A stretch of DNA of 64,000 bases from Arthrobacter sp. MYb213. Lineage in GTDB: Bacteria; Actinomycetota; Actinomycetes; Actinomycetales; Micrococcaceae. A program made the translations under genes and the position numbers. Below are positions 1 to 64,000 of this stretch, in pieces (within the stretch, counting starts at the first letter, position 1; each line of letters starts with the position of its first letter). Location of the stretch: the NCBI RefSeq assembly GCF_002979915.1, contig NZ_PCQA01000007.1:1-64000 (forward strand), written 5' to 3'. The notes beneath the pieces were generated by a model. That model worked only from the letters and a program-made list of their open reading frames with translations. It had not been told where the DNA came from and did not search any database.

Positions 1-127
1 TTATATATCCACCAAATTAAAAATAATTCGGTATCAACAAACTTGGCACACTATTGAGTTCTCAAACAACAAACACTCTCGACACCACAACCACCAAAAC
101 TCGGTGACTGCTTCGCTCCGGAGCAAC
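1..127 (-). other. rRNA operon leader (16S gene off left edge)
   Basis: Read on the minus strand, this AT-rich stretch contains the conserved actinobacterial pre-16S leader block (about 41-67, TTTGAGAACTCAATAGTG followed by TGCCAAG), which resembles the boxA antitermination region upstream of 16S rRNA in Micrococcales. No 16S sequence is inside the window, so the gene should begin just beyond position 1. The leader identity is recognised from known family sequences; the end of the leader is inferred. Confidence 0.75.
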
Positions 128-133
128 TTTTCA

Positions 134-161
134 ACTCTAGCATGTTCCGTGAACCGGTCAT
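134..161 (-). promoter_or_regulatory. rRNA operon promoter, proximal
   Basis: On the minus strand, ATGACC (156-161) is followed after 16 nt by TAGAGT (134-139). This is a sigma-70-like pair immediately upstream of the rRNA leader. The -35 has five of six bases of TTGACC. Confidence 0.5.
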
Positions 162-251
162 AACCAGTCGAAACGCCTTGCGAAAAGCTCTTTGCTACCG
201 AATGAATTCTTCGTGTATTCCACGTTGTTTTCGTTTCGGCAACAGAGAAAA

Positions 252-280
252 ACTATACGTTCATTCTGAGCAACGCGCAA
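252..280 (-). promoter_or_regulatory. rRNA operon promoter, distal
   Basis: On the minus strand, TTGCGC (275-280), a 17-nt spacer and TATAGT (252-257) form a good vegetative promoter pointing at the rRNA leader. Tandem promoters are usual for rrn operons. Confidence 0.5.
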
Positions 281-350
281 ATCGGCTATTCCCACTAAAA
301 ATTACCCATAAACTCTATCTGACTAGTGATTTAGTGTTTTAGATACAAGA

Positions 351-396
351 AAACCGCCAGAAAAGTGTTGTGGTTCACAGACTTTTCTGACGGTTT
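351..396 (-). terminator. tyrS terminator
   Basis: Inverted repeat with 16-nt arms (351-366 and 381-396, one mismatch). On the minus strand it is followed by TTTTCTTG. It lies 33 nt past the tyrS stop. The plus-strand side also ends in TTTTT, so it may work in both directions. Confidence 0.75.
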
Positions 397-428
397 CTGG
401 TTTTTAGCCGAACTACGTGGGTGTTTGA

Positions 429-1748
429 CTAAGCGGTTAGCTCGACAACTGCCATATTCTTCTTGCCGCGACGCACAATGGCGTACTTACCGTGCAGGAA
501 GTCCTCGGTGCTAAGTACCGAATCGATGCCGGCTACCTTTTCGTTGTTCACGTAGGCGCCACCCTCGTTCACGGTACGACGCGCTGCCGAAAGCGATTCA
601 CTAAGCCCCGACGTATGAAGCACATTCAAGATACCTAGATCATCGGCGCTAATCTGAGCCGAAGGCAGCTCGGCCAGCACCGATTCCAGTGTTGGCAGAT
701 CGATCTCGTTCAGATCTCCGTTACCGAATACCGCGGCCGAGGCAGCGATAACTTTATTGGTCGCGTCTTCACCGTGAACCAATGAGGTCACCAACCAGGC
801 AAGTTCGCGCTGAGCTTGGCGCTTGAATGGACGTTCGGCGACCTCGACCGCCAACGCCTCAATCTGCTCGCGGGTAAGGAAGGTGAAGACTTTCAAACGA
901 TCAATAACATCGGCGTCTGCGGTATTGAGCCAGAACTGGTAGAGCGCGTACGGGCTGCACATTTCCGCGTCCAACCAAATGGCGTTACCTTCGGACTTGC
1001 CGAACTTGGTGCCATCGGAGTTGGTGATCAAAGGAGTGCCGTAGGCGTGAGCGGACTTGCCCTGCACCTTGCGGATCAAATCGGTACCGCTGGTCAGGTT
1101 GCCCCATTGGTCCGAGCCACCGGTTTGTAAGGTGCAACCGTACTGTCGGTTGAGCTCCAAGAAGTCATAGCCCTGCAGCACCTGGTAGGAGAACTCGGTG
1201 TAGCTGATGCCCTCATCGGAGTTCAGCCGTGCAGAAACAATTTCTTTCTTGATCATCGTGCCCACGCGGAAGTACTTACCTACGTCACGCAGGAAGTCCA
1301 AGGCCGATAGCTGTGAGGTCCAGTCTAGGTTGTTCACCAGACGTACCGCGTTCGGCCCCTGGTTGGACAGGAAGCGTGAGACCTGAGCCTGAAGACGGGT
1401 GACCCATTCGGTCACGGTCTCTTTGGTATTCAGGGTGCGTTCGGCGGTCTGCCGCGGATCACCGATCAGTCCGGTGGAACCACCGACCAGGGCCAGTGGC
1501 TGGTGACCGGCCAACTGTAGTCGACGCATATTCAACAACTGAACGAGGTTGCCAAGGTGTAGTGAGGGTGCGGTCGGATCGAACCCGCAATAGTAAGTGA
1601 TACTCTCCTCGGCCAGGGCTCGCTCTAGCTCGGCTTCATCGGTGGACACGTGCACTAGGCCGCGCCACTTTAGTTCCTGCCAGATGTTCTCGAAGGAGGG
1701 ATCATTACTCTGTCCCGCAATGACGGGATTCTGCTTATTCTCAGACAC
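429..1748 (-). CDS. tyrS: Tyrosine--tRNA ligase
   Basis: Class I aminoacyl-tRNA synthetase that charges tRNA-Tyr in the cytoplasm. Its 439 residues match bacterial TyrRS. Visible features are the HLGN form of the HIGH motif at residues 64-67, a KFGKS form of the KMSKS loop near 246-250, and a C-terminal S4-like RNA-binding segment (about 365-435). The start is GTG at 1746-1748; there is no good Shine-Dalgarno sequence, but a -10-like TAATGT ends 7 nt upstream, so the mRNA may be leaderless. It is a single gene with its own terminator, between the rRNA operon and helD. Confidence 0.97.
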   Translation of the reverse strand: MSENKQNPVIAGQSNDPSFENIWQELKWRGLVHVSTDEAELERALAEESITYYCGFDPTAPSLHLGNLVQLLNMRRLQLAGHQPLALVGGSTGLIGDPRQTAERTLNTKETVTEWVTRLQAQVSRFLSNQGPNAVRLVNNLDWTSQLSALDFLRDVGKYFRVGTMIKKEIVSARLNSDEGISYTEFSYQVLQGYDFLELNRQYGCTLQTGGSDQWGNLTSGTDLIRKVQGKSAHAYGTPLITNSDGTKFGKSEGNAIWLDAEMCSPYALYQFWLNTADADVIDRLKVFTFLTREQIEALAVEVAERPFKRQAQRELAWLVTSLVHGEDATNKVIAASAAVFGNGDLNEIDLPTLESVLAELPSAQISADDLGILNVLHTSGLSESLSAARRTVNEGGAYVNNEKVAGIDSVLSTEDFLHGKYAIVRRGKKNMAVVELTA

Positions 1749-1755
1749 GCTCTCA

Positions 1756-1761
1756 ACATTA
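1756..1761 (-). promoter_or_regulatory. -10 box of tyrS (leaderless candidate)
   Basis: TAATGT on the minus strand, 7 nt before the GTG start. This places the predicted transcript start at or next to the start codon. Confidence 0.35.
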
Positions 1762-1839
1762 GCAAAATCCCGTCGCCACGGCGTAGTTTGTACCGCCGAT
1801 CACACCCACAAATACTCGTGCGGGAGTAAACCTCCGGCC

Positions 1840-4122
1840 TTAGGCTTCGGTAAACCCGGCCGGCAGCGGTTGATGGTGGATCACGTGCAGACGCTGGGTG
1901 GTGCGGGTCATCGCTACATACAAGTCGCCCACTCCCCCATCTACCTCTGCCACCAGCAGTGCCGGTTCCACGATCATTACCCCGTCGAATTCCAGACCCT
2001 TGGATTCACGGGCGGAAATCACCACGATGTCCTGCGCTAGGCCACCGGAACCGGTACCCACCCGCTCCGTGTAGCGCTTGGTAACCGCATCACGCGCGGC
2101 AACCAATAATTCTTGTGGCACGATCACCGCTTGCAACCCGCCTGCTGAGTATTCCAATTCGCCAGGTAGTTCTTCGATCAAGCTCTGGATCAGCTGGTCC
2201 TGGCCCACGGTGGTAATCACCGGTGGCCATTCACCTTCACGCACCGCTTGCGGCGTGGTGATCCGCAAACCCGCGGCCTGAGCCACGCGCACCGCAGCAT
2301 CGGCAATCTGTGCCGGGGTGCGGTAATTGACGGTGAGTTCTTCGAGTTTGTAGCGGTCCGCGAAGAACGGTTCCAACGCTTGGGCCCAGCTATTGGCCCC
2401 CGAGGCGGCAGAGGTCTGCGCGATATCCCCGACGATGGTGAAGGACTTCATCGGGCAACGACGCACCAAAAGCCGCCACTGCATCGGCGAAAGTTCCTGA
2501 GCTTCGTCGACCACAATATGTCCGTAGGCCCAGGTGCGATCGGAGACTGCACGTTCGGCCGCGCTGGCCGAGGCGATGGTTTCCTGATTGACCGCGGCTA
2601 CCTGCTCCGCGGTCACCACCCCGTCGATTCCCGCATTGGCGAGCATCGTATCCATATTGTCCAGCGCCCGTTTGGCGTTTTCCACGTCGCGCTCGTACTG
2701 CGAGGTATCGGGCAGATCCTGTGGGTTCACAAACTCGCCCAATAGTTCCGCTGCCTCATCGAGCAACGGCACGTCAGCCTCGGTGAAGGCCGAACCGGCC
2801 GGGCGGAATAGTGCATCGCGGTCCGCTGGGGACATCCTTGGGGCGGCAGCCTCCAACAGATGCGGTTTAGCAAAGAGTTCCGAGAGCAGACCCTGCGGGG
2901 TCATTGGCATCCAGCAGAGGTTGACGGCCACGCGCACATCCCAAGATTCGCGCACCTCCTGGGGAAGGTAGGAACGATCCGCGGCGCTTGGTTGTCCGGC
3001 GGATTCTTCCAATTTACGGCGCAACTGCTCGGCCAGATCTCCCACGATCACCTTGGTGAAGGTTTCGCGTGCCTCGTTATACGGCTTATGTGTATGACGG
3101 GCACGTTCGCGGGCGTTGCGCACCATTCCGCGAGTCAGCGTGAGCCGAGTACCTTCGACAACTACCGTGCGGTCTTCGGCCAGCAGACGCTGGCGATTGC
3201 GCACCGCCGCGCCGATGACCTTTGCCATCGATAGTCGACCCTTCACCCGGGCGACATTACGTGCGGTTTCCGGTCCGGCATGTACCCCGTGGTACAGCTC
3301 GCCGACCGAGGACATCACCACGCCGGTTTCACCCAGCGAAGGCAGCACTCGTTCGATATAGCGCATAAATGAATTGGACGGGCCAACGATGAGCACGCCT
3401 GCGTGCTTGAGCCGTTCGCGGTATTCGTAGAGCAGAAAGGCTGCACGGTGTAGCGCGACGGCGGTTTTACCGGTACCCGGTCCACCCTGAACCACCACGG
3501 CTCCAGGAAGATCGGCGCGAATGATCGCATCCTGCTCGGCCTGGATGGTGCCGACAATGTCGCCCATACGGCCGGTGCGCTTTTCGCGTAGCGCGGCCAT
3601 CAACGCACCTTCACCGTGGTGCGTGTGACCCTCATCGAGCCAGGTTCCGTCGAGCACATCGTCTTCGATACCTGCGACGGAGCGGCCCTTGAGCATGAGG
3701 TGGCGGCGGCGACGTACACCGCGCGGATTTAGCGCGGTCGCCTGATAAAACGGTGCGGCTTCGGAGGCGCGCCAGTCGATCATCAACCGGTTCAACTCAT
3801 CATCGGAGAGCCCGATGCGTCCAATGTAGCGCGGTGAATTCCCCGCGCCGTTGGACTCGGCTTGCGCCTCCCCTTGCTCGGCCAGATCCAACCGGCCAAA
3901 GACCAATCGGTCCTGCACCGCGTCCAATTGCGCGATGCGATCCTCATAAAGGCTCGCAAAGGAGTCACGTTCGGACTGGTTTTGGAAGGTTCCTACCGCG
4001 CCGGTAGCCCGGGTGCGTGCAAGCTGCTCGACCTTTTCGGCGCGCAACTCATCAAGCCGGTCATATAGTCGTGAGACATACTGGCTTTCGGCGAGCAGAT
4101 CCTGCTCGATCGTACCGCTCAA
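1840..4122 (-). CDS. helD: HelD-type RNA polymerase-recycling helicase-like ATPase
   Basis: A 760-residue UvrD/Rep-like superfamily 1 ATPase. The N-terminus (residues 1-75) is charged and helical, like the HelD coiled-coil arm that enters the RNA polymerase channel. Walker A GGPGTGKTA lies near 212-220, a DEAQEL Walker B near 538, and a UvrD-like YVAMTRTTQRL motif near 735. HelD proteins bind core RNA polymerase and release stalled complexes or nucleic acid; some actinobacterial relatives protect against rifamycins. The start is TTG at 4120-4122, supported by an AGGGG Shine-Dalgarno sequence. Assignment to HelD rather than UvrD rests on the N-terminal arm and the missing canonical UvrD domains. 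An inverted repeat lies upstream at 4188-4205. Confidence 0.8.
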   Translation of the reverse strand: MSGTIEQDLLAESQYVSRLYDRLDELRAEKVEQLARTRATGAVGTFQNQSERDSFASLYEDRIAQLDAVQDRLVFGRLDLAEQGEAQAESNGAGNSPRYIGRIGLSDDELNRLMIDWRASEAAPFYQATALNPRGVRRRRHLMLKGRSVAGIEDDVLDGTWLDEGHTHHGEGALMAALREKRTGRMGDIVGTIQAEQDAIIRADLPGAVVVQGGPGTGKTAVALHRAAFLLYEYRERLKHAGVLIVGPSNSFMRYIERVLPSLGETGVVMSSVGELYHGVHAGPETARNVARVKGRLSMAKVIGAAVRNRQRLLAEDRTVVVEGTRLTLTRGMVRNARERARHTHKPYNEARETFTKVIVGDLAEQLRRKLEESAGQPSAADRSYLPQEVRESWDVRVAVNLCWMPMTPQGLLSELFAKPHLLEAAAPRMSPADRDALFRPAGSAFTEADVPLLDEAAELLGEFVNPQDLPDTSQYERDVENAKRALDNMDTMLANAGIDGVVTAEQVAAVNQETIASASAAERAVSDRTWAYGHIVVDEAQELSPMQWRLLVRRCPMKSFTIVGDIAQTSAASGANSWAQALEPFFADRYKLEELTVNYRTPAQIADAAVRVAQAAGLRITTPQAVREGEWPPVITTVGQDQLIQSLIEELPGELEYSAGGLQAVIVPQELLVAARDAVTKRYTERVGTGSGGLAQDIVVISARESKGLEFDGVMIVEPALLVAEVDGGVGDLYVAMTRTTQRLHVIHHQPLPAGFTEA

Positions 4123-4187
4123 TCTTGGTTCCCCTCGCGCTCATATCGCTTATATACAGGACAGATTATGATACGCGCGTTGTTCGG

Positions 4188-4205
4188 CGCGGGGTTAATC
4201 CCGCG
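4188..4205. promoter_or_regulatory. Inverted repeat upstream of helD
   Basis: CGCGGG and CCCGCG arms separated by 6 nt, 66 nt before the helD start. AT-rich -10-like sequences (CATAAT around 4167-4172) lie between the repeat and the gene. It could be an operator; no protein is known from the sequence. Confidence 0.3.
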
Positions 4206-4260
4206 AAGTCGCGTGCGTCATCTTCCGGCCATGGCCGGCGCCCGGCACCGGTTAGAAACA

Positions 4261-4794
4261 CTAAACTTTTTGTAAGCTGAGCACCTGGTGATCGCCCAGG
4301 TTGGCGCGTCCGCTAAGTTCTTCGAGCTCCAAAATTACGCCGACTCCGGCCACCACCCCGCCGGCGCGTTCGATCAACCGGACTGCGGAGCCCACGGTGC
4401 CACCGGTGGCGAGCACGTCGTCGAGTACCAACACGCGGGTGCCGGGCGCGATCTCATCCTTGTGCAGCTCCAGCGAAGCTGAACCATATTCCAAGGTGTA
4501 ATCATCGCGGTATACCTCGCGCGGCAACTTTCCGGCCTTACGGATGGTCAGCATTCCGGTGCCCGAGGCGTAGGCAGCCGCGGCGGCAAGCACAAATCCA
4601 CGCGCTTCTAGCCCGGCGACGATGTCGAACTGCCCGGCGAAGGGCGCGATCAGCTCATCAACCAATCGGCGCAACCCCTGCGGGTCAGCAAACACCGGGG
4701 TGAGGTCCTTAAAGGAGACCCCGGGTTGTGGGTAGTCTGCGACCACTGCGCACAGTCGGTCTAGCAGCTCACTTATACTCTCGTTATTAGTCAC
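4261..4794 (-). CDS. apt: Adenine phosphoribosyltransferase
   Basis: Purine salvage enzyme converting adenine and PRPP to AMP. From the GTG at 4792-4794 the protein has 177 residues, the usual APT length. The PRPP-binding motif VLVLDDVLATGGT lies at about 121-133, and the N-terminal DYPQPGVSFKDLTP segment is typical. A longer reading frame opens at a TTG (4876-4878), but the extra 28 residues do not look like APT. A TAAAAT -10 box ends exactly 7 nt before the GTG, so I choose GTG and suggest a leaderless mRNA. Confidence 0.93.
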   Translation of the reverse strand: MTNNESISELLDRLCAVVADYPQPGVSFKDLTPVFADPQGLRRLVDELIAPFAGQFDIVAGLEARGFVLAAAAAYASGTGMLTIRKAGKLPREVYRDDYTLEYGSASLELHKDEIAPGTRVLVLDDVLATGGTVGSAVRLIERAGGVVAGVGVILELEELSGRANLGDHQVLSLQKV

Positions 4795-4801
4795 GCGTAA
4801 T

Positions 4802-4807
4802 ATTTTA
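4802..4807 (-). promoter_or_regulatory. -10 box of apt (leaderless candidate)
   Basis: TAAAAT on the minus strand, 7 nt before the GTG chosen as the apt start; there is no Shine-Dalgarno sequence. It decides the start codon choice. Confidence 0.45.
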
Positions 4808-4885
4808 GTGCGTCCAACGGGTTGCGAAAGACCGGGAATCGGCTTTTGCTCTGCGATCGCGCACACGTTTGGCGTCAACCGGAGT

Positions 4886-5626
4886 CTAACGCGCCATCAA
4901 TACGTCGCTAGGCCACGGTAACAAGGTGGGGAAATCGGCCGAATCCGCGGCCTGCGTGGCACGAACCACCCCGCCCACCGGCCGGCCGGACAACCAGGCG
5001 GCCAAATCAAAATCTGTTCCCTCTAATACCCACGATCGCTCGCCATCACCAATCACCTGACGCTGGCGGCCGTGGGGTTGCAATACGATGCGGTCCTCTG
5101 GCTTAACCCGAGCGGCCAGGGCACGCAGCAGATGGTCGGAAAATTCTTGCGGCCAGCTAGCGGCGGGGCGGATAAATTCGTTCAGGTCGGTGGCGTGGAT
5201 CAGCATTTCTCGCCAGACCGCGTAAACCATATCGGCCACCTTCGCTCCCGGACGATAGCCAACGGGCTCTTCGAAGTGCGCTTGCACGGTGCCTAGGGTA
5301 GCGCGTAGCTGGGCTAAGGAAGCGGTCACCAGTTCGCGGAGTTTTTCCGGCCGCATCAGCGCGGCCATATTGATTGCCTCGATTCGCCCGGCCGCTCCCC
5401 CGTCATACATCGGTGGGAGCTGCGCGGACCCGGCCTGCTCAAATTGCCGGTTTGCGGCCAGCGCGAGGGAATGTAGGTGCGCGACCAGTTGCGCGGTACT
5501 CCAGCCGGGCAACGAGCTGGGCTTGGCGAAATCCTCGTCAGCCAGGGTGGAAAGCTGCGCGACCAGTTCGTCCAAGGCGGTGGTCACATGTGCAATGAGT
5601 TGTTTCGGAGGCAGTTGAAGTGTCAT
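4886..5626 (-). CDS. DinB/maleylpyruvate isomerase-like family protein
   Basis: A 246-residue protein with the N-terminal helical bundle of the mycothiol-dependent maleylpyruvate isomerase / DinB superfamily: LPGWSTAQLVAHLHSLA near residues 42-58, with the metal-type histidine in the HLH context, and a second His in LIHATDLNEF near 150. Such actinobacterial proteins are metal- and mycothiol-associated enzymes of mostly unknown substrate. The ATG at 5624-5626 is preferred over an upstream frame because a TAGAGT -10 box ends 7 nt before it. It lies 91 nt upstream of apt on the same strand. Confidence 0.7.
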   Translation of the reverse strand: MTLQLPPKQLIAHVTTALDELVAQLSTLADEDFAKPSSLPGWSTAQLVAHLHSLALAANRQFEQAGSAQLPPMYDGGAAGRIEAINMAALMRPEKLRELVTASLAQLRATLGTVQAHFEEPVGYRPGAKVADMVYAVWREMLIHATDLNEFIRPAASWPQEFSDHLLRALAARVKPEDRIVLQPHGRQRQVIGDGERSWVLEGTDFDLAAWLSGRPVGGVVRATQAADSADFPTLLPWPSDVLMAR

Positions 5627-5633
5627 GGCACAC

Positions 5634-5639
5634 ACTCTA
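5634..5639 (-). promoter_or_regulatory. -10 box of DinB-like gene (leaderless candidate)
   Basis: TAGAGT on the minus strand, 7 nt before the ATG; no Shine-Dalgarno sequence is present. Confidence 0.45.
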
Positions 5640-5758
5640 GCGCGCACCGGTTCCCGTGCAGAAGTCCGGCACCCAGAACGCGCCGGGCGGCCGATCAACC
5701 ACGCGCAATGCGTAGCTAAGCGGCCGCCCGGGAAGCGGTTTATTTGTGCAGTGTCGCT

Positions 5759-7531
<1,773 letters not shown>

Positions 7532-8083
7532 ATGGAAATCCAGTTGTACCGCGGTGATATCACCACGTTGAACGTTGATGCCATCGTCAATGCAGCCAAT
7601 CCCTCGTTATTGGGTGGGGGCGGCGTCGACGGAGCTATTCATGCGGCGGCCGGGCCTGCCCTGCTAGCCGCCTGCCGTGCAGTTCGTGCGGCCAGGTACC
7701 CCGACGGAATCCCTTCAGGTATTGCGGTGGCGACGAAGGCCGGAAACCTTAGCGCCAAATGGGTCATCCATACCGCGGCGCCAAACCTCGCACTGATTAA
7801 ACCGAACCCGAAGATCTTGGCCGATTGTTTTAGCAATTCGCTCTATCTGGCGGCACGGCATGAGGCGCACTCCATCGCATTTCCTGCAGTGGGTGCCGGT
7901 GCGTTCGGCTGGCCTGCACAGACGGTCGCGCAAATTGGTTTTGACACCATTAGCGCATGGGTGGAAACGAATAAGCACGTTTCGCCAATCCGCCGCATCG
8001 TCATGGTCTCGCACACTGACGAAGTTCAAGAGGCCTTCGAAGAGGCCTTTGGGATGTCCTCGGTAGACCAGTTGGCCGCCTAG
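7532..8083 (+). CDS. Macrodomain protein, O-acetyl-ADP-ribose deacetylase-like
   Basis: A 183-residue single macrodomain of the YmdB/MacroD type: GDIT near residue 7, the catalytic-loop motif VDAIVNAANPSLLGGGGVDGAIH (17-39; Asn and Asp of the NAAN...GGGVD type), and a second phosphate loop in AVGAGAFGWP near 117-126. Family members hydrolyse O-acetyl-ADP-ribose or remove ADP-ribose from proteins. The ATG at 7532 is supported by GGAGG at 7520-7524. It lies in the opposite direction inside the arg cluster, bounded by terminators. Confidence 0.88.
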   Translation: MEIQLYRGDITTLNVDAIVNAANPSLLGGGGVDGAIHAAAGPALLAACRAVRAARYPDGIPSGIAVATKAGNLSAKWVIHTAAPNLALIKPNPKILADCFSNSLYLAARHEAHSIAFPAVGAGAFGWPAQTVAQIGFDTISAWVETNKHVSPIRRIVMVSHTDEVQEAFEEAFGMSSVDQLAA

Positions 8084-8110
8084 CACCAAGAGCCCAACCC
8101 GCTAAGAACA

Positions 8111-8150
8111 AAATTACCCGTCACCACTCCTGTGCGATGACGGGTAATTT
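8111..8150. terminator. Macrodomain gene terminator
   Basis: Perfect 13-nt inverted repeat (8111-8123 and 8138-8150) with a 14-nt loop, 27 nt after the macrodomain stop and ending in TTT. It could also act on the opposing argR transcript. Confidence 0.75.
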
Positions 8151-8213
8151 CATTTCTCACGAGGTGTGCTGTGCACCGCGGATGCGCCGGTGTCATAACT
8201 GATTAACGCAGCA

Positions 8214-8245
8214 CGCCACCGCGGGTGAAAACCCTTTCGGTGGCG
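8214..8245 (-). terminator. Probable arg operon terminator
   Basis: CGCCACCG / CGGTGGCG stem (8214-8221 and 8238-8245), 54 nt past the argR stop. The T tract on the minus strand is poor. Confidence 0.45.
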
Positions 8246-8298
8246 CGTTACTCGTGCATGAAATTTGTGCGGTGCTGCGCTTTGCGTGTTGGGCCAGG

Positions 8299-8802
8299 TT
8301 AGCGCGGTTCGGCCAGCTGCAAAAAGCGGCTAGCTACCTGGCTGGCCCCATCGGCGGCGCGGGTGATCACCATAATCGTGTCATCGCCCGCGATACAGCC
8401 AAGAATCGCGGGAATCTGCGAGTGGTCGATGGCCAGCGCCAGCAGGTTCGCGGCCCCCGGCGGGGTGCGCAGAACAACGATATTTGCCGAGCCCTCTGCG
8501 GTCACCAACTGCTCCTGACAGATTTTAGCCAGACGCGCGTCGAGCACCTCCTGGGTGATGGCGGTCTGCGGGGAACGATCCCCGCCCTCTTGACGGATCG
8601 CATAAATCAGTTGGCCCAGATGGTCGCGGATGCGCACGGCTCCGATCTCCACTAAATCGCGGGAGAGCGTTGCCTGGGTGACTTCCAACCCGTCATCTTT
8701 GAGCAAGCCAAGCAGTTCTGCCTGAGATTTAACCGAATTATTGCCCAAGAACGCACGGATCCGGGCTTGGCGCGCTGTTTTGGTGCTTGGCTGTGCCGAC
8801 AT
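8299..8802 (-). CDS. argR: Arginine repressor
   Basis: Arginine-responsive hexameric repressor/activator of arginine genes. Its 167 residues show the N-terminal winged helix (ATLSRDLVEIGAVRI, near 42-56) and the C-terminal arginine-binding core with GDDTIMVI near 137-144. The argF stop and the argR ATG abut as TAAATG, so the genes are translationally linked. It is the last gene of the argCJBDFR operon and probably acts on the ATGCAT boxes at argC and argH. Confidence 0.95.
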   Translation of the reverse strand: MSAQPSTKTARQARIRAFLGNNSVKSQAELLGLLKDDGLEVTQATLSRDLVEIGAVRIRDHLGQLIYAIRQEGGDRSPQTAITQEVLDARLAKICQEQLVTAEGSANIVVLRTPPGAANLLALAIDHSQIPAILGCIAGDDTIMVITRAADGASQVASRFLQLAEPR

Positions 8803-9762
8803 TTAGAGCTCCACTCGGGGATCGTGTGCCAGACCGGAAGCGACCATCAGCCAGGTCATGATGGCCTTCTGCGCGTGAACCCGGTTCTCGGCCTCATCAA
8901 ACACCACCGACTGTGGGCCGTCGAGCACCTCGGCGGAAATCTCGTAGCCACGGTAGGCCGGCAGGCAGTGCAGGACGATCGCGTCGTCCTTGGCAAGCTT
9001 CATCGCCTCGGCGTCCACCGCGTAATCCACGAAGAGCTTCTGCCGCGCTGCCTTCTCATCTTCCTGACCCATGGAAACCCAGGTGTCGGTGACGACCACG
9101 TCGGCATCCTGCAGCGCCTGCGCCGCATCGGTGGTGATGACCACCGAGCCGCCGGTTTCTTCGGCACGGATCTGGGCTGCGGCAATGATCTCGGCCGATG
9201 GCAGGTAGCCTTCAGGGCCGGCGATGCGTACGTGCATGCCGGCGGTGACCCCGGCGAGCAGGTAGGAGTTGGCCATATTGTTGGCCGAGTCGCCCAGGTA
9301 GACCATGGTCAGACCCGCGGTTTTGCCCTTGTGCTCACGCACGGTCAGCAGGTCCGCCAGTAGCTGGCAGGGGTGGTAATCATCAGATAGCGCGTTAATC
9401 ACCGGCACCGCCGAATTCGCTGCCATCTCTTCGAGCCCGGACTGAGCGTAGGTGCGCCATACGATGGTGGACACCATGCGCGCCAACACCTGAGCGGAAT
9501 CGGCGATGGTCTCCTTGTGCCCCAGCTGCGAATCGGTGGAGTTGATGATCAGCGGTGAGCCGCCCAACTCGGCAATCCCCGCGTGGAAGGAAACGCGAGT
9601 ACGCGTAGAGGTTTTGTCGAAGAAGACCGCGACGGTTTGCGGGCCCGCGTAGGGTGCGAAGCCGTATTTGTCGGCCTTCATCGCTGCGGCGAGGTCCAAA
9701 ACTTTGGACTGCTCTGCCGGGCTCAGATCAAGGTCGGTGAGGAAGTGGCGGGTAAGACTCAT
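8803..9762 (-). CDS. argF: Ornithine carbamoyltransferase
   Basis: Makes citrulline from ornithine and carbamoyl phosphate. The 319 residues contain the carbamoyl-phosphate site STRTR (52-56), HPCQLLAD (about 130-137) and the ornithine-site HCLPA near 268. It is in the arg operon, 50 nt after argD and directly before argR. Confidence 0.97.
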   Translation of the reverse strand: MSLTRHFLTDLDLSPAEQSKVLDLAAAMKADKYGFAPYAGPQTVAVFFDKTSTRTRVSFHAGIAELGGSPLIINSTDSQLGHKETIADSAQVLARMVSTIVWRTYAQSGLEEMAANSAVPVINALSDDYHPCQLLADLLTVREHKGKTAGLTMVYLGDSANNMANSYLLAGVTAGMHVRIAGPEGYLPSAEIIAAAQIRAEETGGSVVITTDAAQALQDADVVVTDTWVSMGQEDEKAARQKLFVDYAVDAEAMKLAKDDAIVLHCLPAYRGYEISAEVLDGPQSVVFDEAENRVHAQKAIMTWLMVASGLAHDPRVEL

Positions 9763-9812
9763 GGGATGATTCCTTAGTTTCCGGCGGTAGCCGGGCTGTT
9801 CGTTCGCAAGGT

Positions 9813-11057
9813 TTAGACGGCCGCGGTCAGCAGCTGTGGCACGGCGGCGAGGAAGGTTTCGAGTTGTTCGCGGGTAATAATCAGTGGTGGGGCCAGGCGG
9901 ATGGTGCGCTCGTCGGTGGCGTTGACGATGAACCCGGCATCTAGCGCGGCGGAAACAAACTTCGGCGCGGCCGCCGTCTGCAATTCAAAGGCGGTCAGCA
10001 GACCGCGGCCACGCACGGTGCTAATCCCGTCGACCTCGGCCAGCGCGGTGCGTAACCAGTGACCGGTTTCGCGTACATGCTCCAGCAGATTTTCGTTTTC
10101 AATGGTGTGGATGACGGCCAGACCCGCGGCGCAGGCCACCGGGTTGCCACCAAAGGTGGTGCCGTGGTCCCCCGGGGTCAGCCAGCTGGTGTTTTCTTCC
10201 CCGAAGACGATCATCGCGCCGATCGGGAACCCGCCGCCCAGACCCTTAGCTAGGGTCATCACGTCCGGGAGCACCGGTGCGGAGGCAAAAAATTGTCCGG
10301 TGCGACCCATTCCGGTCTGCACCTCGTCAAAAACCAAGAGTGCACCGGCGTCCTTGGTGATCTCGCGGGCCGCGCGCAGGTACTCTGCGTCCAACTCGCG
10401 CACCCCTGCTTCACCCTGAATGGGTTCGATGAACACCGCCGCAACGGTTTCGTCGACCGCCTCACGTAGCGCCTGGATATCACCGGCCGGAATCCAGCTG
10501 ACATTATCTGGCAGCGGGGCGAAGGGTTCGCGGTACTTGGGCTTATAGGTCAGCGACAGCGCGCCAAGGGTGCGGCCGTGGAAGGAGTGTTCCAGGGCGA
10601 TCACCTTGGTGCGCGGGGTCTGTTCGGTTCCGACATTACGCCGGGTCAGCTTCAACGCAGCCTCGTTCGCCTCGGTGCCGGAGTTCGTGAAGAACACCTT
10701 GGACCCGGCCGGCGCGGCAGAAATTTCTAGTAGCTTCTCCGCCAGGGCAATCTGCGTTGGGGTGCTGAAAAAGTTCGACACATGCCCCAAGGTCGCCAAC
10801 TGACTGGTGATCACGCTGGTCAGCAGCGGGTTCGCGTGACCAAGGGTGTTCACCGCGATGCCGCCGAGCAGATCTAAGTACCGGTTGCCGTCGGCGTCCC
10901 AGACGTGGCAGCCGGCGCCACGCACCAAAACTCGTGAGGGGGTGCCAAAAACGCCGAGCAGCGACTTGCTGTAACGCTCGGTCAGCTCGGCGCCATGCAT
11001 CGAGGAGAGCTCATTGGCCTGATTCAGCGCACCACTTGGGTGCAATTCCTGACTCAC
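9813..11057 (-). CDS. argD: Acetylornithine aminotransferase
   Basis: PLP-dependent class III aminotransferase giving N-acetylornithine; it may also serve in lysine synthesis. The 414 residues include [12 protein letters not shown] and the PLP lysine in [14 protein letters not shown] near 268. The start is GTG at 11055-11057, overlapping the argB TGA as GTGA and preceded by AAGGA. The N-terminus is about 20 residues longer than many homologues, but the overlap and ribosome binding site support it. Confidence 0.96.
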
Positions 11058-11980
11058 TTTGATTCCTTATCCTGGGGTACCACCTGGGTGCCAACCCCGG
11101 CGGTGGTGAAAATTTCGAGCAGCATCGAGTGCGCCTCGCGGCCGTCGACGATATGCGCCTGGGCCACTCCCTCGTCGACCGCCTTCAGGCAGGCCCCCAT
11201 CTTCGGGATCATGCCCGATTCCAGGGTCGGCAACATGGTGCGCAGCTCATCGTTGGTAATCGAGCTGATCAGCGAGGACTTGTCCGGCCACGCCGCGTAG
11301 AGACCCTCCACGTCGGTGAGGATGACCAGTTTGGCAGCGCCCAGCGCGGTGGCCAGCGCCGCGGCCGCGGTATCCGCGTTGACGTTGAGGATCGCGCCGG
11401 TAGGCTCCCCATCCGCATCAAATTCCGGGGCCACGGTGGAAATAACCGGGATCATCCCGGCGGAGACCAACGAGTCCACCTGATCGGTGCGCACCTTGAT
11501 CACCTCGCCGACCAAACCCAAATCAACGGGCAGCCCGTCGACGATGGTGCCGGTACGAACCGCTTGCAGCATCGCGCCGTCCTCCCCGGACATGCCCACC
11601 GAGTAGGGGCCATGCGAGTTGATTAGCCCCACCAGGTCACGTTGCACCTGGCCGGTGAGCACCATGCGTACCACATCCATCGCCTCGGGTGTGGTCACCC
11701 GCAGCCCACCACGAAATTCTGATTTGATGCCCAACGTGTCAAGCATCTTGTTGATCTGCGGTCCGCCACCGTGCACCACTACCGGGTTGATTCCGGCGTG
11801 ACGCAGGAACACGATGTCCTCGGCGAAGGCGCGGCGTAGCTGGTCGTTGACCATCGCGTTGCCACCGTATTTGATGACCATCGTGGTTCCGGCGAAACGT
11901 TGAATCCAGGGCAGCGCTTCGATGAGCGCTTCAGCCTTGGTGCGGGCTGCGCCGAGGTGACTTTGTTCGGTGTGCGGCAT
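11054..11980 (-). CDS. argB: Acetylglutamate kinase
   Basis: Phosphorylates N-acetylglutamate and is usually the arginine-inhibited step. The 308 residues show VIKYGGNAM (35-43, catalytic Lys 37) and VVHGGGPQI near 70-78. The stop overlaps the argD GTG; argJ ends 26 nt upstream. Confidence 0.96.
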
Positions 11981-12006
11981 CGTGGCCGGGCTCCTAGGGT
12001 GCGTGC

Positions 12007-13206
12007 CTAGCTGGAGTAGGCGGAGTTTTCGTGGACGTAGTCGTGGGTCAGGTCGTTGGTCAAGATGGTGGCCTGTGCGGATCCGGCGTTCAGATCAATG
12101 TCGATCGAGACGTTGCGGTCCTCTAGCGAGACCAGCGAACGGTCCTCGCCGACACCACCGTTTTTGCAGACCATCACCGAGTTGATCGAGACGTTCAGTT
12201 CATCGGGTTCAAAGGCCGCACGCGTGGTGCCGACCTCGGAGAGCACCCGGCCCCAGTTCGGGTCCTTGCCGAAGATCGCGGTTTTCACCAGGTTCGAGCG
12301 GGAGACCGCGCGGGATACCTCTAGCGCGTCGGCCTCGGTAGCAGCATTAAAGGTCCGCACCGCAATGGTGTGCTGTGCACCCTCCGCGTCGTCGATGAGC
12401 TTGGCCGCCAATTCCTGGCACATATCTGCCAGTGCGGCGGTGAACTCTTCGGTGTCCGGGGTGATCCCGGAGGCGCCGGAGGACATCAGCAGCACCGTGT
12501 CGTTGGTGGACATGCAGCCATCTGAGTCTGCCCGATCAAAGCTGACCGCGGTGGCTGCGCGCAATGCCGCATCAAGCTGTGCGGCGTCGAGCACCGCATC
12601 AGTGGTCAGCACCACCAGCATCGTGGCCAGCGCCGGGGCGAGCATGCCCGCACCCTTCGCCATGCCGCCCAAGGTGTACCCGCCCACGGCGCGCGAGGCA
12701 ATTTTTGGCACGGTGTCGGTGGTCATGATGCCGGCCGCCGCCTGATCGGAGGCGTCCTGACCACCGGCGAGCGCGGTTGCTGCGTGATCCACCCCGGCCA
12801 GTAGCTTGTCCATCGGCAGTTGTTCGCCGATGAGCCCGGTGGAGGCTACTGCCACGTCACCGGAGGAAATGTTCAAAAGTCCGGCAACGTGCTCCGCGGT
12901 GCGGTGCGTGTTGGCAAAGCCTTCGGCTCCGGTGCAGGCGTTGGCGCCGCCGGAGTTCAACACGATCGCGTCCACTCGGCCGTCGGTGATCACCTGTTTG
13001 GACCAGTGCACCGGGGCTGCCGCCACGCGGTTGGCGGTGAAGACCGCGGCCGCCGTGTAGTTCGGGCCCTGGTTGGTCACCAGCACCACGTCGTTTTTGC
13101 CCGTGGATTTCAGGCCCGCTGGCACGCCTGCGGCGCTAAATCCTGCCGGTGCGGTGACTCCGGCTAGTTCGGCCTGCTCAAAGGTTGGGGTGTGGGTGAG
13201 GCTCAC
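12007..13206 (-). CDS. argJ: Bifunctional glutamate N-acetyltransferase / acetyltransferase ArgJ
   Basis: ArgJ recycles the acetyl group from N-acetylornithine to glutamate and, in bifunctional forms, also uses acetyl-CoA. The precursor self-cleaves before a threonine, seen here in [11 protein letters not shown] near residue 193. A longer frame is open upstream to 13404, but the real start is GTG at 13204-13206. That GTG overlaps the argC stop as GTGA and gives 399 residues, the normal length; the upstream 66 residues are arginine-rich and are a shadow of argC. Confidence 0.95.
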
Positions 13207-14234
13207 GGTGCGACTCCTTGCATTAACAATCCGGTGGTTTCGGGTAGCCCGAGTGCGATGTTCATCGATTGCACGGCGGCGCCGGCGGTGCCCTTGGTGA
13301 GGTTGTCCAGCGCGGCGGTGACGATCACGCGTCCGGCGTGCTCGTCGAACGCTAATTGCATGTGCACGTGGTTTGAGGCTTGCACCGCGCCGGTGGTAGG
13401 CCACTGCCCCTCGGGCAATAGGTGCACAAATGGTTCGTTGGCGTAGGCCGATGCCCAGGCATCGCGCAATTGGTCGGCGCTAACCCCGGCCTTTACCAGT
13501 GCGGTGGCGGTGGTCAGGATGCCGCGCGGCATCGGCGCCAGCGTCGGGGTGAAGGACACGGTGACCGCCTCGCCGGCCAGCTTGGAAAGGCCCTGTTCCA
13601 TTTCGGGAATGTGGCGGTGCACGCCGCCGACCCCATAGGTGCTCATCGAGCCCATGGTTTCGCTGCCCAGCAGGTGGGTTTTGGCGCTTTTGCCTGCGCC
13701 GGAGGTGCCGGAGGCGGAAACGATGACTACGTCTTGTGGCTCAAGTAGCCCGGCGTGGTAACCCGGTGCCAGGGCTAGTTGGCCGCCGGTGGGGTAACAA
13801 CCGGGTACGGCGACGCGTTTGGCGCCGGCAAGTTTCTCGCGTGTACCGGGAAGTTCAGGCAGTCCGTAGGGCCAGGATCCGGCGTGTGGTGAGCCGTAGA
13901 ATTTTTCCCAGGCGCTCGCCGATTCCAGGCGGTGGTCCGCACCGGCGTCAATGACCAGGGTGGATTCGGGCAGGGCCGCTGCCACCGCTGCGCTCGCGCC
14001 GTGCGGTAGAGCCAGAAAGACCACGTCGTGTCCGGCGAGGTTTTCCACGGTGGTTTCCACCAGTACCCGATCGGCCAGGGAGTGCAGGTGCGGGGCGATG
14101 CCGCCTAGTCGCAATCCGGCTTGGGAATGCGCGGTGATCGCACCAATCTCTACCTCTGGGTGATTGGCTAAAATTCTAAGGACTTCGCCTCCGGCGTATC
14201 CGCTGGCGCCGGAGACAGCAACTGAAATCGTCAT
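13203..14234 (-). CDS. argC: N-acetyl-gamma-glutamyl-phosphate reductase
   Basis: NADPH-dependent reductase for the third step of arginine synthesis. The 343 residues include the N-terminal GASGYAGGE nucleotide-binding loop (9-17) and the catalytic cysteine in VPGCYPTG near 146. It is the first gene of the operon. A TAGAGT -10 box ends 6 nt before the ATG, so the transcript is probably leaderless, and two ARG-box-like palindromes overlap the promoter. Confidence 0.97.
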
Positions 14235-14240
14235 GACCTC

Positions 14241-14281
14241 ACTCTACAACCGGTTATGCATCAAACCTAATAAATATGCAT
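14241..14281 (-). promoter_or_regulatory. argC promoter with paired ARG-box-like operators
   Basis: The -10 box is TAGAGT (14241-14246). Two ATGCAT-centred AT-rich palindromes at 14256-14261 and 14276-14281 have centres 20 bp apart, about two helical turns. That resembles the paired boxes bound by an ArgR hexamer. The nearer box lies in the -35/-10 spacer, so binding should repress. Repression is inferred. Confidence 0.55.
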
Positions 14282-14404
14282 AAATTGTTCGTCATTTCAT
14301 GCTAGCTCGGGGTTGTCGCTCATCGCACTCACACCCGCCACGCTTAGACTGGAAATAGGCAACGGCCAGCAACTGGCAAGGGACAAAGATTGGAAGCGCA
14401 TCGT

Positions 14405-15373
14405 ATGAATCAGCAGAGCATACTCGTCTCCCACGCAGGTGGACCCGAAGTGATGGAACTCGGTGTTACTCCCGTCCAGACCCCGGGCGAGGGCCAGGTC
14501 TTGGTGAAGATCGAAGCGATCGGCGTGAACTTCATCGAAACCTACCAACGCTCCGGCGTCTACGCGGTGGACTACCCCTTCACCCCGGGAACCGAATTTT
14601 CTGGCACCGTGACCGAGCTCGGCAAAAACGTGCGTCACCTGAAGGTCGGGGACCGTGTGGCGACCTCCAGCGGCACCAAGGGCTACGCGCAATTTGCGGT
14701 GGTCGACGAAAACCAACTGGGCAAGGTGCCTGACAACGTCGATCTGCGCCTCGCCGCCGCGCTGCCGTTGCAGGGCATGACCTCGCACTACCTGACGCAT
14801 TCGAGCTATCTGGTCCGTTCGGGCGACGTCATCCTCACCTACGCCGGCGCCGGCGGAGTGGGCCTATTACTGACGCAGATCCTGAAGATGAAGGGCGCGA
14901 CGGTGATCACCACCGCCTCCACCCAAGAAAAGAAGGACTTGGCGCGTGCCGCCGGAGCAGATTACGTGGTGGCTTACGACCAGGTCGAGGCCACCGTTGA
15001 CCAGGTCACCGACGGCCAGGGCGTGCATGCGGTCTACGACGGCATCGGCAAAGACACCTTCGACACTTCGCTGAAGGTACTCAAGCGTCGCGGCACACTT
15101 GCACTCTTTGGTGGAGCCAGCGGCCAGGTGCCACCCTTTGACCTACAGCGCTTAAACGCGGGTGGGTCCTTGACCGTCACCCGCCCGAAGCTCGCAGACT
15201 TCCTAGCCACCGACGAGGAACGCGCCTGGCGTTTTGGCGACGTGTTCGGCTGGGTGGCTTCCGGTGAGCTTGATATTCGGGTGGGCCAACAGTTCGCGCT
15301 CAAAGACGCGGACCAGGCGCATCGGGCCTTGGAATCGCGACAGACCACCGGCAAGGTGCTCCTTGTTCCCTAA
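14405..15373 (+). CDS. Zinc-free quinone oxidoreductase (MDR family)
   Basis: A 322-residue NADPH:quinone reductase-like member of the medium-chain dehydrogenase/reductase family. The N-terminal GroES-like part carries GVNFIETYQRSGVY near 42-55 and lacks the zinc-binding cysteines. The nucleotide loop AGAGGVGLLLTQ is near 146-157. The ATG at 14405 has GGAAG at 14391-14395; an in-frame TTG 15 nt upstream is less likely. It is transcribed divergently from argC and convergently with the DUF5129 gene. Confidence 0.9.
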   Translation: MNQQSILVSHAGGPEVMELGVTPVQTPGEGQVLVKIEAIGVNFIETYQRSGVYAVDYPFTPGTEFSGTVTELGKNVRHLKVGDRVATSSGTKGYAQFAVVDENQLGKVPDNVDLRLAAALPLQGMTSHYLTHSSYLVRSGDVILTYAGAGGVGLLLTQILKMKGATVITTASTQEKKDLARAAGADYVVAYDQVEATVDQVTDGQGVHAVYDGIGKDTFDTSLKVLKRRGTLALFGGASGQVPPFDLQRLNAGGSLTVTRPKLADFLATDEERAWRFGDVFGWVASGELDIRVGQQFALKDADQAHRALESRQTTGKVLLVP

Positions 15374-15415
15374 ACGCCTGACTCACGCGCCAAGGCACCC
15401 AATAGCACCACATAG

Positions 15416-15451
15416 CGAAGGCCTGTCACCGAATTTGGTGGCAGGCCTTCG
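15416..15451. terminator. Shared terminator, quinone reductase / DUF5129 gene
   Basis: Nearly perfect 15-nt inverted repeat (15416-15430 and 15437-15451) with a 6-nt loop between two convergent genes; likely bidirectional. Confidence 0.65.
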
Positions 15452-15480
15452 CCGTTGGTTTGATCAGTTGCGGGGCAACC

Positions 15481-17028
15481 TTAGAAGTGCGAGGAGCCTC
15501 CGGCGCCGGAGAAACTACCCCCACCGGAGTAGCCCTGAGAAACACCCGAAGCGCCACCGGATGAGCGTGAGCTATCCACCGAACTGACCGCTTGGCTATA
15601 CCCGGTGTTGTAGGAACCCACGGACCAATACATCGCCGCCGGGTAGCTGACATCCAAAATTGTGCCGACCGCGCGCGGACTTTGATTCGTTGCGTCATGG
15701 CGTGAGCGATTGAGCTCCGTGCGCATTTCTTCCTCCTCTTCCGGGCTCGTCGCATAGGTCAAGATTTGTGCGTTGGCCAAAGCATCAAGTTTTTCGGTCA
15801 GTTGCACACGCAAATCCGAAAGCGCATCAAGCGCGTCATCAACCGCAATACTTTCACCGCTCAGCTCATCGCCCAGGCGTTGCAACTGCGTACGGGCTTG
15901 AGCCGCGAAGGAATTTAGCGCGGCCGCGCTGGCTCGAACCTCTTCGCTGCTTGCCTGGTCGGTGACAAAATTCTCGGTCAGTTCGGGCAACGCATTGAGG
16001 TCTTCAAGTAGCGGGGCGATCTGCCTGCGCCAGGCAGCTTCCCAGTTCGCATCGCGGGTATAGAGCGATGCTGCATCGATGATCGCGTCGTCGGTCAAAT
16101 CCAGAGTTTGCGCGGTGGACAAGAAATCTTTAGCCCGCAGTACTCCGACACTGCGTGAACGCAGCTTTTTCGTCGCCGCCTCCAACTCTTGGCGCTCACT
16201 AAACACCGTGCGGTAATCGGCGCTGAAGTCGGAGAAGCGGCTAGCCAGTACGGTTGCGTGCGCGGCGTCGGCCGGGAGCGTGCGCGCTGCAAGCTCGGTA
16301 GTATCCAGGTCCAGCGTGACCCGGGTCAGGTGTTCGGTGCCCTCGGCGAGCGCTTGGCTAAAACGTGTGCGATTGTGTGCGCGTACCGCGGCGGTGATCC
16401 CCACCGTGCCCAGCGCCCCGAGTCCGCCAAGTCCCACGGTCCACCCCAGTGCCGGATGCTGATACCAAGGGCGATTCATGATTTTGGACCCGCGCTCGGC
16501 GACCGCGATCACCCCGTCAGACCAGCGCCCAGCGTTAAAATCCTCGTAGCCGGCCTCATGAATGGCCCCCATCTGCCCCTCGGAGACCTTACGATCCTCG
16601 CCGAAGTAGGTGCCGATCTGCCCGTCTCCTTGGCCCTCCACCGACAGGGTAATAATGAAGTAGCCATCGGCCCAGTAATCGCCATAGTCGTCGGGCTTAT
16701 CCGAAATCCATTCACGGTGGCTACTGCGCGCAAAATCTAGGGTGTTCGTGTTGATGTCATCGGAATATTCTCCGTTGCGCGAATATACGGCCACCTTGGT
16801 CGGCTCATTAAAGTCCAGACGTTCGATCGCGTCGCGCAATTTGTCCTCGTTGAGCACATTTGCGGTGTCATCAACGCTGATCGATTCCAGATTCTCCGGC
16901 TCGGCCGCGGCAGCATAGGCTCCGGGGATGATGCTGGCCATCAGCAACGTGGCGGCAAATCCTGCAGCCATGGTGCGACGGATCGGCCTCGCAACTTTGC
17001 TCAAGCCTGTTGGGTGGGGCTGATGCAT
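15481..17028 (-). CDS. Exported TPM-domain / DUF5129 protein
   Basis: From the ATG at 17026-17028 (GGAGG at 17037-17041) the product has 515 residues. It has an N-terminal signal peptide (about 18-42, ending near AYAAAAEP), then a TPM-like domain (about 45-185: TKVAVYSRNGEYSD and IITLSVEGQGDGQIGTYFG). One membrane helix follows near 195-215 (GWTVGLGGLGALGTVGITAAV), then a long helical region, and the tail is rich in Gly and Ser ending in SSHF. TPM proteins occur in envelope or membrane maintenance; the function here is unknown. It is divergent from the Pls-like synthetase gene. Confidence 0.75.
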   Translation of the reverse strand: MHQPHPTGLSKVARPIRRTMAAGFAATLLMASIIPGAYAAAAEPENLESISVDDTANVLNEDKLRDAIERLDFNEPTKVAVYSRNGEYSDDINTNTLDFARSSHREWISDKPDDYGDYWADGYFIITLSVEGQGDGQIGTYFGEDRKVSEGQMGAIHEAGYEDFNAGRWSDGVIAVAERGSKIMNRPWYQHPALGWTVGLGGLGALGTVGITAAVRAHNRTRFSQALAEGTEHLTRVTLDLDTTELAARTLPADAAHATVLASRFSDFSADYRTVFSERQELEAATKKLRSRSVGVLRAKDFLSTAQTLDLTDDAIIDAASLYTRDANWEAAWRRQIAPLLEDLNALPELTENFVTDQASSEEVRASAAALNSFAAQARTQLQRLGDELSGESIAVDDALDALSDLRVQLTEKLDALANAQILTYATSPEEEEEMRTELNRSRHDATNQSPRAVGTILDVSYPAAMYWSVGSYNTGYSQAVSSVDSSRSSGGASGVSQGYSGGGSFSGAGGSSHF

Positions 17029-17384
17029 GGAAAATTCCTCCAGAGGGGTGTCGAGATTTATTCCGATCGATGCGCTTATCATTTAGCCTACTAGGTGCTT
17101 ACGCCGCCGCGCATCCCCACCCAGCTGCGCGCACTGCCCCCACCGGGAAGAATTGAGCCGACCATGGTGAGTCCGCGCAGCGACACTAGTGTTGTGATCC
17201 ATACGACCAAAAGTGCCCAATGCTTCCCCGTGACCGCTTTCAGGGGCTTTAATAGGTGCAGGACGTCGCAACGTCCGATCCCCTCCAGGATCCATACCCC
17301 TTTTTTATGCGAGCCCGTATCCCCCACGAACTCGCAGCCCACTGGTGCACCCCACCCGTAGCGAAGGGACGGATCCGCCCGCTT
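17029..17384. other. Divergent DUF5129 / pls-like intergenic region
   Basis: 356 nt. The minus-strand ribosome binding site and promoter of the DUF5129 gene are at its left. On the plus strand there is a GGACGT/ACGTCC hairpin (17261-17276, CGCA loop), a GATCC/GGATC hairpin (17277-17292) and a T6 run (17301-17306). These could be a leader attenuator for the synthetase gene. A TTTAAT -10 candidate is at 17248-17253. Confidence 0.35.
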
Positions 17385-20300
17385 ATGGACTCCGTAGATA
17401 GTTCCACCCCCGAGAATTCGTCCATCTACCCGGCGCAGTTTCCGGCCGGTTCGCTGGCCCCAGCGCCACGGACGCTGATCGACATTGTGCAGGCCACCGC
17501 CAAGGCCCATCCCGACGCGCCGGCCATTGACGACGGCGCACGCATCGAAAGTTACGCCGAGCTGATCGACGAGGTTAAGACCAAGGCACTACGCCTACAT
17601 CAGTCGGGCCTCGGCGCCGGGGACCGGATCGGCGTGCGCGTCACCTCCGGGACCGCCGCGCTCTACGAATGGATCCTGGCGATCCTCTGGGTGGGTGCCG
17701 CCTACGTGCCGGTGGACGCCGACGATCCCGACGAGCGCGCCAAAACCGTGTTTGACGAGGCCCAAGTGGCCGGTTTCATCTCCGGCACCGATCAGCTGAC
17801 CGTGATCGACCCGAACCGTCCGGCCCCCTTCCGCAACCCACGCGCCCCACAACTTGGCGACGACGCGTGGATCATCTTCACTTCCGGCTCCACCGGCAAA
17901 CCCAAGGGTGTTGCGGTCACGCACCGCTCCGCGGCGGCCTTTGTGGACGCCGAGGCGCAAATGTTCTTACCCAACGACCCGCTGAACACTAGCGACCGGG
18001 TGCTTGCCGGACTATCGGTGGCCTTTGACGCCTCCTGCGAGGAAATGTGGATCGCCTGGCGCAACGGCTCCTGCCTGGTCCCGGCCCCGCGCGCCCTGGT
18101 CCGCAGCGGCATGGACTTAGGCCCCTGGCTGATCTCCCGTTCGATCACCGCGGTGTCCACCGTGCCCACATTGGCCGCGCTGTGGCCGGCCCAAGCACTA
18201 GATTCGGTACGTTTGTTGATCTTCGGCGGGGAGGCTTGCCCTCCAGAACTTGCCGCCCGTCTGGCCACCGACAGTCGCGAACTGTGGAACACCTACGGGC
18301 CGACCGAGGCGACCGTGGTAGCGTGCGGGGCCACCATGGACGGCAGCTTACCGGTGCGCATCGGATTGCCGCTGGCCGGCTGGGACCTGGCGGTAGTGGA
18401 CCCCGAAGGTATCCCGGTGCCCGAGGGTCAATCCGGTGAGCTGATCATTGGCGGCGTGGGACTGGCCCGCTACTTAGATCCGGATAAAGACGCAGAAAAG
18501 TATGCGCCGATGCCCACCCTGGGTTGGGAACGCGCTTACCGCTCAGGCGATATGGTGATCAACGACCCGCTGGGGTTGGTGTTCATCGGGCGCGTGGATG
18601 ACCAGGTGAAAATCGGCGGGCGACGCATTGAACTGGGCGAAATTGATGCCGCCCTCGCCTCACTAGAGAGTGTGTCCAGCGCCGCCGTCGCGGTACGCGA
18701 AACAAACACCGGCAACAAGATTTTGGTCGGCTATCTGGCTGCGGACCCGGACTACGACCTGAACGCGGCACGCACCGCACTGCTCGAAGATTTACCGGCG
18801 GCGATGGTGCCACTGCTCACTCTGGTGGAGACCATGCCGATGAAAACCAGTGGCAAGGTGGATCGTAATGCCTTGCCCTGGCCGTTGGCAGGCGCCGGCG
18901 AAGACACCGGCGAGCAACTGAGCGGCTTAGATACGACCGGGCAGTTTGTGGCAGATGCGTGGAAGGGTGCGTTAGGCGCGGCGGTATCCAGCGCGGACGC
19001 CGACTTCTTCGGCTCCGGCGGCGGATCGTTGTCTGCCGCGCAGTTGGTCTCCGCGTTGCGCTACCGCTACCCGGATCTGACCGTCGCCGAACTCTACGAC
19101 TATCCGCGCTTCGGCGCGCTGGTCACCTACCTTGGCGGTAAGCCGGTCAACGACGAGGTGATCGAACCTCGCATCGTTAAACGCACTAAACGCAGTACCC
19201 AGATCATCCAGTCGCTGCTGGCGGTGCCACTATTTATCCTTTCCGGGTTGCGCTGGTTCACCTACCTCATGCTGGGGCACTGGTTCTTGCTCAGCGTGGG
19301 AATTTTTGATGCGCCGCTGCCGATCCCGTGGTATTTGCTACTGGCCTCGTGGCTGATTTTTGTTACCCCGCCCGGGCGCATGTTGCTCTCGGTGGTAGCA
19401 GCGAAACTGCTGCTGCGTGGCCTGACACCGGGCACCTACCGACGCTCCGGGGCGATGCACCTGCGGCTCTGGTTGGCTCAACACATCGCTGACGTGGTCG
19501 ATCCGGTCTCGCTGGCCAGCGCACCACTGCTGCCCTGGTATGCGCGGATGCTCGGCGCGAACATCGACAAAACCGCTGCCGTGCACACCCTGCCACCGGT
19601 CACCGGAATGCTCACCGTGGGCCCCGGGGCGGCCCTAGAGCCCGAGGTTGATGTCTCCGGTTACTGGATCGACGGAGACCTGGTGCACGTCGGACACATC
19701 ACCGTGGGCGATTTCGCCTCCGTCGGCGCGCGTTCCACGCTGACTCCGGGCGCAATCGTTGCGCCGCACACCATTGTGGAAGCCGGCTCGGCGATCTACG
19801 GCGAAACCCGGGAAAACTCCCGCTATGCAGGCTCCCCGGCCACTCGTGCAGGGCGCGCTAAACCGCGCTGGCCCGAACAAGTTCCCGCTTACCGGGTGCT
19901 GCCGCGAGTACTCGGCGGAATCGGCTCGCTGGTGCTGAACCTGGCCCAGTGGATCCCCGTGGTCCTCGCGGTGCTCGCCGTGAGCCCGCTACTGGACGGT
20001 GACAAGTCGCTGAGCAACATTGGGCTGAGCTTCATTCCCGCCGTGTTGCTGGCGGCGCTGGTCTGGTTCTTCTCGATGATGTTGCTGGTCATTATTCAGG
20101 TGCGGCTCTTATCCATTGGGCTGCGTGAAGGTTGGCATCCGATCACCTCGCGGGTGGGCTGGCAGGCCTGGGCCACCGAACGCGTGCTCGATACCGCACG
20201 CGATGTGCTGTTCCCGCTCTACGCGTCGCTGTTCACCCCGATCTGGTTGCGCCTGCTCGGTGCGAAGGTCGGGCGCGATGTGGAAATTTCGACGGTACTG

Positions 20301-21305
20301 CTGATCCCGAAGATGACCACCATCGCCTCGGGCGCTTTTCTGGCCGATGACACCATGGTCGCCTCCTACGAGCTGGGCGGCGGATGGATGCACATCGCCC
20401 CGGTACGCGTAGGCAAAAAAGCCTTCCTGGGGAACTCCGGCATCCTGCATGCCGGACGCCGGGTGCCCAAGCGCTCGCTGATCGCCGTACTTTCAGCCAC
20501 CCCACGCAAGATGAAGGCCGGTACCTCGTGGATCGGCTCTCCCCCGCATAAGCTGCGGCGCACCACCGTGGATGCCGAATCCGAGCGCACCTACAGCCCG
20601 CCGATGAAGCTGAAGGTGATGCGCGCACTGTGGGAGTTGACCCGCGCGCTAGCCGTGTTCACCACCGTGGGGATCGCGGCAGCCGTGTTGTGGGCGCTGT
20701 CCGCATTGACCAGCTACGGCCATCCGCTCACCGCGGCGCTGCTCTCCGGGGCGGTGCTGGTGGCAGCCGGGGCGGTGGCCGCGCTGACCGCGCTGGCCGC
20801 CAAATGGCTGGTGGTCGGGGTGATCCGCCCGGGCGAGCACACGCTATGGAGCTCGTTCATCTGGCGCACCGAGATGGTGGACTCATTTGTCGAACTGGTC
20901 TGCGCCCAGTGGTTTGCGCGCCTAGCCTCCGGCACCCCGGCACTAGTCTGGTTCCTGCGTGCGCAAGGCGCCAAGATCGGACACGGGGTGTGGTGCGAAA
21001 GTTACTGGTTCCCGGAGGCTGACCTGGTCACCTTGGAGGATCATGCCACGGTGAACCGCGGTTGCGTGCTGCAAACCCACCTCTTCCACGACCGCATCAT
21101 GTCCATCGACACGGTTACCCTAGGTGCGGGCGCAACGCTTGGCCCGCACAGCGTGATCCTGCCCGCCGCGATCATTTCCGAGGGCACCACCGCCGGGCCG
21201 GCCTCGCTGATCCTGCGCGGTGAGCAACTGCCGGCCAATACCTACTGGCGCGGCAATCCGGCGGTACGCTGGAACATCACCACCGATCAGCCAGTGAAAG
21301 CCTAG
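17385..21305 (+). CDS. Pls-type membrane nonribosomal peptide synthetase (poly-amino-acid synthetase-like)
   Basis: From the ATG at 17385 the protein has 1306 residues. Domains in order: an adenylation domain (about 25-515; A3 FTSGSTGKPKG near 165, A5 NTYGPTEA near 302, A7 YRSGDM, A8 GRVDDQVKIGGRRIELGE, A10 TSGKVDRNALP); a peptidyl carrier domain (about 525-590) with the phosphopantetheine serine in GGGSLSA near 547; then membrane helices in pairs near 606-675, 849-908 and 1088-1144, each followed by a soluble domain. At least the first and last soluble domains show hexapeptide-like repeats. This matches the epsilon-poly-L-lysine synthetase Pls, which polymerises one amino acid without ordinary condensation domains. 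No condensation, thioesterase or second adenylation domain is present. The hand-aligned specificity code is DAESIGTVVK, suggesting a basic substrate. No clear ribosome binding site fixes the start. The product is unknown. Confidence 0.85.
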   Translation: MDSVDSSTPENSSIYPAQFPAGSLAPAPRTLIDIVQATAKAHPDAPAIDDGARIESYAELIDEVKTKALRLHQSGLGAGDRIGVRVTSGTAALYEWILAILWVGAAYVPVDADDPDERAKTVFDEAQVAGFISGTDQLTVIDPNRPAPFRNPRAPQLGDDAWIIFTSGSTGKPKGVAVTHRSAAAFVDAEAQMFLPNDPLNTSDRVLAGLSVAFDASCEEMWIAWRNGSCLVPAPRALVRSGMDLGPWLISRSITAVSTVPTLAALWPAQALDSVRLLIFGGEACPPELAARLATDSRELWNTYGPTEATVVACGATMDGSLPVRIGLPLAGWDLAVVDPEGIPVPEGQSGELIIGGVGLARYLDPDKDAEKYAPMPTLGWERAYRSGDMVINDPLGLVFIGRVDDQVKIGGRRIELGEIDAALASLESVSSAAVAVRETNTGNKILVGYLAADPDYDLNAARTALLEDLPAAMVPLLTLVETMPMKTSGKVDRNALPWPLAGAGEDTGEQLSGLDTTGQFVADAWKGALGAAVSSADADFFGSGGGSLSAAQLVSALRYRYPDLTVAELYDYPRFGALVTYLGGKPVNDEVIEPRIVKRTKRSTQIIQSLLAVPLFILSGLRWFTYLMLGHWFLLSVGIFDAPLPIPWYLLLASWLIFVTPPGRMLLSVVAAKLLLRGLTPGTYRRSGAMHLRLWLAQHIADVVDPVSLASAPLLPWYARMLGANIDKTAAVHTLPPVTGMLTVGPGAALEPEVDVSGYWIDGDLVHVGHITVGDFASVGARSTLTPGAIVAPHTIVEAGSAIYGETRENSRYAGSPATRAGRAKPRWPEQVPAYRVLPRVLGGIGSLVLNLAQWIPVVLAVLAVSPLLDGDKSLSNIGLSFIPAVLLAALVWFFSMMLLVIIQVRLLSIGLREGWHPITSRVGWQAWATERVLDTARDVLFPLYASLFTPIWLRLLGAKVGRDVEISTVLLIPKMTTIASGAFLADDTMVASYELGGGWMHIAPVRVGKKAFLGNSGILHAGRRVPKRSLIAVLSATPRKMKAGTSWIGSPPHKLRRTTVDAESERTYSPPMKLKVMRALWELTRALAVFTTVGIAAAVLWALSALTSYGHPLTAALLSGAVLVAAGAVAALTALAAKWLVVGVIRPGEHTLWSSFIWRTEMVDSFVELVCAQWFARLASGTPALVWFLRAQGAKIGHGVWCESYWFPEADLVTLEDHATVNRGCVLQTHLFHDRIMSIDTVTLGAGATLGPHSVILPAAIISEGTTAGPASLILRGEQLPANTYWRGNPAVRWNITTDQPVKA

Positions 21306-21318
21306 AGGACCGCACCGC

Positions 21319-22620
21319 ATGCCGCAGCAGCTAGATGACTACACCAAACACCACGGCTCCGAGCAGTACACCGTGGAGCACTACGACCTAGAGCTCAAGT
21401 GCAAGCTGGCCAGCAACCTGCTCGAGGGCAAGGCCGTACTGCATATCCGCGCGCTGGTCGACCTGGATGTGGTGCGGCTAAACCTGCATGGCTTGCGCGT
21501 ACTCAAGGCCACCTGCCAGGGCAAAAAGCTGGCGGTCGCCAAAAGGCACCACCGCATCGAGGTGAAACTTCCTGCAATGCTTCCCGCCGGCGAACAGTTG
21601 GAACTGGCGCTGCGCTATGCCGGAAACCCGGGGGTGGATGACGGGATGTGGGGCGAGGTCGGCTGGGAGGAACTGACCGACGGGGTACTAATTTCCGGTC
21701 AACCCACCGGGGCGGCCACCTGGTTCCCTTGCAACGATCACCCCAGCCACAAATCCAGCTACCGTTTTTCGATCACCACCGATGCCGGCTACCGGGCGGT
21801 GGCCAACGGCGAACAGGTCGGCTATTCCCGGGCCGCGAGCGCCGATACCTGGGTCTACGAACAGCGTGAGCCGATCGCCAGTTATCTAGCCACCGTGCAG
21901 ATCGGACGCTACAGCGAAATCCCCTTTGATAGCCAACGCCACCTGCTGGCCTACGCGGTGCCCGGCATGGATTTAGCGGTGCGCGGTGCCTTTGCCAAAC
22001 AGGGCGAGATGGCCGAGGTTTTTGAACGGCACTTTGGCCCCTACCCGTACGCCAGCTACAAGATTGTGGTGGTGGACGACGAGCTAGAAATCCCGTTGGA
22101 GGCCGCGGGGCTGAGCATTTTTGGGCGCAATCACCTGTCCTTGGACTGGGAGGCGCAACGGCTGATCGCCCACGAATTTTCGCATCAGTGGTGGGGCAAT
22201 TCGCTGACCTTAAAGCGCTGGAGCGATATCTGGTTGCATGAGGGGTTCGCCTGCTTCAGCGAATGGTTGTACTCCGAATCTGCCGGGTTGCTCTCGCTGG
22301 CCGATCGGGCCCGAGCGGCGTGGGAGAAGCTAAACGAGTCCGCGCAGGATCTGGCTATCGGGGCCCCGGGGGCCGAGCAAATGTTCGATGACCGGGTATA
22401 TAAACGCGGCGCGCTAGCGCTGTTCGCGTTACGCGGTGCGCTGGGTCCCGAAACCTTCTACGCGATGCTCAAAGACTGGGTTGCCACCTATGCCCACGGG
22501 CATGTGGACACCGCCGCGTTCCTCGCGCACGCCCAGGGGTTCGCGCCCGACACACTGGATGTCGCCGCGCTTCTAGATCCTTGGCTTTACGAACAAGCGC
22601 TGCCGGCCTTCCCGCACTAG
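21319..22620 (+). CDS. M1-family zinc aminopeptidase
   Basis: A 433-residue gluzincin. The zinc site is complete: HEFSH followed by 18 residues and Glu (HEXXH-X18-E, near residues 286-309, in the context HEFSHQWWGN ... LHEGFACF). The probable catalytic Tyr is in VYKRGAL near 359. The usual GXMEN substrate motif reads PLEAAGLS here, which is unusual. It is short: the large C-terminal helical domain of ERAP/PepN-type enzymes is missing, and there is no signal peptide. It starts 13 nt after the synthetase stop, with AGAGGA as ribosome binding site, so the two are co-expressed. The enzyme that degrades epsilon-polylysine in Streptomyces is also an HEXXH-X18-E aminopeptidase, so a product-trimming or self-protection role is plausible. 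Confidence 0.88.
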   Translation: MPQQLDDYTKHHGSEQYTVEHYDLELKCKLASNLLEGKAVLHIRALVDLDVVRLNLHGLRVLKATCQGKKLAVAKRHHRIEVKLPAMLPAGEQLELALRYAGNPGVDDGMWGEVGWEELTDGVLISGQPTGAATWFPCNDHPSHKSSYRFSITTDAGYRAVANGEQVGYSRAASADTWVYEQREPIASYLATVQIGRYSEIPFDSQRHLLAYAVPGMDLAVRGAFAKQGEMAEVFERHFGPYPYASYKIVVVDDELEIPLEAAGLSIFGRNHLSLDWEAQRLIAHEFSHQWWGNSLTLKRWSDIWLHEGFACFSEWLYSESAGLLSLADRARAAWEKLNESAQDLAIGAPGAEQMFDDRVYKRGALALFALRGALGPETFYAMLKDWVATYAHGHVDTAAFLAHAQGFAPDTLDVAALLDPWLYEQALPAFPH

Positions 22621-22734
22621 CTCGCTGCGTATCGCGGACACCACCGGGGACCACGTGGCGTAGGCCATAGGTCATAAACGCGGTACTCAATGAGCGGTTG
22701 GCCAATTATTCACCAGCTGTTCACCTGGCAAAAC

Positions 22735-22740
22735 TAGGCT
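22735..22740 (+). promoter_or_regulatory. -10 box of ppk2 (leaderless candidate)
   Basis: TAGGCT ending 6 nt before the ATG at 22747; no Shine-Dalgarno sequence is present. This suggests PPK2 can be expressed independently of the synthetase. Confidence 0.35.
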
Positions 22741-22746
22741 GAAGCC

Positions 22747-23643
22747 ATGACGGTTGAACTCCCCCTGCTTGAAGATGCGTTTCGCGGCTACTCCGTGCTA
22801 GACAACGACGATGATGACCCGGTGCTGGTGCGCGCTGACGGATCCATCGTGGACACCTGGCGCGAGGACTACCCCTACGACGCCAAAATGGAACGGGCGA
22901 CCTACGATACGCAAAAGCGTGCGTTGCAAATCGAACTACTGAAGCTCCAAAAGTGGCTCAAGGCGCACGATCGGCGGTTGATGATCGTCTTCGAGGGACG
23001 CGACGCGGCCTGCAAAGGCGGCACGATCAAACGTTTCACCGAGCATCTGAACCCGCGCGGGGCACGCGTCGTCGCCCTAGAAAAGCCGACCGAACGCGAA
23101 TCCACCCAGTGGTATTACCAGCGCTACATCGAACATTTCCCGGCCGCCGGGGAGATCGTGCTCTTTGACAGGTCCTGGTACAACCGCGCCGGGGTGGAGC
23201 GGGCGATGGGTTTCTGCAGTGAAAATCAGGTTGAGCACTTTTTGGAGCAGACTCCACACTTTGAACGGCTGCTCGTAGAAGAGGGCATTGACCTGGTGAA
23301 GTTCTGGTTCTCCGTCTCCGCCGCCGAACAGTTCACTCGTTTCCTCATTCGCCGCATCGACCCGGTGCGCCAGTGGAAGCTCTCCCCCATGGACCTGGCC
23401 TCGCTGGACAAGTGGGATGACTACACGGCCGCGAAAAAACAGATGTTCCTGAAGACCGACACCGAGCATGCCCCGTGGACGGTGGTGAAGTCCAACGACA
23501 AGAAGCGCGCCCGGCTGCAGGCCATGCGCCACGTGCTGAACCTCTTCGAGTACAAGGGCAAGGACCACGAGCTGGTGGGCACCCCCGATCCGCAGATCGT
23601 TGGGCGAGCTGCAAACGTCATCAGCCACGGTGAAGAGTTCTAA
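22747..23643 (+). CDS. ppk2: Polyphosphate kinase 2 family protein
   Basis: Single-domain PPK2 of 298 residues that transfers phosphate between polyphosphate and nucleotides; class I enzymes mainly make ATP or GTP from polyphosphate. Walker A is FEGRDAACKGGT near 80-91, Walker B FDRSWYNRAGVE near 140-151, and the lid region is RRIDPVRQWKLSPMD near 203-217. It lies 126 nt after the aminopeptidase on the same strand. A role in supplying ATP to the upstream synthetase is only an inference from position. Confidence 0.92.
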   Translation: MTVELPLLEDAFRGYSVLDNDDDDPVLVRADGSIVDTWREDYPYDAKMERATYDTQKRALQIELLKLQKWLKAHDRRLMIVFEGRDAACKGGTIKRFTEHLNPRGARVVALEKPTERESTQWYYQRYIEHFPAAGEIVLFDRSWYNRAGVERAMGFCSENQVEHFLEQTPHFERLLVEEGIDLVKFWFSVSAAEQFTRFLIRRIDPVRQWKLSPMDLASLDKWDDYTAAKKQMFLKTDTEHAPWTVVKSNDKKRARLQAMRHVLNLFEYKGKDHELVGTPDPQIVGRAANVISHGEEF

Positions 23644-23761
23644 TACTGCTTCTTGCGGCTTCGCGGCTCTTGCGCCTTCGCGCGGCCCGGCACTACGCTG
23701 AGGCAACCGATAAACACCGACGCGACTTTCTAAGTGGTGCGCGAAGTGTGGAGGAAAGCTC

Positions 23762-24202
23762 ATGGCAGAACCTAAGTCCCCCGAATCCCCGGCGCCGGTC
23801 TCGGCTGCGCCCGCGCCCTACATCCTTTTTCCGGGCACCGCGGCTCAAGCGTTGGAACGCTACCAAGATATTTTTGGCGGAACGCTCGCGCTCTTTAGCT
23901 ACGCCGAATTTGCGCGCACCGACGGGCCAGGCGAGCACATCGCCCACGGCATGCTGCACGGTGCACTCACCTTGTACGCGGCCGATGCTGCAGCGGGCGA
24001 AGAAGCACTGTCCACCCAAGGTTTAATGCTCAGCCTGCTGGGCACGGCGCCACCTGCAACATTGCATGTCTGGTTCGAGAAGCTCGCCGAGGGTGGCACG
24101 ATACTCGATCCGCTGGCGCGCAAAGCCTGGGGTGCCAGCGACGGTCAGGTGCGCGATCGTTTTGGGGTGCACTGGCTCATCGGCTACGAACCGGAAAAGT
24201 AA
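23762..24202 (+). CDS. VOC (PhnB/glyoxalase-like) family protein
   Basis: A 146-residue vicinal-oxygen-chelate fold protein: YILFPGTAAQALERYQDIFGG near 20-40 and LHVWFEKLAEGGTILDPLARKAWGASDGQVRDRFGVHWLIGY at 100-141, the PhnB-like pattern. The substrate is unknown. GGAGGAAAG precedes the ATG by 4 nt. It follows ppk2 after 118 nt and converges with the orphan operon on the other strand. Confidence 0.82.
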   Translation: MAEPKSPESPAPVSAAPAPYILFPGTAAQALERYQDIFGGTLALFSYAEFARTDGPGEHIAHGMLHGALTLYAADAAAGEEALSTQGLMLSLLGTAPPATLHVWFEKLAEGGTILDPLARKAWGASDGQVRDRFGVHWLIGYEPEK

Positions 24203-24208
24203 TCTGAA

Positions 24209-24514
24209 CTAATTTGCGCGCGGTGTCGCCAGGGGCATTCCGTAGGGGTAATCCACCCATGACCCGTCCCCGGTGTGCGGGCAATGTTGTTCGGCCCCGT
24301 CGCGGACGCATTTGGTGTCAGCCGGGTAACGGTGGCCCTGTAAAAGTTTGTCGAACTCGATCGCGCCTACCTCGTACAATTCTCGGCCGTCGGAGTAGCG
24401 CAACGCATAGCGGAAGTAGCGGAAACTGCGTCTGCTCAGGCGCCGGATCCCCAGCGCGGCGGTGGCTCGTACCGCGACCGGCAGTTGCTTGTTCTCCCGC
24501 GGGTGGTCGATCAC
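24209..24514 (-). CDS. Hypothetical protein, basic with two cysteines
   Basis: A 101-residue protein I do not recognise. The N-terminal half is basic (RRLSRRSFRYFRYALRYSDG). The C-terminal half has CVRDGAEQHCPHTGDGSW, a possible Cys/His metal or disulfide site. Start is GTG at 24512-24514, overlapping the stop of the upstream monooxygenase-like gene as GTGA. That overlap and the good length argue that it is real. Confidence 0.6.
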   Translation of the reverse strand: MIDHPRENKQLPVAVRATAALGIRRLSRRSFRYFRYALRYSDGRELYEVGAIEFDKLLQGHRYPADTKCVRDGAEQHCPHTGDGSWVDYPYGMPLATPRAN

Positions 24515-24837
24515 AACCCATCCTCCGCCCGGGAGCCGGGTTCGGAATCGAACACCGGGGTAAAGTGTTCCACCACGGGGAACGGATCATAAAAATGGTG
24601 CAGCGCCTGCTTCCAGAGCTGATACTGAGCTGAGCGGCGAAAGCCTTCGGTGTGTGCGGCCACCGACTCCCATCGCACCAGCAGCAGGTACTGGTTCGGG
24701 CTTTGGATCGAACGTGAAAGTTGGAGCGCGATAAATCCTGGTTGTTCTTCGATTAGGCTGCGTGCCTGGCCGAAGGCGAGTTCAAACGCTTCCTCGGCCC
24801 CGCTGCGCACAGGCAGGATGGCGTGTTCCACGATCAT
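24511..24837 (-). CDS. Antibiotic biosynthesis monooxygenase (ABM) domain protein
   Basis: A 108-residue ferredoxin-fold ABM protein: MIVEHAILPVRSGAEEAFE, then GFIALQLSRS and NQYLLLVRWESVAAHTEGFRRSAQYQLW, followed by the short C-terminal strand. Members act on quinones or haem, or have no known substrate. The ATG at 24835-24837 is chosen over a 37-residue upstream extension that overlaps the neighbouring small membrane protein gene. It is the middle gene of a three-gene operon. Confidence 0.8.
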   Translation of the reverse strand: MIVEHAILPVRSGAEEAFELAFGQARSLIEEQPGFIALQLSRSIQSPNQYLLLVRWESVAAHTEGFRRSAQYQLWKQALHHFYDPFPVVEHFTPVFDSEPGSRAEDGL

Positions 24838-24853
24838 GGTGTTGCGCTCGTTT

Positions 24854-25066
24854 CTAGGGTCCGTTGGGGTGCCCGGGTAGCGGGTCCGCGGGCGGTTCGC
24901 TAAATTCCACGCTCGGGGTGGGCGGCTCTTCCAGATGTGTCCCGGCACCGCGCTGGATCAGGTTGACCGCGCCCATCGCCAAAAACACCGCCACCGCTAC
25001 CGCGAGGGCGCCAAGCACCACAATAAGTAGCACCGCGCCAAGCCGCGCGGCGATCCGTGAACCCAT
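24854..25066 (-). CDS. Small single-span membrane protein
   Basis: A 70-residue protein with one hydrophobic helix (residues 9-36, alanine-, valine- and leucine-rich). A proline/glutamate-rich hydrophilic tail follows (about 45-70). It is not recognised. The stop lies 16 nt before the ABM gene, so it is probably the first gene of that operon. A G-rich sequence (CGGGGG) precedes the ATG. Confidence 0.6.
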   Translation of the reverse strand: MGSRIAARLGAVLLIVVLGALAVAVAVFLAMGAVNLIQRGAGTHLEEPPTPSVEFSEPPADPLPGHPNGP

Positions 25067-25147
25067 ATATTGCCCCCGAGGTAGCTACCGTGAACCCTAA
25101 TTCTAACGTGCACCGGCCGGTGCTAGCTGGCAGATGCGGGAAAAACC

Positions 25148-25192
25148 AACGCCCCAGGATCATCTGCGTGAATGCAGAGACCCCGGGGCGTT
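25148..25192 (-). terminator. pheST terminator
   Basis: AACGCCCC (25148-25155) pairs with GGGGCGTT (25185-25192), with an internal loop region. On the minus strand a run of five T follows. It is 33 nt past the pheT stop. Confidence 0.8.
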
Positions 25193-25225
25193 GTTTGCCC
25201 GACGCTCGGCGCCGGTTAACATGGT

Positions 25226-27766
25226 TTAGCGCTGGGTAGCGCCAAACTTTTCGGCCGCCAAGGCTACCGCGGCGGCACGCGCCTCGGAGGCTTCATCGGC
25301 GGTCAGCGTGCGATCCTCGGCGCGGAAGCGCAACCCGAAGGCCAACGACTTCTTGCCCTCTTCGATGCCCTGCCCCTGGTATACATCGAACAAGGTGATG
25401 TCTTCGAGCAGTGCGCCGGCACCCTCGCGCAGGGTGTCAAGCACATGACCTGCGACGACGTGTTGATCGACGACCAAGGCGACATCCTGGGTGGCCAGCG
25501 GCTGAGTAGACAGCGACTGCGCCACCACTACCTGCGGCGCGGCGGCCATCATCGCGGCAGCGTTCAGCTCCATCGCCACGGTGCGCGGCGGCAGATCGGC
25601 GTCCTTGAGCAACGCCGGGTGCAGCTCGCCAGCGTAGCCAACCACTTCGCCAGCAACCTTCAGCGTCGCGGCGCGGCCCGGGTGGAAGGCCTGGTGATCG
25701 CCCTGAGCGACCTCCAGCTGAACACCCAGGATGTCCGCGACGGTGCGTGCGGCGTCCAAAGCATCGGCCCAGTCCCACAGACGCGGCGCAAATCCGGCGG
25801 CGGCCGAAGCCTCATGGCCGGTGAAGACCGCGGCCAGCTGCCATGGCTGGTGGGGAACCCCGTGATACAGGTCCGCCAGCACCTCATCGCTTGGCTTGAC
25901 GCCCAACGGAGGAAGGAATGCCGAGCCCAACTGCTCGCCCGGCAAGAACACCAGACCACCCTCGTACAAGGCCAAATCGCGGAAACCACGGCCGATATTG
26001 CGTCGTGCGGTGTCCAGCAGACCCGGCAGCAGGCTGGTGCGCAGGAAACGGAACTCCTTGGAGATCGGGTTGGCCAGCGACACGGCTTTCACCGTGCTGC
26101 CAGCTTCCGGGGTGCCGAAGGTGTTGTTCTGCGCCTCGGAAACGAACGGGTAGGTCAAGACCTCGGTCAGGCCAGCATCGGCAAGGCCCTGCAACAGGCG
26201 TCGGCGCTGGGACTGGGTCCGGGTCAGGCCACGTCCTGGTGGGGCCACCGGCAAGGTTGCCGGGATCTGGTCATAGCCAACCACGCGGGCTACTTCCTCA
26301 ACCAGGTCTTCCTCAATCTCTAGGTCCGGGCGCCAGCTTGGAGCCGAAACCATGAAGCCCTCGGCGTTTTGCTCGACGGTTGCGCCGATGCCCCCAAGCG
26401 CGGTGATGGTCTGCTCGTCGGTATATTCCACGCCGATCAGTGCCCCGGCGAAACCGGCAGGCAGCTGAATCTGGGTGTCGGCCGGAACCATGCCTGCGTC
26501 GGTGACGTTGGCAGTCTCGGTGCCCCCGGCCAGCTCAACGAGCAGATTCACCGCACGCTGCGCGGCGATGTCCATAATGCGCGGGTCAACCCCGCGCTCA
26601 AAACGCTTGGAAGCCTCCGACGGCAGTTTGTGCCGGCGGCGGGATCGGCCGATGGATACTGCGTCAAAGTGTGCGGCCTCGATCAGCACGCGGCTGGTGG
26701 AATCGCTGACCTCGGTAGCCGCGCCACCCATGACGCCAGCAATACCCAAAGCACCGGACTCGTCGGTGATCAGCAGGTCCTCCACCGACAGCTCGCGGTT
26801 CTTCTCATCGAGCGTGGTGAGCTTTTCTCCGGCGGTAGCACGGCGCACGGTGATCGCACCGGTGAGCTTGTCCGCATCGTAGAAGTGCAGTGGTGCGCCG
26901 AGCTCAAGCATCACATAGTTGGAGATGTCGACAACCAGCGAGATCGAACGCATTCCTGCCAGTTGGAGGCGCGAGGCCATCCAGCGTGGGGTGGGCAGCG
27001 CCGGGTTGATGCCGGTGACTTCGCGAGTGACAAAACGCGTGCAGCCGGGCACATCGTAGATCGGTGCGTCGTCGGACAGCTTGACCTGGTGGCCGGCGCC
27101 GGTTGCCGCGGTGACCTTGATGGTGCTCGCCGGGTCGGTGAACGAGGTGCCGGTGGCTAGGCCGTATTCGCGGGCGACGCCGCGGATCGAGAAGCAGTAG
27201 CCGCGATCCGGGGTGACGTTGATTTCAGCGGCCTGATCGTTCAGCCCGAAAAGCTCAAACGCGTCGGTGCCCACCTCTGGGTCTAGCCCGAAGTTTGCCA
27301 GCACCATAATGCCGTCGTGGTCCTCGCCGATGCCCAGCTCGCGGGAGGAGGCGATCATGCCGGCTGAAACATGTCCGTAGGTTTTGCGTGGGGTGATCTT
27401 AAAATCTCCGGGCAGCACGGCGCCGGGCAGGGTGACTACAACCTTGTCACCCTCCACGAAGTTATGCGCGCCGCAGATGATGCCCTGCACGCCGTTGGGC
27501 TCGATGCCCTTGCCGGTCAGCGTCTGCTCGGTACCTTCGGGCACCACGCGGACCTGGCACCAGTTGATAGTTTTGCCGTTGGTCTGTTCTTCCTTCACCA
27601 ACGAGAGCACCTGACCGACGACGATCGGGCCCGAGAGGTTGTCGGAGGGACGGTGTACGTCCTCTTCCTCCAAACCGACCTTCACCAGATCGGCCATCAA
27701 ATCTTCGGCGCTTGCATCGGCCGGAAGCTGCGTGTATTCGCGCAGCCATGAAAGTGGAATACGCAT
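25226..27766 (-). CDS. pheT: Phenylalanine--tRNA ligase beta subunit
   Basis: Beta subunit of the alpha2-beta2 PheRS. The 846 residues contain the N-terminal EMAPII-like tRNA-binding domain (about 40-150), the B5 and B3/B4 editing regions (B3/B4 near 215-395, with GVMGGAATEVS near 337), the catalytic-like core, and a C-terminal ferredoxin-fold anticodon-binding domain (about 750-846). It starts 3 nt after the pheS stop. Confidence 0.97.
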   Translation of the reverse strand: MRIPLSWLREYTQLPADASAEDLMADLVKVGLEEEDVHRPSDNLSGPIVVGQVLSLVKEEQTNGKTINWCQVRVVPEGTEQTLTGKGIEPNGVQGIICGAHNFVEGDKVVVTLPGAVLPGDFKITPRKTYGHVSAGMIASSRELGIGEDHDGIMVLANFGLDPEVGTDAFELFGLNDQAAEINVTPDRGYCFSIRGVAREYGLATGTSFTDPASTIKVTAATGAGHQVKLSDDAPIYDVPGCTRFVTREVTGINPALPTPRWMASRLQLAGMRSISLVVDISNYVMLELGAPLHFYDADKLTGAITVRRATAGEKLTTLDEKNRELSVEDLLITDESGALGIAGVMGGAATEVSDSTSRVLIEAAHFDAVSIGRSRRRHKLPSEASKRFERGVDPRIMDIAAQRAVNLLVELAGGTETANVTDAGMVPADTQIQLPAGFAGALIGVEYTDEQTITALGGIGATVEQNAEGFMVSAPSWRPDLEIEEDLVEEVARVVGYDQIPATLPVAPPGRGLTRTQSQRRRLLQGLADAGLTEVLTYPFVSEAQNNTFGTPEAGSTVKAVSLANPISKEFRFLRTSLLPGLLDTARRNIGRGFRDLALYEGGLVFLPGEQLGSAFLPPLGVKPSDEVLADLYHGVPHQPWQLAAVFTGHEASAAAGFAPRLWDWADALDAARTVADILGVQLEVAQGDHQAFHPGRAATLKVAGEVVGYAGELHPALLKDADLPPRTVAMELNAAAMMAAAPQVVVAQSLSTQPLATQDVALVVDQHVVAGHVLDTLREGAGALLEDITLFDVYQGQGIEEGKKSLAFGLRFRAEDRTLTADEASEARAAAVALAAEKFGATQR

Positions 27767-27769
27767 AAC

Positions 27770-28849
27770 TTAAATCTCCATCCCGAAGTGCTGGCTGAAA
27801 CGAATGTCGCCCTCGATCATGTCGTGCATGTCCGGGACGTCGTTGCGGAACATGAGCGTGCGCTCGATGCCCATGCCGAAGGCGAATCCGGAGTATTCTT
27901 CCGGGTCGATCCCGGCGGCGCGCAGCACGTTCGGGTTGATCATGCCGCAGCCACCCCACTCGATCCAGCGCGGTCCGCCCTTGGCGCCTGGGTGCCAGAT
28001 GTCCAGCTCGGCGCTTGGTTCGGTGAACGGGAAGTAGGCCGGGCGCAGACGGATCTGTGCATCCTTGCCGAACATCTGACGCGCGAAGTGCTCCAGCGTG
28101 CCGCGCAGATCGGCCATGGTCAGGCCCTTATCTACGGCGAGACCCTCAAACTGGTGGAAAACCGGGGTGTGGGTAGCGTCCAGCTCATCGGTGCGGAAGG
28201 TACGGCCCGGGCAGAGCACGTAGACCGGGGTCTCACGCTGCAGCATCGAACGCACCTGCACCGGGGAGGTGTGGGTACGCAGCACCAGGTGCGCGTCGGC
28301 CGGCTCAATGAAGAAGGTGTCCTGCATTTCGCGGGCCGGGTGGTCTGGTTTGAAGTTCAGTGCATCGAAGTTGAACCACTCGGATTCAACCTCGGGGCCT
28401 TCGGCGATTTCCCAGCCCATACCGACGAAGATGTCCGATACGCGGTCCTGCAATACCGACAGTGGGTGGCGGGCACCGACGCGGCGACGGCGCGGAGCCG
28501 CGGTGACGTCGACGGTCTCCTCTTCCAGGATGCGTGCGGCCTCGGCTTCTTCGAGCACTACCGTGCGGGCGGCCAGCGCCTTGTTCACCCGTCCGCGGGC
28601 GCCGCCGACGAGCTTGCCGGCCACCGCCTTCTCGGACTTGTCCAGCTTGCCGATCTGCCGGTTCGCCAGCGACAGCGCGGACTTCTCACCGCTGTGGGCG
28701 AGCCGTGCATCTTTTAGTTCGGTCAGGTCGCCAGCGGATTCGATGGCTGCCAGTGCAGCTTGAACCGCGGCGTTGATGCCTGCTTCATCTGTCGGATGCG
28801 GTGCGTTGAGCTCCGCTTCCGTTGCCTCTTGGATTGTCTGATCAGACAT
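27770..28849 (-). CDS. pheS: Phenylalanine--tRNA ligase alpha subunit
   Basis: Catalytic subunit of PheRS, 359 residues. The N-terminal 100 residues form the coiled-coil tRNA arm. Class II motif 2 is seen as VFHQFEGLAVDKG near 234-246, and motif 3 as GFAFGMGIERTLM near 323-335. A TAGAAT -10 candidate lies at 28895-28900; I see no T-box or leader peptide. Confidence 0.97.
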   Translation of the reverse strand: MSDQTIQEATEAELNAPHPTDEAGINAAVQAALAAIESAGDLTELKDARLAHSGEKSALSLANRQIGKLDKSEKAVAGKLVGGARGRVNKALAARTVVLEEAEAARILEEETVDVTAAPRRRRVGARHPLSVLQDRVSDIFVGMGWEIAEGPEVESEWFNFDALNFKPDHPAREMQDTFFIEPADAHLVLRTHTSPVQVRSMLQRETPVYVLCPGRTFRTDELDATHTPVFHQFEGLAVDKGLTMADLRGTLEHFARQMFGKDAQIRLRPAYFPFTEPSAELDIWHPGAKGGPRWIEWGGCGMINPNVLRAAGIDPEEYSGFAFGMGIERTLMFRNDVPDMHDMIEGDIRFSQHFGMEI

Positions 28850-28908
28850 GGGATCGATCGATCCTTCTCTTATCTCGTGGAACTATTAGTCCCTATTCTA
28901 TTAGCTAA

Positions 28909-28938
28909 GGCCCGTCAACGTTTCAACGATGACGGGCC
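28909..28938 (-). terminator. Terminator of LppM-like gene
   Basis: Perfect 9-bp stem GGCCCGTCA / TGACGGGCC (28909-28917 and 28930-28938), 28 nt past the lipoprotein stop and upstream of the pheS promoter. The following minus-strand sequence is TTAGCT, a weak T tract. Confidence 0.6.
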
Positions 28939-28965
28939 CAGGCCGTGAAGAAGCTAACGAATCAC

Positions 28966-29616
28966 TTAGTGACCGGCTGGATCCTTGGCTGCCTTCGGTA
29001 CAAAAGCGAAAACGAGGATCATCGCTAGGACCAGCATGGCGCCTGCAAAAATCAGCGAGTAGAACACCGCGTAGTTTGCTGCGCCGGTAGCCTTGTACTC
29101 GTTTGCACCGGCAACCATGTCGAAGGTGACGGTGTGGTGATCGACCACTCCGGCGGAGTGGGTGAGCACCTTACCGGGGAAGCTGACCTGCAAGTTTGCC
29201 TCGGTGAACTGTTCGTTGACCGCGACTTCACCGGCGCCTGGCATCGAGAATCCGAATTCGCCGCCCTGATCGGTCAAGGTAATTGGGAAGCCGAAGGTCA
29301 TAAATGCGTCCTGTAGCTGGACAAAGTTCATCTTGCCGACGGTTTCAAAGCGCAGGCCGACGTTTTCACCGTCGTCGATGGTGGTGTAGCTCCACTGCTC
29401 GCCCAGAATGCTATCCAGCTCGTCGGTGTTCATCTGTGTGGCCAGCACGTCCTCGAACTTCTGGCCCTGCAGGTTTTCCTGATGAGTGGTGAGCTGCAAT
29501 GCACCGGTAGCCTGATCGGCACCGGTCACGTTGACCTCAGCGTTCATGTTGACGCAGCCGGAGAGGGCCAGCATTGCGGTAAAGACCAGCGCGAGAACGC
29601 CAAGAAGTCTCTTCAC
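28966..29616 (-). CDS. LppM-like membrane-anchored lipoprotein
   Basis: A 216-residue lipoprotein. The lipobox LSGC puts the modified cysteine near residue 21. The following domain (VNMNAEVNVTG ... VTFDMVAGANEYKATG) resembles the LppM/DUF3153 fold, and a C-terminal membrane helix (about 181-205) follows, as in LppM. GTG start at 29614-29616 with AGGAG ribosome binding site. In mycobacteria LppM affects interaction with phagocytes; a role in this organism is unknown. Confidence 0.75.
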   Translation of the reverse strand: MKRLLGVLALVFTAMLALSGCVNMNAEVNVTGADQATGALQLTTHQENLQGQKFEDVLATQMNTDELDSILGEQWSYTTIDDGENVGLRFETVGKMNFVQLQDAFMTFGFPITLTDQGGEFGFSMPGAGEVAVNEQFTEANLQVSFPGKVLTHSAGVVDHHTVTFDMVAGANEYKATGAANYAVFYSLIFAGAMLVLAMILVFAFVPKAAKDPAGH

Positions 29617-29690
29617 TCGGATTACTCCTAAAAATTTTGTGGGTTGGTTACGGGTTGCCGTTTCCAGGCACTATGACCAGCTTACGTGGT

Positions 29691-30125
29691 TCAGTAGGTA
29701 GACCCCGAATGGGCCTGGGCCAGGCAGGCAGCCACAATCGGGGCGTCGGCCTCGATCCACGGCACTACCGTGCCCAAGGAATCGTCGAGTTCTAGCCAGG
29801 CCAATTGGTCATGTCCATCGAGCGTGTCCGGCGTACCTTCACTGATGGTGGCGAACCAGACGCGCATTGCTGCCCTCTCATTGAGCACCCAGCCCTGGGC
29901 GTGCGGACCGGTGATCTCTGCTCCGAGATTCAGCTGTATGCCAAGTTCTTCACGCAGTTCGCGGTGTACCGCATCGATCTGCGACTCCCCCGGTTCGACT
30001 TTGCCCCCGGGAAATTCCCAGAGTCCGGCCAGTTCCACCGGCCGATTGCGCCGTGCTGCCAACATCTTGCTGGGCGCTTGGAAACTGTCGATGATCGCTA
30101 CCGCGACGATTTGTTTGAGCTGCAT
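29691..30125 (-). CDS. NUDIX (MutT-like) pyrophosphohydrolase
   Basis: A 144-residue Nudix hydrolase. The Nudix box GGKVEPGESQIDAVHRELREELGI (near 39-62) is complete, with LWEFPGGK just before it as in MutT/(deoxy)nucleoside triphosphatases. It probably cleans oxidised or non-canonical nucleotides. It starts 10 nt after the rRNA methyltransferase gene and is in the same operon. Confidence 0.87.
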   Translation of the reverse strand: MQLKQIVAVAIIDSFQAPSKMLAARRNRPVELAGLWEFPGGKVEPGESQIDAVHRELREELGIQLNLGAEITGPHAQGWVLNERAAMRVWFATISEGTPDTLDGHDQLAWLELDDSLGTVVPWIEADAPIVAACLAQAHSGSTY

Positions 30126-30135
30126 CGGACGCTGC

Positions 30136-31017
30136 CTACCGCTGGGCGCGAGCCGACGCGTAGAGGCACACGGTCGCGGCGGTGCTCACGTTCAGCGATT
30201 CGGCCACCCCGTAGAGCGGTACTGCGACGTTAAACTGTGCCAGCGCCTTTTCTTGCTCGCTCAGGCCCTGGCCTTCATTGCCAAATAGCCAGATCGTCGG
30301 GCGTTCCAGTGCTGGCTCCTGCGCGCTCACGGATTCCAATGAACCAGCGCGTAATACTGCGCCATCTTGCAGGGTGTCTAAGTTGTGTTCGGCGTAGCCA
30401 TCGGCCGACAAAATTTGGAAGGACTCTTCCGCGCCATTAATTTCGGCCACGACCTGTGCTAGGTCTACGTCGCTGAGCACCGGCAAGTGGAACAGTGAGC
30501 CGGCGGTGGAGCGTACGGCTTTGGGGTTATAAATATCAACGCTGTCTTTGGTGATAATCACCGCGTCGGCACCGGCTGCATCGGCGGCGCGCAAGATCGT
30601 GCCGGCATTTCCCGGATCCTGAATGCGGCACAGCACCGCGATCAATTTCGGTTTGCTGGCCAGTACCTCGAAAAGCTGCGGCTGGGACATAGCAACTACG
30701 GCGAGGATACCTTGGGGGTTCTTCGTGTCTGCCATGGCGGAAATGACATCGCCGGTGACAAAGAAGGTGTGAATGTTAGCTGCATCGAGCAACGTCGCAA
30801 ATTCCTCATGGCTTTCCAGGAAGCCGGGCACCACGTAGACCTCTTGAACCAGCTGGTCATTACTTTGGTGGGCGAGCAGCGCTTCGCGCACCGATTGCGG
30901 GCCTTCGGCGAGGAATTCGCCGGTTGCTTCGCGCCCCTTACGGTGGGCTAGCCGGGCTACTGCCTTCACTCGGTCGGCGCGTGGATTGGACATCACATCA
31001 TTGGAGAAGCTGGTCAT
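30136..31017 (-). CDS. TrmH/SpoU-family RNA 2'-O-methyltransferase
   Basis: A 293-residue SPOUT methyltransferase with an N-terminal substrate-binding domain (VKAVARLAHRKGREATGEFLAEGPQSV, near 14-40). The three SpoU motifs are present: RIQDPGNAGTILRAADAAGAD near 127-147, WLFGNEGQGLS near 247-257, and VPLYGVAESLNVSTAATVCLY near 268-288. It modifies rRNA or tRNA ribose; the target is unknown. The ATG at 31015-31017 is chosen because a TATTCT -10 box ends 6 nt before it; a longer frame overlaps the rplT terminator. Confidence 0.88.
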   Translation of the reverse strand: MTSFSNDVMSNPRADRVKAVARLAHRKGREATGEFLAEGPQSVREALLAHQSNDQLVQEVYVVPGFLESHEEFATLLDAANIHTFFVTGDVISAMADTKNPQGILAVVAMSQPQLFEVLASKPKLIAVLCRIQDPGNAGTILRAADAAGADAVIITKDSVDIYNPKAVRSTAGSLFHLPVLSDVDLAQVVAEINGAEESFQILSADGYAEHNLDTLQDGAVLRAGSLESVSAQEPALERPTIWLFGNEGQGLSEQEKALAQFNVAVPLYGVAESLNVSTAATVCLYASARAQR

Positions 31018-31023
31018 ATAACG

Positions 31024-31029
31024 AGAATA
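31024..31029 (-). promoter_or_regulatory. -10 box of TrmH-family gene (leaderless candidate)
   Basis: TATTCT on the minus strand, 6 nt before the ATG; it lies next to the rplT terminator stem and no ribosome binding site is present. Confidence 0.4.
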
Positions 31030-31040
31030 CCGGTAGAAAC

Positions 31041-31085
31041 ACCGAAGGGTGGGCTCCGCACTATGTGCGGTGCCCACCCTTCGGT
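31041..31085 (-). terminator. infC-rpmI-rplT operon terminator
   Basis: Perfect 14-bp arms (31041-31054 and 31072-31085), followed on the minus strand by TGTTTCT. The loop can itself pair (TCCGCA / TGCGG). Confidence 0.85.
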
Positions 31086-31129
31086 GTGATCTGTCCTACC
31101 TGAGACTTAGCTCAAAGGGAGAAACAGAT

Positions 31130-31792
31130 TTACTTCATCTGCTGGCGGGATTCTCCACCAGCTGGCTCGAAGCCTGCAGCCTTAGCAGCGTCGGTCGAGT
31201 TGAACCAGAACTCGGCTTCGGTCTGCTCGAACCAGGTCGAACCTGGAACGTGGTACTTGTTCGAACCGGCGTTGCCCTTGATGACGAAGCCTTCTGGTGC
31301 GTCTTCGCCCTCAACGGCCTTGACTACGCCTTCGCCTTCGACGGACTTAGCTGGTGCAGCAGCCTTCGCAGCCTTTGGAGCCTTAGCTGCCTTTGGAGCA
31401 ACTGCAACTTCAGCGTTACGTGGTGCGTTGACGTCTGCTGGAAGAGCGTCCTTAGCAACCTTAACCAAGGTAGCGAAAGCGTTCGAATCCGAAACAGCAA
31501 GCTCGGAAAGCATACGACGGTCAACCTCGACCTCAGCGGCCTTCAGGCCCTGGATCAAGCGGTTGTAGGTCAGACCGTTAGCGCGGGATGCAGCGTTGAT
31601 ACGCTGGATCCACAGGCGACGGAAGTCACCCTTGCGCTTACGACGGTCATTGAAGCTGTAAACGTACGAGTGGAGCAACTGCTCCTTGGCCTTACGGTAC
31701 AAGCGCGAACGCTGACCGCGGTAACCCTTTGCGCGTTCCAGAACGACGCGACGCTTCTTATGGGCGTTTACTGCCCGCTTCACACGTGCCAC
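31130..31792 (-). CDS. rplT: Ribosomal protein bL20 with C-terminal sunset-like extension
   Basis: The first 118 residues are a normal bL20 ([24 protein letters not shown] start, [15 protein letters not shown] near 56-70). bL20 assembles early on 23S rRNA. The protein here is 220 residues: an Ala/Lys/Pro-rich linker (about 125-165) leads to a small domain (about 168-206) with [20 protein letters not shown] and [15 protein letters not shown]. That pattern resembles the 'sunset' domain seen on other actinobacterial proteins. There is no stop or frameshift between the parts, and the ORF reads cleanly to the terminator. The function of the tail is unknown. Confidence 0.93.
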
Positions 31793-31895
31793 GTGTGTAC
31801 TCCTTCAAGTCAGTTCCTCCCACCGGGATTACCCGATGAAAGCGAAATCTATGGTTGTTGGGGTGGTGCTTCCCCGAATTGCGAAAAGGGAGAGC

Positions 31896-32090
31896 TTAGA
31901 TGCCCAACATCCGCTTGATGGTCTTAACATCGGCCTTAGCGACCAACTGGTCAGAAGCCAGGCGGCGAGTAACGCGCGAGGACTTGTGCTCCAGGTAGTG
32001 ACGACGGTTAGCCTGCTGGCGCTTGAGCTTGCCGCTACCAGTCAGCTTGAAGCGCTTCTTGGCGCCACTGTGAGTCTTGAACTTCGGCAT
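31896..32090 (-). CDS. rpmI: Ribosomal protein bL35
   Basis: A 64-residue bL35 ([21 protein letters not shown] start). The ATG at 32088-32090 is the standard start; the longer frame to 32144 is not bL35-like. It is preceded by AGGAGAACGG and lies between infC and rplT, the conserved order. Confidence 0.96.
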
Positions 32091-32217
32091 AGCTGCCGTT
32101 CTCCTAACGTGCTCCACATAAATCGTGAGATCTGTGGGGATCATCCGAAGCGGACCCTCTTGGCAAGGTGACCGCTGCTGTTCTCTTGATAGTTGGAACT
32201 TCTCAAGGAAGCTCCTT

Positions 32218-32247
32218 CATCGTTTCCGATGACGGGCCCGAAGGCCC
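32218..32247 (-). promoter_or_regulatory. Structured infC-rpmI spacer
   Basis: On the minus-strand RNA, a GGGCC-UUCG-GGCCC hairpin (32234-32247) is followed directly by CAUCG-GAAA-CGAUG (32218-32231). Two stable tetraloop hairpins in the 169-nt spacer may be a processing site or part of an L20/L35 feedback site. The role is inferred. Confidence 0.4.
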
Positions 32248-32259
32248 AACAGACTTGGG

Positions 32260-32952
32260 CTAAGCTTCGTCTTCAGCTACGTTGCGAGCCTGCTCCAGCT
32301 TGGCACGAGCATCGTCGTCCATCGCAGCTGCGACGTTCTGACCCTCGGTTTCTACTGGGGCGTCGGTGCGGATCTTGCGCTTCGCGCTATCCCGGCCACC
32401 GGACTTCTGCTGTTGCTGCTGCTGTTCGCGGCGAGCTTCTGCCTTGTTCTTCAGCGGACCTACCACCATGACCATGTTTCGGCCATCGATGCGAGGCGTG
32501 GACTCTACAAGTCCTACCTCGGCGACGTCTGCTGCAAATTTTTCGAGCAAGCGAATGCCCATTTCTGGACGCTGCTGTTCACGACCGCGGAACTGGATCA
32601 TGGCCTTGACCTTGTCGCCTGCGCCTAAGAAGCGTAGTGCGTGGCCGACCTTGGTCTCGTAGTCGTGAGTGTCGATCTTCAGACGGAAGCGAACTTCCTT
32701 CAGGATCGTATTGGTCTGGTTCTTACGAGCTTCACGAGCCTTGACTGCAGCTTCGTACTTAAACTTGCCGAAGTCCATCAGCTTGCATACAGGAGGCTTG
32801 GCGGTCGGTGCGACCTCAACCAAGTCCAGATCGGACTCGACAGCTAGACGGAGTGCGTCCTCAATACGGACAATTCCTACTTGCTCACCATTGGGTCCGA
32901 CGAGACGTACCTCTGGCACGCGAATGCGCTCATTAATGCGTGGATCGCTGAT
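32260..32952 (-). CDS. infC: Translation initiation factor IF-3 (ATC start)
   Basis: IF-3 binds the 30S subunit and checks initiator tRNA and start codon. It has two domains (about 1-80 and 90-180) and an extra glutamine-rich, charged tail (about 180-230). The family N-terminus ([18 protein letters not shown]) lies upstream of the first ATG/GTG. An in-frame TGA sits two codons before an ATC at 32950-32952, and AGGAG lies 6 nt before that ATC. So translation must start at ATC, or at an internal codon that would cut off conserved residues. Non-canonical starts are the known autoregulation device of infC (AUU in E. coli). 230 residues. Confidence 0.93.
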
Positions 32953-33246
32953 GTGTCACTCCTGATTTTCGTAAGTCACTTACTCGCAAACAAAGAAGGC
33001 CTCCGTCTGCGAGGTGCAGGCGAAGGCCAAAACATAGACGACACAATAGTTAAGCGAATCTCATCGCAAAACTATTTCGGGATACCGCGAGGTATCCTGC
33101 CGAATGACCCGGAAGCCTCAACGGCTACAGCGGGTGGGAGTTGGCCTCCACTTGCATGGCTCAACACTGATCTCTTGTGGACATCATCCGGATACCGGAC
33201 GCTCTCAAGTACCTGTATTGAGTCGGTCTATGACAAGCTTAGCAGT
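32953..33246. other. infC leader and divergent infC / DUF1844 promoter region
   Basis: 294 nt without a gene. It holds the long infC 5' leader with a terminator-like hairpin (32998-33028), a perfect GGATACC-gcga-GGTATCC hairpin (33080-33097), and promoter sequences for both directions that I could not assign firmly. Confidence 0.5.
32998..33028 (-). terminator. infC leader attenuator
   Basis: Long hairpin: GGCCT/AGGCC base (32998-33002 and 33024-33028), then seven more pairs with one mismatch and one G-T, loop GAGGT. On the minus strand it is followed by TTCTTTGTTTG, 46 nt before the ATC start. This looks like a premature terminator in the leader of the infC operon. Confidence 0.6.
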
Positions 33247-33612
33247 ATGAGTACTCAAGACACCAACTCGCAGCAGGAAGCTGTCGAGCAGCAGATGCGA
33301 GACATCGCTGAAGTTCCAGCAGTAGAAATCATCACCACCGGCGCGGTTCACCTGATGAGCGCGGCAGCGGTCAAATGTGGTCTAGCAGCGGGCGATGATG
33401 CCGATGAGCTGAAGGATCTTGATGAAGCTCGTAAACTAATTACGGCACTAGCTGGCCTAGTCACCGCCGGCGCACCGGAGATTGGCTCGCAGCATGCGGC
33501 CCCACTGCGCGATGGACTACGCAGCCTGCAGCTGGCCTTCCGCGAAGCCTCGTTGATCCCCGACGAGCCAGGTAAGGGCCCGGGCGAAAAGTACACCGGA
33601 CCAGTTAACTAG
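33247..33612 (+). CDS. DUF1844 domain protein
   Basis: A 121-residue cytoplasmic protein with the DUF1844 core (VEIITTGAVHLMSAAAVKCGL near 28-48, then helices with LDEARKLITALAGLV). The function is unknown. The ATG at 33247 begins the conserved part; the frame is open 366 nt further upstream only because it crosses infC and its leader. It is divergent from infC, a common actinobacterial arrangement. Confidence 0.85.
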   Translation: MSTQDTNSQQEAVEQQMRDIAEVPAVEIITTGAVHLMSAAAVKCGLAAGDDADELKDLDEARKLITALAGLVTAGAPEIGSQHAAPLRDGLRSLQLAFREASLIPDEPGKGPGEKYTGPVN

Positions 33613-33645
33613 CGTTTATTGCACTAAATTTAAGAGATTAACGTC

Positions 33646-33678
33646 ATGGACTCGCTTCCCTATGGGAAGCGAGTCCAT
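33646..33678 (+). terminator. DUF1844 gene terminator
   Basis: Perfect 15-bp stem (33646-33660 and 33664-33678) with a TAT loop, followed by TGTTCTTT. It lies 33 nt after the stop. Confidence 0.9.
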
Positions 33679-33753
33679 TGTTCTTTAGCTCACTTATTGG
33701 GTGAAATTACCCAGCGAGTAGTGCGCGGGGCACGAATATCAGGCAGCGCGGAG

Positions 33754-35091
33754 CTATCCGATGGCTTCCAACCTGCGACGACGCGCGCGGCGCACCCGGC
33801 GACGAATCTGCTGGGCGATCAGCGCAATGATCACGATGAACACCGCCAGGGCACCGATACCGATGAAGGCTTCTGCCGGACCCAGCGTGTCAACGAAGAT
33901 GCCTGTCAACGGTGAACCGAGAGCGGTGCCGGTAGTCATCGCCGAACCATACCAACCCATCGCCTCGCCGCGGCGTTTTTCTGCGACCAGATCGGTGAGC
34001 CATTCGGAGGCTGCCGAAAGAGTTGGAGCGCAGAGGAATCCGGGGGCCAACGACAGTAAGGCCAAGGACCAGGTGTCGGTGGCAAAGTACATGGGCACGG
34101 TAAGTATGGCCATGGCCAGCAACAGCATGAGCGGGGAGATCGAACGATTCATCGCCCCATAAAGCAACCCGCCAATGAGCGAGGACCCGCACCAGAAGAG
34201 GAATACGATTCCTAGGTCTCCCGAGCGTGACTGGGCTTCAAGCTCGGCGACGATACCCACTTCGGTGCCGGTAAGCAGCGCTCCGGCACCGCCAGCGGCG
34301 ATGAAAACCGCAAGTACCGAGGCGCTAATCCAGTTAAACCGACCCTTAAAGGCTCGACCTCGGCTCTTAATTCTGGCGCGCGCTGATTTCCAGCCGGCGG
34401 TAATCAGTTCGCCTTCCACCTCGGCTACGCCAACCGGTGCAGCTGCAATGAAGCTGGCTTCCGCGCCGAGGCGTTCCTCATGCACGTTGGCGCGCATCGC
34501 GACCGCTTTGGGATCATCACTGCGTGTGGGTGGGTTTAAAATCATCAGCGCGAGGCCAGCGAGCGAGGCGGTGATTCCTATGACGCTCAGTCCGATGGTG
34601 CTGCTGACCTGCGTGGCGACGATTCCTGCGGAGGCCGGTCCGACGATGAAGACGAGCTCGGTGCCGGTGGCATCGAGCGCAAAAGCCGTGCGGCGTTGGT
34701 CTCCGGTGGTCATGATGCCCAGTGCCGTGCGCACTACGGAGAACACCGGTAAGGAAAATAGCCCGCCAATGAATGCCAGCGGGTATACCCATTCCAGTGC
34801 AACGTGGGGCACGGTGCACCAGACGAGGGTTTCCACGAAGATCGAGGGGATCAGCGCCCGGCGCAGACCCCACGCATCAACGCGGGCCCCACGCCACGGT
34901 GCACCAATGGCGATACCCAGGGTCATTAAAGCGGTGACTAGGCCGGCAGATACCCAACTCTGATCAAGGTTGGTGACCAGGTGCAAAAGCAAGAGCATAC
35001 TCAGCGCCGAATGCGGAAGTCGAGCAATCATTCCGATGACCAGTAACGATGAGATCTGCGGCTGCCGCAGAATCTGCCAATACCGTTTCAT
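33754..35091 (-). CDS. MFS transporter
   Basis: A 445-residue protein with about twelve hydrophobic helices in two halves, joined by a charged cytoplasmic loop near 190-245 (DDPKAVAMRANVHEERLG ...). The motif-A-like loop GAPWRGARVDAWGLRRALI follows helix 2. It is an efflux-type major facilitator; the substrate is not predictable. It starts 21 nt after the SseB-family gene, so they form an operon. Confidence 0.85.
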   Translation of the reverse strand: MKRYWQILRQPQISSLLVIGMIARLPHSALSMLLLLHLVTNLDQSWVSAGLVTALMTLGIAIGAPWRGARVDAWGLRRALIPSIFVETLVWCTVPHVALEWVYPLAFIGGLFSLPVFSVVRTALGIMTTGDQRRTAFALDATGTELVFIVGPASAGIVATQVSSTIGLSVIGITASLAGLALMILNPPTRSDDPKAVAMRANVHEERLGAEASFIAAAPVGVAEVEGELITAGWKSARARIKSRGRAFKGRFNWISASVLAVFIAAGGAGALLTGTEVGIVAELEAQSRSGDLGIVFLFWCGSSLIGGLLYGAMNRSISPLMLLLAMAILTVPMYFATDTWSLALLSLAPGFLCAPTLSAASEWLTDLVAEKRRGEAMGWYGSAMTTGTALGSPLTGIFVDTLGPAEAFIGIGALAVFIVIIALIAQQIRRRVRRARRRRLEAIG

Positions 35092-35112
35092 ACCCGGGCT
35101 TTTCCTTCTCTA

Positions 35113-35994
35113 TTAGTTTGGTGCGCTGTGCAAGCTCACTTCGATTGAATCTACCGCTTCGGCGAATTCTGGGTTTTGGGCGAGTAGCCCATGAATACTC
35201 TGGGTGATCTGTCGAGCTTCGTCCTCCGGGGTTCCGGCGGCGAACACGAACTGCAAATTCAGTTCTGGACCCGAGCCTCCACCGAGAACTGGGGCGCCTA
35301 GCTGGTCACGCGAACCGACTCCGCGACCCGGAGCAAGCTTCACCGTCCGTAATTTCTGGTGTCCGGCGGTAGCTTCCTCGACCAGCTTGGCCACCTGCTC
35401 GTTCAAATAACTCGGAGTCCAGTCAATTTGTTTAGCCAGCGTCCACATTCCCGGGCGGCGCAGCACAAAAGTGAAGTCGCTGCCGGGATCGAGCACTAAT
35501 AGCTGGGCTTCCTCACTGACCGCGGACAGGGCCGCACGCGGGGCGTACACCGCGACCGGTCGGGCCTGATCATGCCAGGCTTGCAGACGTTCGACGGTAG
35601 TGAACACGGGTAGGGCCATACGGCCATCGGGTGCCTTGATTTTCACCAAGGCCATATCCGCTTCCTTGTCCGCGGCGAAACCGTGCTCGGTCATCGCTTC
35701 CTCACCCAGTTGCGCGACCACTGCTACGAAAATCCGCGCCTGGGACAGCGCGCGATGTACCCCCGCTTCGTCCCCGGTCCCAGCACGCAGCCCGGCAAGG
35801 GCCTGGACCACTCCAGCGTCGGCGGATCCATCGTCCTTATCAAATTTGTGCAGGGGATTTTCTTCGCCACTGAGATCTCGCCCATCCCAGCTTTGGCCCG
35901 CAGAATCAGCGTGATTACCGGCTTGTGCCAAGGCCGCTGTAATGTGGCCGGGCAGGTGTCGGGTGGGTTCTGATTCTGGGTGCAAAGCGCTCAT
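35113..35994 (-). CDS. SseB-family protein
   Basis: A 293-residue protein carrying the SseB N-terminal domain (ALSQARIFVAVVAQLGEEAM ... MALVKIKAPDGRMALPVFTTVERLQAW, near 82-138) and a C-terminal domain of the same type (SPELNLQFVFAAGTPEDEARQI region, near 245-265). The function is unknown in actinobacteria. A TAGCAT -10 box ends 6 nt before the ATG, so the mRNA is probably leaderless. Confidence 0.8.
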   Translation of the reverse strand: MSALHPESEPTRHLPGHITAALAQAGNHADSAGQSWDGRDLSGEENPLHKFDKDDGSADAGVVQALAGLRAGTGDEAGVHRALSQARIFVAVVAQLGEEAMTEHGFAADKEADMALVKIKAPDGRMALPVFTTVERLQAWHDQARPVAVYAPRAALSAVSEEAQLLVLDPGSDFTFVLRRPGMWTLAKQIDWTPSYLNEQVAKLVEEATAGHQKLRTVKLAPGRGVGSRDQLGAPVLGGGSGPELNLQFVFAAGTPEDEARQITQSIHGLLAQNPEFAEAVDSIEVSLHSAPN

Positions 35995-36000
35995 AAAACA

Positions 36001-36006
36001 ATGCTA
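36001..36006 (-). promoter_or_regulatory. -10 box of SseB-family gene (leaderless candidate)
   Basis: TAGCAT on the minus strand, 6 nt before the ATG, with no ribosome binding site. Confidence 0.4.
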
Positions 36007-36171
36007 TCTGGCGTGCGCAAATAGAAAAGACCTCAAAGCTTGCTGCGTCCATGAGCTTGGCCACCCATGGCGGTGACACGCGACGATAAAGTCGCACTCC
36101 CCCAGCATTGGTGGTTTCGGTGGTCCCCGATTTTGCCGATTGTCCTTTTACATCGATGTCGAATTAAAAAA

Positions 36172-36212
36172 GCAGGACCCGAGGGAGCATTAGGCGCTGC
36201 CTCGGGTCCTGC
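36172..36212 (-). terminator. his operon terminator
   Basis: Perfect 13-bp arms (36172-36184 and 36200-36212), followed on the minus strand by TTTTTT. It lies 14 nt past the priA stop. Confidence 0.92.
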
Positions 36213-36225
36213 AATGGCTGTGTGT

Positions 36226-36963
36226 TTAGCGGCGGCCGGCCACGTCTAGCGCTTGGGCGAGAGTGAACTGACCTGCGTACAGGGCCTTGCCCATGATCGC
36301 GCCTTCGATTCCCTCGGAGACCAATTCGCGCAGGACACGCAGGTCTTCGAGCGAGGAGATACCGCCGGAGGCAATGACCGGCTTGCTGGTCTTCGCGCAG
36401 ATTTCACGCAGCAGCTCAACGTTTGGGCCACGCAGTGTTCCGTCTTTGGTCACGTCGGTGACCACATAGCGGGCACAGCCGGCGTCTTCCAAACGAGCCA
36501 GGACGTCCCAGAGATCGCCCCCATCTTTAGTCCAGCCATGGCCAGAGAGGGTGGTTCCGCGAACGTCCATGCCGACGGCAATCTTGTCACCGAAACGTTC
36601 GATCGCCCGAGCGGTCCATTCTGGATTTTCCAGTGCGGCGGTGCCTAGGTTCACGCGGGTCGCCCCGAATTCTAGCGCGCGTTCCAGCGAGGCATCGTCA
36701 CGGATGCCGCCGGAAAGCTCTACCTTGATGTTCAGTTCTTGCGCGATACGCTGGACCACATCGGTGTTGTTGCCACGGCCGAATGCTGCATCGAGGTCCA
36801 CCAGGTGCAGCCATTCGGCGCCTTCGCGCTGCCAGGACAAGGCAGCTTCCAGTGGGTCGCCGTATCCGGTTTCCGATCCGGCTTCGCCCTGGACCAGGCG
36901 CACGGCCTGACCGTCGGCAATATCTACCGCCGGAAGCAGTTCAAGAATAGGTAGCTCGCTCAT
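36226..36963 (-). CDS. priA: Phosphoribosyl isomerase HisA/PriA
   Basis: A 245-residue TIM barrel that isomerises ProFAR in histidine synthesis. In actinobacteria the enzyme usually also does the TrpF step of tryptophan synthesis (PriA). Visible are the catalytic Asp in [15 protein letters not shown] (near residue 14), the phosphate-binding SGGIRDD (near 84-90), [14 protein letters not shown] (near 173-186) and ASGGISS. The dual function is inferred from lineage. It is the last gene of hisCBH-(small ORF)-priA. Confidence 0.94.
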
Positions 36964-36985
36964 AATTTCCTTCTATCACTAATGT

Positions 36986-37138
36986 CTAGAGTGTTCGGAC
37001 CCAACCGGCGACAACTGCCGCGGCGGCTAAGGCCCATAATGCGATGATCCAGGACAGGTGTGCCTTCTGACGTTGTAGCGAAATCGCGCCGCCAGCCAGA
37101 AAGGCTCCGAGGGCCATCAGGAGAATTGCCCAAATCAC
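36986..37138 (-). CDS. 50-residue two-helix membrane protein
   Basis: A short ORF between hisH and priA, starting with a GTG immediately after the hisH TAA (TAAGTG) and ending with TAG at 36986-36988. It reads VIWAILLMALGAFLAGGAI as a first helix, a short polar link (SLQRQKAHL), and a second helix (WIIALWALAAAAVVAGW). The abutting start and the two clean hydrophobic segments support a real gene. It ends 22 nt before the priA start. The function is unknown. Confidence 0.7.
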   Translation of the reverse strand: MIWAILLMALGAFLAGGAISLQRQKAHLSWIIALWALAAAAVVAGWVRTL

Positions 37139-37774
37139 TTAGAGCGTCTCCAACCAGTTACGCAGCAACTTTGCGCCCGCGTCGCCGGATTTCTCCGGGT
37201 GGAACTGCACTGCCGAGAGTGGACCATTTTCCACCGCGGCGACAAAGTCGGTTCCGTGAGTAGACCAGGTCACCTGTGGCGGGGTCATCGCCGGCTGGGT
37301 GACATCAAATTCCCACTTCTGCACCGCGTAGGAGTGCACAAAATAGAACCGTTCATTTTCGATGCCGGCAAAAAGTTTCGAATTTTCTGGTGGGCGCACG
37401 GTATTCCAACCCATATGCGGGATTACCTCGGCTTGTAAACGCTCGACGACACCGGGCCATTCGCCAATGCCTTCGGTTTCTACCCCGTGTTCAACACCCT
37501 GCTCGAAGAACACCTGGTGTCCTACGCAGATGCCAAGTACAGGTTTGCCGCCTGCGATGCGTCGGCCGATCCATCGCAGTGCGCCGGTATTGGTTAGTTG
37601 TTCCATTACCGATGCGTAAGCGCCCACTCCGGGAACGACCAAGCCGTCGGCGTCGAGGATGGCTGTAGCATCGGCGGTCAGCTCAACTTCTGCTCCCGCA
37701 GCTTCCAACGCGCGCACTGCCGATCGGACATTTCCGGAACCGTAGTCCAGGACAACTACCTTTTTCTTCGCCAC
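37139..37774 (-). CDS. hisH: Imidazole glycerol phosphate synthase, glutaminase subunit
   Basis: Class I glutamine amidotransferase that supplies ammonia to HisF. The 211 residues have the nucleophile in [13 protein letters not shown] near residues 82-94 (GHQ replaces the usual GMQ) and the catalytic His/Glu in [10 protein letters not shown] near 191-200. It directly follows hisB (stop and start abut). hisF is not in this window. Confidence 0.95.
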
Positions 37775-38395
37775 TTACAGGGCACCCTTCGTGGATGGGA
37801 TTTTGTCACCCATGCGTGCGTCTGGCTCGACTGCTTCACGCAAGGCACGGGCGAAAGACTTGAACTGCGCTTCGACGATATGGTGCGGGTCGCGGCCCGA
37901 AAGCACCTCGATGTGCGCGCAGATCTGTGCGTGGAAGGTGATCGCCTCAAAGACGTGGCGCGTCATCGAACCGGTGAAGTGCCCACCGATCAGGTGGTAT
38001 TCCTGTCCTGCTGGCTCGCCACCGTGCACCAGGTATGGGCGGCCTGATACGTCGACCACCGAACGGGCCAGCGCCTCGTCTAGTGGTGCATATGAGGTAC
38101 CAAAGCGGCGAATGCCTGCCTTGTTCCCCAAGGCAACACGCAGTACCTCGCCGATGGTGATCGCCACGTCCTCAACCGTGTGGTGCACGTCGATGTGGAT
38201 GTCACCGGTGGCACGCACCGTCAGGTCAATCAGCGAATGCTTGGAGAGCGCGGTGAGCATATGGTCGTAGAACGGCACGGACGTGCTGATCTCCGAGGTA
38301 CCGGTCCCATCCAGATCCAGCTCGACAAAAACTGATGATTCGCTGGTCACGCGTTCCATACGGGCGCGACGAGCGCCAATCAATTCGGCAGACAT
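37775..38395 (-). CDS. hisB: Imidazoleglycerol-phosphate dehydratase
   Basis: The 206 residues have the two metal-binding histidine motifs: [11 protein letters not shown] near 73-83 and [15 protein letters not shown] near 148-162. It is a monofunctional dehydratase without a phosphatase domain. AAGGAAGAC precedes the ATG. It is in the his operon after hisC. Confidence 0.96.
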
Positions 38396-38420
38396 GTCTT
38401 CCTTCGCTTGTGTGTAAGTG

Positions 38421-39527
38421 CTATTTCTGCGCGCCCAGCAACGTGGCTAGGTGCTCTAAGAAGGCGGTGGTTTCGGATTCGGTGCCGGCGGTGACGCGCA
38501 GCGTGCCCTTGATTCCATTGTCGCGGACGATGATGCCGGCATCCAGCAAACCTTGCCAGATAGTGTGTGGATCTTCCAACCCGCCGAAGAAGACAAAATT
38601 CGAATCCGAGACCGAAGGCTTCAACCCGAGCTCGGTCAACCTCGTGACGATGCGATCGCGCTGGGTTTTGATCTCTTCAACTTGGGCCAGTAGTAGGTCG
38701 ATGTTCTTTAACGCGGCGATGGCAGTCGCTTGGGTCACCGCAGACAGGTGGTAGGGCAAACGCACCAGACGAATTGCGTCGGTCACCTCGGGAGCTGCGG
38801 CTAGGTAGCCGACTCGGGCTCCGGCCAATCCGAAGGCCTTGGACATCGTGCGCGAGATGATCAGTCGCTGACGGCCCTCAAGTAGGGTCAGTGCCGATTT
38901 GGTGTTTGCCAACGAGAACTCGGCGTAGGCTTCATCAACCACGACGATAGCGTTTGTTTCACTGGCTGCCTCGTAGACCGCTTCGATCACGTCTAGTCCC
39001 AGCGCTGTGCCGGTGGGATTGTTCGGGGAGCACAGGAAGATCACGTGTGGCCGGTGGGTGCGAACCTGTGCGGCGGCGGATTCGGCGCTGAGGGTGAAGT
39101 CCTCGGCGCGGGTGCCAGCGATAAATTGAGTATCGGTTCCGCTGGCTAGCAACGGGTACATCGAATATGTGGGGACAAAGCTGAGCAGACTGCGCCCGGG
39201 TCCGCCAAAGGCTTGCAGGATTTGCTGGAGAATTTCGTTAGAGCCGTTGGCTGCCCAGATGTTCTCGCGATCTAGGTTGTGGCCCAGGTAGTCGGCGAGC
39301 AGTTCACGCAGTTCGGTAAATTCACGATCTGGGTAGCGGTTGAGGGTAGCGGCCGCCTTGGCGACTTCTTGGGCGATGGCCTCGACTACGCTCGTTGGCA
39401 GCGGATGCGTGTTTTCGTTGACGTTCAGCTGAATGGGAACGTCGATTTGTGGCGCACCATATGGGGAAAGCCCGCGGAGGTTCTCACGCAAAGGCAGCTG
39501 ACTCAGAAGTTCACTACGGTCATTCAC
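38421..39527 (-). CDS. hisC: Histidinol-phosphate aminotransferase
   Basis: A 368-residue PLP-dependent class I/II aminotransferase. Motifs are [11 protein letters not shown] near 171-181, VVDEAYAEF near 201-209 and the PLP lysine in [16 protein letters not shown] near 231-246. Start is GTG at 39525-39527; a TAGAAT -10 box ends 6 nt before it, so the operon mRNA may be leaderless. No hisD precedes it, which is unusual for this lineage. Confidence 0.95.
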
Positions 39528-39533
39528 GCATTA

Positions 39534-39539
39534 ATTCTA
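39534..39539 (-). promoter_or_regulatory. -10 box of hisC operon (leaderless candidate)
   Basis: TAGAAT on the minus strand, 6 nt before the GTG start of hisC. Confidence 0.4.
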
Positions 39540-39601
39540 ATGGTGAGTTGCTCTGCGTGGTGAATCCACGACAAGAGCAGGTAACAATGGTGAGCTAATA
39601 C

Positions 39602-39955
39602 CTAGTTCGCGAGGACCGGAATGTTGATGGTGTCCCCCGCGTAAAGCATGCCGGTATCGATCGCGTTCAGCTCTTCGATATGGTTCATTGCGGCGTTAAC
39701 CTCATAGCCCTGCGCATATTCACTGGCCAGGCTCCATAGCGTGTCGCCTGGAATGACCGTGACTTCTACGGTTTCCAGACCGGCGGGGAGGTCAGTAGAT
39801 GCGTTGGCGCTGGAGGTGAACATCGTGAAGACGAACGCCGCGGCGATCGTCAACAAGAAGACCGGGATGCCCACTAGGACAGCCCATCCACGACGATTGA
39901 TGCGGATCTTCAGCGGTGCTTTGTCTTGCTGCGGTACGAGTGTGAGCGTAGTCAT
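39602..39955 (-). CDS. LysM-domain membrane protein, ChiZ/DivS-like
   Basis: A 117-residue protein: a cytoplasmic N-terminus rich in basic residues (PLKIRINRRGW), one membrane helix (about 26-48), and an external LysM peptidoglycan-binding domain (about 63-115; VTVIPGDTLWSLASEYAQ ... AGDTINIP). The ATG at 39953-39955 has GAGGAG. It is divergent from lexA with an SOS box in its promoter. Rv2719c (ChiZ) of mycobacteria and DivS of Corynebacterium occupy this place and block division during SOS. The same role here is inferred from position and domain. Confidence 0.85.
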   Translation of the reverse strand: MTTLTLVPQQDKAPLKIRINRRGWAVLVGIPVFLLTIAAAFVFTMFTSSANASTDLPAGLETVEVTVIPGDTLWSLASEYAQGYEVNAAMNHIEELNAIDTGMLYAGDTINIPVLAN

Positions 39956-39999
39956 GACATTTCTCCTCAACGGTTTTGATGATGCGAACTGATCTTCGA

Positions 40000-40024
40000 A
40001 TACTAACTTCGAACACTTGTTCGA
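40000..40024 (-). promoter_or_regulatory. SOS box in the LysM gene promoter
   Basis: TCGAACACTTGTTCGA (40009-40024) is a perfect match to the actinobacterial LexA box TCGAAC-N4-GTTCGA. It sits 3 nt upstream of a TAGTAT -10 candidate (40000-40005, minus strand) of the LysM gene. Confidence 0.85.
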
Positions 40025-40074
40025 TACTAGTACATCTTTTCTAACAGACTCTGATCGAACTTGTCCAGACTCTT

Positions 40075-40090
40075 TCGAACAAATCTTTGA
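40075..40090. promoter_or_regulatory. Degenerate second SOS-like box
   Basis: TCGAACAAATCTTTGA keeps the left half of the LexA box and has two mismatches in the right half. It lies between the perfect box and the lexA promoter. Confidence 0.3.
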
Positions 40091-40149
40091 AAGAAGCGAG
40101 AAAATCAACTAAGATTTCGAAGTAGAAGATCAGTAAATACATCACAACA

Positions 40150-40178
40150 TTGGGCACCGACAGTTTGAAGGTTAGAAC
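40150..40178 (+). promoter_or_regulatory. lexA promoter
   Basis: TTGGGC (40150-40155), a 17-nt spacer and TAGAAC (40173-40178), 32 nt before the lexA start. Confidence 0.5.
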
Positions 40179-40210
40179 TGAGGACCGAATGCAAGGGAAG
40201 GCAAAACCAC

Positions 40211-40927
40211 ATGTCAGCATCACAGCGCACTCCCCGGTCAAATGCCCGATCGCTGACCATACGTCAGAAAAAAATCCTCGAAACCATCCAACGCTCCATC
40301 GGTCGAAACGGTTACCCGCCGTCGATGCGTGAGATTGGCGACTCTGTAGGACTGAAGAGCCTCTCTAGCGTGACCCACCAACTCGGGCAGCTGGAAAAAC
40401 TCGGATACATCCGCCGCGACCCCCGTCGTCCACGCGCCATGGAAATCCTGCTCCCCTTGCAGCTGGCCGAAGATGGCGAACCTACCGAGGAAAGCTCGGG
40501 CACACCGGAGCCGGTAGAAGATGCCAAGGTGATCGAGCTAAGCAGCTCGGCCGACACCACCATGGTGCCGCTGGTCGGACGGATCGCCGCCGGCGGACCA
40601 ATCTTGGCCGAACAGACCGTCGAAGATGTGTTCTCGCTACCCCGTCAATTAGTGGGACACGGCGAACTATTCATGCTCAAGGTCTCGGGTGATTCAATGG
40701 TGGACGCCGCAATTTGCGACGGTGACTGGGTGGTTGTGCGTCGCCAACAGACCGCCGAAAACGGCGATATCGTCGCAGCCTTGCTAGATGAAGAAGCCAC
40801 GGTGAAGACTTTCCGGCAGCGCGATGGACACACCTGGTTACTTCCACAGAACTCCCGTTACGAGCCGATCCTTGGTGACGCAGCCACCGTCATGGGTCGC
40901 GTTGTTTCGGTCATGCGTTCGCTCTAA
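40211..40927 (+). CDS. lexA: SOS repressor LexA
   Basis: A 238-residue repressor of DNA-damage genes. The N-terminal winged helix includes [20 protein letters not shown] (near 34-53). The Ala-Gly autocleavage site is in GRIAAGGPI near 125, the catalytic Ser in [11 protein letters not shown] near 159, and the Lys in EATVKTF near 197. GGGAAGG lies upstream of the ATG. Confidence 0.97.
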
Positions 40928-40959
40928 TCCGGGTAAGTTGAAACTTTTTTAAAGTAGTC

Positions 40960-41002
40960 AGCCACCGTCCACGCACCAGTTAGAAGTGCGTGGGCGGTGG
41001 CT
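40960..41002 (+). terminator. lexA terminator
   Basis: 17-nt arms with one mismatch (40960-40976 and 40986-41002), followed by TTTT. It lies 33 nt after the lexA stop and 14 nt from the convergent GH76 stop, so it may serve both. Confidence 0.88.
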
Positions 41003-41015
41003 TTTTCATGCCTGT

Positions 41016-42134
41016 CTAGTCGCGCTGCGTGCCGGTATGGCACACACGTTGAGCCGCCTGCAGGATCGTCCACCGTTGGATCGCCGCGGAGAGCTGCGTT
41101 TCAGTCCTGTCGGCAAGATGAGCCGCCGTGAGGCAAATTAGTCGCGCAGCAATGCGCTGGCTCGCTGCGGGAAGCCTCGGATCAAGTGCGGCCAGAGCAA
41201 GGTAGCGACAAAGAATTCCGGTGAACAGATCCCCATCACCACCGGTGTCCAGACGTAACCCGGTGCCCTGATCGTCGTCGCACAGTTGCACGTTGATCGA
41301 CTCAATAAGTGATTGTGCCTGAGCTAGATGTTCGGCGCTTCCACTGGCCAAGAGCGCGCCGAGCACCGTGCCCTGATTGTAGGTATAGATCGCGTTTTCG
41401 AGTTGTGGGCCGCTGGCGGTTAGCCGGATTCCATCAAGGTAGAGCCCGGTGCGTTCATCGTGCAGATTGTGGCGCATCCAGTCCAAGAGCAGCTTGCTAC
41501 TCTGACCATCGTTAATGCGTGCAAAGTACAAGGCTGCCGGACCGTTGGAAGGCGTATTTTTAAAGTCTCGTTTACGCGACCAGTAAAGTCCGCCACCGAG
41601 TTTATCGTCCTGGCCGAGTACCAGTTGGCGGCCCAATGCCCGCATGGCGAGGGTGGATAACAGTGCAGGGCGTGCCGAAAGTTGCAGACTCAGCTCATTC
41701 AGCCGGGTCGCTGCGAGAAGTAACCAGGCCATATCGTCGTAGAAGTAATTGGGGAAGCTTGCGAAGTTGCGGATCAGGACGCCTCGCAGCAACTGTTTAG
41801 CGCGCTTCCATTCCGCCTGTGCCTTGCTGCGCTCCCCCGCTTGCAACGCGCTGAATGCCGCATCGATGATCGCATCCAGATAGTGCGCCTGCCACCAATA
41901 ATGCCATTCGGACCAGGGCCGGGCGCCTGAATTGGGTAGTGGTTGATCAGGCAGTGCGCGTAACGCTCCGATCCAGGTACCGGGTATCCCCATCAGCCGA
42001 TGCCCAAAACGTTCATGTAAGTCGGTTTCGGCCGACAAGGCCAGTCGGTTCCAGTGTTCGGCATCGGTAATCTCGCGCGCAGCCGATGGCGAGTCTGCGT
42101 GAGGATCGTGCATTGGATCATGCGCTGTGCTCAT
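41016..42134 (-). CDS. Glycoside hydrolase family 76 protein without signal peptide
   Basis: A 372-residue (alpha/alpha)6 protein of the GH76 alpha-1,6-mannanase family. The catalytic Asp pair lies in NYFYDDMAWLLLAATRL near 130-146; LGGGLYWSRKRDFKNTPSNGPAALYFARI (181-209) is also characteristic. The start is ATG at 42132-42134 with GGGAG upstream; a longer frame begins at a GTG with no ribosome binding site. Characterised GH76 enzymes are mostly secreted, but this one has a hydrophilic N-terminus (STAHDPMHDPHADSPSAARE) and no signal. It may act on an intracellular mannan precursor or have another role. Confidence 0.85.
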   Translation of the reverse strand: MSTAHDPMHDPHADSPSAAREITDAEHWNRLALSAETDLHERFGHRLMGIPGTWIGALRALPDQPLPNSGARPWSEWHYWWQAHYLDAIIDAAFSALQAGERSKAQAEWKRAKQLLRGVLIRNFASFPNYFYDDMAWLLLAATRLNELSLQLSARPALLSTLAMRALGRQLVLGQDDKLGGGLYWSRKRDFKNTPSNGPAALYFARINDGQSSKLLLDWMRHNLHDERTGLYLDGIRLTASGPQLENAIYTYNQGTVLGALLASGSAEHLAQAQSLIESINVQLCDDDQGTGLRLDTGGDGDLFTGILCRYLALAALDPRLPAASQRIAARLICLTAAHLADRTETQLSAAIQRWTILQAAQRVCHTGTQRD

Positions 42135-42223
42135 GGACCGCTCCCAGCTGTCGAAATTCCGTGACTGGGTACCAGCGTAGTCCGAATTCACCGGTGCATC
42201 GAGCACAGTTTAGGCGCAACCGA

Positions 42224-43948
42224 TTAGGCGGCGAGCACCTCGGCTGCCGAGAACCAGTGGGTGTTGCGTCGCGGTTGTTGATCGGGGTCCAAAAATTTGG
42301 GCAGGAGCACCGCCGGGGGTTTTCCGTCGGCGACGATCAGGCTAAATAGTCCTGCGTGCCGGGCATGATGGTGCATTGGGCAGAGCAGTGCCCCGCGGTC
42401 CACGCGCGTTTCGCCGCCTTCCTCCCACGGATCGACGTGATCCGCTTCGCAACGGCTGGCTGGCATATGGCAGCCCGGATAGATGCAGCCGCGGTCTCGC
42501 GCGGCCAATGCCCGTTTCATATGTGGTGGGAAGAGCCGTTTGGATCGTCCGATATCCAGCGGTTGACTCTTACCGTTGAGTACCACGGGATAAATTCCGG
42601 CATTGCACATCAGGGTGCGGGCCGCGGCAGCGGTAAGCGGCAAACCGTTTTCTGTGGTGGCAAAACTTGGCGCACCGGCAAGCATTTTTTCGTAGTTCAG
42701 GTGCACGATGACCTGTGGGGCGACTAATGCAGCGCCCGGATCTTTGCCGCCCACACGGTTGGCGCGCAAGACTGCCAGCAATGCGGTCATGTGGCGTAGT
42801 GCCGGGGAGAGGTCTTCGAAAGGAGGTAGCGCAGGAGTTTCCGCAACAGGATCGGTGCACGGCTGCGGTGTTTCAGGTGCGTCTGGCTCCGTGGCCTGGG
42901 CTTCGCGAGCCCATTGCGGCATCGTCGGTGCGTCGTCCCATTCTTTCGGGATACGCGGTGCGCGAGGTGGCTCAGGCGCTGCGTTGGAAGGTTCATCGGA
43001 CTCAGTGTCCACCGCAGCCTGAGTGGAATCTGCTGGCTCGGCGGAATCTATTGGCTCTGTGGGGCTAACGCCTGGCTGGTTTGCGGCCGCGTAATTTGCC
43101 TGCGTCAGCTCGTTTAGAAGCACTCGGTTCCCGGCGATGGTGTTGGGGTTATTCGTTTTGGCCCGCAATGATTCGATGACTTCTGCTTCGTGTGGGAAAA
43201 CCTTGAGCAGGTAAACCATCAAGCCGCGCTGCATGCCGCGCGGGAACAGGCCGGCTTCGGCGAAGAGGGCCGCGGCCGGACGTTGGGCTTGAATGTGCTC
43301 GGTGATCAACGCGTTGAGGTGCTTGCTTGCACTGGCGGAGTCCTCCGCCTTGATCAGTTCCAGCGCCTGCATTTCCAGTTCGTGGCGAGCCTGCGGCGTG
43401 GATAGATCGGGGGTGGCTTTACGAATCGCATGAGCCGCACTGATCAGCGGACGCGGATCGGTGCTCTGGTCGGTAAATTTGTCGGCCAGTTGGGGGCAGT
43501 TAGGTTCGGTGCGTTGCCCTGACTCGGTGACCGCGGCGATCAGTGATCCGGCGGCATTTAGCCGAGCAACCGCCGCGCCGTGCGGGATGCCCAGCCAGCC
43601 GCTGTGCAGATCGGCCGCGTCTTTATAAGAGGCCCGGCCCAACGTGCAGTGCCCGTGTAATGCGATGAGCTGTTCATCGCTGGGATCTGTGCCAGCCTCT
43701 ACCAGCGCGTCCAATGATTCGGTGTCCAACTGGTGACTACCGCTGCGTTGCAGGGCGTCGGCGGCCTGAATTTGCAAACGCGAGAGCGTCTGAGTGAGGC
43801 GCTCGGTCAACCAGGCGAAATAGGCGGCGTGCCCCGGAGCGAGAGCGTCGGAGGTGAACTGGGAACCGGCAGCATCCAGCGCGGTGATGGCGTGGGCCAT
43901 CGCCAACAGGTGCGACTGGGTGCTGGTAAGTTCTTCCATACCCACCAT
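42224..43948 (-). CDS. DUF222 / HNH endonuclease (13E12-type) protein
   Basis: A 574-residue actinobacterial protein. DUF222 helical region at about 20-250, a low-complexity Pro/Glu-rich middle (about 290-370), and a C-terminal HNH nuclease domain with RDRGCIYPGCHMPASRCEADHV and LLCPMHHHARHAG (near 495-545), including two Cys pairs for structural zinc. These proteins are numerous in Micrococcales and of unknown role. The start may be the ATG at 43948 or the one 9 nt downstream. Confidence 0.85.
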   Translation of the reverse strand: MVGMEELTSTQSHLLAMAHAITALDAAGSQFTSDALAPGHAAYFAWLTERLTQTLSRLQIQAADALQRSGSHQLDTESLDALVEAGTDPSDEQLIALHGHCTLGRASYKDAADLHSGWLGIPHGAAVARLNAAGSLIAAVTESGQRTEPNCPQLADKFTDQSTDPRPLISAAHAIRKATPDLSTPQARHELEMQALELIKAEDSASASKHLNALITEHIQAQRPAAALFAEAGLFPRGMQRGLMVYLLKVFPHEAEVIESLRAKTNNPNTIAGNRVLLNELTQANYAAANQPGVSPTEPIDSAEPADSTQAAVDTESDEPSNAAPEPPRAPRIPKEWDDAPTMPQWAREAQATEPDAPETPQPCTDPVAETPALPPFEDLSPALRHMTALLAVLRANRVGGKDPGAALVAPQVIVHLNYEKMLAGAPSFATTENGLPLTAAAARTLMCNAGIYPVVLNGKSQPLDIGRSKRLFPPHMKRALAARDRGCIYPGCHMPASRCEADHVDPWEEGGETRVDRGALLCPMHHHARHAGLFSLIVADGKPPAVLLPKFLDPDQQPRRNTHWFSAAEVLAA

Positions 43949-44006
43949 CTTGCGCCCGGGGTGCGCTGGGGTGCGCGGATCGGGCGCAGGCTGTGGATAA
44001 GGCCGG

Positions 44007-46004
44007 TTATGCCTCTGGTTTTAGCCGCGTGAGCACCCCGGTGATGACCTTTTTGTCGGTGGTCGGCCACATGGGAGGCAAGGAGCTTTTCAGGAAGCTG
44101 CCATACCGTGCGGTGGCCATGCGCGAATCAAGCACCGCAACAACGCCTTTATCTTGCACCGAACGGATCAGTCGGCCGGCGCCCTGGGCGAGGCGGATCG
44201 CGGCGTGAGTAGCGGAGACCTGCATGAAGCCATTGCCACCGTGCTTGGCGACATCCTCGGTTCGAGCCTTGGAGATCGGATCGTCCGGGCGCGGGAAAGG
44301 AATTTTATCGATGATCACCAGGCGGCAGGAATCTCCGGGCACGTCCACACCCTGCCAGAGCGTCATCGTGCCAAAGAGGCAGGTGTCGCGTTCGGCGGAG
44401 AAGTCTGCGACCAAGGATTTCATGCTCGCATCGCCCTGACAAAGGATTTTGACGTCAAGCTTTTCGCGCAGGATCGCGGCGGCTTCCTCCGCCGAGCGCT
44501 TGGAGGTGAATAGGGCCAGCGCCCCACCACCGGAGGCGCTGATCAATTCCTCGATCTCGTCCAGCGTTTCGGCTGCCAACTGGCGCCCGGGCTTGGGCAG
44601 GTGCTTGGCCACATAAAGAATGCCCTGTTTCGGGTAGTCGAACGGGCTTCCCACGTCGATGCCGGTCCAGCTTGGGGCTCCTTGGCCCATCAGTCCAAGC
44701 GAGCCTGCCACCGCATCAAATTGTGAGCCAATAGCCAAGGTCGCGCTGGTAAGCACGACGGTGCGTCCATCAAAGAGGCCCTCGCGAAGTTTGCCGGCTA
44801 CCGATAGCGGTGCCACGTTCAGCGTTGCCGGCTGGGAATCGTCGGTCTCCACATAGCCGCGACCCTCCACAAATTCGCGTGGTCGAGAGGTGTAGAGCAC
44901 CTCACGACGTTCCTCGGCTTCGAGCATGCGGATCGCGTCGTCCATAATTGCCTGCATTTGTGAGCGGGCGGTCTGCCGGCCACCGTCGGCCGGGGCGTTG
45001 GCTTCCGGTTTGGACAGAGCCAACACCAGCCGGGCCTGTTCGACGATATCGTTCAGCGCGATGCCCATATCTTCGCGCAGTCCCTGTTCGAGCAGCCCGG
45101 TGGGCACGCCGGTCAGCGACTTTTCCAGTCTTGCCGTGGCCTTGGTCAGTTCATCAACGTTGACACCGCAGTGCCTTTTGGCACCACCGGCAGCGGTGAG
45201 CACGGTGCGCGCCGACAACGCCCCGGAAACCGAGGAGGTCACCCGGTCTTGCAGTTCGTGGGCCTCATCGATGATCGCGACCTCAAAGTCCGGCAAGACT
45301 GAAAGGCCCTCAAAGGCGGAGACCGCAAGCAGCGCGTGGTTGGTGATGACCACGTCCGCCTCGGAGGCACGGGCACGAGCCATTTCGGAGAAGCACTCGT
45401 CGGCCATCGGACATTTTTGCGAGCCCAAACATTCCATGGCGGACACCGAGACCTGTTTCCAGGCCTTATCGCTAACCCCGGGGATCAGCTCGTCGCGGTC
45501 ACCGGTGTCGGTTTTATCCGCCCAATCGCGCAGTTTCAGTACCTCGGCGGCCAGCGGGGAGAACATCTGTCCGGCCGGAGCCGCCGGGGCATCCATTTCA
45601 AACAGGGTGCCCTCGTTATCGTCCGGGTAGCCCCCGCCGAGCTTGTACTGGCACAGGTAGTTGGATCGTCCCTTGAGCAGTGCCACATCCATCGGACGCG
45701 ACAGTTTGCCCTTCAGCGATTCGAGCAGCCGTGGCACGTCGCGCCCGACGATTTGCGACTGCAAGGCCAGTGTTGCGGTGGAGACGATCACCGGTTTGGC
45801 ACTGGTTTGAGCGTGCGCGAGCGCCGGGATCAGGTAGCCCATTGATTTACCGGTGCCGGTGCCGGCTTGGACCAACAGATGCGTTTCCTCTTCGAGGGCT
45901 TCGACTACGTGCTTGACCATTTCCTGCTGGCCGGTACGCATCGAACCTCCCATTGAGGTCACCGCGGTTTCGAGAAGGTCCAAGACCTGCGCTTGCTTAT
46001 CCAT
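44007..46004 (-). CDS. DinG/XPD-like ATP-dependent DNA helicase
   Basis: A 665-residue superfamily 2 helicase of the DinG/YoaA type. Walker A is QAGTGTGKSMGYLIPA near 46-61. Four cysteines fit an iron-sulfur cluster (NYLC near 117, then ECLGSQKCPMADECF near 190-204). The DEAH box IIDEAHEL is near 237-244, and SAR/QGAGRLIRS motifs lie in the C-terminal RecA lobe. It acts in DNA repair or R-loop removal. The ATG overlaps the hflX stop by 8 nt, so translation is coupled. Confidence 0.9.
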   Translation of the reverse strand: MDKQAQVLDLLETAVTSMGGSMRTGQQEMVKHVVEALEEETHLLVQAGTGTGKSMGYLIPALAHAQTSAKPVIVSTATLALQSQIVGRDVPRLLESLKGKLSRPMDVALLKGRSNYLCQYKLGGGYPDDNEGTLFEMDAPAAPAGQMFSPLAAEVLKLRDWADKTDTGDRDELIPGVSDKAWKQVSVSAMECLGSQKCPMADECFSEMARARASEADVVITNHALLAVSAFEGLSVLPDFEVAIIDEAHELQDRVTSSVSGALSARTVLTAAGGAKRHCGVNVDELTKATARLEKSLTGVPTGLLEQGLREDMGIALNDIVEQARLVLALSKPEANAPADGGRQTARSQMQAIMDDAIRMLEAEERREVLYTSRPREFVEGRGYVETDDSQPATLNVAPLSVAGKLREGLFDGRTVVLTSATLAIGSQFDAVAGSLGLMGQGAPSWTGIDVGSPFDYPKQGILYVAKHLPKPGRQLAAETLDEIEELISASGGGALALFTSKRSAEEAAAILREKLDVKILCQGDASMKSLVADFSAERDTCLFGTMTLWQGVDVPGDSCRLVIIDKIPFPRPDDPISKARTEDVAKHGGNGFMQVSATHAAIRLAQGAGRLIRSVQDKGVVAVLDSRMATARYGSFLKSSLPPMWPTTDKKVITGVLTRLKPEA

Positions 46005-47568
46005 GTAGGTTGAAAGGCTCCAATTGAACTGCCAGAGATTCGCGAACCTTCACGATCATCCGTGTTCCGTGTTCTGTGTGCTCGTTTTCCAGTATTTCCG
46101 ATTCGCTCTGATGCAGCTTGGCGATCAGATCTCCACGGTTGTAGGGCAACATAATTTCAAGTTGCACCGTCGGGCGTGGGATCGAGGTGCGGACCAGTTC
46201 CAGCAGTTCGGTGATGCCGGCGCCGGTGCGTGCGGAGACGACCGCGGTGTTTGATTCGCGGTTGCGGATTCGCTCGATGACCATCGGATCGGCGACGTCT
46301 GCCTTATTGAGCACGATGATTTCCGGAATGTTCAGCGCGTCGACCTCGCCAAATACATGGCGTACCGCGTGAATCTGCCCCTCGGGGTCTGGGTGGGAGG
46401 CGTCGACGATGTGCAGGATCAGGTCCGAATCGGCGATTTCTTCCAGCGTCGAGCGGAAGGCCTCGACCAGTTGGGTGGGCAAGTTGGAGACGAAACCGAC
46501 GGTGTCGGCCAGCGTGTAGGTCAGCCCGTCGGAGGTTTGCGACTGCCGCACGGTGGGATCCAAGGTGGCGAACAATGCGTTCTCCACCAGCACCCCGGCG
46601 TTGGTCAGCCGGTTGAGCAGCGAGGACTTGCCAGCGTTGGTGTACCCGGCGATGGCTACCGCGGGGACCTGATTACGCTTACGGTTTGCACGCTTGGCCT
46701 CACGGGCCGGTTTCATCGCCTTAATTTCGCGGCGTAGCTTGGCCATCCGATCGCGAATGCGTCGGCGGTCCATTTCAATCTTCGTTTCACCCGGGCCACG
46801 CGAACCGATACCGCCACCGGCGGCACCTACTCGGCCACCGGCCTGCCGGGACATCGACTCGCCCCAACCACGCAGGCGCGGCAACAGGTATTCAAGCTGT
46901 GCCAGCTCGACCTGGGCCTTACCCTCACGGCTGGCAGCGTGCTGAGCGAAAATATCCAGAATTAGCGCGGTGCGGTCGATGACCTTCACCTTCACTACGT
47001 CTTCTAAGGCGCGACGCTGCGAGGGCGCAAGTTCCGCGTCAACGACCACGGTATCAGCGCCGGTGGAGGCGACGATATCGCGCAGCTCGATGGCCTTGCC
47101 CGAACCGAGGTAGGTGGAGGAATCTGGTTTACTGCGTCGCTGTACAACGCCGTCGAGCACCTCTGAGCCCGCGGTTTCCGCCAGTGCCGCCAGCTCACGT
47201 AATGAGTTTTCGGCGTCGGTGATGGTGCCGGAGGTCCACACCCCGGCGAGCACCACACGTTCCAGACGTAACTGGCGGTATTCGACCTCGGTGACATCTT
47301 CCAGCTCGGTGGACAGACCGGCCACGCGGCGTAGTGCACGGCGCTCGGCTAGGTCCTCTTGGTCCCCGTCGAAGGATGAATGCTCGGTTGAAAAACGGTT
47401 CAACGCGGGAGCCTGCCCGGAGAAGATACCGTCATCTGCGGGCTGCTCGGCGTGGAATACCGCCGGCGCTTGGGCGTCGTCGGCCGCAATGATGCGATCG
47501 ATGGCGGCCTGAATTTGGGCATCGTCCATGGATGCTGGCTGTTGCTGCGGTGACTCGGAGTTAGTCAT
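45997..47568 (-). CDS. hflX: GTPase HflX
   Basis: Ribosome-associated GTPase that splits stalled or heat-damaged ribosomes. From the ATG at 47566-47568 it has 523 residues. The N-terminal HflX domain has GSGKAIELRDIV near 155-166 and RGWGESMSRQAGGRVGAAGGGIGSRGPGETKIE at 232-264. The G1 motif GYTNAGKSSLLN is near 303-314, G3 DTVGFV near 350, G4 NKAD near 416. AAGGAG lies only 3 nt before the ATG, a short spacing. A frame is open 67 codons further upstream but is not HflX-like. Confidence 0.95.
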   Translation of the reverse strand: MTNSESPQQQPASMDDAQIQAAIDRIIAADDAQAPAVFHAEQPADDGIFSGQAPALNRFSTEHSSFDGDQEDLAERRALRRVAGLSTELEDVTEVEYRQLRLERVVLAGVWTSGTITDAENSLRELAALAETAGSEVLDGVVQRRSKPDSSTYLGSGKAIELRDIVASTGADTVVVDAELAPSQRRALEDVVKVKVIDRTALILDIFAQHAASREGKAQVELAQLEYLLPRLRGWGESMSRQAGGRVGAAGGGIGSRGPGETKIEMDRRRIRDRMAKLRREIKAMKPAREAKRANRKRNQVPAVAIAGYTNAGKSSLLNRLTNAGVLVENALFATLDPTVRQSQTSDGLTYTLADTVGFVSNLPTQLVEAFRSTLEEIADSDLILHIVDASHPDPEGQIHAVRHVFGEVDALNIPEIIVLNKADVADPMVIERIRNRESNTAVVSARTGAGITELLELVRTSIPRPTVQLEIMLPYNRGDLIAKLHQSESEILENEHTEHGTRMIVKVRESLAVQLEPFNLHG

Positions 47569-47979
47569 GGTCTCCTTAGAAGAACTTCTTAATACAGAAT
47601 AGTGCGGTGTACCCCCACTTTGCGAGGTGGCGCGGTTGGATGTCGGTGGGTGTTCGCTCATACCGGTCCTTAGATTGAGGGCAAAAAGCCGTCGATGTTC
47701 AGATGAAGTGCTGGTTACCGGGAGATGGCGAGGATACACCGGGCGGTGCGTTGAGCCTAGAAATAGCAAAAGACTTTGCCGTCTGCGGGCTTAAAGTTCC
47801 CCGATGGCGCATAGAAATAGCGTCAGATGCCGGGGGTAAGCCTAGGTAACCGATGGGGGTTACGTCTTAGACGAAGATCAAAGTCATAGGTAAAACTCTA
47901 TCAGTGAACGGACCCACGCGTATATCGGCTAGCTCACGTTGTTTGCCCGGCCTCACGCGCAGACGATAATCTTTTGCTT
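47569..47979. other. Divergent hflX / methyltransferase intergenic region
   Basis: 411 nt without a convincing gene. It contains a TATTCT -10 candidate for hflX, a direct repeat TAGAAATAGC (47758-47767 and 47812-47821), and several short hairpins: GCAAA-agac-TTTGC (47766-47779), GTAACC/GGTTAC (47846-47863) and CGTCT-t-AGACG (47863-47873). Regulation or a small RNA is possible. Confidence 0.35.
47967..47972 (+). promoter_or_regulatory. -10 box of methyltransferase gene (leaderless candidate)
   Basis: TAATCT ending 7 nt before the ATG at 47980; no ribosome binding site is present. Confidence 0.35.
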
Positions 47980-48585
47980 ATGAGCTCCGATCATTACTTC
48001 AGCGCCAGCCCCGCCTCGGCCGACGAACGCCGCAACGTGACCGTCGAATTAAACGGCGCGCGCCATCAGGTGCAGACCGCGCCGGGGATCTTCTCCCCCG
48101 CCGGTTTGGACAAAGGCACCGCCATTTTGCTGGAGTACGTACCGACCCCGCGCGGCCGAATCTTAGACATCGGCTGTGGTTGGGGTCCGATCATGCTCTC
48201 GGCCGCGTTGCAGAGCCCAGAGTCGGAGGTTTTTGGTGTGGACGTTAATGAGCGTTCCATTGAACTTGCCAAGTTGAATGCGCACAGCCTTGGGTTGCAG
48301 AACGTTTCGGTGGGCACCCCCGACTCGATTGATCCGCAGCTGCAGTTCGACACGATTTGGTCCAACCCACCGATTCGCGTTGGTAAAGAAGCTCTCCATG
48401 AATTGTTGCTACTTTGGTTGCCTCGGCTGGCACCGGGCGGCGAGGCCTGGATGGTTGTGCAGAAAAACCTTGGCAGCGACTCGTTGCAAAAGTGGATGGG
48501 CACCGTACTGCCCAAGGATTGGAAGATCACTCGCGAGGCGACCTCCAATGCCTTCCGCGTGCTGAAGATAGCTCGGCCCGCTTAG
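47980..48585 (+). CDS. RsmC-like class I SAM methyltransferase
   Basis: A 201-residue methyltransferase of the 'small domain' (MTS) type: HYFSASPAS N-terminus, SAM loop ILDIGCGWGPI near 62-72, DVNERSIELAKLNA near 88-101, and the active-site SNPPIR near 127-132. RsmC members methylate a guanine of 16S rRNA; single-domain actinobacterial versions are often annotated without proven substrate. Start at ATG 47980; a TTG two codons upstream is possible. Confidence 0.88.
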   Translation: MSSDHYFSASPASADERRNVTVELNGARHQVQTAPGIFSPAGLDKGTAILLEYVPTPRGRILDIGCGWGPIMLSAALQSPESEVFGVDVNERSIELAKLNAHSLGLQNVSVGTPDSIDPQLQFDTIWSNPPIRVGKEALHELLLLWLPRLAPGGEAWMVVQKNLGSDSLQKWMGTVLPKDWKITREATSNAFRVLKIARPA

Positions 48586-48609
48586 CTACTGACTTCAGTT
48601 TTAAACCTC

Positions 48610-48650
48610 AACGGCCTGCCGGTGAATCATTGATTCGCCGGCAGGCCGTT
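48610..48650. terminator. Bidirectional terminator, methyltransferase / dapF
   Basis: Perfect 13-nt arms (48610-48622 and 48638-48650), T-rich on the plus side (TTT) and TTGAGGTTT on the minus side. It sits between two convergent genes. Confidence 0.85.
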
Positions 48651-48664
48651 TTTGCGTTGCTGCT

Positions 48665-49597
48665 CTAGCTTGCGCCGACAACTCCGCGGGCTACCAAGGT
48701 CGCGGGGCCGGAGAGGATCGTGTCCTCGTTGCCGTCCTCGGTGGCGGCAAATTCGACACCAACCAGTCCGCCGGGAACCTCCACCGCCCACTGATTAATC
48801 AGTGCGGTGCCACGAGCCCAGTAACGCATGGCGGCCGCAGCCGCGCAGGCACCGGTGCCACAGGATAGGGTTTCCCCCACCCCGCGCTCGTATACCCGCA
48901 TCTTGATATGAGCCACGCCGTCGTTGATCAAGGGTTCGGCCGGAACCACAAATTCAACGTTGGTTCCGTGCGGTGGTGTCGGTGAGACTTCTGGGAGAGT
49001 GGTGAGGTCCAAATTTTCCAGTAACTGCGCCTCAGGTAGCGCCACCACGGTGTGCGGGTTACCCATGGTGATGCTCAGCGCCGGGTGCGGCTGTTCCCAC
49101 TCACGTGCAAGCACTAGCGAGTCTACGGAGTCCGCGCCGGCTTTGGCCTCGTGAATAAGTCCCCACGGGCCAAGGTTCACCGCATAACCATCGGCTAACC
49201 GGGTGACGGTTTTGACGCCCGCACGACTGCCAATCTGCAAGCTGGCACCGATCGGGAGATTAACCAGCCCTTCAGCGAGCAGGTAGTGCACAAATGCTCG
49301 CACCCCATTGCCACACATTTCGGCAATGGACCCGTCGCTATTACGGTAGTCCATGAACCAGTAGGCCTTCGGGTGATCGAGCATCTGCGATTCAAAGCCG
49401 GCCATTTTGGAAGTGGGAACGGCGCGAATTAGCCCGTCACCACCAATGCCAAAACGACGATGGCAGAGCGCGGCAACCTGCTCGGCGGTGATATTCCGGG
49501 TGTCTTGGGGATCCGCAAGCAGCACGAAGTCGTTGCCGGTGGCATGGCCCTTAGCGAAGGGTAGCCCTGCAAGCTGGTCTAGTTCGGTGCGGTACAT
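48665..49597 (-). CDS. dapF: Diaminopimelate epimerase
   Basis: Converts LL- to meso-diaminopimelate for lysine and peptidoglycan synthesis. The 310 residues contain both catalytic cysteines: EMCGNGVRAFVHYL near 92-105 and ETLSCGTGACAAAAA near 243-257. AAGGAG precedes the ATG, 8 nt after the miaA stop. Confidence 0.96.
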   Translation of the reverse strand: MYRTELDQLAGLPFAKGHATGNDFVLLADPQDTRNITAEQVAALCHRRFGIGGDGLIRAVPTSKMAGFESQMLDHPKAYWFMDYRNSDGSIAEMCGNGVRAFVHYLLAEGLVNLPIGASLQIGSRAGVKTVTRLADGYAVNLGPWGLIHEAKAGADSVDSLVLAREWEQPHPALSITMGNPHTVVALPEAQLLENLDLTTLPEVSPTPPHGTNVEFVVPAEPLINDGVAHIKMRVYERGVGETLSCGTGACAAAAAMRYWARGTALINQWAVEVPGGLVGVEFAATEDGNEDTILSGPATLVARGVVGAS

Positions 49598-49605
49598 CTC
49601 GCTCC

Positions 49606-50526
49606 TTAGCTGGTGGGGTGTGCCGGGTTCAGTAGTGCTAAGGCCTTATCCAACAGGCCAGGTTCTTTAGGGTTAAGCCAGTTCACTCGTGGGTCGGCGT
49701 TGAACCAGGTCAGCTGCCGGCGGGCAAACTTCCTGGTGGCGATGATGGTCGCCTCGATGGCTTCTGCGCGACTTATTTTACCGTCCAAGTAGTCGGTGTA
49801 CTGCTGGTAACCGATCGCCCGTGATGCCGTTTTTCCTTCACGCAGGCCCTTGCCCAGCAGCTCGGCAACTTCCTCGGCAAAACCCATTCGGTCCATTTTG
49901 CGTACACGCTCGGCCAACGTCTCATGTAACGCAGCCCGCTCGTAATTTAGTCCGATCTGCAGCCCCGGTTGGAAATACTCACGGTTTGGCATAAATGAGC
50001 TAAACGCACGGCCTGAAATTTCGAATACTTCCAGCGCCCGAATCGCCCGACGGGTGTCTAGGTTCCGTGCTGCCGAGATCGGATCAACCTCAGCCAAGCG
50101 GCGACGTACATCCCCATCACCGTGTTCCTGCACTTCGGCTTCCAGACGATCGCGTACGTCTCGGTCGGTAGGTGGGAAGTCGATGACATCCAAGGCGGCA
50201 CGGACATATAAGCCAGAACCCCCGACCATCACCGGCACCTTGCCGTGCGCACGAATCTGCTCGAAGTGTTCGCGAGCTTGGGCCTGGAATTGAGCGACCG
50301 ACGCTTCCTCGCGCACGTTCATGATGTCCAGCAGGTGGTGCTCAATGCCCCCGCGCTCGCCCGGCGCTAGTTTGGCCGTGCCGATGTTCATTCCACGGTA
50401 AAACTGCAGCGCATCAGAGTTGACGATTTCGCCGCCCAATTTTTGCGCCAGTGCGATCGCCAAATCTGACTTGCCGGTACCAGTCGGGCCAACGATGGTA
50501 ATCACCGGCAATTGCGAAGTGGTCAT
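49606..50526 (-). CDS. miaA: tRNA dimethylallyltransferase
   Basis: Adds the isopentenyl group to A37 of tRNAs reading UNN codons; its product is the substrate of MiaB encoded just upstream. P-loop GPTGTGKSDLAIALAQ near 13-28, DALQFYRGMNIGTAK near 39-53 and the C-terminal tRNA-binding part are all present in 306 residues. It begins 4 nt after the miaB stop. Confidence 0.96.
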   Translation of the reverse strand: MTTSQLPVITIVGPTGTGKSDLAIALAQKLGGEIVNSDALQFYRGMNIGTAKLAPGERGGIEHHLLDIMNVREEASVAQFQAQAREHFEQIRAHGKVPVMVGGSGLYVRAALDVIDFPPTDRDVRDRLEAEVQEHGDGDVRRRLAEVDPISAARNLDTRRAIRALEVFEISGRAFSSFMPNREYFQPGLQIGLNYERAALHETLAERVRKMDRMGFAEEVAELLGKGLREGKTASRAIGYQQYTDYLDGKISRAEAIEATIIATRKFARRQLTWFNADPRVNWLNPKEPGLLDKALALLNPAHPTS

Positions 50527-50530
50527 CGCC

Positions 50531-52057
50531 TTAGCCGCGTACCTTCAACGTTGGCATGCCGAGATTGGTTTTACCGACAGCGCTCCCGCCAGTCGTTGGT
50601 ACACCACAGCTTTCAGCCTGCGACCGATCCCAGGCGTCCCCGGCTCGTGATCGGCGTAGCGAGTACTGTTCCAAAGTTGGGTCAGACACCAGGTGGAACG
50701 CCGCTGCCTCGGTAATTGGTACGGTCACCATGTCGCCCGGACGTGGAGTGTCACCGCCTTCAGGCACTGAGAAGTGCACCAGACGCTGATCGCGGGAACG
50801 GCCCGAGAGCCGGTGAGTTTCCTCGGCTTTGCGCCCGGATTGCTCGGTTACCAAAACTTCCACGGTGCGCCCGAGTTGTTTGGCGTTTTCTTCCTTGGCA
50901 ATGCGATCCTGCAATGCTGTCAGACGTTCGAAGCGTTCCTGAACGACTGCCTTGGGCAGCTGATCGGGCAACTCGGCAGCCGGGGTACCCGGGCGTTTGG
51001 AGTATTGGAATGTAAAGGCGGTAGCAAAGCGGGAGGCCTCAACCACATCGAGCGTGGCTTGGAAGTCTTCCTCGGTTTCGCCGGGGAAGCCAACAATAAT
51101 GTCGGTACTGATCGCCGCCTGCGGCATCCGTTCGCGAACCTTGTCCAAGATGCCTAGGAACTTCTTTGACCGGTAGGAACGGCGCATATCTTTGAGCACC
51201 TTATCCGAACCTGATTGCAGCGGCATGTGTAGCTGCGGCATAACGTTCGGAGTTTCGGCCATCGCGTCGATGACATCGTCGGTGAATGCGGCCGGGTGCG
51301 GGCTGGTGAATCGCACACGTTCCAATCCTTCGATTTCACCACAGGCGCGCAGGAGCTTTCCGAAGGCCAGACGGTCACCAAATTCGATACCGTAGGAGTT
51401 GACGTTTTGCCCTAGCAGAGTGACCTCAACAGCGCCGTCGGCAACTAATGCTTCGATTTCAGCGAGGATTTCACCTGGTCGGCGATCACGTTCCTTACCG
51501 CGTAGGGCGGGAACGATGCAGAAGGTACAGGTGTTGTTGCAGCCCACGGAGATCGAGACCCAGCCCGCATATACCGATTCACGTCGGGTGGGCAGTGTGG
51601 AGGGAAAGACGTCCAATGATTCAAGGATCTCTAACTCTGCGCGCTGGTTGTGCTCGGCACGACTAAGCAGCGCCGGCAGCGATCCGATATTGTGCGTGCC
51701 AAAGACAACATCCACCCACGGAGCTTTTTGCAGGATGGTTTCGCGGTCTTTCTGCGCCAAGCATCCACCCACGGCAATCTGCATACTAGGATTTACATCC
51801 TTGACGCTCTTGAGCATGCCAAGGTTTCCGTAGAGCTTATTGTCGGCGTTTTCACGCACCGCGCAAGTATTGAACACGACGACGTCTGCAACAGCATCCG
51901 GGTCAGTTTCATCTATGCGGGCCAGACCCGCGTCTTCCAAAAGGCCCGACAGGCGTTCGGAATCATGTACGTTCATTTGGCAACCGTAGGTGCGAACCTC
52001 ATAGGTACGCGCAGAAATTTCGGTTCTAACTGGGGTCATCTCGTCCAACTCACTCAC
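50531..52057 (-). CDS. miaB: tRNA-2-methylthio-N6-dimethylallyladenosine synthase
   Basis: Radical-SAM methylthiotransferase. It has an N-terminal UPF0004 domain with three cluster cysteines (GCQMN near 25, NTCAVRENA near 61, GGCLAQKD near 97). The radical-SAM CX3CX2C is in [11 protein letters not shown] near 173-183, and a TRAM domain follows (about 380-450). A tail of about 50 residues beyond TRAM is typical of actinobacteria. Start is GTG at 52055-52057, with a TAACCT -10 box ending 6 nt before it. Confidence 0.96.
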
Positions 52058-52400
52058 TCTTCAAGGTTACCCAATTCAGTGACCCGCGACATCTTAGCCA
52101 TGGCTTAACCGATGGCTTCTCCCAAAATCAACGCAAAACCGTAACCTCCTCAATCCGGAAACGAATCTAAGCCCGGCATAGCCTTCGCGTCATGAAGAGC
52201 GCAATGAATAGCGGCCAGCTGTCACAGGGCGGTGATAGTCGTCTAAACCTCGCGTTGAATTTCTACGGCAGCTCTCTGCCACAATGAATATGAGGAGAAC
52301 TAGATGACACGTCCGTAGCCGATCCGGACAGATCTTATGCTGCCCTGCAGTATGGCCGGCAAAGTGTGCGCCGACGTTGCAGGATCAACCGGAGGTACCC
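52058..52400. other. Intergenic region miaB / small membrane protein
   Basis: 343 nt. The miaB promoter is at the left end. On the plus strand a GAGGAG site is followed by a four-codon frame (ATG at 52304, TAG at 52316-52318), and GGAGG at 52391-52395 serves the next gene. I see no other gene or RNA. Confidence 0.35.
52064..52069 (-). promoter_or_regulatory. -10 box of miaB (leaderless candidate)
   Basis: TAACCT on the minus strand, 6 nt before the GTG start of miaB. Confidence 0.3.
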
Positions 52401-52712
52401 ATGAATATCAAGGACAATTCTTCCTACCGAAACCAGGCGGCGAAGGATTCCGGTGCGGCATCTCCACTTCCAGAAGAGCAAACAACGGAAAAACCAGTTA
52501 CCGGTTTGAACAAGTCACAGAAATTTCATCTGACCATGTTGTTATTGACGCTCGGGCTACTGATCATTCTTCCGTTGTGCTTCGCCGGATTTGCGGTCAC
52601 TTTTCCGCATGTAGGTTCGGTTTTGTACGTCTTATTTGGAGCCTCTGCTATTGCAGGCATTTTGACTCTACTATTCTGGATTGCGTATTCGCTCAAACGA
52701 TTCCTGCGTTGA
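52401..52712 (+). CDS. Small two-helix membrane protein
   Basis: A 103-residue protein, not recognised. The N-terminal 40 residues are polar, with EEQTTEKPVTGLNKSQK before the membrane; two hydrophobic helices follow (near 44-66 and 73-95) and a short basic end (SLKRFLR). The ATG at 52401 has an ideal GGAGG 5 nt upstream, which favours this frame over an overlapping 150-residue frame (52337-52789). Confidence 0.65.
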   Translation: MNIKDNSSYRNQAAKDSGAASPLPEEQTTEKPVTGLNKSQKFHLTMLLLTLGLLIILPLCFAGFAVTFPHVGSVLYVLFGASAIAGILTLLFWIAYSLKRFLR

Positions 52713-52869
52713 GAACCGTCGCACCTCTAAGTACTCCCCAAACAATATCCAAGAGAGCTCACTCCGGTAAGGGCAAGTTCGCAGGGTGAAGATCTCCAGA
52801 AACTTCTAGGTCCTAGCGACTGAAACGCGCGTTGCAGTTAGTCAGTGAAGCCTGACCCGCACTACCCGG

Positions 52870-53733
52870 TCACTTCTCGCCGTAACGTTCTTCCCACTCT
52901 TCACGGGCAACTTTGAATGCCATCGAGCCGTGGTAACCCTTGCGTCCGAGCATGCCAACAAGTCGGCGAAGCGCCTTGTCCCGATCTAGGCCCATGGAGG
53001 CCGGGCGAAGTTTGGTGCGCGCCAGTTCTCGGGCTCGCTGTTCTTCTGCTTCATCGTCGATTTGTTCCAATGCCTCGGCGGCCACCTCATCGTCGATCCC
53101 TTTGGTACGCAGTTCGCGGCGAATAGCGCCGCGAGCAAGTCCACGAGACCGGGCACGTGCCGCAACCCAGGATTTTGCGAACCGTTCGTCATCGACCAGG
53201 TTCAACTCGGCGTAACGCTCCAGTACCTCGTCGGCGATGTCTTCGGGGCATTCCTTTTCCAGCAATTTATCTTTGAGTTGTTTGCTGGTTTTATCGCTTG
53301 CGGTGAGCTGCCGTAAGACGATACCGCGAGCTTTTTCACGCCACTGGTCGTCGCTAAATACTTCGGGCTCATCTGATTCTTGCGCGGCGCGTCGTTCTGC
53401 ACGCGCTTGGCGGCGTTCCTTTTTAGTGGGGTTTTCCGCCGCCGGTTCTTTGTTGGCCACGATATTTTCCATCGCAGCGCGAAGCTCATCGACGGTTTGT
53501 GGCGGGGCTGGTTCAACCGTGGCTGAAACGATCTGCGTGACTTCGCTACGCTTAGCGGTCCGTGGTTCACGGGTCGGCTGAGGTTTTTTCAGCTCTTCTA
53601 GTTCTTGCGCGCTGGGTTTGGCCCAGTCAGGCATGTCATCTAGGTCGCCTTGATACTCTTTGGAAACGGACGTAGCGTCCGACCCGGATCGAGATCCGGG
53701 TCGGACGCTACGTTTATTGAAGCCTGAGGCCAC
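52870..53733 (-). CDS. recX: Regulatory protein RecX
   Basis: Modulates RecA filament growth and coprotease activity. The 287 residues carry a long hydrophilic N-terminal extension (about 1-125) and the RecX three-helix repeats (VLRQLTASDKTSKQLKDKLLEKE near 143-165; RFAKSWVAARARSRGLARGAIRRELRTKG at 184-212). Start is GTG at 53731-53733, overlapping the recA TAG by one base. Codons 7-21 contain a perfect inverted repeat (53670-53713), probably the recA terminator. Confidence 0.93.
   Translation of the reverse strand: MASGFNKRSVRPGSRSGSDATSVSKEYQGDLDDMPDWAKPSAQELEELKKPQPTREPRTAKRSEVTQIVSATVEPAPPQTVDELRAAMENIVANKEPAAENPTKKERRQARAERRAAQESDEPEVFSDDQWREKARGIVLRQLTASDKTSKQLKDKLLEKECPEDIADEVLERYAELNLVDDERFAKSWVAARARSRGLARGAIRRELRTKGIDDEVAAEALEQIDDEAEEQRARELARTKLRPASMGLDRDKALRRLVGMLGRKGYHGSMAFKVAREEWEERYGEK
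53670..53713 (-). terminator. Probable recA terminator inside recX
   Basis: Perfect 21-bp inverted repeat (53670-53690 and 53693-53713) with only 2 nt between the arms, so about 20 pairs with a tetraloop. It begins 20 nt past the recA stop codon, within the first codons of recX. No T tract follows, so partial termination or mRNA 3'-end protection are both possible. Confidence 0.6.
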
Positions 53734-54776
53734 TACTTATCGCCCTCGACGATTCGCAGGTCGGCCTCTCCTTCTTCGCCGTCTTCGAGAATGCCAAGCT
53801 TAGTCAGAATCTGGCGTTCGAGCTCATTGGCCAGATCAGGGTTGTCGCGCAGGAAGCGACGTGCGTTTTCCTTACCCTGGCCCAGCTGATCACCATCGTA
53901 GGTGAACCATGCGCCGGACTTTTTGACCATACCGTGCTCAACACCCATATCGATCAGGCTACCCTCGCGGGAAATACCGTGGCCGTAAAGGATGTCGAAT
54001 TCGGCCTGCTTGAAGGGAGGCGCCATCTTGTTCTTGACGATCTTGCAACGGGTGCGGTTACCGACTGCGTTGGTTCCCTCTTTGAGAGTCTCAATGCGGC
54101 GGATGTCGATACGTACCGAGGCGTAGAACTTCAGCGCCTTACCACCGGTGGTGGTTTCCGGGCTACCGAAGAAGACACCAATTTTTTCACGTAGCTGGTT
54201 AATGAAGATCGCGGTGGTCTTGGAGTTCGACAGACGTCCGGTGATCTTACGCAGTGCCTGAGACATCAAACGTGCCTGCAGACCCACGTGGCTGTCGCCC
54301 ATTTCGCCTTCAATTTCGGCACGTGGCACGAGTGCTGCCACGGAGTCGATCACGATGATGTCCAGTGCGCCGGAGCCCACCAGCATGTCCATGATTTCTA
54401 GAGCCTGTTCACCGGTGTCTGGCTGGGAGACCAGCAGTGCGTCGGTGTCCACGCCAAGCTTCTTAGCGTATTCAGGGTCAAGTGCGTGCTCGGCGTCGAT
54501 GAAGGCCGCAACGCCGCCAGCCTTCTGGGCACTAGCAACTGCGTGCAATGCCAGAGTGGTCTTACCCGAGGATTCTGGGCCGTAGATTTCTACGACTCGA
54601 CCGCGGGGAAGTCCGCCTATGCCCAGCGCAACGTCCAATGCTACCGAGCCGGTGGGGATGACCTCAACGGCTGCGCGGGTAGTGTCACCCAAACGCATGA
54701 GTGAGCCCTTGCCGAAAGCCTTGTCGATTTGGCCCAGAACGGACTCGAGAGCCTTTTCCCGATCATTACTTGCCAT
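53733..54776 (-). CDS. recA: Recombinase RecA
   Basis: Strand-exchange ATPase that also triggers LexA cleavage. The 347 residues include Walker [13 protein letters not shown] near 65-76, Walker [13 protein letters not shown] near 139-150, and the L2-loop [30 protein letters not shown] region (193-222). No intein. An SOS box lies about 150 nt upstream and recX follows with overlapping codons. Confidence 0.98.
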
Positions 54777-54827
54777 GGTTCACCTTTGGTCATGCAGGCC
54801 GTTGCGCGACCTGCCAATCAATCTTTG

Positions 54828-54845
54828 TACTGTATCTAGACAGTA
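54828..54845. promoter_or_regulatory. Inverted repeat in recA 5' region
   Basis: TACTGT / ACAGTA arms with a 6-nt centre (ATCTAG), between the SOS box and the recA start. It may be an operator for a second regulator or a second promoter element. The inner CTG-N8-CAG is close to, but not, the E. coli LexA form (N10). Confidence 0.35.
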
Positions 54846-54927
54846 TGAGCGCCAACCGACACTTTAGACCGCTTGGGCCCGAGGTGTGGACAAACTCTGT
54901 GTGCTGTTGTTAATAGAATAACCTAAT

Positions 54928-54943
54928 CCGAACAGATGTTCGA
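54928..54943 (-). promoter_or_regulatory. SOS box of recA
   Basis: CCGAACAGATGTTCGA has one mismatch to the consensus TCGAAC-N4-GTTCGA. On the minus strand a TATTCT -10 candidate follows after about 10 nt, so LexA would block recA transcription. Confidence 0.75.
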
Positions 54944-55010
54944 AATCAAGTTAGCGTGTTTCGAATATTTTTCAGTTCTTCGAAGACACGGTCGTGCGGC
55001 AGTGGTGAGC

Positions 55011-55235
55011 TTAGGGGTCTTTGATTTCCAGATCCATGCCCAACCAGCGCTCGGGTGGCAGATCCTGCGCACGGCAGATCGCTTCCCAAACCTCTCTGGG
55101 CTTGACGCCTTTTCCTAGTGCTTCGGTGGCATTCATGCTCTGCAGCTCAGTGAGCGCGAGCGAATCGGCCAGGGTGCGCGAATAGATCGAACCAAATTCA
55201 TGATCCATATTTCGCCAGAATTCACTATTTTTCAC
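55011..55235 (-). CDS. DUF3046 domain protein
   Basis: A 74-residue protein of the small DUF3046 family, recognised by FWRNMDHEFGSIYSRTLADSLALTEL near 6-31 and KPREVWEAICRAQDLPPERW at 45-64. It is regularly found next to recA in actinobacteria. GTG start at 55233-55235. The function is unknown. Confidence 0.85.
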   Translation of the reverse strand: MKNSEFWRNMDHEFGSIYSRTLADSLALTELQSMNATEALGKGVKPREVWEAICRAQDLPPERWLGMDLEIKDP

Positions 55236-55257
55236 GACTCATATTCTTCCATGCATA

Positions 55258-55293
55258 ACTCGAGGGCCCTCGCATTTGCGAAGGCCCTCGAGT
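55258..55293 (-). terminator. clgR terminator
   Basis: 12-bp arms ACTCGAGGGCCT / AGGCCCTCGAGT (55258-55269 and 55282-55293), 19 nt past the clgR stop. The T tract is weak. Confidence 0.65.
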
Positions 55294-55311
55294 CGAAAAC
55301 TTAGGTCGATA

Positions 55312-55641
55312 TTAGACCGATGCCAGTGGCTTGCCGTTGCGGCTTTCGACGTCCGCAGCGAATTCATTGGTCAGATCCAATGGAACGGTGTCCGGAATGG
55401 TTACACCCTCGGCCAATGCGATGCGATCGGAAACTTCACGAAGCATCAGTGAGAGCGGCACCTCCAAGGCGGTGCAGATGGAGGAAAGCAACTCAGAGGA
55501 TGCTTCCTTCTGGCCACGCTCAACCTCGGATAGGTATCCAAGGGAAACACGGGCGCTATGGGAAACCTCGCGTAGGGTCCTGCCCTGACGTTGACGAACA
55601 TCGCGCAGGACGTCACCGATTTCATGCCGGAGTACTACCAT
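55312..55641 (-). CDS. clgR: XRE-family regulator ClgR
   Basis: A 109-residue activator with a Cro/CI-type HTH ([35 protein letters not shown], 9-43). ClgR of actinobacteria activates clpP/clpC and other stress genes and is itself degraded by Clp. The ATG at 55639-55641 has AGGAGG, a strong site; a frame open 60 codons further upstream has no ribosome binding site. Position after cinA/pgsA matches Rv2745c. An inverted repeat at 55807-55835 may be its own operator. Confidence 0.92.
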
Positions 55642-55806
55642 TTTGCGTTCCTCCTTCTGGGGCTGGACCGAATGGGCTTCTCCCATATCGCGCCAACGGA
55701 CGACACCATTGACAGTTACGGGTTGCTTCACCATGTGTATAGCCTCTACTCCTAGGTCCTTCTCAAAAGATACATCTTGCCGAAGAGCCAGATCTTTCGA
55801 CCCTTC

Positions 55807-55835
55807 AATCCGTACAACCACACGTTATACGGATT
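55807..55835. promoter_or_regulatory. Inverted repeat upstream of clgR
   Basis: AATCCGTA / TACGGATT arms separated by 13 nt, 166 nt upstream of the clgR start. It is a candidate operator; it does not match the CGCY-N3-RGCG form I recall for ClgR sites. Confidence 0.35.
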
Positions 55836-55931
55836 TGTTCCCGACACCTCACCCTAATCATAAATATGCGACGTACGCCACATATAAGCGAAATATTGTG
55901 AAGTTTTTGGATATTTCTAGTATCGCGGTAC

Positions 55932-56423
55932 TTACTGTGAAGAAGCTTTACCCATAATGGCAGCTAGCTGATTGATTGCCGCAATGGTGCTTCGTTCTCG
56001 GATTTTGGCGCGATCGCCCACAAAGTGATGGGCGACAAAACCAGATTCTTCGTGGTAGGCCCAGCCGATGAATACGGTGCCCACGGCTTTGCCGTCATGG
56101 GGTTGCGGGCCTGCGACGCCGGTGGCCGAGACCGTCAACTGCGCACCACAGGCACGTTGCGCGCCAACCGCCATCTGGCGGGCGACTTCCCCGTCTACCG
56201 AGCCAACCTTGGCCAGCAAAGATTGATCAACCCCCAGCAGCGAAGCTTTAACCTCGGAGGAATAGCTGATCACTCCCCCGCGCAAAACTGCTGACGCACC
56301 GGATACCTCGGCCAGCGTGGCCGCGATCAAACCTGCGGTTAACGATTCGGCGGTAGCGATCTGAACGTTTGCGGCGATCGCCTGCGCGATCACCGGTACG
56401 GCCTGATGTTCCATGCGTTGCAC
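55932..56423 (-). CDS. cinA: CinA C-terminal-domain amidase (PncC-like)
   Basis: A 163-residue stand-alone CinA C-terminal domain: nicotinamide-nucleotide amidase type. The motif ATAESLTAGLIAATLAEVSGASAVLRGGVISYSSEVK (near 23-59) and TVSATGVAGPQPHDGKAVGTVFIG are typical. It lacks the N-terminal molybdopterin-binding-like domain of full CinA. It starts 5 nt after the pgsA stop, so they are in one operon. Confidence 0.9.
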   Translation of the reverse strand: MQRMEHQAVPVIAQAIAANVQIATAESLTAGLIAATLAEVSGASAVLRGGVISYSSEVKASLLGVDQSLLAKVGSVDGEVARQMAVGAQRACGAQLTVSATGVAGPQPHDGKAVGTVFIGWAYHEESGFVAHHFVGDRAKIRERSTIAAINQLAAIMGKASSQ

Positions 56424-56428
56424 CTAAA

Positions 56429-57040
56429 CTACTTGGCCTTAGCCGCAGAGCGCAGCTTGGCGGCCTTGTAGATGTATTCCAAACCGGTCAGCACGGTGAC
56501 CGCCATGGTCAGCAACATCAAGATGAACGCGATCATGTTCAGCCAGTCGATCGTCTGCGTAAACGGCAGTAGGTACAGGCCGATAACCACCGCTTGCATG
56601 ACGGTTTTCACCTTGCCACCCATATTCGCGGCGATAACCCCATAACGGATCACTGCCAGGCGCAACAGCGTGATACCCCACTCGCGGACCAGGATCACGA
56701 TGGTGATCCACCAGGCCAGCTCGCCGAGCATGGACAGCACTACCAGCGCGGAGCCGGTGAGCAACTTGTCTGCGATTGGGTCGGCAATTTTGCCGAAGTT
56801 GGTGATGAGTCCGCGGCTGCGGGCTAGGTCCCCGTCGAGCTTGTCGGTGTACATGGCCACCACAAACAAGGCCAGGGCCACCCAGCGCCATAGGCCTTGT
56901 TCGCTGTTATCGGCCAGCAGGGCCCAAACGAAGAACGGCACCATGATGATGCGGATGGTGGTCAGGACGTTAGCAATATTCAGGTTTGGGACCGGGGCGT
57001 GCGCCGGGGAGTCCTCGGGCTGCGGGGCGTGCGCGCTCAT
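56429..57040 (-). CDS. pgsA: CDP-diacylglycerol--glycerol-3-phosphate 3-phosphatidyltransferase
   Basis: Makes phosphatidylglycerophosphate at the membrane. The 203 residues have four to five membrane helices and the CDP-alcohol transferase motif DGDLARSRGLITNFGKIADPIADK (near 69-92), with the DG-AR-G-D-D pattern complete. An N-terminal extension of about 20 polar residues is present. It starts 3 nt after the ftsK stop. Confidence 0.93.
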   Translation of the reverse strand: MSAHAPQPEDSPAHAPVPNLNIANVLTTIRIIMVPFFVWALLADNSEQGLWRWVALALFVVAMYTDKLDGDLARSRGLITNFGKIADPIADKLLTGSALVVLSMLGELAWWITIVILVREWGITLLRLAVIRYGVIAANMGGKVKTVMQAVVIGLYLLPFTQTIDWLNMIAFILMLLTMAVTVLTGLEYIYKAAKLRSAAKAK

Positions 57041-57043
57041 GGG

Positions 57044-59971
57044 TTAGTTTCTTCCTGTCAGGTCCCAGGCGTCCTCGCCCGGTTCGTCGGCTTCATCGTA
57101 GTATTCGGTGGCGGCCTCGCGCTTTGCCAGGTCTTCGGCAACTAGATCCACCGGTTCGGCGTGGTTCACGTTGGCCTCGTTGACCAATGCGGCCTCGGCG
57201 GCGGTGGCCTGGTGGTTGGCGGCGTCATCATCCCCGCGCATGGCGGCGAGCACCATTGGCAGGTCATCGGGCTGGATCAGCACATCGCGGGCCTTGGAAC
57301 CTTCCGAAGGGCCCACCACACCGCGCGATTCCATCAGGTCCATCAGGCGCCCGGCCTTGGCGAAGCCAACGCGTAGCTTACGCTGCAACATCGAGGTAGA
57401 ACCGAACTGGCTGGTGACCACAAGCTCGGTGGCCTGCAACAGCAGGTCCAAATCATCGCCGATATCCTCATCGATGGTCTTCTTTTTCTCAGCCACCGGG
57501 GTGACATCATCACGGTATTCGGGCTTGAGCTGACCGCGCACGTGGTTGACCACACGCTGGATTTCCGATTCGGTGACCCAAGCACCCTGCACACGCATGG
57601 GTTTGGAGGTGCCCATAGGCAAGAAGAGCGCGTCACCTTGACCGAGCAGTTTCTCGGCGCCGGGCTGATCGAGCACCACGCGGGAGTCGGTGACCGATGA
57701 GGTTGCGAAGGCCATGCGCGAAGGCACGTTGGCCTTGATCAGACCCGTGACCACGTCCACCGATGGACGCTGCGTCGCTAGCACCAGGTGGATACCGGCG
57801 GCACGCGCCAGCTGGGTGATGCGCACGATGGAATCTTCCACATCACGTGGGGCGACCATCATCAGGTCGGCGAGCTCATCGACGATGACCAGCAGATAAG
57901 GGTAGGGCTTCATCACACGCTTGGATCCCTCAGGAGGGATCACCTTGCCGGCGCGCACACCCTTGTTGAAGTCGTCGATGTGCTTGTAACCGAAGTTCGC
58001 CAGATCATCGTAGCGAGTATCCATTTCACGGACAACCCACTGCAGCGCCTCGGCGGCCTTCTTCGGATTGGTGATGATCGGGGTGATCAGGTGTGGCACA
58101 CCCTCATAGGCGGTGAGCTCCACACGCTTAGGGTCAACCATCACCATGCGAACCTCGTCCGGGGTGGAACGCATCAAGATCGAGGTGATCATTGAGTTCA
58201 CGAACGATGATTTACCGGCACCGGTAGCACCGGCGACCAAGAGGTGCGGCATCTTAGCTAGGTTCGCGACGACGAAGCCACCCTCGACGTCCTTGCCCAC
58301 GCCCATCACCATGGGGTGTTCGGTCTTACGTGCGTTGTTAGAACGCAGCACGTCGCCGAGCGCAACAATTTCCTTGTCGGTATTGGGGATCTCGATGCCG
58401 ATGGCTGACTTGCCGGGGATCGGCGAGAGGATTCGTACGTCCGAGGAGGCGACCGCATAGGAGATGTTCTTGGACAGCGCGGTGACCTTCTCCACCTTGG
58501 TGCCCGGAGAGAGCTCAATTTCGTAGCGGGTCACCGTTGGGCCACGTGAGAATCCGGTGACGTGCGCGTCGACCTTAAACTGCTGCAGGGTGTTGGTCAG
58601 CGCGGCCACGATGGCCTCATTAGCCTCGGATGCTTCCTTAGCCGGCGGGCCGGCAGGCAGGAAGTCATCTTGTGGCAGCGTATAGGTGACATCGCCTGAA
58701 AGCTGAAGCTGTTCGGTCCGCTGCGGGATTGGTTCCAGGGCGGGAGCCGGACGGGTGTGGTTCACCGCGACGGTCGGAATCGCGTCGGTCTCTGGCTCTG
58801 GTTCGCTGGCACTGTTTAGGCCAACTTGTTCCATGATCGCAGCCATCTCGGCCTCGGCCTTGGTGGGGCGTTTGACCCCAGGTGGCGGACCGGCAGGGGC
58901 GGCGGCAGCCGCGGATTTAGCCGATAGGTCTGGACGGGCGATTGCCTCGGTGGCGGTGGAATCCGCGTCGTAGACCTCGGAAAGAGGTAGTGCGTTGGTT
59001 GCGGGCTCCGCGGGGTCGATGACGGCTTTATCATAGGCGACATCGCCGGGGCGCTCGTCATGTTCGTCGCCATCAACGTTGTATACCTCGGAGACGCGTT
59101 TAGCTTCGGCACGGCGTTCGAAGAAATTCTTCTTCTTCGGCTTCGGAGCTTGTTCATGCTCAGCATCCGGGTAGAGATAGGTCTGGTCGTGTGTTTCGGC
59201 GTGTGGGTCCAGTACCGCAGACTGCGCCACCGTAGGCGCGGTACGTTCGCGGTGTGGGTCCTGACCGAGTAACCGGTTGTAACCAATGCGCACGCGCGAG
59301 GCGATCTGCAATGGTGGGGTCGCGGTCATCACGAGCACCGAAAGGATAAGGAAGAAGATGTGTACTGCCATCGCTCCGGGTACCGAGATCATCAGTCCCA
59401 ATGGGGTGCCCAGGATCGACCCGACCATGCCGCCGGCAGCCCAAAGGGCCGTGAAGTCGTCACTGACCGATGGGGATCCGTTGGCCAAGGCGGCCACAGA
59501 GGCTCCCGCCAAGGTCATCATCAACAGGCCAATACCGATGCGGTTATTTGACGAGTCTGCTTCCGGATAGCGGAAGAGTCGGAAAGCGCCGATGAACAGA
59601 ATCACCGGCAACAGTACCGCCATGAAGCCCACTGAGCCTCCGGCTACCGCATGCACGCCGCGCCCGAACCAACCGACATCGCGTAGACCCCACCACTCGA
59701 CGATGGCAATGGTGATCGCGATCAGCGTGAGAAAGAGTCCGGTGCCGTCACGGCGTAACTCAAAGTCAGGTTTGACCGTGGCACCGATTCGGCGGAAGGC
59801 GCCACCAAAAATCCGGGCGACGCCCATCCACATGCTGCGAATTGCGCGCAGTGGAAGAGCGAGATCCTGTTCCGGGTTCTCGGGCGTTTTTTTGGCAGGC
59901 GAAGAGCTCGACGTTCGCGGTTTGCGCGTCGTCGGCTTCTTCTCCCCCTGCGACTGGGTGCGTGAGGCCAT
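57044..59971 (-). CDS. ftsK: DNA translocase FtsK/SpoIIIE
   Basis: Septal DNA pump that clears chromosome termini. Of the 975 residues, the N-terminus (about 1-40) is basic and the membrane region (about 78-235) has four to five helices. An acidic linker follows (about 250-430), then the RecA-like motor with Walker A VAGATGAGKSSFVN near 580-593 and VIVDELADLMM near 696-706, and a C-terminal gamma winged-helix domain (about 865-925; ATELVVTSQFGSTSMLQRKLRVGFAKAGRLMDLM region) that reads KOPS. A TACCCT -10 box ends 6 nt before the ATG. Confidence 0.96.
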   Translation of the reverse strand: MASRTQSQGEKKPTTRKPRTSSSSPAKKTPENPEQDLALPLRAIRSMWMGVARIFGGAFRRIGATVKPDFELRRDGTGLFLTLIAITIAIVEWWGLRDVGWFGRGVHAVAGGSVGFMAVLLPVILFIGAFRLFRYPEADSSNNRIGIGLLMMTLAGASVAALANGSPSVSDDFTALWAAGGMVGSILGTPLGLMISVPGAMAVHIFFLILSVLVMTATPPLQIASRVRIGYNRLLGQDPHRERTAPTVAQSAVLDPHAETHDQTYLYPDAEHEQAPKPKKKNFFERRAEAKRVSEVYNVDGDEHDERPGDVAYDKAVIDPAEPATNALPLSEVYDADSTATEAIARPDLSAKSAAAAAPAGPPPGVKRPTKAEAEMAAIMEQVGLNSASEPEPETDAIPTVAVNHTRPAPALEPIPQRTEQLQLSGDVTYTLPQDDFLPAGPPAKEASEANEAIVAALTNTLQQFKVDAHVTGFSRGPTVTRYEIELSPGTKVEKVTALSKNISYAVASSDVRILSPIPGKSAIGIEIPNTDKEIVALGDVLRSNNARKTEHPMVMGVGKDVEGGFVVANLAKMPHLLVAGATGAGKSSFVNSMITSILMRSTPDEVRMVMVDPKRVELTAYEGVPHLITPIITNPKKAAEALQWVVREMDTRYDDLANFGYKHIDDFNKGVRAGKVIPPEGSKRVMKPYPYLLVIVDELADLMMVAPRDVEDSIVRITQLARAAGIHLVLATQRPSVDVVTGLIKANVPSRMAFATSSVTDSRVVLDQPGAEKLLGQGDALFLPMGTSKPMRVQGAWVTESEIQRVVNHVRGQLKPEYRDDVTPVAEKKKTIDEDIGDDLDLLLQATELVVTSQFGSTSMLQRKLRVGFAKAGRLMDLMESRGVVGPSEGSKARDVLIQPDDLPMVLAAMRGDDDAANHQATAAEAALVNEANVNHAEPVDLVAEDLAKREAATEYYDEADEPGEDAWDLTGRN

Positions 59972-59977
59972 AGTTCT

Positions 59978-59983
59978 AGGGTA
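59978..59983 (-). promoter_or_regulatory. -10 box of ftsK operon (leaderless candidate)
   Basis: TACCCT on the minus strand, 6 nt before the ATG; no ribosome binding site is visible. Confidence 0.3.
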
Positions 59984-60228
59984 TCGCCACCTGCTGGATA
60001 CCAGCCGAATTTACACGTCTGCCCGGGGATTGGTACTACCCGCTATTGGTCACAGTGCCGTATTCTCTGCTTGAGTCCGACAGCCCTAGTGCGTGGGTAA
60101 CGGTCAGGCTAGGTGGTAAACACCGAACCATCAGGCGGCTAAGCACGCGGCAGGTGGACCCTCTGAGCAAGAACTCCCAAACAAGAAGCGTGCGACGTAC
60201 TTGGTCTCGTCACTGGGCACGGTTCGGG

Positions 60229-60582
60229 TTAGAAGCTGAAGGTTTCCCAGCTAGTGCCGATACCGAGAACTGCCAAGATGATCGTGACTGTCAGTGCCAT
60301 CTTCTTGTGTTGCTCGTATCCGGCCAGAAAATAGCCTGACTTGTCGCGCATGGTGCCACACAAGATGAGGATGACATCTATCAAGGCCCAAATTCCGAAG
60401 CCTCCCAAGGTCACAAGCTTTAGGAGACCCGTGCCAATTTTCCCGAGGTAGAACCGGTCGATTCCCAGAACGCCAAGAAACCAGGACAGCAGCCAGGTAA
60501 CGACGAAGCTCTTCTTTCCTTCACCGTTATACGCACCATTTTCAGATGCGGTGTATTGATAGTTGTTCGGGGATACCGACAT
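60229..60582 (-). CDS. TM2-domain protein
   Basis: A 117-residue membrane protein: a polar N-terminus rich in Asn/Tyr (SPNNYQYTASENGAYNGEG), then the TM2 pair of helices with the short DRFYLGKIGTGLLKLVTLGG motif between them (near 41-60). A third hydrophobic segment lies near 90-108. The ATG at 60580-60582 has AGGAG. The function of bacterial TM2 proteins is unknown. Confidence 0.8.
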   Translation of the reverse strand: MSVSPNNYQYTASENGAYNGEGKKSFVVTWLLSWFLGVLGIDRFYLGKIGTGLLKLVTLGGFGIWALIDVILILCGTMRDKSGYFLAGYEQHKKMALTVTIILAVLGIGTSWETFSF

Positions 60583-60902
60583 TTTTCTCCTGCTGTGATT
60601 CGGTGACTTGCCTAAACTGAAATACTGCTGGTCAGACCTAGAAAAAATTGGCTGAAACACTCGCGACGAAGACTGCGAACAGCTTACACACGAATCTGCT
60701 CGTACCAACTTCTAGGCACGAGCAGATTACAGTGTTTTAGGAGAATCGAAGAGCAGTCCAAAGCGACAAAATCCCAGCCCTTTGTACAGTGCATCATGCT
60801 ACTTCGCAGCTAAAATTTGGCAGTCGACAGTTCAAAGATTCAAATATCGAAACTAGACACGACACTTATGGACGCTCCATAGACCTTGCTGTCTCAGGGT
60901 GG
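60583..60902. other. Intergenic region SBP gene / TM2 gene
   Basis: 320 nt. It holds an inverted repeat (60694-60728) that probably ends the transporter operon; the TM2 promoter should be between that repeat and 60583. No gene is seen. Confidence 0.4.
60694..60728 (-). terminator. Candidate terminator of transporter operon
   Basis: ATCTGCTCGT / ACGAGCAGAT stem, arms of about 10-11 nt, loop 14 nt. It is 174 nt past the SBP stop. No strong T tract on the minus strand. Confidence 0.45.
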
Positions 60903-61805
60903 TTACAGTCCCTGTGAAGCCAACCATGCCGAAGCAATGTCTGCAGCCGATTTTTTATCAACCGTGCTCTGCACGTTTAGTTCAACCAGCGTGCCTGCAT
61001 CCAGTTTTTCGCTGACTGGATTCAGTACGCTAGCTAGGTCCGAGGACAAGTCAGCGGATACGACCGGCACAACGTTCGAGGCAAGGAACATTGACTTCGG
61101 GTCATCAAGTACCACTAGATCTTCGGTCTTGATCCGCGGATCAGCGGTAAATACGTTGGCCACGTTCACGGTACCGGCGACCAACTCTTCTACTGTCGTG
61201 TCGCCTGTTCCGGAGAAGTCAGCCTTGACTCCGTAGACGCTTTCAAGCCCCTTGGGGCCGTATGGTCGCTCGGCAAGTTCCGGTGGCCCGCCCAACGTTA
61301 GTTTGGTTGAAACACCAGCCAAATCCGCAATGGACTTCAGATTATTTTCATCAGCGAACTTTCGAGTCACAGTGTATGAGTCTTGGTCCGAAGCTTTCGC
61401 TTGCTCAAGAACTGCTAATGAATCTGGCAACTCAGCTTCGAGTTCTTTGTACACTTCGTCCGAAGCGCGGGCCTTAGTATCATCCTTGAAGAATTGCAGC
61501 AGGTTACCGGTGTACTCGGGGAACACGTCGATGGCACCGTCTTCGAGCTGTGGCATATAAGCGTCGCGCTGACCGATGTTGAACTTTCGTTCAACTTCTT
61601 TGCCGGCACCTTCTAGCGCTTGAGCGTAAATTTCCGCAACGATTTCATTGGAGTAGTAAGCCTGTGAGCCGACAACAATTTTCTCGCCACTTGCCGGAGA
61701 GGAGTTGCTCTCGGTTGCCAGAGGATCTCCCCCGCCGCAGCTAGCCAAGACGAGGCTTCCAGCCATTACTGCAGCTGACGTAGCGATGATGCGTTTTAGC
61801 TTCAT
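60903..61805 (-). CDS. Glycine betaine/choline-type ABC transporter substrate-binding lipoprotein
   Basis: A 300-residue OpuAC/OsmF-like binding protein. Signal with lipobox LASC puts the lipid-modified Cys near residue 23. The conserved start of the mature domain (KIVVGSQAYYSNEIVAEIYAQALE) and DVFPEYTGNLLQFF near 95-108 match betaine/choline-binding proteins. The ligand is not proven. The ATG overlaps the stop of the upstream permease by 4 nt. Confidence 0.9.
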   Translation of the reverse strand: MKLKRIIATSAAVMAGSLVLASCGGGDPLATESNSSPASGEKIVVGSQAYYSNEIVAEIYAQALEGAGKEVERKFNIGQRDAYMPQLEDGAIDVFPEYTGNLLQFFKDDTKARASDEVYKELEAELPDSLAVLEQAKASDQDSYTVTRKFADENNLKSIADLAGVSTKLTLGGPPELAERPYGPKGLESVYGVKADFSGTGDTTVEELVAGTVNVANVFTADPRIKTEDLVVLDDPKSMFLASNVVPVVSADLSSDLASVLNPVSEKLDAGTLVELNVQSTVDKKSAADIASAWLASQGL

Positions 61806-62572
61806 GACATTTCCTTCTCGTTGGACTTCAAATGGTCGGGGTTCTTATTTGTATCTTTACGGGCTTCATTAGCCGGCGCAACTTTGCCAGGTATTTTCGT
61901 ATTTATGCGTCCCACCCCAGCTGGTACCGCCAGTTTTTGTGCCAAGGCAAAAATCAAGTCCAAGAGCAGCGCGAGCACGGCAACCATAAGGGCTCCCCCA
62001 AGCACCATGTCGAAGCGGCGCAAGTTCAGCCCGGTGATGATGGGCAGTCCCAGTCCACCAAGATTTACGTACGCTGCGATGGTCACCGTCGCAACAACCT
62101 GCAAGACAGCAGACCTGATTCCGCCTACGAGCAACGGCAAACCTAGCGGAATTTCTACCTTGAAAAGGATCTGCCATTCAGTCATGCCCATGGCGCGGGC
62201 CGCATCGATGGTTTTCCTGTCGATCGCTTCAAACCCCGTGTAGGCACCTGCGAGGAGCGAGGGAATGGCTAACAGCACGAAGGTAAGCACTGCGGCCTCA
62301 GGCTTGTGCAGTACTCCAAAAATCAATACCAATAGGATCAATAGACCAAAAGATGGCACAGCACGGGCGATTCCTGCGGCGCCCACTGCAATCTCACGGC
62401 CCTTACCCGTATGCCCAATGGCCCATCCGGCCGGAATTGCAATCAGTCCAGCGATGACTACCGTCAGTACGGTAAATAGTAGATGCTGCCCGAGCAAAGA
62501 TTGAAGTCCCCCACTGCCTTCCCACTGCTCCGGCGCGAAGAGCCACTGAATTGCTTTGTTAATAAGATCCAT
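61802..62572 (-). CDS. Compatible-solute ABC transporter permease
   Basis: A 256-residue binding-protein-dependent permease with five to six helices. The EAA loop is seen as IDAARAMGMTEWQILFKVEIPLGLPLLVGGIRSA near 121-154. The charged tail (about 230-256) is unusual but short. It starts at the base where the other permease ends (overlap of one base). Confidence 0.92.
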   Translation of the reverse strand: MDLINKAIQWLFAPEQWEGSGGLQSLLGQHLLFTVLTVVIAGLIAIPAGWAIGHTGKGREIAVGAAGIARAVPSFGLLILLVLIFGVLHKPEAAVLTFVLLAIPSLLAGAYTGFEAIDRKTIDAARAMGMTEWQILFKVEIPLGLPLLVGGIRSAVLQVVATVTIAAYVNLGGLGLPIITGLNLRRFDMVLGGALMVAVLALLLDLIFALAQKLAVPAGVGRINTKIPGKVAPANEARKDTNKNPDHLKSNEKEMS

Positions 62573-63255
62573 TAGGACACCTGCTGCCGGGTGGCGTTCT
62601 TGACGGCTTGCCGGGATTTTTTAGGTTCTCTTGTCCATGGCATCAGCCAGCGGCCAATAAGGATGAGTAAAAGATCTACAGCCAAAGCAATCAATGCGAC
62701 GGCGAGAATTCCTGCAAATACCTCTTCGATGATGCGCCGTTGCAGTCCGTTGGTAAATAGGTAACCCAGGTTGGTGACGCCTACCAAAATTCCTACCGTT
62801 GCCAAGGAAATGCTACTGACCGCGGTGACCCTAAGGCCCGCCAAGATCACCGGCCCTGCGAGCGGCAGGTCTACCGCGAAGAACCTTCGTGCTGAGCCGT
62901 AGCCCAACGCCGTGGCAGCCGAACGCGCCGCGGGGTCAACTGAATCCAGTCCATCGACAACCCCACGAACCATAATGGCCACTGCATAAAGCGTTAACGC
63001 GACAATGAGGTTAGCTTCGCTGATTGCACTCATGCCGGTGAGCACAGGCAGAATCATCAACAGCGCCAGCGAAGGAATGGTGTAGAGCAGCCCAGTCAAG
63101 GTCACCACAGGCCCGCGAACGAGTCGATATCTCCAAGCCACCCAGCCCAACGGAATCGATAATACAAATCCCACTAGGATCGCAATCAGGCTCTGTCGCA
63201 GATGTTCCAACGACAGTGAACCGATGAGACCTATATTTTCAGTTATCCAGTTCAC
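62572..63255 (-). CDS. Compatible-solute ABC transporter permease
   Basis: A 227-residue paralogue of the neighbouring permease, with the EAA loop AARSAATALGYGSARRFFAVDLPLAGPVILAGLR near 107-140. The pair of permeases with one ATPase and one binding protein is the OpuC/OsmU layout. Its ATG overlaps the ATPase stop by 4 nt. Confidence 0.92.
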   Translation of the reverse strand: MNWITENIGLIGSLSLEHLRQSLIAILVGFVLSIPLGWVAWRYRLVRGPVVTLTGLLYTIPSLALLMILPVLTGMSAISEANLIVALTLYAVAIMVRGVVDGLDSVDPAARSAATALGYGSARRFFAVDLPLAGPVILAGLRVTAVSSISLATVGILVGVTNLGYLFTNGLQRRIIEEVFAGILAVALIALAVDLLLILIGRWLMPWTREPKKSRQAVKNATRQQVS

Positions 63256-64000
63256 GAGCTGGGGCCGTCTTCAATGAGTCGTCCTTGGGTACGCCCCTGC
63301 GAGTCGACTAGGACCATACCGTGTGGCGTGTGTTTAACGCTCAGCGCTCTGGCGCCCCTATCGGTACCAATGAATGAGGCAACAAAGTCATTGGCAGGAT
63401 TTTCGATGATTTCGCTAGGATTGCCTACCTGTAGCTTTTGCGCTCCTGCTGCAAGGATTACAACTTGGTCGCCGAGCAAGAATGCTTCATCGATATCGTG
63501 GGTAACAAAAACTATGGTCTTGTCCAGCTCCTGTTGAAGCCGGATGAGCTCTTGTTGCAGCTCTGCGCGGACGATTGGGTCCACCGCACCAAAGGGTTCA
63601 TCCATAAGTAAAATGTTCGGGTCTGACGCCAGACCACGAGCTACACCTACACGTTGCTGTTGCCCACCCGAAAGCTGATGAGGGTACCGATCTGCCATCG
63701 ATGCGGGCAGGCCCACGGTTTCCATAAGTTCCAGGGCGCGGACTCGGGAAGCTTTGCGGGATTGGCCTTCTAGCCTGGGGACGGTGGCAATATTCTCCGC
63801 GACGGTAAAGTGCGGAAGCAGTCCAGAATTCTGCATGACGTAACCAATGCTCCGGCGCAATGCCACGGCGGGCTTCGTAGAAATTTCTTGTTCGTCAATG
63901 CGAATCGAGCCTGAGCTCGGATCAACCATGCGGTTGATCATGCGCAACAAGGTGGTTTTGCCACATCCCGAGGAACCAACAAAAACCGTGGTCTTGCGAG
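63252..64000 (-). CDS. Compatible-solute ABC transporter ATPase (partial, 5' end off right edge)
   Basis: The frame stays open to the window edge, so the start lies beyond 64000. The edge sequence reads GSSGCGKTTLLRMINRM, the complete Walker A. Then come the Q-loop VMQNSGLLPHF, the signature LSGGQQQRVGVARGL, Walker B ILLMDEPFGAVDP and the switch His in FVTHDIDEAF. The C-terminal part after the nucleotide domain is short (about 55 residues), so a full CBS pair as in ProV/OpuAA is absent. Confidence 0.93.
   Translation of the reverse strand, partial: RKTTVFVGSSGCGKTTLLRMINRMVDPSSGSIRIDEQEISTKPAVALRRSIGYVMQNSGLLPHFTVAENIATVPRLEGQSRKASRVRALELMETVGLPASMADRYPHQLSGGQQQRVGVARGLASDPNILLMDEPFGAVDPIVRAELQQELIRLQQELDKTIVFVTHDIDEAFLLGDQVVILAAGAQKLQVGNPSEIIENPANDFVASFIGTDRGARALSVKHTPHGMVLVDSQGRTQGRLIEDGPSS

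Follow-up and report, generated by a model that had tools for sequence, protein, structure and literature searches.

A Glutamicibacter-type locus predicted to encode an epsilon-poly-L-lysine synthetase and a PldII-like peptidase, with an adjoining polyphosphate kinase 2 gene

The window, the whole stretch of 64,000 nucleotides analyzed from Arthrobacter sp. MYb213, carries three consecutive genes on the forward strand, for a Pls-type synthetase, an M1 metallopeptidase and a polyphosphate kinase 2 (PPK2). Their main features are:

17385..21305, + strand, pls-type synthetase of 1306 aa with the order A-T-(paired helices + beta-helix)x3 (TIGR02353 and structure 7wew)
17490..18875, + strand, adenylation (A) domain, aa 36-362 in Pfam and reaching about aa 497 in other models
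18945..19133, + strand, carrier (T) domain, aa 521-583 (PF00550, 35.9 bits)
19206..21263, + strand, Pls/PosA C-terminal polymerisation domain (TIGR02353 at aa 608-1293, and a predicted model)
21303..21318, + strand, pls stop codon and a GAGGA stretch resembling a ribosome site (21305-21309, touching the stop), ahead of the M1 ATG at 21319 (sequence)
21319..22620, + strand, M1 metallopeptidase of 433 aa, PldII-like by position (PF01433, 92.2 bits)
22747..23643, + strand, PPK2 of 298 aa, a possible third cassette gene (TIGR03707)

The pls reading frame starts with the ATG at 17385 and is open upstream from a GTG at 17256. A sequence-only reading of this DNA had attributed the architecture of a polylysine synthetase to the 1306-residue protein, and profile and structure searches agree: the NCBI Pls/PosA model TIGR02353 scores 628.9 bits against a cut-off of 423.1 (E 1.1e-188), and the best solved relative is 7wew (E ~1e-182), the adenylation domain of epsilon-poly-L-lysine synthase. 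The Pfam scan likewise recovered the single A and single carrier domain that had been proposed (one AMP-binding and one PP-binding domain) and found neither a condensation nor a thioesterase domain in the synthetase at E <= 0.1. In the alignment, the phosphopantetheine serine expected of a carrier domain falls within its GGGSLS motif. A Hexapep match at aa 771-804 reaches 22.8 bits and lies under the Pfam threshold of 27. The nearest named relatives in one scan were Glutamicibacter and Arthrobacter records, headed by Glutamicibacter ardleyensis (92%, residues 1-1306).

The ten-residue pocket of the A domain, at positions which we take to follow the PheA numbering, reads DAESIGTVVK and is identical to that of the 7wew chain at 10/10 positions. 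The same code is present in 68 of the 70 loci of the window's synthetase clade, the remaining two being without that stretch. Pls/PosA enzymes also polymerise other basic amino acids, according to the available part of PMC10522769, and the synthetase could in principle use ornithine, diaminobutyrate, diaminopropionate or beta-lysine. That source describes the acids at pocket positions 1 and 3 as essential in PosA, the delta-poly-L-ornithine synthetase of Acinetobacter baumannii, and pocket position 2 as tracking side-chain length, with Ala in enzymes for lysine, Met in those for ornithine and Phe in those for DAP/DAB. The enzymes for ornithine, DAP/DAB and beta-lysine have Met, Phe or Gly at this position in the accessible text, whereas the window's pocket has Ala and matches the lysine enzyme throughout; lysine is therefore strongly predicted as the substrate. 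Other codes within the same bacterial family, DFECLSVVTK and DGESVSVVNK, occur in other synthetase clades. A non-lysine substrate is thus highly improbable, and was set aside on the strength of the lysine-type pocket.

An AlphaFold2 model of the C-terminal half (m1dc13aacd5cd; mean pLDDT 91.1, pTM 0.90), built from 53 aligned proteins, places three pairs of membrane helices in alternation with three soluble domains. The three helix pairs claimed from the sequence are thus recovered in the predicted model, whereas a hydropathy scan leaves the second helix of the first pair below threshold. Between the helix pairs, short strands in the pattern characteristic of left-handed beta-helices form three runs in the model:

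19557..19859 (approximate), + strand, predicted left-handed beta-helix C1, from the strand pattern of the model
20265..20555 (approximate), + strand, predicted left-handed beta-helix C2, from the strand pattern of the model
20973..21269 (approximate), + strand, predicted left-handed beta-helix C3, from the strand pattern, containing Gln1230 and His1232

A profile of the same alignment matched gamma-carbonic anhydrases and hexapeptide acyltransferases among PDB chains (best E 7.4e-11). Foldseek ranked LpxD, LpxA and acetyltransferases highest, and the 50 matches listed had whole-model TM-scores of 0.08-0.15; because these scores are low, it is the strand pattern and the profile matches that support the beta-helix assignment. 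Structure prediction, which had been suggested as a check on the three soluble domains, therefore yielded beta-helices like those modelled for PosA, in which three of them pack together in roughly threefold symmetry (PMC10522769, section 13, in the portion available). The predicted three-beta-helix fold is already known from this precedent. PosA also resembles the window's synthetase in its A-T-C1/C2/C3 order; unlike it, PosA has the pocket DMEHNGTVSK and belongs to a single-gene operon with no peptidase partner, so far as the accessible sections of PMC10522769 go. Gln1230 and His1232 of the third beta-helix are invariant in 53/53 aligned proteins, and His1232 may take part in catalysis.

As had been read from the sequence, 13 nt separate the pls stop from the M1 start, and the zinc motif of the M1 protein is HEFSH with a Glu 18 residues later, the anticipated HEXXH-X18-E. 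All 102 M1 proteins of an alignment restricted to matches above 350 bits, which includes the window's, retain HEXXH and this Glu. GXMEN, a motif of ordinary M1 enzymes, is absent from all 102; the window's protein has PLEAAGLS where it usually sits. The absence would fit a special substrate, but we also count it against the polylysine explanation of the locus set out below. A plain hydropathy scan gave no hydrophobic stretch or leader in the M1 protein, yet PldII is located outside the membrane according to the part of PMC9223678 available, and we count this against the same explanation.

The distribution of this M1 type was followed in a sample of 149 genomes of the window's bacterial family, 82 of which contain a TIGR02353 match over the cut-off; the 116 other places over the cut-off were retrieved and scanned along with the window. 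The window falls into a lysine clade of 70 loci, one per genome, of which 68 are full, one reaches a contig end and one is decayed. The proposed synteny check gave a fixed order: M1 lies downstream of pls on the same strand in 70/70 clade loci, with one copy decayed. The M1 type (E <= 1e-60) was detected in 75 of the 149 genomes, all 75 with an over-cut-off synthetase, and was not found in the 67 genomes without one. At class level (246 genomes), the 30 best M1 loci, each inspected with only about 1.5 kb of flank, include 29 with a Pls C-domain just upstream, the window being one of these; the remaining locus had no Pls C-domain in the stretch examined. Of 72 named loci, 60 have M1 adjacent to pls and 62 have it no more than 1.6 kb away. 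A conventional peptide aminopeptidase that happens to adjoin pls would explain why the M1 protein fits the general M1 models as well as the Pfam one. The 70/70 adjacency and the restriction to synthetase-bearing genomes argue against it, as do two separate long M1 aminopeptidases elsewhere in the same genome. We consider such an enzyme very unlikely, and an unrelated M1 neighbour was set aside on the linkage counts in the family.

Seven of the 149 family genomes have a Pls-type synthetase without this M1 type, and no M1 was found at the 8 Corynebacterium loci among those named, although one of the eight stretches runs no further than the pls stop. Both observations are counted against the polylysine explanation.

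In most clade loci with long enough flanks, the cassette occupies a conserved site, between argC with an oxidoreductase gene on one side and pheT on the other. In the window, the borders are:

13203..14234, - strand, argC, left border of the conserved site (synteny; named by reading the sequence)
14390-15373, + strand, oxidoreductase-like gene beside argC (synteny)
25226..27766, - strand, pheT, right border of the conserved site (synteny; named by reading the sequence)

Further recurrent neighbours at the clade loci were mainly arg-region genes and shadow-like frames, with no clear new cassette gene. One recurrent neighbour group occurs at 44 loci, on the opposite strand.

Judged by sequence, the window holds the published pls-pldII arrangement, a pair already known from Streptomyces and C. 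variabile. The linkage to a degrading enzyme in Streptomyces, mentioned in the sequence-only reading, is on record as a published pls-peptidase pair (PMC8117764, accessible part). Streptomyces albulus Pls/PldII shares with the window the domain order, the A-domain pocket (10/10 with 7wew) and a peptidase gene directly downstream (PMC8117764, PMC9223678, both in their available portions). It differs in that pldII measures 1404 bp (~467 aa) against 433 aa for the window's M1, whose likeness to PldII is one of position, and in that the window has PPK2 after M1. Jiang et al. 2021 (PMC8117764), in the text available, describe lysine-like pockets for the Pls homologues of Arthrobacter, Glutamicibacter and other coryneforms; for the C. 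variabile gene, they show an operon with a peptidase and the production of epsilon-polylysine. The statement that products of such synthetases are mostly unknown is therefore outdated for Pls with a lysine-like pocket. C. variabile Pls and its homologues from cheese and skin Arthrobacter and Glutamicibacter thus resemble the window in bacterial group and lysine-like pocket, and C. variabile also in its synthetase and peptidase operon; unlike in the window, PPK2 is unmentioned in the accessible portion of that paper, which shows the product only for C. variabile. In the same portion, polymer was obtained only from the C. variabile gene in Streptomyces coelicolor, not in C. glutamicum. Native C. 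variabile had no detectable polymer there, a further observation counted against the polylysine explanation.

The PPK2 gene begins 126 nt after M1. Its product resembles TIGR03707-type PPK2 proteins, scoring 373.3 bits against a cut-off of 301.8, and is one that we take to be class I. The sequence-only reading had suggested that PPK2 could supply ATP or reflect chemistry between polyphosphate and a polycation. A link to pls proved real in the window's family: the 23 best PPK2 matches in the 149 genomes (>= 463 bits, 70-100% identity) all adjoin pls, broken copies are present at two more pls loci (genomes G029 and G144), and the other 79 family genomes have no PPK2 match above 430 bits. It is also patchy. 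With the 23 linked and two broken copies, 25 of the 70 clade loci carry a PPK2; none was seen at the other 45 in the examined stretch, which extended less than 5 kb downstream in two of the 70. On a tree of 68 loci, PPK2 occurs at 24, in 10 of 19 genera; its presence requires 7 changes on the synthetase tree, compared with a shuffled mean of 20.0 and a minimum of 14, and a single-gain model requires one gain and 9 losses.

In a PPK2 tree, the 24 pls-linked copies of sufficient length formed a single clade to the exclusion of 17 others (UFBoot 83), which sets them apart from other TIGR03707-type PPK2 proteins. The others comprised 16 unlinked copies out of about 100 listed and the copy from locus L105; two broken fragments from L046 were left out for their length, and one linked copy came from G144. 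Over a shorter stretch, unlinked PPK2 genes reach identities of up to 68%; identity alone therefore does not distinguish the linked type, which is set apart by score and tree. Within the window's genus (n=8), all three genes are present in four genomes and jointly missing in four; the latter have a pheT-argC stretch without pls, M1 and PPK2 and keep only a PPK2 paralogue of ~30% identity. Since it is missing from 4/8 congeners, PPK2 as a genus housekeeping gene was set aside. Among named loci, PPK2 occurs in 8/8 of the Glutamicibacter clade, four of whose records are titled Arthrobacter sp., and is absent from the flanks (at most 6 kb) of 56 loci outside this clade and Corynebacterium.

Two readings of PPK2 were weighed: (i) PPK2 is a dedicated third cassette gene that would use polyphosphate to convert ADP to ATP and so pay for the activation of lysine, AMP being left to adenylate kinase; (ii) it was inherited together with the pls block as a neighbour and shares no function with it. 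The concentration of the best matches beside pls, the separate clade of linked copies and the joint presence or absence in congeners favour the first, as does genome G144, in which the synthetase and PPK2 contain stops and M1 is split. External support comes from S. albulus, in which ATP limits polymer yield and added polyphosphate kinases raise both polymer and ATP (PMC10012588, PMC10157215, in the parts available). Weighing against a dedicated gene are the 45 clade genomes without PPK2 in the examined stretch, the 9 losses needed after a single gain, its absence from all 56 of those named loci, the identity reached by unlinked copies and the 126-nt gap, which may leave PPK2 with its own promoter. 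In G029, moreover, PPK2 is broken beside open pls and M1 frames. A role in ATP supply dedicated to pls is possible, with a probability that we place well short of even.

A second genus offered a comparison. The genus of G394 is, by inference from the convergent order that it shares with named Corynebacterium loci, Corynebacterium; PPK2 in this order is present in 6/8 of the latter. Among 101 sampled genomes of the G394 genus, 97 have PPK2, 77 a Pls domain and 75 both. PPK2 lies at most 15 kb downstream of pls on the opposite strand in 66 of these 75 (within 300 bp of the Pls domain match in 22 of the 66); of the other nine, three have it at 15-30 kb, one far off and five on another contig. PPK2 persists in 22 of the 24 genomes without pls, and is therefore independent of pls in this genus despite the proximity. 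This independence, together with the patchy presence in the window's family, supports inheritance as a neighbour, which we hold to be somewhat the more probable account. Against it, none of the 149 family genomes showed the linked PPK2 type without pls, whereas pls is often retained without PPK2, an asymmetry that hints at dependence of PPK2 on pls. The family linkage and the Corynebacterium-like pairing also mean that the association of pls and PPK2 recurs in two arrangements, with two orientations in two families. No paper on PPK2-pls linkage was found in searches of an open-licence library.

For the locus as a whole, the best explanation is very probably a Glutamicibacter-type epsilon-poly-L-lysine synthetase gene (pls) coupled to a predicted pldII-like degrading peptidase gene. 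Sequence or prediction supplies its main elements, namely membership in Pls/PosA, the lysine-type pocket, the membrane polymerase modelled with three beta-helices and the fixed pls-M1 order. In this proposed mechanism, the A domain would adenylate L-lysine and the carrier serine would hold the activated residue, which the membrane domain would add to the growing chain through epsilon-amide bonds; the chain would then leave the cell. The M1 enzyme would hydrolyze the polymer and may thereby confer self-protection and limit chain length, both of which the accessible part of PMC9223678 reports for S. albulus PldII. PPK2 may help to restore the ATP spent on lysine activation.

Epsilon-polylysine is an antimicrobial polymer, and the present analysis puts firm numbers on the pls-pldII pair in the window's bacterial family and offers Glutamicibacter as a simple, non-filamentous test host. 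A broader proposal, which we regard as tentative and rather unlikely, is that a subset of Micrococcaceae-type bacteria has wired polylysine synthesis to polyphosphate through a distinct PPK2 lineage, observed solely beside pls-pldII, that would act as a dedicated ATP regenerator or balance the polycation with polyphosphate. If this were true, polyphosphate-wired polylysine synthesis would be the natural counterpart of PPK2 engineering in S. albulus, and if the PPK2 link is functional, the cells themselves would solve the ATP limit met by engineers of that organism.

A second synthetase clade with a lysine-type adenylation pocket comprises 17 fetched loci (L129, L131, L134–L139, L141, L143–L147 and L150–L152), with an identity of about 37–41% across the C-terminal half. 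The pocket reads DAESIGTVIK in 14 of these loci and DAESIGTVVK in the other three. A directly adjacent M1 gene is absent from all 17; in four of them (L137, L138, L141 and L143), an M1 gene of the window's type lies 3.3–3.8 kb downstream.

The pls-M1-PPK2 cassette does not keep a fixed position relative to the following gene of the window, which has counterparts in L127, L130 and L133 and is provisionally labeled TPM:

15481-17082, minus strand, TPM-labelled gene

In both L133 and the window, this gene has pls on one side and the oxidoreductase gene on the other, whereas in L127 and L130 it sits between PPK2 and pheT. Therefore, either the cassette or the TPM-labelled gene has changed place within the genus.

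The Pls/PosA domain was found over the cut-off in 54 of 61 genomes of the family of sampled genome G150, and circular Corynebacterium glutamicum genomes, taken as a control, also give a match. As an expression host, C. glutamicum yielded no polymer according to PMC8117764.

Some Pls proteins carry tandem carrier domains but lack an adenylation domain, as in two of the fetched loci:

L107:7447-10590, minus strand, Pls C-terminal domain with tandem carrier domains, without adenylation domain
L105:5139-6251, minus strand, PPK2
L105:6529-9699, plus strand, carrier-repeat Pls protein

The fusion type of L107 occurs at L092, L102, L103, L105, L108–L111, L117, L119, L120 and L124. Among 17 loci chosen from the Pls-type loci (fragment L154 excluded), 13 showed 2–4 carrier repeats by motif, and Pfam identified three carrier domains in L107. 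The window genome has no Pls protein of this type over the cut-off. At L105, PPK2 is again found next to a Pls-type gene; this divergent PPK2 lies 278 bp upstream and clusters with unlinked copies in the PPK2 tree.

In 11 of the 17 chosen loci, the Pls gene is followed by genes for an A-T protein and for a dioxygenase of the TauD type, accompanied by SbnB-like (10) and SbnA-like (7) genes, the neighbor family models having been run on L107 only, plus L117 for SbnA. No description of such loci was found among the papers listed by literature searches. The lack of an adenylation domain, together with these neighbors, suggests that the carrier-repeat loci encode a split synthetase whose polymer is diaminopropionate-derived and perhaps hydroxylated.
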